From: Candidatus Woesearchaeota archaeon
GTDB taxonomy: Archaea; Nanobdellota; Nanobdellia; Woesearchaeales; UBA10216
Assembly (NCBI GenBank): GCA_016180065.1
Contig: JACPBY010000005.1
Span: forward strand, 128,848 to 162,370
Length of the DNA stretch: 33,523 bases
Direction of reading: 5' to 3'
Below the pieces are notes generated by a model. That model did not search any database. It was not told the DNA's origin and worked only from the letters and a program-made list of their open reading frames with translations. The stretch's first letter is position 1, and the number at the start of each line of letters is the position of its first letter. The position numbers and the translations under genes were made by a program. This document shows positions 1 to 33,523 of the stretch, piece after piece.

Positions 1-638
<638 letters not shown>

Positions 639-659
639 TCAGAAAAAAAATTATTTACG

Positions 660-1964
660 TCAGCCGCGTTCCAGAACCTTAACCGAGCAGCGAAGGCCGC
701 CATCATGGCCATAAAAGCTGTAAAAAGGAACAGGCACAACAGCCAAGCCCTGCTTCATATATGTGTCCATTGCAATCTGCTGCAGCTCAAGGAATCTGTC
801 AGAGTCAAGGCGAGTGAAATGCTTCTCAGCAACCGCCTTACTATGAGAAAGCAGAGGAAGCTGGCCTGGAGGCAGGTATTCAGGCACGTATATGCAGTTA
901 ACCTGCTTACCAGAAGCTTCCCTGAAACGCTCCAGCAAAACATTGTTCCAGCTGATGCGCATTGTCTGGCCAAAAATAGTTTCTCCTGTAATATCAGACT
1001 TCCTTTTCACAGGCAAATCAGTATCGTAAAAGGAAGGAAGCGCAGGAATCCTGACAACTTCCTGTTTTTTGGCAAGCCCATCTGCAAAAACATCAAGAGC
1101 TGCGCCAAGATGCTGGTACTGGCTAACAACCCTAATGTTGCTCGGAAGCTTAAGATGCTGCAGCGCTGTGCGAACATCTCCCACCGCAACAGCGCCGCCG
1201 GGAAGAGGAGTGAAGAACATATCCAGATGGTCCCTGACAGAATTGTTTACAAGCCGGAATAACCTTGAATCATCATAACGGCGAATGCGCCTTAAAACAG
1301 AATTTTTTACTTCTTCATAAACCTTATTGCGAATGCCTTGAGGCAGGCTGCCCTCTGAAATTCCCCTGACCATAAGTTGGCCTGAAAATTCAAACTGGGC
1401 AGCATACTCGCCAACAAACACTGTGTCATCAACCACTATCAGGTCACCACCTTCAATAATTTTATCATGGTGATTCGGAAGAACTGTAAAGCCCTTCTGA
1501 CCCCAGAAAGGCTTTGCAAGAAGCTCTGCTGATGTGTTTGAAATGTTGGCTGCCTGAGCTTCCAGTGAACCGGAAAAAACAGGATTTGGACTAATCATTG
1601 ACGAAATAAAGCCGCTAAAAGCCTGTGGAAATGATGACATCAACCGCCTCCCACCATAAGCATGAAACAAGTCCTGCACCCAAGTGTGAGGAACGCGCTC
1701 AAGCCCCAAAAAATTCACTGTGCGGCCGGGGGAGGTTTCTTCAACAAGTTTTCCCAACCCCTGCCTATGAAAAGCAAGGCTGTCAGGAATAAGCAGCCCT
1801 TGCGCGAACTCCCTTGAATCCATGTGGGAATAAACAAAGGTGAGTTCCACATCACTTGGAAAAGCCCTGAGAATCCCCTTAACCCGGTATTCATCAAACC
1901 TTCCGAGAGAAGCCACAAGCAAGTGCCTAATCCTACCGTCAACGTCAGAGAGCAATTGGAGCAT
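660..1964 (-). CDS. Pentein-superfamily (amidinotransferase/deiminase-like) protein
   Basis: This 434-residue protein shows the spaced signature of the pentein (alpha/beta-propeller) guanidine-modifying superfamily that includes agmatine deiminase, peptidylarginine deiminase and arginine deiminase. Visible motifs are W95-V-Q-D98 (HTWVQDLF), E171-G-G-D174 (IIEGGDLIVVDD), R244-D-H246-L-D248 (the His/Asp pair) and a C-terminal GGLRCSV with C426 as the expected nucleophile. Members attack a guanidinium carbon through a covalent thiouronium intermediate. The substrate cannot be read from the sequence; length and motif order resemble agmatine deiminase-like proteins, but the central region is divergent. 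The start at 1964 is about 29 bases downstream of a box A. It follows the sugar-nucleotide operon in the same direction and need not be part of that pathway. It appears intact. Confidence 0.75.
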   Translation of the reverse strand: MLQLLSDVDGRIRHLLVASLGRFDEYRVKGILRAFPSDVELTFVYSHMDSREFAQGLLIPDSLAFHRQGLGKLVEETSPGRTVNFLGLERVPHTWVQDLFHAYGGRRLMSSFPQAFSGFISSMISPNPVFSGSLEAQAANISNTSAELLAKPFWGQKGFTVLPNHHDKIIEGGDLIVVDDTVFVGEYAAQFEFSGQLMVRGISEGSLPQGIRNKVYEEVKNSVLRRIRRYDDSRLFRLVNNSVRDHLDMFFTPLPGGAVAVGDVRTALQHLKLPSNIRVVSQYQHLGAALDVFADGLAKKQEVVRIPALPSFYDTDLPVKRKSDITGETIFGQTMRISWNNVLLERFREASGKQVNCIYVPEYLPPGQLPLLSHSKAVAEKHFTRLDSDRFLELQQIAMDTYMKQGLAVVPVPFYSFYGHDGGLRCSVKVLERG

Positions 1965-1990
1965 ATAACGGGGAAAAAAAGCTATGAGCT

Positions 1991-1996
1991 TATAAA
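1991..1996 (-). promoter_or_regulatory. Box A promoter of the pentein gene
   Basis: TTTATA on the minus strand inside AAAATTTATAAGC, centred about 29 bases upstream of the ATG at 1964, in the 48-base gap after the decarboxylase gene. Confidence 0.6.
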
Positions 1997-2012
1997 TTTT
2001 ACCACTTAAAAG

Positions 2013-2951
2013 TTAATTATTCCTAAACCACTCAATCGTCTTCTTCAAGCCCTCGTCAACGCTTACTTTTGGCTCCCAGCCAAGAAGCTTCTTTGCCTTT
2101 GAGATGTCAGGGCACCTTGTTTTAGGGTCGTCAACCGGCAAAGGCGTGTAAGCTATTTTGCTGCTGCTGCCAGCCAGATTCAGGATTTTCCTTGCAAAAT
2201 CGAGGACAGTATACTCGTCAGGATTGCCAAGGTTGACCGGCTCATTTACCTTTGAAAGCATCAGCTTGCAAATCCCCTCAGCCATATCGGTTATGTAGCA
2301 GAAGCTCCGGGTCTGGCTGCCGTCTCCATATACAGTCAAGGGCTTATCTGCCAGGGCCTGCGTTATGAAATTTGGAACAACCCGGCCATCACCCCGCCTC
2401 ATAAACGGGCCGAAAGTGTTGAAAATCCTTGCAATCTTGGCATCCATGCCATGAAAAGTATGGTAAGCCATTGTAATCGCTTCTGCAAACCGCTTTGCCT
2501 CATCATAGACCCCGCGAGGCCCTATAGGATTGACATTGCCCCAGTAGCTTTCCGGCTGTGGATGCACCAAAGGGTCGCCGTAGACCTCGGAAGTTGAGGC
2601 AAGCACAAAAACAGCCTTCTTAAACTTCGCAAGGCCAAGCATGTTATGGGTGCCCAAAGCCCCGACCTTAAGCGTCTGGATTGGAAGGCGGTCATAATCA
2701 ACAGGAGAGGCAGGGCTGGCAAAGTGAAGAACATAATGAATCGCCTCTTTGATTTCAAGCGGCAAGGTCACGTCGTGGTTAATAAAAACAAAATCGCTGC
2801 TGCCTTCCAAATCAGCAATGTTGCTTTCGCTGCCCGTCAGGAAGTTGTCAACGCAAACGACCCTGAAGCCACGGCTGAGAAGAAAGCGGCAAAGATGGCT
2901 GCCAATAAAGCCTGCCCCGCCTGTAATAACCACAGTCTTTTTCTGTTTCAT
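2013..2951 (-). CDS. NAD-dependent UDP-glucuronate decarboxylase-like epimerase/dehydratase
   Basis: A 312-residue extended SDR protein. It has the Rossmann glycine motif [10 protein letters not shown] near residue 10, [11 protein letters not shown], the substrate-binding run [21 protein letters not shown], and the catalytic YDEAK (YxxxK), followed by GRVVPNFI and [10 protein letters not shown]. The SPASPVDY and [17 protein letters not shown] strings are the hallmark of UDP-glucuronate decarboxylases (UXS), which oxidise and decarboxylate UDP-glucuronate to UDP-xylose. That fits directly with the UDP-glucose 6-dehydrogenase at the head of the operon, which makes UDP-glucuronate. The start ATG overlaps the stop of the upstream nucleotidyltransferase as ATGA, so the two are translationally coupled. 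One departure is NTFGPFM where most relatives have an Arg after GP. A dTDP-glucose dehydratase or a UDP-glucuronate epimerase is less likely given the ASPASP motif. Confidence 0.88.
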
Positions 2952-3694
2952 GGCTCAAACTCCTTCCTTGCGGTTTCCAAAGCCTCAATCCAGCCAATGT
3001 CAAACCATTTCTCAGTGTAAACATGGCCAAGAACCTTCTCCTGCTTCATCAGCCACATAAGAAAGTATCCCATCTTGTCAGGGTTGTTTTTCTCTGCAAT
3101 GTATTTCCTGACAAGCTGCAGCTTTTGCCTGGGAAAAAAATAGATTCCCAAGGATATTAAGGTTGATTTCGGCATGGGAGCCTTTTCCAGGAACTCAACA
3201 AACTCGCCAGTTTCCTCATCAATATCAACGCTGCCAGACTCCCTCGCCGCCTTATACGATTTTGACTCGTAAAGCGGATTCAATATCTTCTGCTGCTGCA
3301 AGAAAGCATTGCAAGCCGGAAGGAGGGAAAAGTTAAACAGGTTGTCGCCGGCAACAACGACCATGTCATCATCAACCATTTCCTGCCCAATAACGAAATG
3401 AATGTCACCAACCTGCCCCAGCCGGTCATCGTTGCTTGTTGTGCCGTCACTGACCAGCTTCACAGGAACAGAAGGCAATCCGGGCCGGGCAGCCTGAAGC
3501 CAATTCTCAAACAGCGGCAAAAACTTGGCATTCGTAACAATAAAGACCTCGTCAACATCAGGAACCTCAGCAATCCTGTTAAGGATGTGCTCAACAATGG
3601 GCTTTCCCTTAACCTCAATAAGAGGCTTGGGAATATCTTTTGTCAAAGGCCACAGCCTTGAGGCATAACCCGCAGCTGTTATGATGGCTTTCAT
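2948..3694 (-). CDS. Sugar-phosphate nucleotidyltransferase
   Basis: A 248-residue GT-A-fold nucleotidylyltransferase. The N-terminal signature [22 protein letters not shown] is a variant of the GxGTRLxPLTxxxPKPL loop, with A-S in place of G-T before [12 protein letters not shown] supplies the metal-binding Asp, and [10 protein letters not shown] is the usual C-terminal motif. The family joins an NTP and a sugar 1-phosphate to give NDP-sugar and pyrophosphate; in this operon UTP:glucose-1-phosphate is the sensible substrate pair, feeding ugd (inference). There is no left-handed beta-helix, so it is the short form. It lies 9 bases after ugd, and the ugd stop codon falls inside the likely Shine-Dalgarno AGGTGATGG. 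It overlaps the next gene by 4 bases (ATGA). Confidence 0.87.
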
Positions 3695-3703
3695 CTTACG
3701 CCA

Positions 3704-5002
3704 TCACCTGCCAACGCCAACATAGCTGAATCCCAAAGCCCTCATTTCAGAAGGCTCATAGATGTTGCGGCCATCAACAACATTGGGCTCGGCCATGAGC
3801 TGCTTCATCCGGTCCTTATCCAGCTCCCTGAACAGGTCCCATTCTGTGACGATAACAAGACAGTGAGCCCCTTCAAGAGCCCCAAACGGAGTCTCGGCAT
3901 AATGCACATTCTCAAGCATGAGCCGTGCATTGCGCTCAGCAACAGGATCAAATGCGTGAACATCTGCTCCGAGCTTCTGGAGTTCCCTGATAACGACTAT
4001 TGAAGGCGCCTCCCTCATGTCATCTGTCTTGGGCTTGAATGAAAGCCCCCACACTGCAATCCGCCTGCCCTTCACGTCAGGAACAAGCTGAAGGATTTTA
4101 GGGACAACAGAAGCCTTCTGAAGCTCGTTAACTGCGTCAATTGAGTCAAGAAGCCGCGAAGAGCAGCCGTGCTCCTTCATCATCTGAACCAAAGCCCTGA
4201 CATCCTTAGGAAAGCAACTGCCCCCATAGCCGATGCCTGCCTGCAGAAACCTTGGGCCTATCCTGCCGTCAAGGCCAATGCCCTTGGCTATTGTCTTGAC
4301 ATCAGCACCAACCTTCTCGCACAAGTGGGAAAGCTCGTTCATGAAAGATATCCTGGCTGCCAGCATGGCATTCGCTGCATACTTAATCATTTCAGAACTC
4401 CTGACATCCGTAACAAGAATAGGCCTGCCTGTGCGCTCAATTGCCTTGTAAATGCCAAGCATAACGTCTTTAGCCCGGCCGTTATCAACGCCGATAACAA
4501 CCCGGTCAGGAACCATGAAGTCGTTAACAGCCTCGCCCTCCCTCAGAAATTCAGGGTTTGAAACAACATCAAACTCCACAGGCTTGCGCACCTTCTGCCT
4601 TATGAAATCCCGCAACTTATGGCCTGTGCCAACAGGCACCGTGCTCTTGACCACAATGACCTTGGGCGAATCCATGTACTTTGCTATATGCTCCGCCACT
4701 GCCATAACTGCTGACATGTCCGCTTTCCCATCCTTATCGGAAGGAGTGCCAACCGCAATGAAAATCACCTCAGAATTCTTTATGGCAAGCTCAGAATCAG
4801 TGGTAAACATAAGCCTCTTCTGCGCCTGGTTCATCTCAACCAAATCACGAAGCCCGGGCTCAAAAAAGGGAATCATGCCCTTCCTCAGACTGGAAACCTT
4901 CTCATCATCAATGTCAACGCAAATGACATCATTTCCCAGGCTGGCAAGGCAGGCGCCGGTAACTAAACCAACATAACCCGCACCCATCAAAGCAATCTTC
5001 AT
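3704..5002 (-). CDS. ugd: UDP-glucose 6-dehydrogenase
   Basis: This is a full-length (432-residue) member of the UDP-glucose/GDP-mannose dehydrogenase family. It has the N-terminal NAD loop GAGYVGLVTGACLA (7-20), VGTPSDKDGKADMS, KSTVPVGT (119-126), NPEFLREG (149-156), and the catalytic cysteine C263 in GYGGSCFPKD. The C-terminal domain has VWGLSFKPKTDDMREAPS. It performs the two-step NAD-dependent oxidation of UDP-glucose to UDP-glucuronate in the cytoplasm. It is the first gene of an operon with a nucleotidyltransferase and a UDP-glucuronate decarboxylase-like enzyme, which gives a coherent glucose-1-P to UDP-glucose to UDP-glucuronate to UDP-xylose route. A box A at 5027-5032, about 27 bases upstream, fixes the ATG at 5002. 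The divergent neighbour encodes a DNA-binding domain fused to a nucleotidyltransferase and may regulate it. Confidence 0.95.
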   Translation of the reverse strand: MKIALMGAGYVGLVTGACLASLGNDVICVDIDDEKVSSLRKGMIPFFEPGLRDLVEMNQAQKRLMFTTDSELAIKNSEVIFIAVGTPSDKDGKADMSAVMAVAEHIAKYMDSPKVIVVKSTVPVGTGHKLRDFIRQKVRKPVEFDVVSNPEFLREGEAVNDFMVPDRVVIGVDNGRAKDVMLGIYKAIERTGRPILVTDVRSSEMIKYAANAMLAARISFMNELSHLCEKVGADVKTIAKGIGLDGRIGPRFLQAGIGYGGSCFPKDVRALVQMMKEHGCSSRLLDSIDAVNELQKASVVPKILQLVPDVKGRRIAVWGLSFKPKTDDMREAPSIVVIRELQKLGADVHAFDPVAERNARLMLENVHYAETPFGALEGAHCLVIVTEWDLFRELDKDRMKQLMAEPNVVDGRNIYEPSEMRALGFSYVGVGR

Positions 5003-5026
5003 AGCAAAGGCACCTAAAGAGCTTAG

Positions 5027-5072
5027 TATAAATATCTTACCCTTATCCTACTTTATCCGATAAGCTTATATA
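5027..5072. promoter_or_regulatory. Divergent promoter region with small palindrome
   Basis: Two box A elements face outwards. TTTATA (minus strand, 5027-5032) serves ugd, and CTTATATA (plus strand, 5065-5072) serves the ribbon-helix-helix fusion gene whose GTG is at 5101. Between them is TTATC-C-GATAA (5053-5063), a short inverted repeat abutting the right-hand box A. It is a plausible operator for the ribbon-helix-helix protein, but it is short and unproven. Confidence 0.45.
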
Positions 5073-5100
5073 CCAAAGCATCAAAAAAGCTTTTGCTAAA

Positions 5101-5901
5101 GTGAAGAAAAAAATCAGTGTAACAATAGAAGACAATGTTCTGAAAGGCATAGACTCTGTAGTGGACAACATCTTCATAAGGAACAGGTCGCAGGCAATCG
5201 AATTTCTCGCAAAGACCGCCCTGGGAGAGCACAAGCAGGCAGTAATACTCGCAGGGGGCCCTGAAGAGAAGCTCAGGATCTCAGAAACAGGCTACAGAAT
5301 AACAGCAAAGGTTGGCAGCAGCACAGTAGTCGAGAAAGCCGCCAAGAAGCTGAGGGAAAACGGATTCAGGGACATTTACGTCGTTGCCAGGCACAACATC
5401 CTGACAAAGGTTTTTGACATATTAAAGGACGGCAGCAGCCACAACGTGAAAGTAAGCTACATCGAGGAAAATGAAAGCAGGGGCAGCGCTGATACGCTCC
5501 GGCTGCTGAAAGGCAAGATAAATGCAAATTTCATTGCAGTTTACGGGCATGTGGTGTTTGAAAAAGTAAACATCCATGAGCTCTGGAACCAGCACCTGAA
5601 GCAGGGAACAGCCGTTGCAACCCTGATGCTGACAACAGCCCCGAACCCGAACGAAAAAGGCACTGTCAAGGTGGAAGGAAGCAAGATACTGCAGTTCATA
5701 CAAAAGCCAAGGAAGACCGACGTTTACCTTGTGTTCTCGCCAATCTTCGTTGCAACGCCGGAAATATTCAACACAAACGGCAGCAGCCTGGAGTATGATG
5801 TCTTCCCAAAGCTGGCAGAGCAGGGGCTGCTTTACGGGCATACGTCTTCCGAAAGGGAGCAGCACATACACACGGCAGCGGATGCAAAAGCCATACGCTA
5901 A
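5101..5901 (+). CDS. Ribbon-helix-helix DNA-binding domain fused to a sugar nucleotidyltransferase-like domain
   Basis: A 266-residue protein starting with GTG. Residues 1-43 (KKKISVTIEDNVLKGIDSVV...NRSQAIEFLAKTAL) form a standard ribbon-helix-helix domain: a short beta strand, two helices and the NRSQAI segment. Residues 46-266 look like a nucleotidyltransferase fold: QAVILAGGPEEKLRI in place of the catalytic GxGTRLxPLT loop, GSSTVVEKAAKKLRENGFRDIYVV, FIAVYGHVVF where relatives have a metal-binding GD, and a later GTVKVEGSKILQFIQKP like the family's central sheet. The loop lacks the consensus T-R-L-x-P, and the usual Asp of the GD motif is replaced by GH, so catalysis is doubtful and a sensor of nucleotide sugars is plausible (inference). 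The gene is divergent from ugd across about 100 bases, which suggests an autoregulated controller of the sugar-nucleotide operon. Confidence 0.72.
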   Translation: MKKKISVTIEDNVLKGIDSVVDNIFIRNRSQAIEFLAKTALGEHKQAVILAGGPEEKLRISETGYRITAKVGSSTVVEKAAKKLRENGFRDIYVVARHNILTKVFDILKDGSSHNVKVSYIEENESRGSADTLRLLKGKINANFIAVYGHVVFEKVNIHELWNQHLKQGTAVATLMLTTAPNPNEKGTVKVEGSKILQFIQKPRKTDVYLVFSPIFVATPEIFNTNGSSLEYDVFPKLAEQGLLYGHTSSEREQHIHTAADAKAIR

Positions 5902-5942
5902 GAAAATAGTAACTACTTCTTAGTTGTTAAAAAGGAGAAAGA

Positions 5943-5950
5943 TTTATATA
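5943..5950 (+). promoter_or_regulatory. Box A promoter of the 383-residue gene
   Basis: TTTATATA is centred about 20 bases before the ATG at 5967 and about 26 before the in-frame ATG at 5973. The second distance fits the leaderless spacing seen elsewhere in the window, so initiation at 5973 is quite possible. Confidence 0.55.
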
Positions 5951-5966
5951 GGCGCTACGGGACATC

Positions 5967-7118
5967 ATGGCTATGACAAGCAATGAACAGCCAAACCTTG
6001 ACAATCTTCCACTTGACGAGCTGATAAAGCGGCAACTAGAAGAGAGGCGTGGGCAAACGCAGCAAGAGCCTGAAAAACAGGAGGCGGACAGCACAGCCAA
6101 GCTATCACCAGCAGACTATGAACTATCAGTAAGGATAAGGCAAATAGAAGAAGAAACCAAAGGAGAAAAACCACAGCTTAGGCGAGAAAGGATCCTGGCA
6201 CTGCTCCTGCCCAGGCTAGGAGGGAAAAAGCCAGAAGCGCTGATAAAAGTCTGCTACCTGCCGCCAGGCTACGAATACCACACCTACTACGCTGAGGCAG
6301 CAGAAAAAACAGCTGCACTGCCAGACCCAAAAGTCCTGCCACCGCACCTCGCTGAAATTTTTACAATGGGCGACCTTGAGCCATGTCTCACGCATACAAT
6401 TGAGCTGAGCATAGGGGTGATGGGCGCTTTGGTAAGCCAAAAAAAGGTTATACCCTACGAGCTTTTGCCAGGCTGGGCAAAAAACCAGCAGGAACTCGAA
6501 AGGCTGGTTACGGCAGCCACGGATGATTATGCGCTTGTCGGCAAAGAAATGCTGCTGCCCACCCACTTAAGGGCTGCAGCGAACGAATGGAGAAGGAAGG
6601 TTGCAGCAGTAGTTTTTCACAACGCAGAATTTTACAAATCAAAGGAAACACGGCAGGAGATTGTCCAGCTGCTGCAGCAGATAGACAACGCAATAACACT
6701 GCAAAAAGAAGGGAAGGCAAGCGAGGAAGATATGAAAGCACTCATAGCAAGGCTCAGGGAAAAGCCAAGAGCGCCAGATGCAACTGCCAGCGAGCACTAC
6801 CTGCAAGAGATGTATTTTGTGCCGGCAAAGCTGAAAAACCCAGACTGGATAAACCAGTTCCTGAGAAGGCTTAATCAGCCATACGAAGTCATCGAGAAAG
6901 AGCCAGGCAACTTCTCCAGCTTCAGGTTCAAGACGGGTTACACCGCAACTGCTGCAAGTGCAACAGCGGCAGTGGAAAACATAATATGGCTTGAGACAGC
7001 CATAAGCATGCTTAAAGGATTGGAAAGTGAGGAAAAACAGAAGCACCAGATTGGGCAGCTAATGCCTGAAATGTATAGGCGCTTCCAACAGCCCGGAGAG
7101 CGGCAGCAAACTTTATAA
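5967..7118 (+). CDS. Protein of unknown function, 383 residues, soluble and helical
   Basis: I do not recognise the family. The first 45 or so residues are polar and Gln/Glu-rich (LIKRQLEERRGQTQQEPEKQEA), followed by mostly amphipathic helices. No signal peptide, membrane segment or cysteine cluster is evident. Distinctive strings are ALIKVCYLPPGYEYHTYYAEAAEKTAAL (about residues 91-118), a Thr/His-rich stretch around GDLEPCLTHTIEL, and FKTGYTATAASATAAVENIIW near residues 325-345. The start is either 5967 or 5973 (MAMTSN or MTSN); box A spacing slightly favours the latter. The 3' end of the gene doubles as the promoter of the 5S rRNA gene: the final ACTTTA TAA codons form that box A. Codon and base usage look like the neighbours, so there is no sign of recent transfer. 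Confidence 0.8.
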   Translation: MAMTSNEQPNLDNLPLDELIKRQLEERRGQTQQEPEKQEADSTAKLSPADYELSVRIRQIEEETKGEKPQLRRERILALLLPRLGGKKPEALIKVCYLPPGYEYHTYYAEAAEKTAALPDPKVLPPHLAEIFTMGDLEPCLTHTIELSIGVMGALVSQKKVIPYELLPGWAKNQQELERLVTAATDDYALVGKEMLLPTHLRAAANEWRRKVAAVVFHNAEFYKSKETRQEIVQLLQQIDNAITLQKEGKASEEDMKALIARLREKPRAPDATASEHYLQEMYFVPAKLKNPDWINQFLRRLNQPYEVIEKEPGNFSSFRFKTGYTATAASATAAVENIIWLETAISMLKGLESEEKQKHQIGQLMPEMYRRFQQPGERQQTL

Positions 7119-7119
7119 A
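7112..7119 (+). promoter_or_regulatory. Box A promoter of the 5S rRNA gene
   Basis: TTTATAAA overlaps the last codon and stop of the preceding gene and is centred about 27 bases before the 5S 5' end. The 5S gene therefore has its own promoter. Confidence 0.65.
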
Positions 7120-7141
7120 CCACCGCACAATCCTCCCAAAC

Positions 7142-7260
7142 TGTGAACGGCCATGGCCGCCTGGTAACACCCGATCCCGTTTCGAACTCGGCCAGTTAAG
7201 CAGGCGCACGTTCCTGCCATGTACTGCACGTCGTGCGGGAAAACAGGATCGCTGTTCACA
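7142..7260 (+). rRNA. rrf: 5S ribosomal RNA
   Basis: About 119 bases with the full 5S layout. The terminal helix pairs TGTGAAC at the 5' end with GTTCACA at the 3' end. The universally conserved loop CCCGATCCCGTTTCGAACTCGG (7170-7191, here with the CGAAC core) is present, as are AGTTAAGC and the loop E/helix IV region around CCTGCCATGTACTGC and GGGAAAACAGG. It stands alone: no 16S, 23S or tRNA is adjacent in the window, as is common in archaea with dispersed rRNA genes. The ends are set by the terminal helix and may be off by one or two bases. Confidence 0.95.
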
Positions 7261-7271
7261 CTTTATTTTTT
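7261..7271 (+). terminator. T-rich terminator after 5S rRNA
   Basis: The 5S 3' end is followed at once by CTTTATTTTTT, a pyrimidine run of the kind that stops archaeal RNA polymerase without a hairpin. Confidence 0.55.
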
Positions 7272-7344
7272 CTGAGTGTTTGTTTTATGCCAGCAGATGT
7301 GCTTTCTTAAAATCCTGCAGCAGCAGAAACTGGCCAGGTAAGGT

Positions 7345-7364
7345 TTTGTATACCAGTATACAAA
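7345..7364 (+). promoter_or_regulatory. 20-bp palindromic operator upstream of the 7405 gene
   Basis: TTTGTATAC-CA-GTATACAAA is a perfect 9-bp inverted repeat with a 2-base spacer. It lies 7 bases upstream of the box A (TTTAATTA, 7372-7379) that serves the gene starting at 7405. A site just upstream of box A fits an activator or a repressor dimer; the regulator is unknown. Confidence 0.6.
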
Positions 7365-7371
7365 CGAAACA

Positions 7372-7379
7372 TTTAATTA
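7372..7379 (+). promoter_or_regulatory. Box A of the 7405 gene
   Basis: TTTAATTA is centred about 29 bases before the ATG at 7405. An in-frame GTG at 7387 would lie only about 12 bases from the box, upstream of any expected transcript start, so it is rejected. Confidence 0.5.
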
Positions 7380-7404
7380 TCACCTAGTGCCTAAAACAGG
7401 CAGT

Positions 7405-7971
7405 ATGGCATTCGTAAGAGTAAAGCGCATCAACAACAAGGAATACGCCTACCTTGTTGCAAACAGCTGGACAGGCTCAGGCCCAAGGCAAAAAGTGGCA
7501 AAATACCTTGGAAGGGTAATAAGGCCTGAAAAGGCAAAAAATGAGGGCTTAGCGGGCTTTCTGGGGCTTACAAGCGACTCGGAAACAGCATCATGGCTGC
7601 AGAAAAGCTGCTTCAGGGAGATAGCAGCAGCACTGGTGATGCTGGAGCTTGAAAACCATAATTGTGGCGGAAACGGCCTGAAAACCAATGCTGAAAAGGC
7701 CGAATTCCTCGACGAAAAAGGCAAAAACGTCGTCTTTGCCATCAATGACGGCTTCCTGTGCAGCCACACGGCAAAAAAGCTTCTGGAATATGATGCCGAA
7801 CAGGCTGCGGCAGACTATTCAGGCTACAGCCTGGCAGACTCCCTTACAGCAGCGGGCATAGCTGTTGACAAGGATGTATTCATATCGCTGTTCGGAAAGA
7901 TGCAGGCAGTTGCCACAGCCAAAGAACAGGAAGGCGCAGCGAAAGGCGCTTTCAAGGACTTTTACTATTGA
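7405..7971 (+). CDS. Conserved archaeal hypothetical protein with transposase-like N-terminal strand motif
   Basis: A 188-residue protein beginning MAFVRVKRINNKEYAYLV. The N-terminal 40 residues (basic strand, YAYLV, then PRQKVAKYLGRV) resemble the small N-terminal beta domain of IS1634/IS4-like transposases and of several archaeal conserved hypotheticals. The catalytic DDE part of a transposase is absent, so this is not a transposase as it stands. The remainder is mixed helix and loop with no catalytic motif I can name; it includes a Cys/Asn run (ENHNCGGNG) and an Ala-rich C-terminus ending FKDFYY. It has its own promoter and a perfect palindromic operator. It converges on the NFACT gene with a 7-base overlap of the 3' ends. 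The function is not known to me. Confidence 0.78.
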   Translation: MAFVRVKRINNKEYAYLVANSWTGSGPRQKVAKYLGRVIRPEKAKNEGLAGFLGLTSDSETASWLQKSCFREIAAALVMLELENHNCGGNGLKTNAEKAEFLDEKGKNVVFAINDGFLCSHTAKKLLEYDAEQAAADYSGYSLADSLTAAGIAVDKDVFISLFGKMQAVATAKEQEGAAKGAFKDFYY

Positions 7972-9233
7972 CTGCTGCTTTCTTCACCCTCAAGCTCAAC
8001 CGCGACGGTGCCTGTTTTCTCGTCGATAGAAACGACTTTTTTGTTGCTGCTGAAGTATTCCCTGAGCTGATGCGGAGTGAAGGTTTTACGGAGCCTGTTG
8101 TAATCGTCAAGGATTTGTCTTACGCCCATGTAATGCACATAAATTGCCTCTGCTACAGCTGTTGCCTCATTAGCTGCCTTTTCCATTTCCTGAACAGCAG
8201 CATGCTGCCGCTCAATGGCTATTTCCATCTCCCTAATCTGCCTCGAATAACTGGCTGTTTTCAACGACAAAGAGGCTGCCTCCATTTGCGAGAGCATAAC
8301 CGCCTCAACAGCTTCATTAAACGTGCTGAATGATTTTGTTTTAGAAGCTGCAACCGCCGCAACAGGAAAAGGGTATGCCTCAATGATACAGCCATTTGCA
8401 TCCGATACTGCAACCGGCTCAGGCTTCCTGGACAAAAGCTGCTGCAATGACGAGTATAGCCTGCTAATTTCCGGCTGCGAAAGCTGTTTTGGCTGTTTAG
8501 CCTTATCAACCGCTGCGGCTGCACAAAGTTCCTCAGCATAAGTGCCTGAAAGCCCAACGCCCACTGCAAGAGCCTTGACAACAGAGTCCTTTCCCGACGA
8601 CAAAACGGCGTTTTGAAACTGAGCCATTTCCATTGCTGCAAAATCCGCTGTTGCCGGCGGAGGCATATAAGCAAAGCCTGGCCTTAATGTCCGGTCCTTC
8701 CACTGCTGCTGCTCGGCACAGCCAAGAATAATTCCTGATTCATCAGCAAGGATGATGTTGCCCTTGCTGAAAAGCTCAACAAAAAGCCTTAACTGCCCGT
8801 TTTTCGATGAGAAAACAAGCTCAAGGATGCGCTCAGAACCAAGCTGCCTTGCTGATGCGAGCCTTGCATTGCCAAGGCGGTGCCTGAGGAAGCTGCAAAA
8901 GCCGCTTGGACTCTCACTTGTCCGGGGTTTTCGCAGCGAGAAGAACACAGATGAAGGCACAAGGCAGGCAAGGAAGCACTGGCAATTCCGCCATTGGCTG
9001 AATGCACAAGTCGGCTGCAGCCGACTGTGCAGTCCTGCCAAAGCAGGACTTGCACCATCGGGCGAATCCCGATGTGTGCCCTCACTTCCTGCATTAAACT
9101 GAAAAACAAGCGCCTTTCCAGCCACTCCCGAAGCTGCCTGCAGGTCGTAAACCTGGCCCAGCCTTGAGCCTGCCAGCTGCCCAAACTCGTTTACAAGCAC
9201 CCTAAGCTCTATGGCAGCAAGCTGATTTCTCAT
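7965..9233 (-). CDS. NFACT-family protein (RqcH/NEMF-like) lacking the C-terminal NFACT-R domain, with an in-frame hairpin-element insertion
   Basis: 422 residues with the N-terminal NFACT-N pattern: a start like RNQLAAIELRVLVNEFGQLAGSRLGQVYDL, then LRKPRTSESPSGFCSFLRHRLGNARL, then LFVELFSKGNIILADESGIIL. A helical middle follows, then a coiled coil (about residues 315-370, RQIREMEIAIERQHAAVQEMEKA). The family binds the 60S/50S peptidyl-tRNA complex and, in RqcH, adds C-terminal Ala tails to stalled nascent chains. Here the protein stops after VSIDEKTGTVAVELEGEESSSQ, just where the NFACT-R (DUF814) domain normally begins, so tRNA-recruiting function may be lost or supplied by another gene. About 33 residues in the NFACT-N domain (GTHRDSPD...RNC, after QFNAGSE) are encoded by the hairpin element at 8981-9080. 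The start at 9233 (ATG) is preferred to GTG 9239 because relatives begin near here. Confidence 0.85.
   Translation of the reverse strand: MRNQLAAIELRVLVNEFGQLAGSRLGQVYDLQAASGVAGKALVFQFNAGSEGTHRDSPDGASPALAGLHSRLQPTCAFSQWRNCQCFLACLVPSSVFFSLRKPRTSESPSGFCSFLRHRLGNARLASARQLGSERILELVFSSKNGQLRLFVELFSKGNIILADESGIILGCAEQQQWKDRTLRPGFAYMPPPATADFAAMEMAQFQNAVLSSGKDSVVKALAVGVGLSGTYAEELCAAAAVDKAKQPKQLSQPEISRLYSSLQQLLSRKPEPVAVSDANGCIIEAYPFPVAAVAASKTKSFSTFNEAVEAVMLSQMEAASLSLKTASYSRQIREMEIAIERQHAAVQEMEKAANEATAVAEAIYVHYMGVRQILDDYNRLRKTFTPHQLREYFSSNKKVVSIDEKTGTVAVELEGEESSSQ
8981..9080 (-). repeat. In-frame modular palindromic element, four-hairpin copy, inside the NFACT gene
   Basis: Four hairpins follow each other on the plus strand. 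Hairpin A, 8985-9003, is imperfect: ATTC(C)GCCA-T-TGGC(T)GAAT. Hairpin B, 9009-9026, is the perfect 18-bp palindrome AGTCGGCTGCAGCCGACT. Hairpin C, 9031-9050, is AGTCCTGC-CAAA-GCAGGACT. Hairpin D, 9056-9074, is CATCGGG-CGAAT-CCCGATG. Centres are about 23-24.5 bases apart, joined by GCAC/GTGC linkers, and the whole is bounded by GGCA and TGCC. Read with the gene, 8982-9080 is 99 bases, or 33 codons, with no stop. Hairpin D's central 17 bases are identical to those at 10986-11002 in yjbQ, and both copies are read as G-T-x-R-D-S-P-D and end in R-N-C. Confidence 0.8.
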
Positions 9234-9263
9234 AACCACTCACTTTTACTCTCTTATACGAAC

Positions 9264-9272
9264 TTTATAAAG
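9264..9272 (-). promoter_or_regulatory. Box A of the NFACT gene
   Basis: CTTTATAAAG-like sequence, with TTTATAAAG on the minus strand, centred about 35 bases before the ATG at 9233; it predicts a leader of about 8 bases. A second AT-rich string, CGTATAAGAG (9251-9260), is nearer and cannot be excluded. Confidence 0.45.
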
Positions 9273-9318
9273 GCTTTTTGCCACTTTATGCCTGAAAAGC
9301 TGCAAAAGCATACCAAAA

Positions 9319-9373
9319 AAGTGAGGCTTCGACAGCAGCAGGCAGACGCCAAAGAGCCGCCAAACCCTCACTT
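9319..9373. other. Long stem-loop in the 9234-9475 intergenic region
   Basis: AAGTGAGG (9319-9326) pairs with CCTCACTT (9366-9373) around a 39-base loop. On the minus strand the stem is followed by a T run (9320 downwards, TTTTTT), so it could be a small RNA end or a terminator of transcription started at the symmetrical box A near 9440. No tRNA, RNase P, SRP or clear C/D-box features are seen. The rest of this 242-base gap holds only promoters. Confidence 0.3.
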
Positions 9374-9439
9374 CTAGCTTTGTCAGGATAGTGCCTAAGG
9401 CCAAAGCTGCTTTAACAGCACTCACAGCTACAGGATAAA

Positions 9440-9451
9440 GTATTTAAATAC
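9440..9451. promoter_or_regulatory. Palindromic box A upstream of the coiled-coil/winged-helix gene
   Basis: GTATTTAAATAC is a perfect 12-bp palindrome centred about 30 bases before the ATG at 9476. Because it is symmetrical it could also start transcription leftwards, towards the stem-loop at 9319-9373. Confidence 0.5.
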
Positions 9452-9475
9452 GTTTCCTATGATGCTTTTAGAAAA

Positions 9476-10183
9476 ATGGGGTTTTTGAGCTTCTTATCAG
9501 GCGGTAGCAAAGGCGGCAGCAAGGACGGCAGGCAAGAGCTTACACTCTCATCTGCAGCTGTCATTGAGGCAAAGGTTATTACTGCTTTCTCAAGGGTAAG
9601 ACAGGACATCTCACTAGTCAGCTCCTGGGTAAAATACCTCAAGCACAAGGACCTGCTTCATGAGCAAAGGCACACCAAAGCGCAAAGGGAACTTGGAGAA
9701 CACAAAGCCCTGATAGAAGGGCTCAAAGCAGAGGCTGCTGAAATCAAGGCAACCATACATTCTTTGAGGAACGAACTGAAAAAAGAGCTTGAAGAGGCAA
9801 AACAGGCAGGAAAAGCTGCCGAAAGCATGTCCGTTAACGAACCAAACAAGTTCGTTTCCGAACTTAATCCGAACTTAATCCGGACTGAATCCGGACTGAA
9901 TCCGAACCGAAAACGAACTTACTTTGAGAACCGGGTCGTGAGCATGCTCAGAAGCAGGAGAAAGGACTATGTTTTGAAGCAAATTTTGGAGCTCGCGGAA
10001 AAAGAAACGCACTCAACAAGGGAAATAGAGGAAGTTGTCGTCGGAGAAAAGGCACTGTGCGGAAGGACTGCATTCTATGATTATTTGCGCGAATTGAAGC
10101 ACAAAAAGATGATAAAGCTCCATGAGAAGGGGCAAAAGAGGATAATTTCTCTTGCAAAAGAAGGTTTTGAGGAAGTTCGTTAA
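9476..10183 (+). CDS. Coiled-coil protein with C-terminal winged-helix domain; carries an internal 11-bp repeat array
   Basis: A 235-residue protein in three parts. The N-terminal 25 residues are Gly/Ser/Lys-rich (FLSGGSKGGSKDG). A long charged coiled coil follows (about residues 55-118: EQRHTKAQRELGEHKALIEGLKAEAAEIK...LKKELEEAKQAGKAAE). The C-terminal winged-helix-like domain (about 150-235) contains RRKDYVLKQILELAEKETHSTREIEEVVV..RTAFYDYLRELKHKKMIKL and a wing with GQKRIISLAKEG. It is likely DNA-binding and may act in transcription or chromosome organisation; I cannot name a family. Between coil and winged helix, residues 125-149 (KFVSELNPNLIRTESGLNPN and the next five residues) are encoded by 11-bp repeats, which give an 11-residue period (LNPN twice). 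The same 11-bp unit recurs at its 3' end, where it converges on the kinase gene. Confidence 0.75.
   Translation: MGFLSFLSGGSKGGSKDGRQELTLSSAAVIEAKVITAFSRVRQDISLVSSWVKYLKHKDLLHEQRHTKAQRELGEHKALIEGLKAEAAEIKATIHSLRNELKKELEEAKQAGKAAESMSVNEPNKFVSELNPNLIRTESGLNPNRKRTYFENRVVSMLRSRRKDYVLKQILELAEKETHSTREIEEVVVGEKALCGRTAFYDYLRELKHKKMIKLHEKGQKRIISLAKEGFEEVR
9833..9920 (+). repeat. 11-bp tandem repeats bounded by 10-bp inverted repeats, inside a coding region
   Basis: Inverted repeats AAGTTCGTTT (9848-9857) and AAACGAACTT (9911-9920) enclose 4.6 tandem 11-bp units. The units are CCGAACTTAAT at 9858 and 9869, CCGGACTGAAT at 9880 and 9891, and a partial CCGAACC at 9902. A preceding GTTAACGAAC (9833-9842) recurs at 10179-10188. 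AAGTTCG-TTTC-CGAACTT (9848-9865) also forms a local hairpin. All frames used by the gene stay open. The unit length is about one helical turn. Confidence 0.75.
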
Positions 10184-10225
10184 CGAACTAAGTCCGGACT
10201 GAATCCGGACTAAGTCCGGACTTGC
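10175..10225. repeat. Second 11-bp repeat array at the convergent gene ends
   Basis: The perfect palindrome GTTCGTTAACGAAC (10175-10188) is followed by three 11-bp units: CCGGACTGAAT (10194), CCGGACTAAGT (10205) and CCGGACTTGCT (10216). Each contains or borders TCCGGA, giving repeated AGTCCGGACT palindromes. The array covers the stop of the winged-helix gene and the last codons of the AK6-type kinase gene on the other strand, so it could also fold at both mRNA 3' ends. Confidence 0.7.
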
Positions 10226-10731
10226 TTTTTGAGTTTAGCGGCAAGGCTTACAACATCAGAATTTTTGGCTTTGGTTGTGTCAAATTTCAGGGTTTTATGG
10301 CCGGATTCAGCTGCTTCCGAAGCACAGGTGTCAAAGATTTCAGCATCAAGGTTCTCCCTCACCTTGGCAGCCGCATAGCCCTTCCTCAGCAGCCGCTGCC
10401 TCAGCTTTTTAAGGCTGCAGGTTGTTACAAGGCACAAATCAGCATGCCTTGAAGGCAGATAGTGAGACAGATGGGAGTCAAAAATAATGCCTTTCTGGCC
10501 TGTTTTCATGGCTTTTTCACTCACTTTTAGCAGTTCAGAGGCTAATTCAGCCGTATCCACAACATAACTACGCCTTTTGCGGTCGTAGGAGCTGTAGATG
10601 TGAGCATCCTTAATGAAGGAATTAACGTCAAAGTACGTATAACCCAGTAAAAGTGAGAGCTTTTTAGCCAAAGTGGTCTTGCCAGTGCCTGGAGTGCCTG
10701 TCATCAGGAGGGTTACGAAGCCGCGCTTCAC
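10210..10731 (-). CDS. AK6/Fap7-type adenylate kinase-like NTPase
   Basis: A 173-residue P-loop kinase with Walker A GTPGTGKTT (12-20). It then has FDVNSFIKDAHIYSSYDRKRRSYVVD, HLSHYLPSRHADLCLV, RLLRKGYAAAKVRENLDAEIFDTC and a short C-terminus. The YVVD, SHxSH-like and KVRENLDAEIFD strings identify the adenylate kinase 6/Fap7 family, which acts in 18S/16S rRNA maturation and 30S assembly and has weak adenylate kinase activity. The length is normal for archaeal members. It starts with GTG at 10731, which overlaps the stop of the upstream yjbQ gene (GTGA), so translation is probably coupled. Its last codons are written by the 11-bp repeat at 10205-10225, so the QVRT tail is probably repeat-derived. 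Confidence 0.88.
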   Translation of the reverse strand: MKRGFVTLLMTGTPGTGKTTLAKKLSLLLGYTYFDVNSFIKDAHIYSSYDRKRRSYVVDTAELASELLKVSEKAMKTGQKGIIFDSHLSHYLPSRHADLCLVTTCSLKKLRQRLLRKGYAAAKVRENLDAEIFDTCASEAAESGHKTLKFDTTKAKNSDVVSLAAKLKKQVRT

Positions 10732-11105
10732 TTGCCCACCACCTGAACATAAATCTTCCGGTCACTTCTTGGGCCGTCAAGCTCGCAGAAGCAGATGCTC
10801 TGCCATGCGCCAAGCTGAAGTTTGCCGTTGCTAAGCGGGATGCTTCTGGAAGGGCCAAGGATGGCAGACAATACATGGGCTGCGCCATGGCCATGAGTGC
10901 CGTGCTCATGAGCATACCCGGCTGTTTTAGGCACTAGGCTTGAAAGTGAGTTTAAGACGCAATTCCGCGAAGAGCGGAATGCGCAATCGGGCGAATCCCG
11001 ATTTGTGCCATCTTTGATGCCGGAACCAGCAACCGCTGCTTCTATTTTGCCGGTTATATTGATTAGCTCATTGTTTCTTGACGATGAAAAGCGTATTTGG
11101 CACAT
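10728..11105 (-). CDS. YjbQ/secondary thiamine-phosphate synthase family protein with conserved core replaced by a hairpin element (probably inactive)
   Basis: A 125-residue UPF0047/YjbQ-type protein. Both flanks are clear: ELINITGKIEAAVAGSGIKDG at the start, then LNSLSSLVPKTAGYAHEHG, AHVLSAILGPSRSIPLSNGKLQLGAWQSICFCELDGPR and VQVVG. Family members continue after SGIKDG with about 26 residues holding the VPHTTAGxTINENxDPxVxxD core; here this is absent and 17 residues beginning TNRDSPDC and ending RNCV stand in its place. Those residues are encoded by the two-hairpin element at 10959-11009. The frame is kept, so the downstream GTGA-coupled kinase can still be translated. The conserved HTT histidine is lost, so enzyme activity is doubtful. 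The ATG at 11105 is chosen because a box A lies about 28 bases upstream and relatives start here. Confidence 0.82.
   Translation of the reverse strand: MCQIRFSSSRNNELINITGKIEAAVAGSGIKDGTNRDSPDCAFRSSRNCVLNSLSSLVPKTAGYAHEHGTHGHGAAHVLSAILGPSRSIPLSNGKLQLGAWQSICFCELDGPRSDRKIYVQVVGK
10959..11009 (-). repeat. In-frame modular palindromic element, two-hairpin copy, inside yjbQ
   Basis: Two hairpins on the plus strand: ATTCCGC-GAAGA-GCGGAAT (10962-10980), then AATCGGG-CGAAT-CCCGATT (10985-11003), centres 23 bases apart and joined by GCGC. The outer ends are GCA (10959) and TTGTGCC (11003-11009). The length is 51 bases, or 17 codons, in the gene's frame. The core ATCGGGCGAATCCCGAT is identical to hairpin D of the copy at 8981-9080, and the left hairpin resembles hairpin A there (ATTCCGC...GAAT). 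Confidence 0.8.
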
Positions 11106-11129
11106 GGCAGCAGAGATTGTAAAAGCAAG

Positions 11130-11136
11130 TATAAAA
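11130..11136 (-). promoter_or_regulatory. Box A of the yjbQ-kinase operon
   Basis: TTTTATA on the minus strand, centred about 28 bases before the ATG at 11105. Confidence 0.55.
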
Positions 11137-11172
11137 GAATATGGCTGCAAGCGCGCTTGAAGCTTTGGAAGG

Positions 11173-11180
11173 ATATTTAA
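11173..11180 (+). promoter_or_regulatory. Box A of the membrane winged-helix gene
   Basis: ATATTTAA is centred about 33 bases before ATG 11210. It sits inside the longer open frame that begins at 11141, which argues that the real start is 11210. Confidence 0.5.
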
Positions 11181-11209
11181 AGGCGCTTTGCTGCCTCGTT
11201 ACATTATTT

Positions 11210-11803
11210 ATGGCTTCAAAGAACTTTTTACTTGTATCCTTGGAAGAGACAAAGGCTAAGGAGCTTGCCCAGATAGTCAGCAATGACGTATGCAGGAGAA
11301 TACTCGACTACCTTGCCGGCAAGGAGCACGCTACTGAAACAGCGATAGCCAAAGACATGGCAATAGCGCTTTCCACTGTGCATTACAACATCCGGCAGCT
11401 TCTCCAGAGCGGCATTGTAAAAGCCGAGGAGTTCCACTATTCTGAAAAGGGAAGGGAGGTGCTGCACTACAGCCTTGCCAACCGCTACATAATAATCGCC
11501 CCAAAGGCTGCTGCTACTGAGAGCCTGGCAAACAAGCTGAAAAGGATACTGCCTGTTGTCCTTATGGTTGCTGCTGCGGGGGTTGCAATACAGCTCTTCA
11601 GCAGCTTTAAGCAGGCAACGAGCTTTGCTTCAAAGGCTGCCATCCAGAGAGCTGCTGAAAGCAGCACATTGGCTGCTGAGACAGGGCAAAGAGCTGCACA
11701 GGCACAGCCAAACGTTGCGCTGTGGTTTGTAATTGGTGCGGTGTTTGCACTGGCTGCTTATGCGGCCTATGACTTTCTAAAACGCTCACAGTGCTCATCG
11801 TGA
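11210..11803 (+). CDS. Winged-helix transcriptional regulator with two C-terminal membrane segments
   Basis: A 197-residue protein. Residues 1-100 form an ArsR/MarR-like winged helix: IVSNDVCRRILDYLAGKEHATETAIAKDMAIALSTVHYNIRQLLQSGIVKAEE, then a wing with YSEKGREVLHYSLANRYIII. A basic linker leads to one hydrophobic helix (ILPVVLMVAAAGVAIQLF) and, after an Ala/Gln/Ser-rich loop, a second (VALWFVIGAVFALAAYAAYDFL), ending in a short tail. Membrane-anchored winged-helix proteins are a recurring archaeal type that may link an envelope signal to DNA. The start is set at 11210 by the box A at 11173. It faces the surface-protein block to its right, with the cysteine-cluster lipoprotein 73 bases downstream in the same direction, so it may regulate envelope genes (inference). 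Confidence 0.82.
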   Translation: MASKNFLLVSLEETKAKELAQIVSNDVCRRILDYLAGKEHATETAIAKDMAIALSTVHYNIRQLLQSGIVKAEEFHYSEKGREVLHYSLANRYIIIAPKAAATESLANKLKRILPVVLMVAAAGVAIQLFSSFKQATSFASKAAIQRAAESSTLAAETGQRAAQAQPNVALWFVIGAVFALAAYAAYDFLKRSQCSS

Positions 11804-11876
11804 TTGCGTTCCTTATTGCGTTTTACATAATGTATTGACCAAAACAATTATTAACCTCAAACGCAAAGCCGGGTGC

Positions 11877-12218
11877 ATGAGGCTGACAACAACTACAACA
11901 GCTGCAATTATTATATTGGCAGTACTGCTCATAGCAGCATGCACGCCACAACAACAGCCACCGTCACCACTGCAACCGCCACAAACGACAGCGGAGTGCT
12001 CTTCCAACTCAGGCTGCGGAGTAGGAGGGTGCTCGGGGCAGGTTTGTACAACAAAAGGCAAGGCTTCTGGGCTAATTACGACTTGTGAATACAAAGCAGA
12101 GTATGCCTGCCTGAATCTGACAAGCTGCGGATGCGTTGAAGGGAAGTGCCAGTGGGCTGGAACTGCTGAGTTAGAGAAATGCCTGCAGCAGAGCAAGGAC
12201 AAGGAAACTGTTTACTAA
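11877..12218 (+). CDS. Small lipoprotein with eight-cysteine cluster domain
   Basis: A 113-residue secreted protein: a Thr-rich n-region, a hydrophobic core (AAIIILAVLLI) and a lipobox ending AAC, so the Cys after LLIAA is the predicted lipid-attachment and mature N-terminal residue. A Pro/Gln-rich linker (TPQQQPPSPLQPPQTT) leads to a cysteine-rich domain: CSSNSGCGVGGCSGQVC, then ITTCEY..EYACLNLTSCGCVEGKCQW. This spacing matches the archaeal eight-cysteine-cluster domain, presumably disulphide-bonded at the cell surface. The function is unknown. The ATG at 11877 follows an AT-rich box A-like string (AATTATTAA) by about 27 bases; the longer frame from TTG 11835 is less likely. Its 3' end overlaps that of the giant lipoprotein gene by 4 bases. 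Confidence 0.8.
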   Translation: MRLTTTTTAAIIILAVLLIAACTPQQQPPSPLQPPQTTAECSSNSGCGVGGCSGQVCTTKGKASGLITTCEYKAEYACLNLTSCGCVEGKCQWAGTAELEKCLQQSKDKETVY

Positions 12219-15200
12219 TTGTACTGCTTATGCATTGCATGGTGCATGTGCAGTGAATTTTCAATCCTATGCCGCTCCCCTGCCAGTTCTGAAAGCTTAA
12301 CCTTTATGACACGCTCAATAAGCCTGTGGTCCCAGCCTGCCCTTGCAAACAGCCTTACAATCTGCTCGGAAGACAGCCCTTTTGCCAGGCAGCGGTTGAT
12401 GAACGCCTCAACCTCTGCAACGCTTGGCGAAGATGAGGCGGAAAGAGGAACTGCAGCTGAGTGAGCATAAGCTGGGAAATGATGAACTGTTTGGGCAGGA
12501 TATGCAGCAGCATGTTGCACATGATGCACTGGAGCATGATAAGCCGGATGACTTGCTGCCGATGCATGATGGAGCTGGCTGGCATGATTGTTGGAAGGGT
12601 GATGCAGCGGATGATGATATGGAGGCTGCCCAGGATGCTTTGGCCTTCTTCCCGTATTTGAGAAGAAAGCCACTGCTGCCATGAATACTGCGATAAGCGC
12701 TGCAATAACCAAAGCAAGAAGTGCTGACTTGCCTGCCTTCCCAAGGCTTAATTTCTTTGGCTTGGCTGGCTGCTCCAATGGCGGGGCTGCGGGCTGCAAC
12801 TGCGGTGAAGGCTGTTCGGCTTTCAGCTTGGTCTCAGACTTTGCCTGCTCTGCTGGCTTTGGCTTAGCTGCGGCTTCTTTTTGAACGCCGTCAGGCTTTT
12901 GCTCAACTTTTTGCAGAGAAATTACTGCATTATTGAAGTCAAGGTTTATGAAGGTAATTGCAATGTCTTCCTTTCCATCGCCGTTCAGGTCAACAAGCCT
13001 TGTTTCTGCCTTGTTCAAAGTTAAGGCTTTGGCGGCCAGTGAGAAGTCCATGCTAACAGAGGCAGCCCTTACATCCCTGATTGTAAGCCTGTAACTGCGC
13101 TTGCCAAAACTGAATGCTATAATGTCCTTTTCCTTTGCCCTTAACTGCTGGGTCTTTCCCACAGGCCATGCATCAATATCGGAAAATGCAAACACCCTTC
13201 CTGCAACAGTTCCACCGCCTCCGCCGCCACCACTTCCCCCACTACCTCCACTGCCAACTCCGGCTGAGCCTTCTACAGAGCAGAGCTGTTCCTCAGCTGG
13301 CTTACTAAAGCCTGTGCCGCAGTTGGTGGCATCAGTGCAGGTTTTGGCCTGCTTGCCTGAAACACATTGGGTCCAGCCGGTGCAGGACCACGACTCTTGG
13401 CACTCAGCAAGCTCAACTACCGCTGAATTTGAAAGGCCGGAAATTATGTACTGGTCAGCTGATTCTGAGCAGGTGTAGCTGCCCTGTTTAACGCCGTTGC
13501 ACAGCACAACGTACTCATTGCTTCCTGTGCAGGACTGGCTTACTTCAGATATTGAACTAATTTCAGCGTCTTTCACGCAAACCCTGCTTACCTTGGCGAT
13601 TTTGTCAACAAAAATCGTCTTTGGCTCTGTTGCAGCAACTCCCGACACAAGAACATAGCCTGCCTTGGCAGATTCAGGCTGGGTTTCAGCAATGACCTCC
13701 CTGCAGTCAAGCCCATTCTTGTCAAAGTCGGCTGTGAACTCAGCCACCTGCTTTTCGCCATCCTTGAAATTCACCTTTTTCTTGCCTTCAACGTCCTTTG
13801 CACCTGAGCTTCCGTCAACGCTCACATCAAGCCTTGATGACTTGAGCCTGCCGTTGAAGCATATGAAGCTGTCCTCTGAATCATCAACGCCATCGTTATC
13901 AGCATCGGTATCGTCCCAGTCCGGCTGGTTGTCATCGTCATAGTCCATGTCGCCAATCGCGAACGCCTTTGCTTTGCTGGCTGCGGCAGTAACAAAAAGG
14001 TTACCTTCCGAAACAACAAGCTCTGAAGGCACCTCCTTCCAGCCATTGCACTTCAGGCTTGCAAAGTCAAAGTCCTCGCATGCAAACGCCTTCAGCTCAG
14101 TGTAGCGGATGTCAAGGTCTGAAAGCCTTCTGCCAAGGAACCATGAAGCAGAGCCATACTCCCATGAGGCGTTATTGGCAAATGACTCGTAAACAAGCAC
14201 GCCGTTCTGCAGAGAGGGAACTGTGCTGTGAGAAGTAACGATTGTGGTGTTTTCAACAAGCCTTGACTGCTTGTAAACAGATACCACAAAGTTATCGTCA
14301 TCATTCAGCCCTATCCAAAAGTCTGCCGGCGCGTCAGGAACAGTAAATTCCGCTGTTCCTTCAACATCAAGCCCATAATCACCAATAGCCGCGCTCCTTA
14401 CAGCAGGCTTCCCATCAGGATCCTGGAATGTTACGTTAACCTTCTTCTGCCCTACTACGACCACTTCCACAGGTTTGGCGTTGTTTAACCGGTTGTCATC
14501 AGTCAGGTTGTGCTCAGCTTCCAAAACATATTTTCCAGGCTTTGGAGGCGTCCAGTCAAAATCAACATAGTGCATGTCTGAATATTCATAGAATGAAATA
14601 TCATGAGCCGTTGAAACCACAACACCATCAGCCTCCAATGTAACGTTAAACGGCTCAGGCTCTGCAGTTCCGAGGTTAGCCAGCAGGGCATATACGTAGT
14701 TGTGAGTGCCGGCAAGCACTATCTCCGAAACTTCCAGGCTGCTCAGCTCAACATCCTTGCCATTCCTCTTAACAAACACAGTTCTTGAATCATTGTTGTT
14801 CTCCTCATTGCCTTCATTAGCTGCCTCTACCACAAGCTCAAGCGGCACATCACCAGCAAAAGACGGGGTCCAGTCAAAGCCAAATTCCACATATTCGCCA
14901 GGGGCAACCGTGCCAAGCTCCTTTTTGCCAACAAGCTTCCTGTCAGCCTCGCCCTTCACTTCATAAAGAGAAGCAACTGTGCTTTCTGCTGCCTTCATTC
15001 CAATGTTTACTGCTTCGACCCTCACATTAACAGCCTGGCCAACAACCGGATTTTCATCAGGATAGTATATGTAAACGGAAAGGTCTGCCTTGTCCTGAGG
15101 GACAACCCTCACAAAGCGTGTTGCATCGTTATCGCTCGGGTCAATGTCTCTTTTGGTTTCTGTGATGAGCTTCAGAAGCCTCTCCCCTGCCTTTTTTGGA

Positions 15201-18178
15201 ATCCAGCTGAAGCTAAGCGTTTTTGACTGCTTAACAGCCAAGGCATCTATGGTTTGGGTGCCAATGAGCGTGCCTTTTACTGCTGAAGGAGAAACTGTCC
15301 CTCCGCTTCTGGCTTCTACAACAAGGTTTCCTTCATCACTAATCTCGTTCTCGTAAAGAGAGACCACCACTTTTTTGGCAGGCTCGCTCCCTACGCTCCT
15401 CACTTCTGCCTGAACAGCTGATTTCACGCCTGTAACAAATTTTTTGTCAAAGTCCACGTTAAGCGAGCCTTCAACGTTAACGCCCTCCCTCATAGACCTG
15501 CCTTCCCTGCGGTCATAGTTGTTGCCAGCATAGCTGTCAAGGTCTACAGAAGCAAACCCAACCAGCAGGTATTTGCCAATTGCGCCTGGAGTCCAGTCAA
15601 CGACGGCATTTATCCCATCCCAACTGTCAAGGTTCCCAACCTGCTTTTCTGAAACAGTCGCTGTGCCCACATAAAATTCAGAGCCAAAGCTGTTGGAATA
15701 CTCCATGAAGAAGTGGACACCACTGCTGAGTCTCTGAACCCTCGATGTTTTGCTGAATGTGAGCTTCTCTGCTGTTTCAGGCTCACCCTTCTTTGAAACA
15801 GTCAGCACAATGCTTTTGCCATCCCTCACAGCTTCTATCTCATATTCTGTGCTGTTATAAGTCACATAGTGCTTTACAGGCTTGACAGGAGAGCCACCGC
15901 CACCGGGACCGCCTGGCTCGCCAGGAACTCCCTCACCGCCCTTAGCTTTATCTTTTCCTTTCTCTCCTTCCTTCGCAGAACTACTTGTTTCCTCAGGCTT
16001 TACAGGCTGCTCAATAACGCCTCCGCCGCCACCAGGACAAAGTATGGGCTCGCCAGGCGCGGGTTCAGGCTCAGCAGCCTTCACTTCAGATGCTGCTGGC
16101 ACGCTGCCACTTCTGCCTCCTCCACCTCCTCCACCACTGCCGCCGGTTGTAGGGCATCCTGTATCTTCCAAGTTGATGTACTTATAGACCGGCTCGTAAA
16201 GGTCAAAAAGCTGCGCCTTAATGCCTGTAGCCTTTACCTCACCGTTATTTGCTATGCGCAATACCACTCCTGTTTTTGTATTAACTACAGTTACAGTCTT
16301 GGCAGGCTCAACATACACAGAAACATCAGGGGCATTGTAATTCACATCAAACTCCTCACTGAACAAATCATTCAGGCTGTTCTCGTCATCAGGGGCTGTT
16401 GCCCTGATGGCAAGGCGGTGATATCCCTCCTCCGGGAAAAACTCAAATGAAACAGGCTTGCTTTCGCCGACAGCAAGTGAAGGGATTCTCAACCTATCCA
16501 GAAGATCAGCCCCATTACCACTATCATCAAAAAACTCAACAAGCACATCCTTTGCTTCCAGGCTGCCAACATTAACAACCCTGGCAGAAACCTTGAAAGG
16601 CTCGCCAAACAGGGCATCCCGGACAGACAAGCCAGCAACGCCAACATCAAGGCCGTGAGAGGGAACAGTAACTGAAGATGCTGTTGAGGCAGGCGAGAGC
16701 GTCCCAGTTCCAAGGAATGCTGCTGAGAGCTTTGATTCAGGCAATGCATTTTCAGGCATTGTGAAGTCCAGCTCAAACTCTCCTTCCCTGGCTATTGCCC
16801 TTGCAGCCTCAGAGTCGTCAACCTGTATTGAGACAATCTCCTCATTGCATTGCTGCCCGTTTGCATGGGAGCACGTGCCTGATAGATGAACCTTTTGCAG
16901 CTTTGTAAGCTGCGTCGGGGCATCAAGTGTGAGCCTGGTTTCAACAGCAGGAAGAGAAGCGTAGTTTATGATGTAAGAGACTTCATTGCCTGACGAGTCT
17001 TTTGCAACTAGCCTGATGTCAACCCTTTCTGCACTTTCCTGTGGGGTGAATGATGCTTCAAAAGTCCCTGACTCTCCCCCAGCGGAAAGCTTTTGCCATT
17101 CAGAAGCCGGAGAAATTCTTGCATAAATCTCAACAGATGAAACCAAGGTGTTGTCAGAGAACCAAACAAAAACCGGAAGGGCGCTGCCGGGAGTGAACCT
17201 TGGCGAAACGTCAACCTTCTCAAGCCTTGGCGGGCTTATGTCAGAAGCAGGGTAGGTGAAGGACGCATTGATTTCAGTGAGGTTCCAGATTTCGTAAGGA
17301 GCTGGAATCGTGAGCTCAACCCTGTAAGTGCCAGGCAGATCAACAGTTCTACGAAGCGCCTTGTGGCTGATTTTGCTTACGGTTGCACCAACGCCCTCTG
17401 TCAGCTCGCCTTCCTCAACTACCTTCCCATCTGCGGCCACGACCTTGTAGGCTGGAGCTGCGAAGAACTGCTTGTGCTCACACGATGTTTCGCCACAGAC
17501 ATCGCCTTCTGTGTAATAGCTCACAAAACCCTCGCCATTGCCAAGCCTGAGAAGCGGGTCTGAAAGGGTTATGCGGGCTTCACCTCCTCCCATGTCTTTA
17601 ACAAAAACGCTTGTGGGCAGGAAAGGAGGAGAGCCGAGAAGCACAGACCTTGACTCGCCAGCCACAGGGCTGTATCCTGCGTCATCAGAAGGGTAGAACT
17701 GCGAAGCAGAAGGCAAAACACCCTCAGGCCCCTCAACGGTGTAGCGGTGAAAAAGCTCTGTGCTGAAAGACCACTTGGTTGCATAAAATTCTTCAGGGCC
17801 GTCCTGGCCGAAAACATAATAGGTCGTGTTGAGCGGGGCAGGAAACACAGGGTCCTGGCCGAACTGCAAAGAGCCTCCGTACTCATGAACTGGCATTACC
17901 CACCAGTTCACTGAACCAAACTCAACAGGCACTGATGATGGAAAACCGTAGGAGTAATTCAGCTCTGCAACATCGGCTTTTGAGTAGCCCAGGTCAGTCT
18001 TTGTTGAGCCATCAACATTGTGCAAAACCCACCCTGCAAGGTAATGCTCAGATGAGGACAGGTAATCGTCTGTGTAATAGCAGCCCGAAACAAGGACTGC
18101 AACAGCAGCCAGCAGCGCTGCAACTACAAAACCACTGCGATAACCGCTGCAGTTATTTTTGTTAGCTCTTGTTTTCAT
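12215..18178 (-). CDS. Giant multi-domain surface lipoprotein (CARDB repeats, Ca-binding repeat, C-terminal membrane helix and His-rich tail)
   Basis: 1987 residues. The N-terminal signal FVVAALLAAVAVLVSGC gives a lipobox with C33 as the lipidated residue. At least five CARDB-like beta-sandwich modules follow (e.g. DVGVAGLSVRDALFGEPFKVSARVVNVGS; ADLSVYIYYPDENPVVGQAVNVRVEAVNIG; DVELSSLEVSEIVLAGTHNYVYALLANLG). The second CARDB unit is interrupted by a Gly/Pro/Lys-rich spacer and an extra small beta domain (TYNSTEYEIEAVRDGKSIVLTV). Then come a calcium-type acidic repeat DYDDDNQPDWDDTDADNDGVDDSEDS, a Cys/Trp module (CQESWSCTGWTQC), a VDLNGDGKEDI repeat, and a Lys/Pro/Ala linker. The C-terminus has a membrane helix (about 1818-1839), a His/Pro/Ala-rich tail to about 1919 and a small helical domain. 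The gene overlaps the upstream subtilase by ATGA. Likely role: surface scaffold or adhesin (inference). Confidence 0.85.
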   Translation of the reverse strand: MKTRANKNNCSGYRSGFVVAALLAAVAVLVSGCYYTDDYLSSSEHYLAGWVLHNVDGSTKTDLGYSKADVAELNYSYGFPSSVPVEFGSVNWWVMPVHEYGGSLQFGQDPVFPAPLNTTYYVFGQDGPEEFYATKWSFSTELFHRYTVEGPEGVLPSASQFYPSDDAGYSPVAGESRSVLLGSPPFLPTSVFVKDMGGGEARITLSDPLLRLGNGEGFVSYYTEGDVCGETSCEHKQFFAAPAYKVVAADGKVVEEGELTEGVGATVSKISHKALRRTVDLPGTYRVELTIPAPYEIWNLTEINASFTYPASDISPPRLEKVDVSPRFTPGSALPVFVWFSDNTLVSSVEIYARISPASEWQKLSAGGESGTFEASFTPQESAERVDIRLVAKDSSGNEVSYIINYASLPAVETRLTLDAPTQLTKLQKVHLSGTCSHANGQQCNEEIVSIQVDDSEAARAIAREGEFELDFTMPENALPESKLSAAFLGTGTLSPASTASSVTVPSHGLDVGVAGLSVRDALFGEPFKVSARVVNVGSLEAKDVLVEFFDDSGNGADLLDRLRIPSLAVGESKPVSFEFFPEEGYHRLAIRATAPDDENSLNDLFSEEFDVNYNAPDVSVYVEPAKTVTVVNTKTGVVLRIANNGEVKATGIKAQLFDLYEPVYKYINLEDTGCPTTGGSGGGGGGGRSGSVPAASEVKAAEPEPAPGEPILCPGGGGGVIEQPVKPEETSSSAKEGEKGKDKAKGGEGVPGEPGGPGGGGSPVKPVKHYVTYNSTEYEIEAVRDGKSIVLTVSKKGEPETAEKLTFSKTSRVQRLSSGVHFFMEYSNSFGSEFYVGTATVSEKQVGNLDSWDGINAVVDWTPGAIGKYLLVGFASVDLDSYAGNNYDRREGRSMREGVNVEGSLNVDFDKKFVTGVKSAVQAEVRSVGSEPAKKVVVSLYENEISDEGNLVVEARSGGTVSPSAVKGTLIGTQTIDALAVKQSKTLSFSWIPKKAGERLLKLITETKRDIDPSDNDATRFVRVVPQDKADLSVYIYYPDENPVVGQAVNVRVEAVNIGMKAAESTVASLYEVKGEADRKLVGKKELGTVAPGEYVEFGFDWTPSFAGDVPLELVVEAANEGNEENNNDSRTVFVKRNGKDVELSSLEVSEIVLAGTHNYVYALLANLGTAEPEPFNVTLEADGVVVSTAHDISFYEYSDMHYVDFDWTPPKPGKYVLEAEHNLTDDNRLNNAKPVEVVVVGQKKVNVTFQDPDGKPAVRSAAIGDYGLDVEGTAEFTVPDAPADFWIGLNDDDNFVVSVYKQSRLVENTTIVTSHSTVPSLQNGVLVYESFANNASWEYGSASWFLGRRLSDLDIRYTELKAFACEDFDFASLKCNGWKEVPSELVVSEGNLFVTAAASKAKAFAIGDMDYDDDNQPDWDDTDADNDGVDDSEDSFICFNGRLKSSRLDVSVDGSSGAKDVEGKKKVNFKDGEKQVAEFTADFDKNGLDCREVIAETQPESAKAGYVLVSGVAATEPKTIFVDKIAKVSRVCVKDAEISSISEVSQSCTGSNEYVVLCNGVKQGSYTCSESADQYIISGLSNSAVVELAECQESWSCTGWTQCVSGKQAKTCTDATNCGTGFSKPAEEQLCSVEGSAGVGSGGSGGSGGGGGGGTVAGRVFAFSDIDAWPVGKTQQLRAKEKDIIAFSFGKRSYRLTIRDVRAASVSMDFSLAAKALTLNKAETRLVDLNGDGKEDIAITFINLDFNNAVISLQKVEQKPDGVQKEAAAKPKPAEQAKSETKLKAEQPSPQLQPAAPPLEQPAKPKKLSLGKAGKSALLALVIAALIAVFMAAVAFFSNTGRRPKHPGQPPYHHPLHHPSNNHASQLHHASAASHPAYHAPVHHVQHAAAYPAQTVHHFPAYAHSAAVPLSASSSPSVAEVEAFINRCLAKGLSSEQIVRLFARAGWDHRLIERVIKVKLSELAGERHRIENSLHMHHAMHKQYN

Positions 18179-21100
18179 TTGGGTGCGGTTGTTGGATAGC
18201 CCTCATAGTCAATTATAACGTCAGTGTTAAGGCCGTTCTCAGGCCTGTCTGAAACGTAAACAACCTTGTTGCCATCAGGCATTTGCGGGGAGTATGCGGT
18301 GTAAGTTGTTTGAAACAGGTCGTCATCGTCATACACCCGCAGCGCCTTTTCCCACATGGCAAACCTCAAAGGAACCTTGCTGAAAGACTCAGCCTGAACC
18401 TTGAACTGCCGCGCATCAGCAGTGCTCAGAGGAACAGTTGCTTTAGCTCCTGGAAGCATGGAAACAGCCTCGGAAAGGACGAAATCAAGGGGGTTCTTAA
18501 AAAGGCTGACGGCATGCACAGTGTAAGAGCCGCTTTTAAGGCGGAATGTGTAGCTGTCTCCAATGAAGTCATAGCCGTATGACGCGCTGGCTGCCTGCTG
18601 GAAATCGTTGCTGTTAAGGTAGAAGTCGGCAAGCTGAGGCCTGCCCGCGGAGTCAACAGCTGAAACAACAATCTGGGAGAGCCTCGTGAAGGAAAACGGC
18701 ACATTAAGAATTTCCCATTCTGCAGGGGCTGGAGAAACAGGAACTTTCACTTCTATAGTTCCGACGAAGTAGCCCTCTGTGCCTGGCTGAACATCAACCA
18801 AAAGCTTTACCTTGCCATTTCCTTCCGGAGCTAAAGTGAGCGTTTCAGGCTCAACCTTTGCAAACTCATACACTTTCCCTTCCTCGTCAAACGTTACGGC
18901 GTCAAAGCCAAAGGTCGTTTCGTTGCCCAGAAGGTTCGTGACCTCAACATCAGTGGAGTAAGTTGTGCCTTCCGTAATCTCAAATGATATGCTCTGAGGA
19001 GAAACAGCCACAGCAGGGCTGAGAGCCCTGAGAACGTCAATCCTCCCAGCTCCCTGTTCTGTCGGGCTAATGCCAAGGCCGTGGGCGGTAAGCATCAGGG
19101 CTGACTTCACATCCTCAGGCTCCCATTCAGGATGAGCCTGAAGCAGAAGCGCAGCAGCTCCGGAAACATGCGGGGTTGCCATTGAAGTGCCTGAAATAGC
19201 TATGTGCTCATTGTCTAAACATCTTAATTGTTCTGCAATATCTTCACCTTCATCTATGAAAAACCTCCCTGCAGCGCATATGTCAACTCCCGGAGCTACA
19301 ACATCAGGCTTAAGCAGCATTCCGCCATCCCAGATAACAGGGCCGCGGGAGCTGAAACTGGCAAGGTTATCGCACTTGTCAACCGCGCCAACAGTTATGG
19401 CTTTCCTGGCTGTACCAGGGCTTCCTATTGTGTTGCTGCCATACTCGCCATCATTTCCTGCAGCAACCACGGCAACAACGCCGTTGCTCACAGCATTGTC
19501 AACTGCCTGCGACATTGGGTCATCGGGATTTCCGCGGCCGCCAAGGCTCATGCTTATGACATCAGCGTGGTCTGAGAAGTCATTATCGTCGTTGGGGTCA
19601 ACAGAGCGCTCAATAGCAGCAATAATATCCTCCATGCTCCCGTAGCCTTCTGAGTCAAGCACTTTGTAAGCATAAATATCAGCATCAGGAGCAACTCCTT
19701 TCAGAACGCCACTTCCGGCGGCGGTTGCGGCAACGTGGGTTCCATGGCCTGCGTCATCCATCGGGTCAGGGTCATTATTGTAAAAGTCGTAGCCGTCAGC
19801 AACCTTGCAGCCTGAGCCAAAGCAGCCTCCAAGGTCAGGATGGGTGTAGTCAACGCCTGTGTCAATAACAGCAATAGTAATGCCCTTGCCTGTCAGTACT
19901 GTTTCGGTTTTGTCCTTGAGCTTCCAGACCTCATCTGCGGAAATCTGGTTGACGCTGTTATCGAGCAGGGCAAAGACCTTGCCGTTGGGATAAACAGCCT
20001 TGACGCTGGGCAGCTTCCTAACAACAGCAACTTCCTCGTCCGAAAGGTTGGCTGCGAAGCCGCTGAAAGCCTTGCTATACTCCTTCACTATGCTTTTTGG
20101 CAGGTTTGGATTTGCCTGCTGCATCTCAAGCAATGCCTGGGCTTTCGCATCTGCCAGCTTTTTCCTGTAAGCATCAACGCTTTTCTTTACCAAATCATTC
20201 ACAGACTCTTTGGCATAGCTTCCAACCTTGGCTGCACCACCTGCACTTACAGAAGCAGCAACAAGCTCCCCCTCCACAGATGCCTTGTGCTTCAGCAGCG
20301 GCTCTGATTTTAGCTCGATTATGTGCGAGGCGACCTTTCGATGCTGCAAAGCAGCCCTCTTGACAGTCACTTTGTTGCCATTGCTATCAGCAAGCACGAA
20401 GCTTCCTGCAGTGCCAGAAATCTTTCTGGTGGATTTTCCCTGGCTGATAACAACTGCGCTGCCCTCAGATGTTATGCGGTAACCTGAAAGGTCAACACCA
20501 GAACTACTTTTGCCCTGCTCAACCTCAAAGCCAAGCGCCTTCAGCATTGCAATGTTGGCTTTTGACGCTTCAGACGCCTTTTGCCTTTGCTCAGACTGCT
20601 GTTGCGTAGGATACGCTTCCCCGCCGCCGCAGAAACTGGTGCAGAAGCCGTCCTTGCAGGAATAATAGACCGGACAGTCAAAATTTGTTGTGCACGGCTT
20701 TTTCTCATCCAAAGCCCTGACGCTGAACTCTGAAACATCAGCCAAAATCGAGCCGCCAGGCATTATAAGCTCTGCCTTGACCCTGAACCTGCCAGGCTCG
20801 GAAGCCGTGAAAACAGCTGCTGTGCCGAGCTCTGCAGAAAGGTCAAGAAAGCCAGAAGCAGGAACAGAAACATCTTTCGCATCAATTACTGTGCTGCCTC
20901 CTACATCCTCCCATTCCGGCTCAGGCGAGGCTGATTTTTTCTGGATTTTTATGGTGAGCTTCCCGAAAACCTCCTCAGGCTTCGGGTTGTCTATCAGAGA
21001 AACCGGCTTTGAGCCTTCCTGCCGGGCACCAACAAGCATGACAGAGTCGCCAATATTATAATAATTTTTGTCAGTTTCAACACTGACGCCCAACACGCCC

Positions 21101-21633
21101 GGCTCTGCAACCGCAGGCACAAGGCTGAACTCAGACAGGACAACAGTCCCGGCAGATGCAGAAACGACAGTGAACTCAACATTGCAGGGATAAGCGCTGC
21201 ACTGCCTGCCAATCTCATAAGAGAAATCACCTATGCCCTCCGGCTGCCCGGGCAGGCTCCCAGAGCGCTCATAAACAGTTTCAGGCCCTATGCCCAGCAC
21301 AATCCCAGATGCTGTGCCGCTTATTGAAGCAGTAGCTGCTGAAACAGGGCTGTTGACAACAAGCCTAAGCTGCCTCGGAACAGATGCCTCAGCGCTCAGC
21401 ACTGCCCCTGTTTTGAAGCTGCCCTCATCAAGCACAACCACAGAATAAGCCTTCCCAACAGCGCCAAAATTAAGGGTATAGATGTTAAATACTGCAAAGC
21501 CCACAACGCCAAGAAGCACGATTACCGCGAGAATCATGAAAGACAGGCGGCTGTAAACCGCTACCGCATTATGCCTGTGGTCCCAAGCAGAGCTTCCATG
21601 AATGCCTCCATGCACGCCTTTTTTACCAAACAT
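18175..21633 (-). CDS. Membrane-anchored subtilisin-like serine protease (peptidase S8)
   Basis: 1152 residues. A short cytoplasmic N-terminus is followed by one membrane helix (about 31-56, SFMILAVIVLLGVVGFAVFNIYTL). An external region with beta sandwiches and a Cys cluster (CTTNFDC...CKDGFC) comes next, then an I9-type propeptide (about 437-556, HIIELKSEP...AFSGFAANLSDEEVAVVRKLPSVKAVYPN). The catalytic domain (about 583-870) has D591 in AVIDTGVDYTHPD, H630 in GHGTHVA, oxyanion N727 in AAGNDG and S817 in GTSMATPHVSG, so the triad is intact. C-terminal beta domains follow. The likely job is maturation or turnover of surface proteins; the partner lipoprotein gene starts within its stop codon (ATGA), so the two are made together. 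A box A near 21685 gives a leader of about 28 bases. Confidence 0.93.
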   Translation of the reverse strand: MFGKKGVHGGIHGSSAWDHRHNAVAVYSRLSFMILAVIVLLGVVGFAVFNIYTLNFGAVGKAYSVVVLDEGSFKTGAVLSAEASVPRQLRLVVNSPVSAATASISGTASGIVLGIGPETVYERSGSLPGQPEGIGDFSYEIGRQCSAYPCNVEFTVVSASAGTVVLSEFSLVPAVAEPGVLGVSVETDKNYYNIGDSVMLVGARQEGSKPVSLIDNPKPEEVFGKLTIKIQKKSASPEPEWEDVGGSTVIDAKDVSVPASGFLDLSAELGTAAVFTASEPGRFRVKAELIMPGGSILADVSEFSVRALDEKKPCTTNFDCPVYYSCKDGFCTSFCGGGEAYPTQQQSEQRQKASEASKANIAMLKALGFEVEQGKSSSGVDLSGYRITSEGSAVVISQGKSTRKISGTAGSFVLADSNGNKVTVKRAALQHRKVASHIIELKSEPLLKHKASVEGELVAASVSAGGAAKVGSYAKESVNDLVKKSVDAYRKKLADAKAQALLEMQQANPNLPKSIVKEYSKAFSGFAANLSDEEVAVVRKLPSVKAVYPNGKVFALLDNSVNQISADEVWKLKDKTETVLTGKGITIAVIDTGVDYTHPDLGGCFGSGCKVADGYDFYNNDPDPMDDAGHGTHVAATAAGSGVLKGVAPDADIYAYKVLDSEGYGSMEDIIAAIERSVDPNDDNDFSDHADVISMSLGGRGNPDDPMSQAVDNAVSNGVVAVVAAGNDGEYGSNTIGSPGTARKAITVGAVDKCDNLASFSSRGPVIWDGGMLLKPDVVAPGVDICAAGRFFIDEGEDIAEQLRCLDNEHIAISGTSMATPHVSGAAALLLQAHPEWEPEDVKSALMLTAHGLGISPTEQGAGRIDVLRALSPAVAVSPQSISFEITEGTTYSTDVEVTNLLGNETTFGFDAVTFDEEGKVYEFAKVEPETLTLAPEGNGKVKLLVDVQPGTEGYFVGTIEVKVPVSPAPAEWEILNVPFSFTRLSQIVVSAVDSAGRPQLADFYLNSNDFQQAASASYGYDFIGDSYTFRLKSGSYTVHAVSLFKNPLDFVLSEAVSMLPGAKATVPLSTADARQFKVQAESFSKVPLRFAMWEKALRVYDDDDLFQTTYTAYSPQMPDGNKVVYVSDRPENGLNTDVIIDYEGYPTTAPK

Positions 21634-21684
21634 CCAGGCTCACAACTCTTTTCTACAGGATCATCACTAAACTCACAGCAGGAG

Positions 21685-21692
21685 TATTTAAT
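21685..21692 (-). promoter_or_regulatory. Box A of the subtilase-giant lipoprotein operon
   Basis: ATTAAATA on the minus strand, about 55 bases before the ATG at 21633. It predicts one of the few leadered mRNAs in the window, with a leader of about 28 bases. Confidence 0.45.
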
Positions 21693-21702
21693 TGTTGCTG
21701 AA

Positions 21703-22545
21703 TCATGCATCAAGGCCAAGCAGCCTCAGCAGCCTGTGAGTGATACTGGTTTCTATGTAAGCTGAAGCGATGAGCAGCGCTGTTGCGAACAAAAAAACAA
21801 CCAATGCAGCCTGAACAACATTTGAAAGCCTTGCTGAGAAAAACTTCTCCCTCAGGATTGCCTGGGAAACAATCCCGCCTGCAATAGCAGCCAGCACATA
21901 AGCGGATGCCTCTGTAACCATATGAGGAGAAATCGCCAGCATCATCCTGCCAAAGTAAGCCAGAGGACCGAAGGCAACGTTAAGCGAAGCCTCCCTTGCT
22001 ATTGAGCCAAACACAACACCCCACACAGATGCGTTCCAGATTATTACAAAGACAGAGCCGCTGCCGTAAATAAATGAAGCCAGAAAGGCAAAGCAAAAAA
22101 CAAGGAAGTTGTTGTAAAAGATAGAAGCGAATGAGCTTCCTATAGCAGCGCCTGCAGCCTTTCCGGCAAGGCCAACTGCTGCCAGCTGCCCTGAGAACAG
22201 CTGGTTGGCAGCTATGCCGGGAAGCAGCAGGGCAAAAACAGAAAACGCAAGAAGAACACCAAGAAACAGGAAAAGGTAAGCCCCGAAGATATCCGCATGG
22301 TTCCTGAAAGGGTCCAGCAGGTCAAACCTTTCCTCGGAAGCAGCCTCTTTTGACTCAAGGGCAAGCATCCTGTTAAGGGACGGCAGGGCAAGCAGGGCTG
22401 TAAAGGCAATGGCTGGAAAAGCAGCATCGCCAGGGAACAATATAAGGGCAGAGCCCATGCCAACAACGGAAAAGGCAAAGCCAAGGAACAGCATAAGCCA
22501 GGCCTTGCCCTTAATCCACGAGTGGGGGAAAAGGTGCTCAAGCAT
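21703..22545 (-). CDS. SpoIIM-family (stage II sporulation protein M-like) integral membrane protein
   Basis: A 280-residue polytopic membrane protein with about six or seven hydrophobic helices. The family features are the amphipathic N-terminus (MLEHLFPHSWIKGKAWLMLF), LDPFRNHADIFGAYLFLFLGVLLAFSVFALLLP, SFASIFYNNFLVFCFAFLASFIYGSGSVFVIIWNASVWG and a late FGRMMLAISPHMVTEASAYVLAAIAGGIVS motif, the latter two being typical of the archaeal SpoIIM/DUF95 group. The family is thought to work in membrane remodelling or transport, but no archaeal role is established. The ATG at 22545 lies 27 bases downstream of a box A at 22568-22576, so the longer open frame up to 22686 is rejected. It follows the surface-protein operon head to tail with its own promoter. 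Confidence 0.85.
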   Translation of the reverse strand: MLEHLFPHSWIKGKAWLMLFLGFAFSVVGMGSALILFPGDAAFPAIAFTALLALPSLNRMLALESKEAASEERFDLLDPFRNHADIFGAYLFLFLGVLLAFSVFALLLPGIAANQLFSGQLAAVGLAGKAAGAAIGSSFASIFYNNFLVFCFAFLASFIYGSGSVFVIIWNASVWGVVFGSIAREASLNVAFGPLAYFGRMMLAISPHMVTEASAYVLAAIAGGIVSQAILREKFFSARLSNVVQAALVVFLFATALLIASAYIETSITHRLLRLLGLDA

Positions 22546-22567
22546 GCCACACCACTTAAAAAACAGC

Positions 22568-22576
22568 TTATTTAAA
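22568..22576. promoter_or_regulatory. Shared divergent box A between spoIIM-like gene and MBF1
   Basis: TTATTTAAA reads as a box A in both directions. It is 27 bases from the minus-strand ATG at 22545. To the right it would give MBF1 a leader of roughly 50 bases; AAAATAAAAAG near 22590 is an alternative. Confidence 0.45.
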
Positions 22577-22652
22577 CTTAACTGCACAAAAAATAAAAAG
22601 CCGTGCAACATGAAGGCAGGAAGCAAGCACGAAAAACGGGGACTGTTCTGGA

Positions 22653-23144
22653 ATGGATTGCGACATGTGCGGAAAACAGCAGGCAACTCTGAAAGCAGCC
22701 GTAGAGGGCACTGTGCTTGCCGTATGCGAAGGCTGCGGCAAATACGGCAAGATAGTTGGCAGAATCTTCACAGCACCTGCTGTTGCTGCAAAGAAGAAGG
22801 ATGATAAGGCTGCAATCGCCGCCTCTACTGAAACTGAAGAAAGCGAAGCTGTTGTTGCCAACTTCGGGCAGCTTATAAAGCAGAAAAGGGAAGAGTTGGG
22901 CAGGAAACAGGAAGACGGCTTCATGAAGCTGGAAGACTTTGCAAAGTTAATTGGCGTCAAGGAGTCTGTGCTGCACAAGATGGAAACAGGCCACTACAAG
23001 CCAAGCACTGAAGAAGCCAGGCACATAGGAAAAGTTTTAGGGCTAAAGCTCATTGAGAAAGCCGAGCTCCTGGACAATATCATTCCGCAGCCAAAGAAAG
23101 ACCAGCTTACGCTGGGGGATATGATAAAGGTAAGGAAAAAGTAA
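22653..23144 (+). CDS. mbf1: Multiprotein bridging factor 1 (aMBF1), Zn ribbon plus HTH
   Basis: A 163-residue protein of archaeal MBF1 architecture. An N-terminal Zn ribbon has C3-x2-C6 (MDCDMCGKQ) and C25-x2-C28 (AVCEGCGKYG). A low-complexity Ala/Lys/Glu linker follows. The cro/XRE-type HTH (about 68-135) contains FGQLIKQKREELGRKQEDGFMKLEDFAKLIGVKESVLHKMETGHYKPSTEEARHIGKVLGLKL. In archaea MBF1 binds the small ribosomal subunit and modulates transcription and translation; eukaryotic MBF1 is a TBP bridging factor. Length and domains are complete. The ATG at 22653 is the only one in frame with the Zn ribbon; an out-of-frame ATG lies at 22610. It converges on the glycosyltransferase operon. Confidence 0.93.
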   Translation: MDCDMCGKQQATLKAAVEGTVLAVCEGCGKYGKIVGRIFTAPAVAAKKKDDKAAIAASTETEESEAVVANFGQLIKQKREELGRKQEDGFMKLEDFAKLIGVKESVLHKMETGHYKPSTEEARHIGKVLGLKLIEKAELLDNIIPQPKKDQLTLGDMIKVRKK

Positions 23145-23152
23145 CGAAGCCC

Positions 23153-24715
23153 TTACTTTTGGTATATCGACTCGTTCACAAAAATAAAGTAGCTCATTTT
23201 TCCTTCAAAATATGTGCCGTTAAAGACAGGCAGGAAGCTTGAGCTGATCTTCTCGTAAAGCATGTCGCGGCCAGCATAGCAGCCAATGTCAATGGCAGGG
23301 CAGTAAAGCGTTTCCGGGGAAAACACAACAGCCTCGGCAGGCCTTCCAGTAATGTCCCAGGATGGCTTTAACTCTTTGGGAATGCCCCTTGATGAGTCGT
23401 AATAGGCGAAGAAGAGATTGTCGTTATAGGCTGCAAAGACCGGCTCGGATGTAAGCACAGGCCCATCAATGCCCAGCCTTGAAAGCGAGCCGTAAAGCTC
23501 CTGCACCATTTCAGGCTCAGATGCAGGCCTCCAGCTGTAAAAATGATAGTCCGTGTAAACAGCAATGCTGAATGAAAAGGCAAGAAGCGACGCGGCAGAA
23601 ACCAAAGCAAGGGAACGCAGATGCCTCTGCCTTATGCCGCGGCAGAACCTTATGGATTCAAAGAACGCTGCTGCTGAAAAGATGCATATGAAAGGCAGAA
23701 ACAGCAAGAGGAACCTGCCGTCCTTGTTCGGGATGTAAGAAAAATAGGCAAGGTACAATGCCAGAACTGCAGCCAAAAAAAGCCTGCCGCTGTTAAGGAA
23801 CCATTTCTTCCTGAAGAAGAGAAAAACGGCTACAGCTGCAAAAACAAAGGCAAAGTGCTGCCTGAGAGCCTCAATAAAGTAGAAAGAGTAGCTGTACAGC
23901 TGGCTGGCAATTGCCTTGGCAGGATTTGACTGGTGCCACGAAGCCAGCAGGAACGGCCTGAAAACAGCATGAAAAAAGTTGCTGGTATAAGAACGGTAGA
24001 AAAAATAGTTAAAGGCCAGAAAGGGCAGTGCAACAGCAATGAAAGAAACAGAAGCCTTTGCCAGTGGAACAAGCTGGGCCAACCAACTCTGAAACCGGCT
24101 AAATTGCAACTGTAACTTTCCCGCCCTCAGCAGCGAAAAAACAACCGTTGCCGCAACTGCAACCACCAATAAGGCGTTTGTGAACTTGAATAGCACTGCC
24201 AGGGCTGCTGCTGCGCCGCAAAAATAGTATCTCCTGCTGATGAAAAAGTAAACGGACAGGAGAACAAAGAATGCTGAAGGGATTTCCGTAAGAATGTACG
24301 ATGAGTAAAGAAAAAACCACGGGGAAGCTGCAAGAAATGAAGCTGCGAGAACTGCTGCGTTTTTGCTGAAAAGCCTTTTGGAAACAAGGTAAGTCAGCAG
24401 TATGCTGCCTATGCTGAACAGCACAGCAACCAGTTCTGAAACTGCCGTGTAAGGCAGCCCGAGCTTCCATGCCCAGCCGACAGCCAAAGGCAGCCCTGGC
24501 GGCCTGATCACTTCCCACAGGCCTGAGCTGCCCAACGAGTAAATATACTTGCCCATGCCCAAATAGACTGCCTCATCCCAACCTGGAAGATTATACTTAA
24601 GAAAGAATGCCAGCTTCGCAGCCGTGAAAGCTGCAAGCAGGAAAATGAACGGCACAATCCCGCCTATGGCTGGATGTGTTATGAATGCCAATCTTGACAG
24701 AATTGGCGTTTTCAT
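23153..24715 (-). CDS. GT-C fold glycosyltransferase, ArnT/PMT (mannosyltransferase-like) family
   Basis: 520 residues with about 11-12 membrane helices. The first external loop carries LPGWDEAVYLGMGKYIY, the acidic D-E motif used by GT39/GT83 enzymes to bind the divalent metal and polyprenyl-phosphate sugar. RPPGLPLAVGWAWKLG and ASPWFFLYSSYILTEIPSAFFVLLSVYFF follow, as in PMT_2 proteins. A soluble extracellular C-terminal part (YGSLSRLGIDGPVLTSEPVFAAYNDN...) ends the protein. Such enzymes move a sugar from dolichyl-phosphate to protein or lipid at the outer membrane face. The start is set at ATG 24715 because it overlaps the stop of the upstream gene as ATGA; the longer frame to 24733 would give a 22-base overlap. 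It is last in a GT2, thioredoxin-fold, GT-C operon. Confidence 0.87.
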   Translation of the reverse strand: MKTPILSRLAFITHPAIGGIVPFIFLLAAFTAAKLAFFLKYNLPGWDEAVYLGMGKYIYSLGSSGLWEVIRPPGLPLAVGWAWKLGLPYTAVSELVAVLFSIGSILLTYLVSKRLFSKNAAVLAASFLAASPWFFLYSSYILTEIPSAFFVLLSVYFFISRRYYFCGAAAALAVLFKFTNALLVVAVAATVVFSLLRAGKLQLQFSRFQSWLAQLVPLAKASVSFIAVALPFLAFNYFFYRSYTSNFFHAVFRPFLLASWHQSNPAKAIASQLYSYSFYFIEALRQHFAFVFAAVAVFLFFRKKWFLNSGRLFLAAVLALYLAYFSYIPNKDGRFLLLFLPFICIFSAAAFFESIRFCRGIRQRHLRSLALVSAASLLAFSFSIAVYTDYHFYSWRPASEPEMVQELYGSLSRLGIDGPVLTSEPVFAAYNDNLFFAYYDSSRGIPKELKPSWDITGRPAEAVVFSPETLYCPAIDIGCYAGRDMLYEKISSSFLPVFNGTYFEGKMSYFIFVNESIYQK

Positions 24716-25416
24716 TCTTGCCCTTTCCTGCATTCTCCTGGCTTGTCCACATAAAGGCCGCAGAGCGTTTCAGTAAGGTTTTCTTTAGACATGAAGTCCG
24801 CATAGCTGCTGCCTTCAATGATCACAGTTGGATAAGCTGTGACGTTGTACGTTGCCGTCATAAGGCTGAGCAAAGGCTCATCCTCAAACGACGCGTCAAA
24901 GCCAAAGACAAACAGCCTGTCCCTAAACTTCTGCTTCAGGAATGTAAGCACAAAAGACTGGTCATCACACCTGCTGCAGTCCTTGGAAAAAAAGTAAAGG
25001 ACGTTTACAACATCTGTGCCACAAAGCCTTTTTGCCTTTATGGAAAGAAGCCAATACTCAACCTGGGAGAGAATGTAATTTCTCCGCAGCAGATTAAACT
25101 CGTGCCTGTTGACTGTGGCGTCAGCCTGGTAGCTGACAAGCTTAAGCCTTGTCGCCTCAAGCTTTTCAAGGTTCTTGTCAAAGGACTTTGTAAAAGCACC
25201 GCAGTTGCCAGCCTGGGCAAGCTGGTCAATGAATGCGTATTGAAGCTGCAGGCTCCCTATGTCAAGCTTCAGCTCCTTGGAATATCCGTCAATAAACTGC
25301 ACCCTCTTCCCTTCAATCACCAAACCAACCATCAAGCCAACCACGAATATCATGGCTGTCAAAATGCCCGCGAGGATATAGCGGCTTTTCTTAATCTTTC
25401 TCACATAATTTTCCAA
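24712..25416 (-). CDS. Membrane-anchored thioredoxin-fold protein
   Basis: A 234-residue protein. A basic N-terminus precedes a single membrane helix (about 13-35, YILAGILTAMIFVVGLMVGLVI), then a helical region (about 45-130). A thioredoxin-like domain follows with C147-S-R-C150 (YFFSKDCSRCDDQ) and a cis-proline motif TAYPTVII (P196). The domain faces outside, so it is likely a disulphide oxidoreductase or a thioredoxin-like adaptor; C72, C132, C223 and C232 are further cysteines. It starts at TTG 25416, preceded by GGTGATG (25422-25428, minus strand) at a 5-base spacing; GTG 25404 has no such site. It sits 7 bases after the GT2 gene and is coupled to the GT-C gene by ATGA. Context suggests redox support of surface glycoprotein biogenesis (inference). 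Confidence 0.78.
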   Translation of the reverse strand: MENYVRKIKKSRYILAGILTAMIFVVGLMVGLVIEGKRVQFIDGYSKELKLDIGSLQLQYAFIDQLAQAGNCGAFTKSFDKNLEKLEATRLKLVSYQADATVNRHEFNLLRRNYILSQVEYWLLSIKAKRLCGTDVVNVLYFFSKDCSRCDDQSFVLTFLKQKFRDRLFVFGFDASFEDEPLLSLMTATYNVTAYPTVIIEGSSYADFMSKENLTETLCGLYVDKPGECRKGQE

Positions 25417-25423
25417 ACCGGCA

Positions 25424-26680
25424 TCACCACCTGTTCTTCTTCTTTAAGAGCAGCTCCTTGATGACAACAAGCCTGACATAGCCAAGCAGCAGGTAATAAA
25501 GGAACAGAAAAACTGCAGTAGCTGGCAAGCCGTGGGCAGTCACCTTCCGCTTTATTGAACGGTGAGCCATCACCAGAACAGACACGCTTATTGCAGAAAA
25601 GCACAGGCCAACAAAAACGCTGAAGTAATCAATGTCCAGGACGCTAAAGCTGAAATGAAAGTTCCTGACCATAGTCATTATGTCAAAATCAACAAGCCTC
25701 AAATAAGTGAATTTCTCGTAAAACGGCTTAACCACGCTGAGGAAGAAGGTAACCAGCAGGATTATCGCGGCAAAGAACGTTGCCAGGAATATTATTGGCA
25801 GCTGAAAAACGCCGAAGTCGCCGTACTTCGTGTTGAAAAGCATTCCCTTGTAGTCGATTATGTTAAGGGTTGAGCCCAGGTTCCATCTCAAGCGCTGCCG
25901 GTAAAATTCCCTGAGCTTGCTGGGCGTTTCTGTATAGACCTCTGCTTCGGTTATCTGCAGAATCCTGTAGCCTAAGCTCTGCAGCCTCAGGCAGATTTCA
26001 AGGTCCTCAGTCTTATGGCCCTCCCTGAAACCGCCAATCCGCAGCAGTATGCTCTTCCTGTAAAGGCTGAAGGGACCGGGGGCAACGTGAATGCAGTTCA
26101 GGAAGCCAGCCACTTTCCTGTAAAACATGTTAATGACATACTCGTGCCACTGCACTTTCTGCAGAAGGTTTCCCGGGGAATCCACGTGGAGCATCGGAAG
26201 GACAACAGCAATATCCTCCCCTGCGAAGTACGGCAGCATCTTCACGAGGGCATCCGGCTTGACAGTTGAATCAGCGTCAAGGCATGCGACAAACTCCCCG
26301 AAAGAAGCAGAAATGCCTGAATTCATCGCCTTCCACTTCCCCTGGTTTTCCTGGCTAAGAACAATAACCCGCCTGCCCTCTTTCAACGCAGATTTCCTTA
26401 TTTTCTCGGCAACCGCAAGAGTCCTGTCTCTGGAGCCATCGTCCACTATGATAAGCTCCAAAAGCCCTTTCGGATAATCAAGGGCGAGAACAGACCTTGC
26501 TGTTTTCTCCAGGGAAGATTCCTCATTGAAAGCAGGAACTATCACAGACACCCTGGGCTGCTTCTTCACCTCACCAGGCCTGGCCGGAGAGTAGTCTATG
26601 AACGCCAGAAGCCAAAAGACAGTATAATAAAGCGTAATAAGCGACAGCACAATTATTACCAATTCAAGCAGGGTGAACAT
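25424..26680 (-). CDS. Family 2 glycosyltransferase, processive type, membrane-bound
   Basis: 418 residues. One N-terminal helix (about 3-28) is followed by the GT-A domain: RVSVIVPAFNEE, LELIIVDDGSRD (D80-D81), LDADST (D135/D137), GGFREGHKTEDLEICLRL (the TED acid pair) and RQRLRWNLG (QxxRW: Q262, R265, W266). Three or four C-terminal helices (FQLPIIFLATFFAAIILLVTFF; VFVGLCFSAISVSVLV; AVFLFLYYLLLGYVRL) complete it. The D-D-D-QxxRW set and membrane layout match processive beta-glycosyltransferases (cellulose/hyaluronan/poly-GlcNAc synthase type), although many archaeal relatives transfer a single sugar. It is the first gene of a three-gene operon. Its box A (26702-26711, minus strand) is 27 bases upstream and overlaps the stop of the methyltransferase gene. 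The catalytic residues are intact. Confidence 0.9.
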   Translation of the reverse strand: MFTLLELVIIVLSLITLYYTVFWLLAFIDYSPARPGEVKKQPRVSVIVPAFNEESSLEKTARSVLALDYPKGLLELIIVDDGSRDRTLAVAEKIRKSALKEGRRVIVLSQENQGKWKAMNSGISASFGEFVACLDADSTVKPDALVKMLPYFAGEDIAVVLPMLHVDSPGNLLQKVQWHEYVINMFYRKVAGFLNCIHVAPGPFSLYRKSILLRIGGFREGHKTEDLEICLRLQSLGYRILQITEAEVYTETPSKLREFYRQRLRWNLGSTLNIIDYKGMLFNTKYGDFGVFQLPIIFLATFFAAIILLVTFFLSVVKPFYEKFTYLRLVDFDIMTMVRNFHFSFSVLDIDYFSVFVGLCFSAISVSVLVMAHRSIKRKVTAHGLPATAVFLFLYYLLLGYVRLVVIKELLLKKKNRW

Positions 26681-26705
26681 GGAACACCGATAAAGCAGGG
26701 CTTTT

Positions 26706-27854
26706 TTAAAGTTTTGTAAAACTCACAATCTCGAACCCTTCACCGCCAATATTGAGCTTCCTCAAGCTCACTGGCTTGAACCTGAAATCTGCAGCCGCGG
26801 CAATAAGGGCAGTCGCTGCGCTCCCGCCCTTATCAACCCCACTAGCAACAAAAGCAGTCGCTGCGCTCCCGCCCTTATCAACCCCACTAGCAACAAAAGC
26901 AGTCGCTGTCGCTTCGCTCCCGCCCTTATCAACCCCACTAGCAACAAAAGCAGTCGCTTCGCTCCCTCCCTCATTTACCCTGCCTTTCAGCAAAAAAACG
27001 ATTGAACCATTCTTCTTCATGAAAAAATCCGCCTGATAAAAGAAATCCCTGCAAAGCTTCTTCAGCTTGCTGTTCTCAGCAGCCGCAAAAGAATCGTTGC
27101 TGCTCCTGAACTGCGGCGGATAACTGACAACCAATTCAACAGAATGCTCATCAAGCTTTGCATCCAGCCATCCTATGTCGAGCCTGCTGAACCTGATAAG
27201 CTTGTTCACGCCAGCTATCCTCGCATTCTTCTCGGCAAACCTGACGCCCTGCATTGACTGCGAGGATGAAAGTATTTTTGGCCTGCTGCCTTTCAGCCTT
27301 TTTCTTGCCAAAGCTGCTGCTTCTTCTGCAGCTGCGAACAATTTGCCAAAGCCAAAGCCCTTAAACTGCCGCAGCCGCGAAAAAGCTGATGAAAGCGCAT
27401 CCCTGCGGTAGTGATTGACAGGAAAGCCTGAGCTAAAAAGAGCAGCCTCTATGGCAACTGCGCCTGACCTCGTGAAAGGGTCAAAGATGAACTGCCTGCC
27501 ATCATAGCCTGCAGCGCGCAACAGCAAATATGCGAGATTGCCACTCACCCCGCCGTTGTTGCCAAAAACTTCATACTCGCGCTTGCCAAGACCAAAAGGA
27601 TTAATGCGAAGGCTTTGCCCCAGAACCTCTGTTGTTACTGCAGCCGCAACCGGCTTTTGCCTGAACAGGAAAACATCATTGGCAGACTGGGAAAGGAAGC
27701 AAAGCCTGCACAAGCCAGCCAGGTCAGGAACTTTAAACACCACGATTCCTGCTGCGGCTGCTGTTGCTTTTGCACCAATCAGCTCCTTAACCTCCAAGGC
27801 TGCAATATCCTCAAAGCAGGGGAAGGTTGTAAGTGCTGCATAATGCGCTGCCAT
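26706..27854 (-). CDS. THUMP/Rossmann RNA methyltransferase-like protein (Trm14/TrmN-related) with 15-residue tandem repeats
   Basis: 382 residues. The N-terminus (MAAHYAALTTFPCFEDIAALEVKELIG) resembles the NFLD/THUMP start of archaeal tRNA guanine-N2 methyltransferases (Trm14/TrmN). The Rossmann domain has DPFTRSGAVAIEAAL (125-139), the usual site of DPFCGSGTIxIEAA, with C-G replaced by T-R. In place of the catalytic NPPYG it has SYPPQF (244-249), preceded by ELVV. Substrate and activity are therefore uncertain; the SAM loop is still Asp-Pro-Phe with Ser-Gly. Near the C-terminus (about residues 295-350), three and a half copies of a 15-residue unit (FVASGVDKGGSAATA) split the fold between KNGSIVFLLKGR and FRFKPVSLRKLNIGG. 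It has its own box A at about 27880 (26 bases upstream). It is not a known pathway partner of the flanking genes. Confidence 0.72.
   Translation of the reverse strand: MAAHYAALTTFPCFEDIAALEVKELIGAKATAAAAGIVVFKVPDLAGLCRLCFLSQSANDVFLFRQKPVAAAVTTEVLGQSLRINPFGLGKREYEVFGNNGGVSGNLAYLLLRAAGYDGRQFIFDPFTRSGAVAIEAALFSSGFPVNHYRRDALSSAFSRLRQFKGFGFGKLFAAAEEAAALARKRLKGSRPKILSSSQSMQGVRFAEKNARIAGVNKLIRFSRLDIGWLDAKLDEHSVELVVSYPPQFRSSNDSFAAAENSKLKKLCRDFFYQADFFMKKNGSIVFLLKGRVNEGGSEATAFVASGVDKGGSEATATAFVASGVDKGGSAATAFVASGVDKGGSAATALIAAAADFRFKPVSLRKLNIGGEGFEIVSFTKL
26809..26975 (-). repeat. 45-bp tandem repeats inside the methyltransferase gene
   Basis: The unit is 45 bp, from gcagtcgctg at 26809 to the first base of the next unit at 26854; the second is 26854-26898. 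The third is 51 bp (26899-26949) because of an extra 6 bases, and the fourth is partial from 26950. The first two units are identical over all 45 bases. As 45 and 51 are multiples of three the reading frame is kept. The near-identity points to recent expansion. Confidence 0.85.
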
Positions 27855-27892
27855 GGCAAGATGAATGGAAGCGGCTGCTTAAAAGGGTTTGT

Positions 27893-30388
27893 TTAAATTG
27901 CACTTTCCTGATTGTTGCCGCCATTGCTGCTGCCATTGGCTGCTTCCTTCAGCACCTTGGCTATGGACACAACCGAATCTGATTCGTCAAGCCTCATCAG
28001 CCTCACGCCCTGAGTGTTCCTGCCTATCTCGGAGATGCCGGTAGCGGCAATCCTGACGATGTTTCCAAGCCTGCTGACTATCATCACATCATCATTATCG
28101 GTAACAGAGGCAACGGCTGCAACAGGGCCATTCCTGTCAGTTGTCTGGATGTTAATAACCCCGGAGCCGCCCCTGGAAATAAGGCGGTAATCAGCAACAG
28201 GGCTGCGCTTGCCAAAGCCATTCGCGGTAATGGTAAGAAGCGACTCAGCTTCATTGGCAACGACCATGCCAACAACAGCGTCATTTTCCTTAAGGCGGAT
28301 TGCCCTGACGCCTTTCGCAGACCTCCCAACAGGCCTTACGTCCTGTTCGTTAAAGCGCACGGCAAGGCCGTTTTTGGTTGCAACGATGAGCTGCTGGCTG
28401 CCTGATGTTGAGGCAACATTAATCAGCTCGTCATTTTCATCCAGGGTTATCGCAATAATCCCACCTCTTCTCGGGTTTGAATAAGCAGAGAGCTCTGTCT
28501 TTTTAATCGTGCCGTTCTTTGTAATCATGACAAGGTTGCCTGTGAATTCCTTGACTGGAATGAATGCTGTTATTTTCTCGTTCTGCCTAAGCTGCAAGAG
28601 GTTAACTATTGCCTTGCCTGAAGCATACCTTGATGCTTCCGGAAGCTCATAAACCCTGAGCCAGTGGACAATTCCGAGGCTTGTGAAAAAGAGCATGCTT
28701 GAATGGGTGTTGGCAACAAAAAGGCTCTCAACAAAATCACCTTCCCTTGCAGTTGCTGCTATGACACCTTTACCGCCGCGGCGCTGCTGCTTATAAGAGT
28801 CAAGGCTAAGCCGCTTAATGTAACCCGCGTGGGTGATTGTAACAACCACCTCTTCAGGCTTAATCGTGTCCTCCGCAACAAACTCCTCGCCTGCCTCAAC
28901 AATCTCAGTCCTCCTGTCATCCCCATACTTCTGGGAAACCTCTGACAGCTCTGAGGTTATTATGCCTGAAACCATTTCCTCGGACGCAAGTATTGATGAG
29001 TAGTCCGAAATATTTTTCATGAGCCCATTGTGCTCATCCTTAATGCTTTGCCGCTCAAGCGAAACCAGGCGCTGGAGCTTCATGTCAAGAACAGCCTCGG
29101 CCTGCTTATCAGAAAGGGAGAACTGGGATGCTAAAGATGCCTTAGCCGCAGCCTTATCATCGCTGCTGCGGATAAGCTTAATCACGGCATCAACGTTTTC
29201 CAGCGCAACCAGCAAGCCCTCAAGCAAGTGGGCTTTTTCCTGGGCATTCCTAAGCAGGAAAGCAGTCCTTCTCCTGACAACCTCGCGCCTGTGCAGGATG
29301 AACGAGTCAATCATGGCTCGCAGGGTCACCATCTTTGGAACCCTGTTAACAAGCGCAACAAGTGCGATGGGAAAAGAGCTATGAAGCTTGCTGTGGACAA
29401 GCAGCTGGTTAAGCACAATGTCCGGATTTGAGTCCTTCTTCAGATCAATAACTATGCGAATGCCCTCCCTGTCACTTTCATCCCGGATGTCGTCAATGCC
29501 CGTAACCACCTTATCCCTGACCAAGCCAGCCAGCTCCTCAACAAGAGCGCTCTTGTTAAGCTGGTAAGGGATTTCGGAAACAATAATGCTTGCCCTGTCT
29601 TTCCGGTGCTCAAAATGCGTCTTAGCCCTGACCCGTATTATGCCGCGGCCGTTCAGGTAAGCCTCCCTCATCCCCGCAGTCCCGTATATAATCCCGCCGG
29701 TTGGAAAGTCAGGGCCTGGAACCAAGCGGATAAGGTCGTCAAAAGCCAGCTGCGGGTTCCTTATCACGGCAATAGCTGCTGAAATGACTTCACGAAGATT
29801 ATGAGGAGGGATGTTAGTAGCCATGCCGACAGCAATGCCGGAGCTTCCATTAACCAGAAGGTTAGGAAACTTTGCAGGCAGGACCACCGGCTCCTCAAGG
29901 CTGCCGTCAAAATTCTTCACAAAATCAACAGTCTCCTTGTCCAGGTCCTCAAGCATAAGCTCGGCAATTTGGGTCATACGCGACTCGGTATACCTCATGT
30001 GAGCCGCGCTGTCGCCGTCAACACTTCCAAAATTGCCCTGGCCCTCGACAAGCGGGTAACGGAGAGAAAAGTCCTGCGCCATCCTGACAAGAGCGTCATA
30101 AACAGCAGAATCGCCGTGGGGATGGAACTTGCCAAGACAGTCCCCAACAATCCTCGCACACTTCCTGAAAGCCTTGCTGTGCTGCAGCCCAAGCTCAAGC
30201 ATGCTAAAAAGAACCCTCCTGTGGACAGGCTTTAATCCGTCCCTAATGTCAGGCAACGCCCTTGAAACAAGGACAGACATGGCATAATCAAGGTAAGATG
30301 ACTTCATCTCCTCTTCTATCTCACGGCTGATAACAGCCTGCCCGGGGGCAGGGTTTCCAGGCTCCTTTGCAGCTTCAGAATCTCCCAT
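27893..30388 (-). CDS. gyrA: DNA gyrase subunit A
   Basis: 831 residues, full length. It has the N-terminal GyrA pattern [30 protein letters not shown], the quinolone-determining region [43 protein letters not shown] with Ser94 and Asp98 at the sites of E. coli S83 and D87, and catalytic Y133 in [10 protein letters not shown]. The GyrA box QRRGGKG is at 535-541, followed by a six-blade-type beta-pinwheel. With GyrB it introduces negative supercoils. gyrB is not in this window. Gyrase in archaea is a bacterial-origin gene. The ATG at 30388 is chosen because a box A (about 30420-30428) gives a leader of a few bases; the longer frame from TTG 30442 would abut the Zn-ribbon stop and is not needed. 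Residues after about 815 (Asn/Gly/Gln-rich) are a short non-acidic tail. Confidence 0.96.
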
Positions 30389-30442
30389 TTTACCGACGAG
30401 AAACAAGAAGAAAAGAGTGTTTAAAAAGTTATGCACAGCCAA

Positions 30443-30589
30443 TCAGAGCTTCTGCACAACAGCCTTTGCAACATTGATTGAGAAGTTGCAGTAAACACAC
30501 CGCTTTACCTTTTTTGAAACACCACTGCCGCCCTTCTGCGACTGGTACTTCATCCTGTTCCTGCACCTTGGGCACTCAAGAAGAAGCAT
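30443..30589 (-). CDS. 48-residue Zn-ribbon protein
   Basis: A short protein beginning MLLLECPRCRNRMKYQS and ending VVQKL. Two knuckles, C6-x2-C9 (CPRC) and C31-x2-C34 (CVYC), separated by a basic KKVKR stretch, form a likely four-cysteine Zn ribbon; the rest is basic. Such mini Zn ribbons are common next to chromosome or transcription genes in archaea and may bind nucleic acid, but the function is unknown. It overlaps the 3' end of scpB by 14 bases in another frame, so it appears to be in the same operon. gyrA begins 54 bases downstream from its own promoter. The spacing and clear motif make it a real gene despite the length. Confidence 0.72.
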   Translation of the reverse strand: MLLLECPRCRNRMKYQSQKGGSGVSKKVKRCVYCNFSINVAKAVVQKL

Positions 30590-31208
30590 TCTCACCACTT
30601 TTACTGCTGCTTTCACTGCTGTTTTCGCTGTCGCTGCCTACACCAGGCTGCTGCACTTGCTGTTGCGGCTGTGGCTGGGTGGTTTGCATTGCTGCCTCAG
30701 ACAGGCCCTTAAACTTCTCCTTAACCTCATCAGGCGTTTTCACGTCAAAATACTTAAAAAAGCGCTCTGTAAGCTTAATCATTTGAGAGCGGCCACGCTT
30801 CTCCCGGGTTATGAAGCCTGACTTCTCAAGGGCTGCTATGTGGTCATAGGCCTTGTTGGTCCTGAATTTTATGACATTCGACTGGAGAACAGGGGCTTTC
30901 CACGCAATGACTGCAAGGGTCTCTATGACTGTCTTTGTAAGCTCGGTCTCAGGCACAACCTTCTGCACAACAGGGCTGAACTGCTCCCTCACAGTGAGCT
31001 TCCACCCGTCTGCCTCTTCCATTAGCAGGAGAGAGGAATCCTTATTTTCATACTCTGCTTTTAATTCTTGCAATTGCTGCCGGACTACTGCAGGGGTCGA
31101 CCTGCAAAGCCTCGCAAGCTCTTCAGCAGCCATCTTCCTCCCGGAAGCAAACAATGCTGCCTCAAGCTGCCTCTTCAAATCATGGCCGTTATCAACAGCA
31201 TCCGCCAT
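30576..31208 (-). CDS. scpB: Segregation and condensation protein B (ScpB), kleisin-complex winged-helix protein
   Basis: 210 residues. The two-winged-helix layout of ScpB is evident: LKRQLEAALFASGRKMAAEELARLCRSTPAVVRQQLQELKAEYE with the DGWKLTVREQFSPVV strand, then the second domain LTKTVIETLAVIAWKAPVLQSNVIKFRTNKAYDHIAALEKSGFITREKRGRSQMIKLTERFFKYFDV. ScpB dimers bind the ScpA kleisin of the SMC complex. A low-complexity Gln/Pro/Ser tail of about 45 residues follows; archaeal forms vary here. ScpA is not in this window. The start codon overlaps the HEPN gene stop by one base (ATGTAATG), so it is translated with the HEPN/MNT pair. The Zn-ribbon and gyrA genes follow, giving a chromosome-architecture string behind a toxin-antitoxin-like promoter. 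Confidence 0.9.
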   Translation of the reverse strand: MADAVDNGHDLKRQLEAALFASGRKMAAEELARLCRSTPAVVRQQLQELKAEYENKDSSLLLMEEADGWKLTVREQFSPVVQKVVPETELTKTVIETLAVIAWKAPVLQSNVIKFRTNKAYDHIAALEKSGFITREKRGRSQMIKLTERFFKYFDVKTPDEVKEKFKGLSEAAMQTTQPQPQQQVQQPGVGSDSENSSESSSKSGENASS

Positions 31209-31633
31209 TACATGACCCCTTTAAATTTATGCCTTAAACCTGTTAATGCATCCCTTGCAAACGCAATAATCTCTTTGGCGTCCTCCATGCCAACACCTTT
31301 TCCTCTGTAATTAATGTCATTCCTTATTTCCCTATACCTGTCAAGCTGCCAAATTTTTGACTCAGGCAGCAGTTTCCTTTCAAAGGCAAACGCGACAATC
31401 GCCTCGTGGGAGTAAGGCTTATAACCTTCTGCTGCCATGAAAGCCTGCAGTGCCTCACGAAGAGCCTCATACGCATCCTCAAAGCGAAACCGTGCACTTT
31501 TCTCCGTAAGCGGCAAAGCTGCTACATCATCCAGCCTCGCTGCTGCCTGCTCTGCCAGTGAACGCGCTTCTGCAGGGTCTGGGCTGCCCCTTTTAACTTT
31601 CCCTTCTTCTACAAACTCGGAAAGCTGTTTCAT
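31208..31633 (-). CDS. HEPN-domain protein, partner of the wHTH-MNT gene
   Basis: A 141-residue all-helical protein. The C-terminal half has the HEPN-type pattern YEALREALQAFMAAEGYKPYSHEAIVAFAFE and DRYREIRNDINYRGKGVGMEDAKEIIAFARDAL. The RNDINYRG string lines up with the Rx4-6H RNase motif of HEPN toxins, but the conserved His is Tyr or Asn here, so RNase activity is doubtful; this variant is common in archaeal MNT partners. The start at 31633 overlaps the MNT stop as ATGA; the longer frame from 31684 would overlap by 55 bases and is rejected. Together with the upstream gene it makes an MNT/HEPN pair, usually a toxin-antitoxin system in which MNT modifies the HEPN toxin. It is followed by scpB with a one-base overlap. 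Confidence 0.8.
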   Translation of the reverse strand: MKQLSEFVEEGKVKRGSPDPAEARSLAEQAAARLDDVAALPLTEKSARFRFEDAYEALREALQAFMAAEGYKPYSHEAIVAFAFERKLLPESKIWQLDRYREIRNDINYRGKGVGMEDAKEIIAFARDALTGLRHKFKGVM

Positions 31634-32163
31634 TTTCTTTGCAGATAACCACACAGGACTATCCCATTTATAAGGGTATTCCAAAACTCATCACTGGCCT
31701 CAGCCTTTCGCATCTCAATGACCCTTACCTTTCTTCGCAGCACCTTTTCAAAGCCAGCCAAAAAGTTCTCCCTGCGGCTGCTTGTAATTACGGCAATGTC
31801 AACATCGCTGGTTTCTGTATCCTCCCCTCTGCTGTAAGAGCCGAATAGCACAACAGCTTCAGGCCTTGTGTAATTATCCACGAGATAGCTGACTAATCCT
31901 GACTTGTAAAGCCTGAACAGGTTATGGCTTCTCTTAAGGGCAAGGAACAGCTTACTTTCCCTGTCAGCCCTGACAAGAACCAATCCCCTGCGCTTTTTCT
32001 TTACAAGGTAGCCTTCCTTTACAAGCTCGTTAACAACCTTCCTGACCCAGGGAAAAGACACCTTCACCAGCCTCGCCAGCTCCCTTAAATGGAACTCCGA
32101 AGCAGGGTTTAGCAGGAAATGCTCCAGAACCGCATCCCTCTTATTAGTAACAAAAATTTCCAT
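31630..32163 (-). CDS. Winged-helix plus minimal nucleotidyltransferase (MNT) antitoxin
   Basis: 177 residues. Residues 8-65 form a winged helix (AVLEHFLLNPASEFHLRELARLVKVSFPWVRKVVNELVKEGYLVKKKRRG). Residues about 80-177 are a minimal nucleotidyltransferase with LFGSYSRGEDTETSDVDIAVI, i.e. the G-S, then D120-x-D122 metal acids, and a later acidic strand VRVIEMRK. MNT proteins of this type AMPylate or otherwise modify a HEPN toxin and, through the DNA-binding domain, repress their own operon. A perfect 18-bp palindrome (32165-32182) directly before the ATG, spanning the gap to the box A, is the obvious operator. The gene is first in an operon with HEPN, scpB and the Zn ribbon. Confidence 0.87.
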   Translation of the reverse strand: MEIFVTNKRDAVLEHFLLNPASEFHLRELARLVKVSFPWVRKVVNELVKEGYLVKKKRRGLVLVRADRESKLFLALKRSHNLFRLYKSGLVSYLVDNYTRPEAVVLFGSYSRGEDTETSDVDIAVITSSRRENFLAGFEKVLRRKVRVIEMRKAEASDEFWNTLINGIVLCGYLQRK

Positions 32164-32164
32164 T

Positions 32165-32195
32165 TGATAATTTAAATTATCAGTTGATATTTAAA
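32165..32195 (-). promoter_or_regulatory. Promoter with 18-bp palindromic operator of the MNT-HEPN-scpB operon
   Basis: Box A TTTAAATA (minus strand, 32188-32195) is about 28 bases from the ATG at 32163. Filling the space between box A and the start codon is the perfect palindrome TGATAATTTAAATTATCA (32165-32182), with the transcript start predicted inside or at its edge. A bound dimer would block transcription start, consistent with autorepression by the winged-helix MNT protein. Confidence 0.7.
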
Positions 32196-32200
32196 GTTTT

Positions 32201-32806
32201 CTATTTTGCGATGTTACGAGCAAGGTAACGGTGCCCGTCCTTCCTTACCATGCCCTCTTCCTCAAACTTTGCAAGGAAAGGCTCAAGCTGCTGTTCAGGA
32301 ATTCCCACTTTTTGTGAAATCTCACCAGCGGTCTTGGAGCCTGAGCCAAGCATGAGAAGCACAAAGTTCTTCAGCATGTTGTAAAGGTTCTTCTCAAGCA
32401 GCATGTTGGCTGCGTTGGTGTTCTTAAGCCTTAAGTCAGTCTCGTGAAGCCTCCCAAGCAGCTCATTAAAGAGGTCTGCGACATTAACAGGAGAGAGCTT
32501 GAACTGTGCAGGCTCAACAACCTCAACCGAGGACGGCATATAATTAAAGCAGAGGCCTATCAAGGTGGCAAAGTCCCTGACAAGGACGTCAAGCTCGGCA
32601 AATGTGCTAAAAAAAGGCCCCTGGGGCTTGGGCTCATGAACCTTCCCGCCAAGCAGCTCAACGCCCTTTTCCTCCCTGAGCTTCTTCAGGACCAGCCTTA
32701 AAGTGTCCTCAACATGCTCCTTAGGAGCGCCGACTATTTCAATGACCGTGCTAATCCTCAGGTAGCCCTTCTCAAGCTTCTCCCTAACTGCAGCATCATC
32801 AGCCAT
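32201..32806 (-). CDS. Winged-helix-ended protein of unknown function
   Basis: A 201-residue soluble protein; I do not recognise the family. An N-terminal helical part (VREKLEKGYLRISTVIEIVGAPKEHVEDTLRLVLKKLREEKGVELL) is followed by a central hydrophobic segment around FAELDVLVRDFATLIGLCFNYMPSSVEVVEP and helical LFNELLGRLHETDLRLKNTNAANMLLEKNLYNMLKNF. A C-terminal winged helix (GSKTAGEISQKVGIPEQQLEPFLAKFEEEGMVRKDGHRYLA) ends the protein. Presumably it binds DNA or RNA, or it is a regulatory subunit. A box A at 32830-32838 gives 27-base spacing to the ATG at 32806; this box lies in the last codons of the truncated PIN gene. Its stop is 37 bases before the MNT start, so the two are separate units. 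Confidence 0.78.
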   Translation of the reverse strand: MADDAAVREKLEKGYLRISTVIEIVGAPKEHVEDTLRLVLKKLREEKGVELLGGKVHEPKPQGPFFSTFAELDVLVRDFATLIGLCFNYMPSSVEVVEPAQFKLSPVNVADLFNELLGRLHETDLRLKNTNAANMLLEKNLYNMLKNFVLLMLGSGSKTAGEISQKVGIPEQQLEPFLAKFEEEGMVRKDGHRYLARNIAK

Positions 32807-32830
32807 GAGGAAACGGCAAAGAGAAGAGGT

Positions 32831-33103
32831 TTAAAAAGATTGTGAGAGCCTTACTTCCCCCGCAAACTTAACAGAGCTGCCAGAAAGGTTTAAAATTATG
32901 AGTTTAGCCTTCAAAAGTTCCACAGCAGGAAGATGCAATTCTGGTTTCAGTGATTTAAAAGCTCCATAGTACAACTCAAACAGATTCACATATGTGGTAG
33001 CGAGTATAGACTGTCCTTTAACTTCTTCAATAAACTGAACTGCCTGCTCATTTTCCCTCAGAAAATCAACAAGAAAATCCGTATCTAAGCAGATTTTGTC
33101 CAT
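32831..33103 (-). CDS. Truncated PIN-domain (VapC-like) toxin remnant
   Basis: A 90-residue protein with the first half of a PIN domain: LDTDFLVDFLR (D7 as the first catalytic Asp) and TTYVNLFELYYGAFKS (E43 as the conserved Glu). After KLIILNLSGSSVKFAGEV the sequence ends in RLSQSF and a stop. The third and fourth acidic residues of a PIN domain (in the usual DxLIAA and TRNxxDF parts) are missing, so it should be an inactive remnant unless the reading is extended. It overlaps the VapB-like gene by 19 bases, the usual VapBC layout. The ATG at 33103 is chosen because the PIN strand starts there. Loss of the 3' end coincides with the promoter of the next gene, so a deletion joining the two is likely. 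Confidence 0.72.
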   Translation of the reverse strand: MDKICLDTDFLVDFLRENEQAVQFIEEVKGQSILATTYVNLFELYYGAFKSLKPELHLPAVELLKAKLIILNLSGSSVKFAGEVRLSQSF

Positions 33104-33333
33104 TTCTTCCAACCAGCTCGCAAGTCGCGCATGAAATCCTTTGCCTCTTTTTCCGACATCGTTTTCCAAGCCCCAGCCAGGTCGCTAAGCTTCCCGCCAC
33201 TCAGCCTTTTCCTTACTTTAGTAATTGCTTCATCAATTGATACCACTCTTTTTTCCTCAGCCTGGGCAGTGCCAGCTATCTCGCAAAGCCAGTTGTAGTT
33301 TTCCTCACTCACCTTCACTGCCTTTGACACCAT
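33085..33333 (-). CDS. VapB-like antitoxin
   Basis: 82 residues: an N-terminal basic strand-helix (SKAVKVSEENYNWLCEIAGTAQ), a middle VSIDEAITKVRKRL, and a C-terminal helix LSDLAGAWKTMSEKEAKDFMRDLRAGWKKW with the Trp-rich tail typical of archaeal VapB (UPF0330/DUF217-like) antitoxins. It neutralises the PIN toxin encoded just downstream and represses the pair's promoter. The PIN gene is truncated, so the antitoxin may be an orphan. The ATG at 33333 lies about 27 bases from a box A at 33356-33363; the GTG at 33342 is less likely. It is complete in the window. Confidence 0.8.
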   Translation of the reverse strand: MVSKAVKVSEENYNWLCEIAGTAQAEEKRVVSIDEAITKVRKRLSGGKLSDLAGAWKTMSEKEAKDFMRDLRAGWKKWTKSA

Positions 33334-33355
33334 AATTACCACTTAGTAACTTTGT

Positions 33356-33363
33356 AGTATAAG
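33356..33363 (-). promoter_or_regulatory. Box A of the vapB-like gene
   Basis: CTTATACT on the minus strand, centred about 27 bases before ATG 33333. Confidence 0.5.
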
Positions 33364-33382
33364 TAATATTTAAGCTTTGCGC

Positions 33383-33523
33383 TCAGGCAAACCTCAGCAC
33401 ATCCAGCACCTTCGCAATATCCTGCTCTGCAACAACGAAAAGCGTTTCAGACCAGCAACTCATTGCCTCCATGATGTTGATGCCCCTGTCGCTCAGCAAA
33501 CCTGAGAGGTAGCTGAAAACGCC
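33383..33523 (-). CDS. ACT-domain-like protein, C-terminal fragment (runs off the right edge)
   Basis: The last 46 codons of a protein continue past the right edge. The end reads VFSYLSGLLSDRGINIMEAM, then SCWSETLFVVAEQDIAKVLDVLRFA. This resembles the second half of an ACT regulatory domain (a helix ending in the G-I-N-I loop, then two strands and a helix), as in aspartokinase-type and small ACT proteins. The rest of the protein and its ligand cannot be seen, so no enzyme is named. It ends 20 bases before the box A of the vapB gene. Confidence 0.5.
   Translation of the reverse strand, partial: GVFSYLSGLLSDRGINIMEAMSCWSETLFVVAEQDIAKVLDVLRFA

Follow-up and report, generated by a model that had tools for sequence, protein, structure and literature searches.

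In a 33,523-nt stretch of DNA from a Candidatus Woesearchaeota archaeon (the window; assembly GCA_016180065.1, contig JACPBY010000005.1), two protein genes, NFACT and yjbQ, each contain a string of short hairpins. What is this DNA, and how did it come to lie within protein genes? The original prediction was that a mobile or amplifying modular palindromic element, which keeps reading frames open, had entered both genes. Dispersed copies, clean 48-bp empty sites, and a length of 48 bp in 21 of the 24 copies in strong ORF contexts all bear this out. We call these sequences Woesearchaeotal double-hairpin elements (a name coined here). They are probably a family of non-autonomous mobile DNA, which is the best explanation.

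The copies in NFACT and yjbQ and their empty sites

As had been noted, there are four hairpins in NFACT (8985-9074) and two in yjbQ (10962-11003), and the two strings share the 17-mer ATCGGGCGAATCCCGAT and have GCAC, GCGC, or GTGC linkers. Our double-hairpin descriptor matched the window exactly twice, versus 0.05 matches per window in dinucleotide-Markov sequence. The coding strand folds much more stably than shuffled sequences, with z = -6.8 for NFACT and z = -2.95 for yjbQ. We found no match near threshold to any Rfam family in 8900-11100. The features of the two loci are (a strand is given where the feature has one):

7965-9239, minus strand: host gene NFACT (PF05833, E = 6.6e-38)
8983-9078, minus strand: 96-bp insertion in NFACT, an outer element with a nested one inside; absent from the orthologues in genomes G002, G004, G005, G006, and G007
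8983-9004 and 9055-9076, minus strand: the two parts of the outer element, with the TG flank at 9077-9078
8985-9003, minus strand: hairpin of the outer element, ATTCCGCC-att-GGCTGAAT
9005-9006: left 2-bp direct repeat (CA) of the nested element; this CA is part of the outer linker G-CA-C
9007-9052, minus strand: 46-bp double-hairpin core of the nested element (E = 4e-11), with linker GTGC at 9027-9030
9053-9054: right 2-bp direct repeat of the nested element (CA on the plus strand)
9056-9074, minus strand: hairpin of the outer element, CATCGGG-cgaat-CCCGATG
9077-9078: target dinucleotide of the outer element, TG (CA on the coding strand)
10728-11150, minus strand: host gene yjbQ / UPF0047 (PF01894, E = 6e-22), with a core segment deleted beside the element
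10958-10959: target dinucleotide of the yjbQ element, CG; empty site in orthologues
10960-11005, minus strand: 46-bp double-hairpin core of the yjbQ element (E = 3e-16), with linker GCGC; insertion point in common with G007

The insertions were originally given as 99 and 51 bases, but NFACT has gained 96 bp, as two nested insertions of 48 bp each, and yjbQ has gained 48 bp. The difference of 48 bases, which had been equated with two modules, comes from a 48-bp element that inserted into the linker of another. The outer NFACT element has linker GTGC and target CA. The copy of its flank at the other end (8981-8982) is GG, which is one substitution away from TG.

It had been proposed to look for empty sites in the orthologues of close relatives, and both genes have clean ones. 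For NFACT, five relatives are empty at GGCA/GGTA-A, where the window's genome carries the 96 bp. For yjbQ, genomes G003, G004, and G012 are empty, while G007 has a clean 48-bp insertion at GA-CG-TC, at the same point as in the window's genome. In the window's genome, a deletion beside the element has taken about 24 codons of yjbQ, the PHATAA region among them. In G007, the C-terminal half of the gene is gone, so both of these yjbQ copies are probably decaying.

Clean empty sites were found for nine host genes in all. Besides NFACT and yjbQ, there is exact 48-bp presence or absence in ABCE1 (at TA), IscS, OGG, and an amidase (all at CA), and a metallophosphoesterase, a radical SAM protein, and a DEAD-box helicase (all at TG). 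In AspRS from G007, there is a 48-bp insertion of a type with a six-base linker (see below). Nucleotide alignments gave no clean empty site for AcpS or for a RIO-like kinase; for AcpS, the only sign of the insertion was 16 additional codons that a protein search revealed. Some insertions are common to species that were assembled independently (ABCE1 in three and IscS in two). The hairpins might instead have been an ancestral part of the host proteins, conserved in all orthologues and with no other copies, or else an assembly error. We found no point in favor of either idea, and both are exceedingly improbable: the empty sites contradict the first, and the same insertions in independent assemblies contradict the second.

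Orthologous insertions have 0 or 1 differences per 48 bp, versus ~13 to 23 percent in the flanking coding DNA. In one comparison, the element had 0/48 differences and the coding flanks had 95/480 and 98/480. The higher conservation of the element suggests that its folded sequence is under selection or that copies convert one another. Conservation above that of coding flanks is not predicted from pure neutrality of a selfish insert.

The double-hairpin unit and the linker-target rule

We scanned some 120 stretches around search hits with a descriptor in which only CA, two hairpins, and TG are fixed. This recovered 137 distinct double hairpins, which are the copies near search hits in incomplete metagenome-assembled genomes rather than a full census. 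The usual unit is 46 bp and comprises CA, a hairpin, a four-base linker GnnC, a second hairpin, and TG. Because a 2-bp direct repeat is added to the 46-bp unit, each insertion adds 48 bp. With its flanks, the full formula is YR-CA-[stem-loop]-G-(reverse complement of YR)-C-[stem-loop]-TG-YR.

Most of the stems start with NNTC. The stems are conserved and the loops are variable, with a loop entropy near 2 bits; for instance, there are 20 different loops among 30 AATCGGG hairpins. The partners are not random: AATCGG is paired with ATTCCG in 43 of 117 copies, which implies that the two hairpins are inherited together.

The linker matches the site of insertion. Among the 117 copies with a four-base linker, 111 have identical 2-nt flanks (mean of 34 and maximum of 50 in 2000 permutation trials), and in 105 the center of the linker is the reverse complement of both flanks (mean of 33 and maximum of 51 in 2000 trials). 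After removing related sites with a simple filter for flank independence, 61 of 72 copies still obey this rule. The linker also fits the dinucleotide of the site in all nine of the insertions that we checked against orthologues. Targets are almost always pyrimidine-purine (CG in 41 cases, TG in 33, CA in 25, TA in 4, and others in 2), in a symmetrical context G-N-YR-N-C. Linker-flank pairs covary: they are kept in 33-35 of 35 aligned copies, with 2-4 types of pair. We also considered pairing of the outer ends (a cruciform) as the conserved structure, but it fits more poorly than local pairing, as it is kept in just 22-24 of the 35. A minority of the elements have six-base linkers (GGGCCC, GTGCCC, GGGCAC, or GCGCAC). 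Each half of these linkers is complementary to its own flank, so equal flanks are not required.

Does the linker belong to the hairpins or to the site? In the main class of hairpins, oriented linkers are GCAC in 12 cases versus GTGC in 2. An association between linker and hairpin class looked strong at first, but vanished once related sites were removed: across all classes, linker and hairpin type are then not associated (p = 0.36, n = 33). Among 43 pairs of hairpins at different sites with at most 2 mismatches, the linkers differ in 18, and mostly each linker fits its own site. For instance, the elements at L198 (TA/GTAC/TA) and L201 (CA/GTGC/CA) have one hairpin difference. Per site, linker change is not clearly above loop change.

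Distribution and host genes

A genome search for ATCGGG-N5-CCCGAT had also been suggested. The window's genome has five occurrences of this motif, versus none in the reversed control. More broadly, it is in 7 of the 8 genomes from the genus and in none of 11 genomes from other genera in the family, with single matches in two more distant genomes. A covariance model found the element in all 8 genomes of the genus, with 10 to 81 matches each (near-palindromic places can score on both strands, which affects these counts). Of the 51 genomes outside the genus, two from other genera in the family had one match each, and the other 49 had none. The descriptor found no double hairpins in 126 kb of loci from other genera that were scanned as a control. 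A longer pattern, run against 84,980 GTDB species genomes, matched only Candidatus Woesearchaeota records and one 3.7-kb contig that is labelled Diapherotrites. The same kind of search of IMG/VR matched no viral contig, so we rejected viruses as carriers of the pattern. The copy-richest genome is G007, with counts that rest on genome searches and the stretches around matches.

Many of the copies are within genes. Of the 137 elements, 54 have an open frame that extends at least 40 codons to either side, and five or all six frames are open in 113. Pfam domains span the insert in genes for IscS, amidase, AspRS, the tRNA methyltransferase TRM, ABCE1 (ABC_tran), polyprenyl synthetase, ACPS, and phosphoesterase. 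The predicted peptide across the insert in ABCE1 is HIGMRPMVHSANGGIV. The common reading frame that was originally noted holds for the NFACT and yjbQ copies, but is not a property of the family: frames and strands vary among the hosts (QIG..., TNRD..., HNSA..., and QFRDE...), which implies that no common peptide is kept. From the open reading frames, we infer that the host genes are expressed with the insert, which would add some 16 residues to the protein at tolerant positions. Stems that keep their structure and have few stop codons in any frame may be what allows the element to survive in genes.

Mobility, candidate mechanisms, and similar known elements

The elements are mobile, have a 2-bp direct repeat, prefer YR targets, match their linkers to their targets, and insert into each other. 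We infer that the DNA moves as a hairpin-folded single strand that an enzyme cuts at the YR step, and that bases of the linker pair with the target dinucleotide as the element inserts, with the linker either selecting that target or being a copy of it. Among the families that we tested in these incomplete genomes (Y1_Tnp, resolvase, reverse transcriptase, and DDE_3), no candidate transposase has a distribution that follows that of the elements. Y1_Tnp is found in G002 and G004 only, and is absent from the other six of the eight genomes, including the copy-richest. Resolvase is in G001 only, RVT_1 is in G000, G002, and G003, and DDE_3 is in G000 and G002. Because none of the latter three is present in G007, we rejected serine resolvase, reverse transcriptase, and IS630-type DDE_3 as the mobilizer. 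MITEs share terminal inverted repeats with an autonomous transposon; among the four families covered here, the loci of the Y1, resolvase, RT, and DDE_3 genes have no double hairpin, and just one isolated half element, near the DDE_3 gene of G000.

If the linker chooses the target, then an inherited guide in the linker would pick a complementary dinucleotide, much as the guide of IS608 picks TTAC. IS608 finds its target by base pairing of a re-programmable guide beside the foot of a hairpin (PMC5934647), and the uneven orientation of linkers in the main hairpin class (GCAC 12 versus GTGC 2) favors inheritance. Nevertheless, there is no Y1 transposase in G000 or G007, linkers and hairpin types are not associated once related sites are removed, and the linkers differ in those 18 of 43 near-identical pairs at different sites, so self-guided insertion is a plausible account that we hold with less than even confidence. 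If the linker is instead copied from the target, then the target would be written three times: in one flank, inverted in the linker, and in the other flank. A 2-nt staggered break would leave 3' overhangs, and a hairpin would be joined to each 3' end; self-primed fill-in would then copy the dinucleotide, and the two complementary tails would anneal and be joined. This would explain together why the flank is duplicated, why the linker holds an inverted copy of it, and why the two units are oriented in opposition. Near-identical hairpins with differing linkers that fit their own sites also favor copying, or else rapid change. On the other hand, the non-random pairing of hairpins indicates that they are inherited together, linkers do not change clearly more than loops do, and six-base linkers have no simple fit to this scheme. 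We hold copying with the same confidence as self-guided insertion.

Two other explanations seem improbable. The elements might be a REP/BIME family that is moved by a RAYT (Y1) transposase: their imperfect, bulged hairpins and inverted pairs resemble REP dimers, and G002 and G004 do encode Y1_Tnp. But with Y1_Tnp missing from six of the eight genomes, including the copy-richest, no half of an element beside the Y1 genes, and elements that sit inside genes with a 2-bp direct repeat, we doubt this. It is similarly doubtful that the insert is removed from the RNA or skipped by ribosomes, in which case the protein would never carry it. Strong RNA hairpins, and stems that are more conserved than the coding flanks, might suggest this. 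However, excision would not require a length of 48 bp, as in 21 of 24 strong-ORF copies, or the open frames that nearly all copies have, and by inspection there is no bulge-helix-bulge geometry at the joints. Judging from the sequences, RNA excision or translational bypass gained no support.

The suggested parallel to the Rickettsia palindromic elements (RPEs) holds as an analogy, but not as membership in that family. Both are short, dispersed palindromic repeats that lie in frame in unrelated protein genes. An RPE is about 150 bp long and codes for a conserved peptide (PMC10969869). The Woesearchaeota element has neither of these defining features: it is 46 bp, with two hairpins, and it is read in several frames, with a 2-bp repeat and a linker that matches the target. 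The GC clusters of yeast mitochondria have a short direct repeat (AG or ACT), constant stems, variable loops, and merging of units (PMC4478555), and GC42 clusters are about the same size as our elements, with hairpins as well. GC42 differs in being mitochondrial and in having one target (AG), while the flank of the Woesearchaeota element varies, its linker varies with it, and it is in archaeal core genes. The mitochondrial double-hairpin elements and the repetitive hairpin-forming elements of sponges have adjacent hairpins, tandem insertion, conserved stems, and occasional non-frameshifting insertions in genes (PMC2800124). They are from other organisms, and in the description that we read, we saw no match between target and linker. 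A double hairpin with a short direct repeat at both ends, as in GC clusters and double-hairpin elements, is present in 111 of our 117 copies.

IS200/IS605 elements (IS608) and REP/RAYT resemble the Woesearchaeota element in having an end hairpin with a short guide at its foot that pairs with the cleavage site (PMC5934647), and in inverted hairpin pairs. In the Woesearchaeota element, by contrast, the 2-nt target is at both ends and one linker serves both. Guide complementarity like that of IS608 is seen in 105 of 117 copies, which is a likeness of principle only. Most genomes of the genus lack an accompanying Y1 HUH transposase, and the ends are YR-CA and TG-YR instead of the unpaired GTAG or CGTC tag at one end of REP elements (PMC3733652).

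The short dispersed repeats of cyanobacteria are very small mobile repeats as well, and like the Woesearchaeota elements, they nest and enter genes. Overall, the double-hairpin elements work like RPEs, yeast GC clusters, and mitochondrial hairpin elements, by analogy rather than by demonstrated membership in any of these families. In the literature that we searched, whose coverage excludes most subscription journals, we found no archaeal counterpart and no description of a target-matching linker.

These elements are an archaeal case of tiny palindromic DNA that spreads through protein genes, which was known mainly from Rickettsia and mitochondria; in archaea, even core enzymes carry it. They explain puzzling indels in the annotations of this genus of Woesearchaeota, and they offer natural cases of 16-residue inserts that core proteins apparently tolerate. 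The linker-target rule preserves a trace of every insertion, so that sequence data by themselves suffice to test the mechanism. It is possible, though we put it at a little less than even, that this is a self-addressed mobile element: a gene-less DNA of 46 bases whose internal linker is complementary to the dinucleotide where it inserts. If so, it would be a further kind of target matching, beside the guides of IS608 and the bridge RNAs of IS110, or else a hairpin-capping repair process that leaves three copies of its target, and core archaeal proteins would gain inserts of 16 residues from it.

Probable decay of yjbQ, and palindromic words in a nearby gene

The features of the window discussed here are as follows.
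9476-10183: gene with palindromic words
9835-9915 and 10165-10230: places where the palindromic words GTTCGTTAACGAAC and AGTCCGGACT/AATCCGGACT cluster
10728-11150 (-): yjbQ, which holds one double-hairpin element
24630-24689: weak covariance-model match (E 0.004)

The PHATAA core of yjbQ is gone in the window's genome, and the C-terminal half is missing in G007, the genus genome richest in element copies (stretch L040). Both losses adjoin the same inserted element. In both species, yjbQ is probably decaying in parallel.

The palindromic clusters lie within gene 9476-10183 and immediately behind it, and they are also present in the G007 counterpart (L040). The product of this gene may bind its own gene's clusters.

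Other repeats and composite hairpins

The match at 24630-24689 is possibly a degraded element copy or an unrelated hairpin. In the window's genome, a 129-bp repeat occurs at two sites (98% identical; L094 1382-1510 and L095 1432-1559). Short pieces of it are also seen in L005 and L096, and it might be a second composite hairpin family. A further, larger repeat, whose outer stem is ATAAGGGC/GCCCTTAT, encloses a double hairpin (L061, L067, L069, L082, L089, and L092) and also lies within coding frames (a RIO-like kinase and a helicase). Another composite, distinct from the CA..TG units, places a GCATCGG-type hairpin beside a TAGAGRCA or similar hairpin (L063, L076, L078, L086, and L091).

Copies on contigs assigned outside the genus

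G016, from another genus of the family, has one copy (L133 1505-1552). Its stems are quite different, and it still follows the linker rule, in which the middle two linker bases are the reverse complement of the flanking dinucleotide (CG, GCGC, CG). A contig of 3.7 kb that bears the label Diapherotrites (UBA10205) holds a perfect copy (L118 212-257), which would reflect either transfer or mis-binning.
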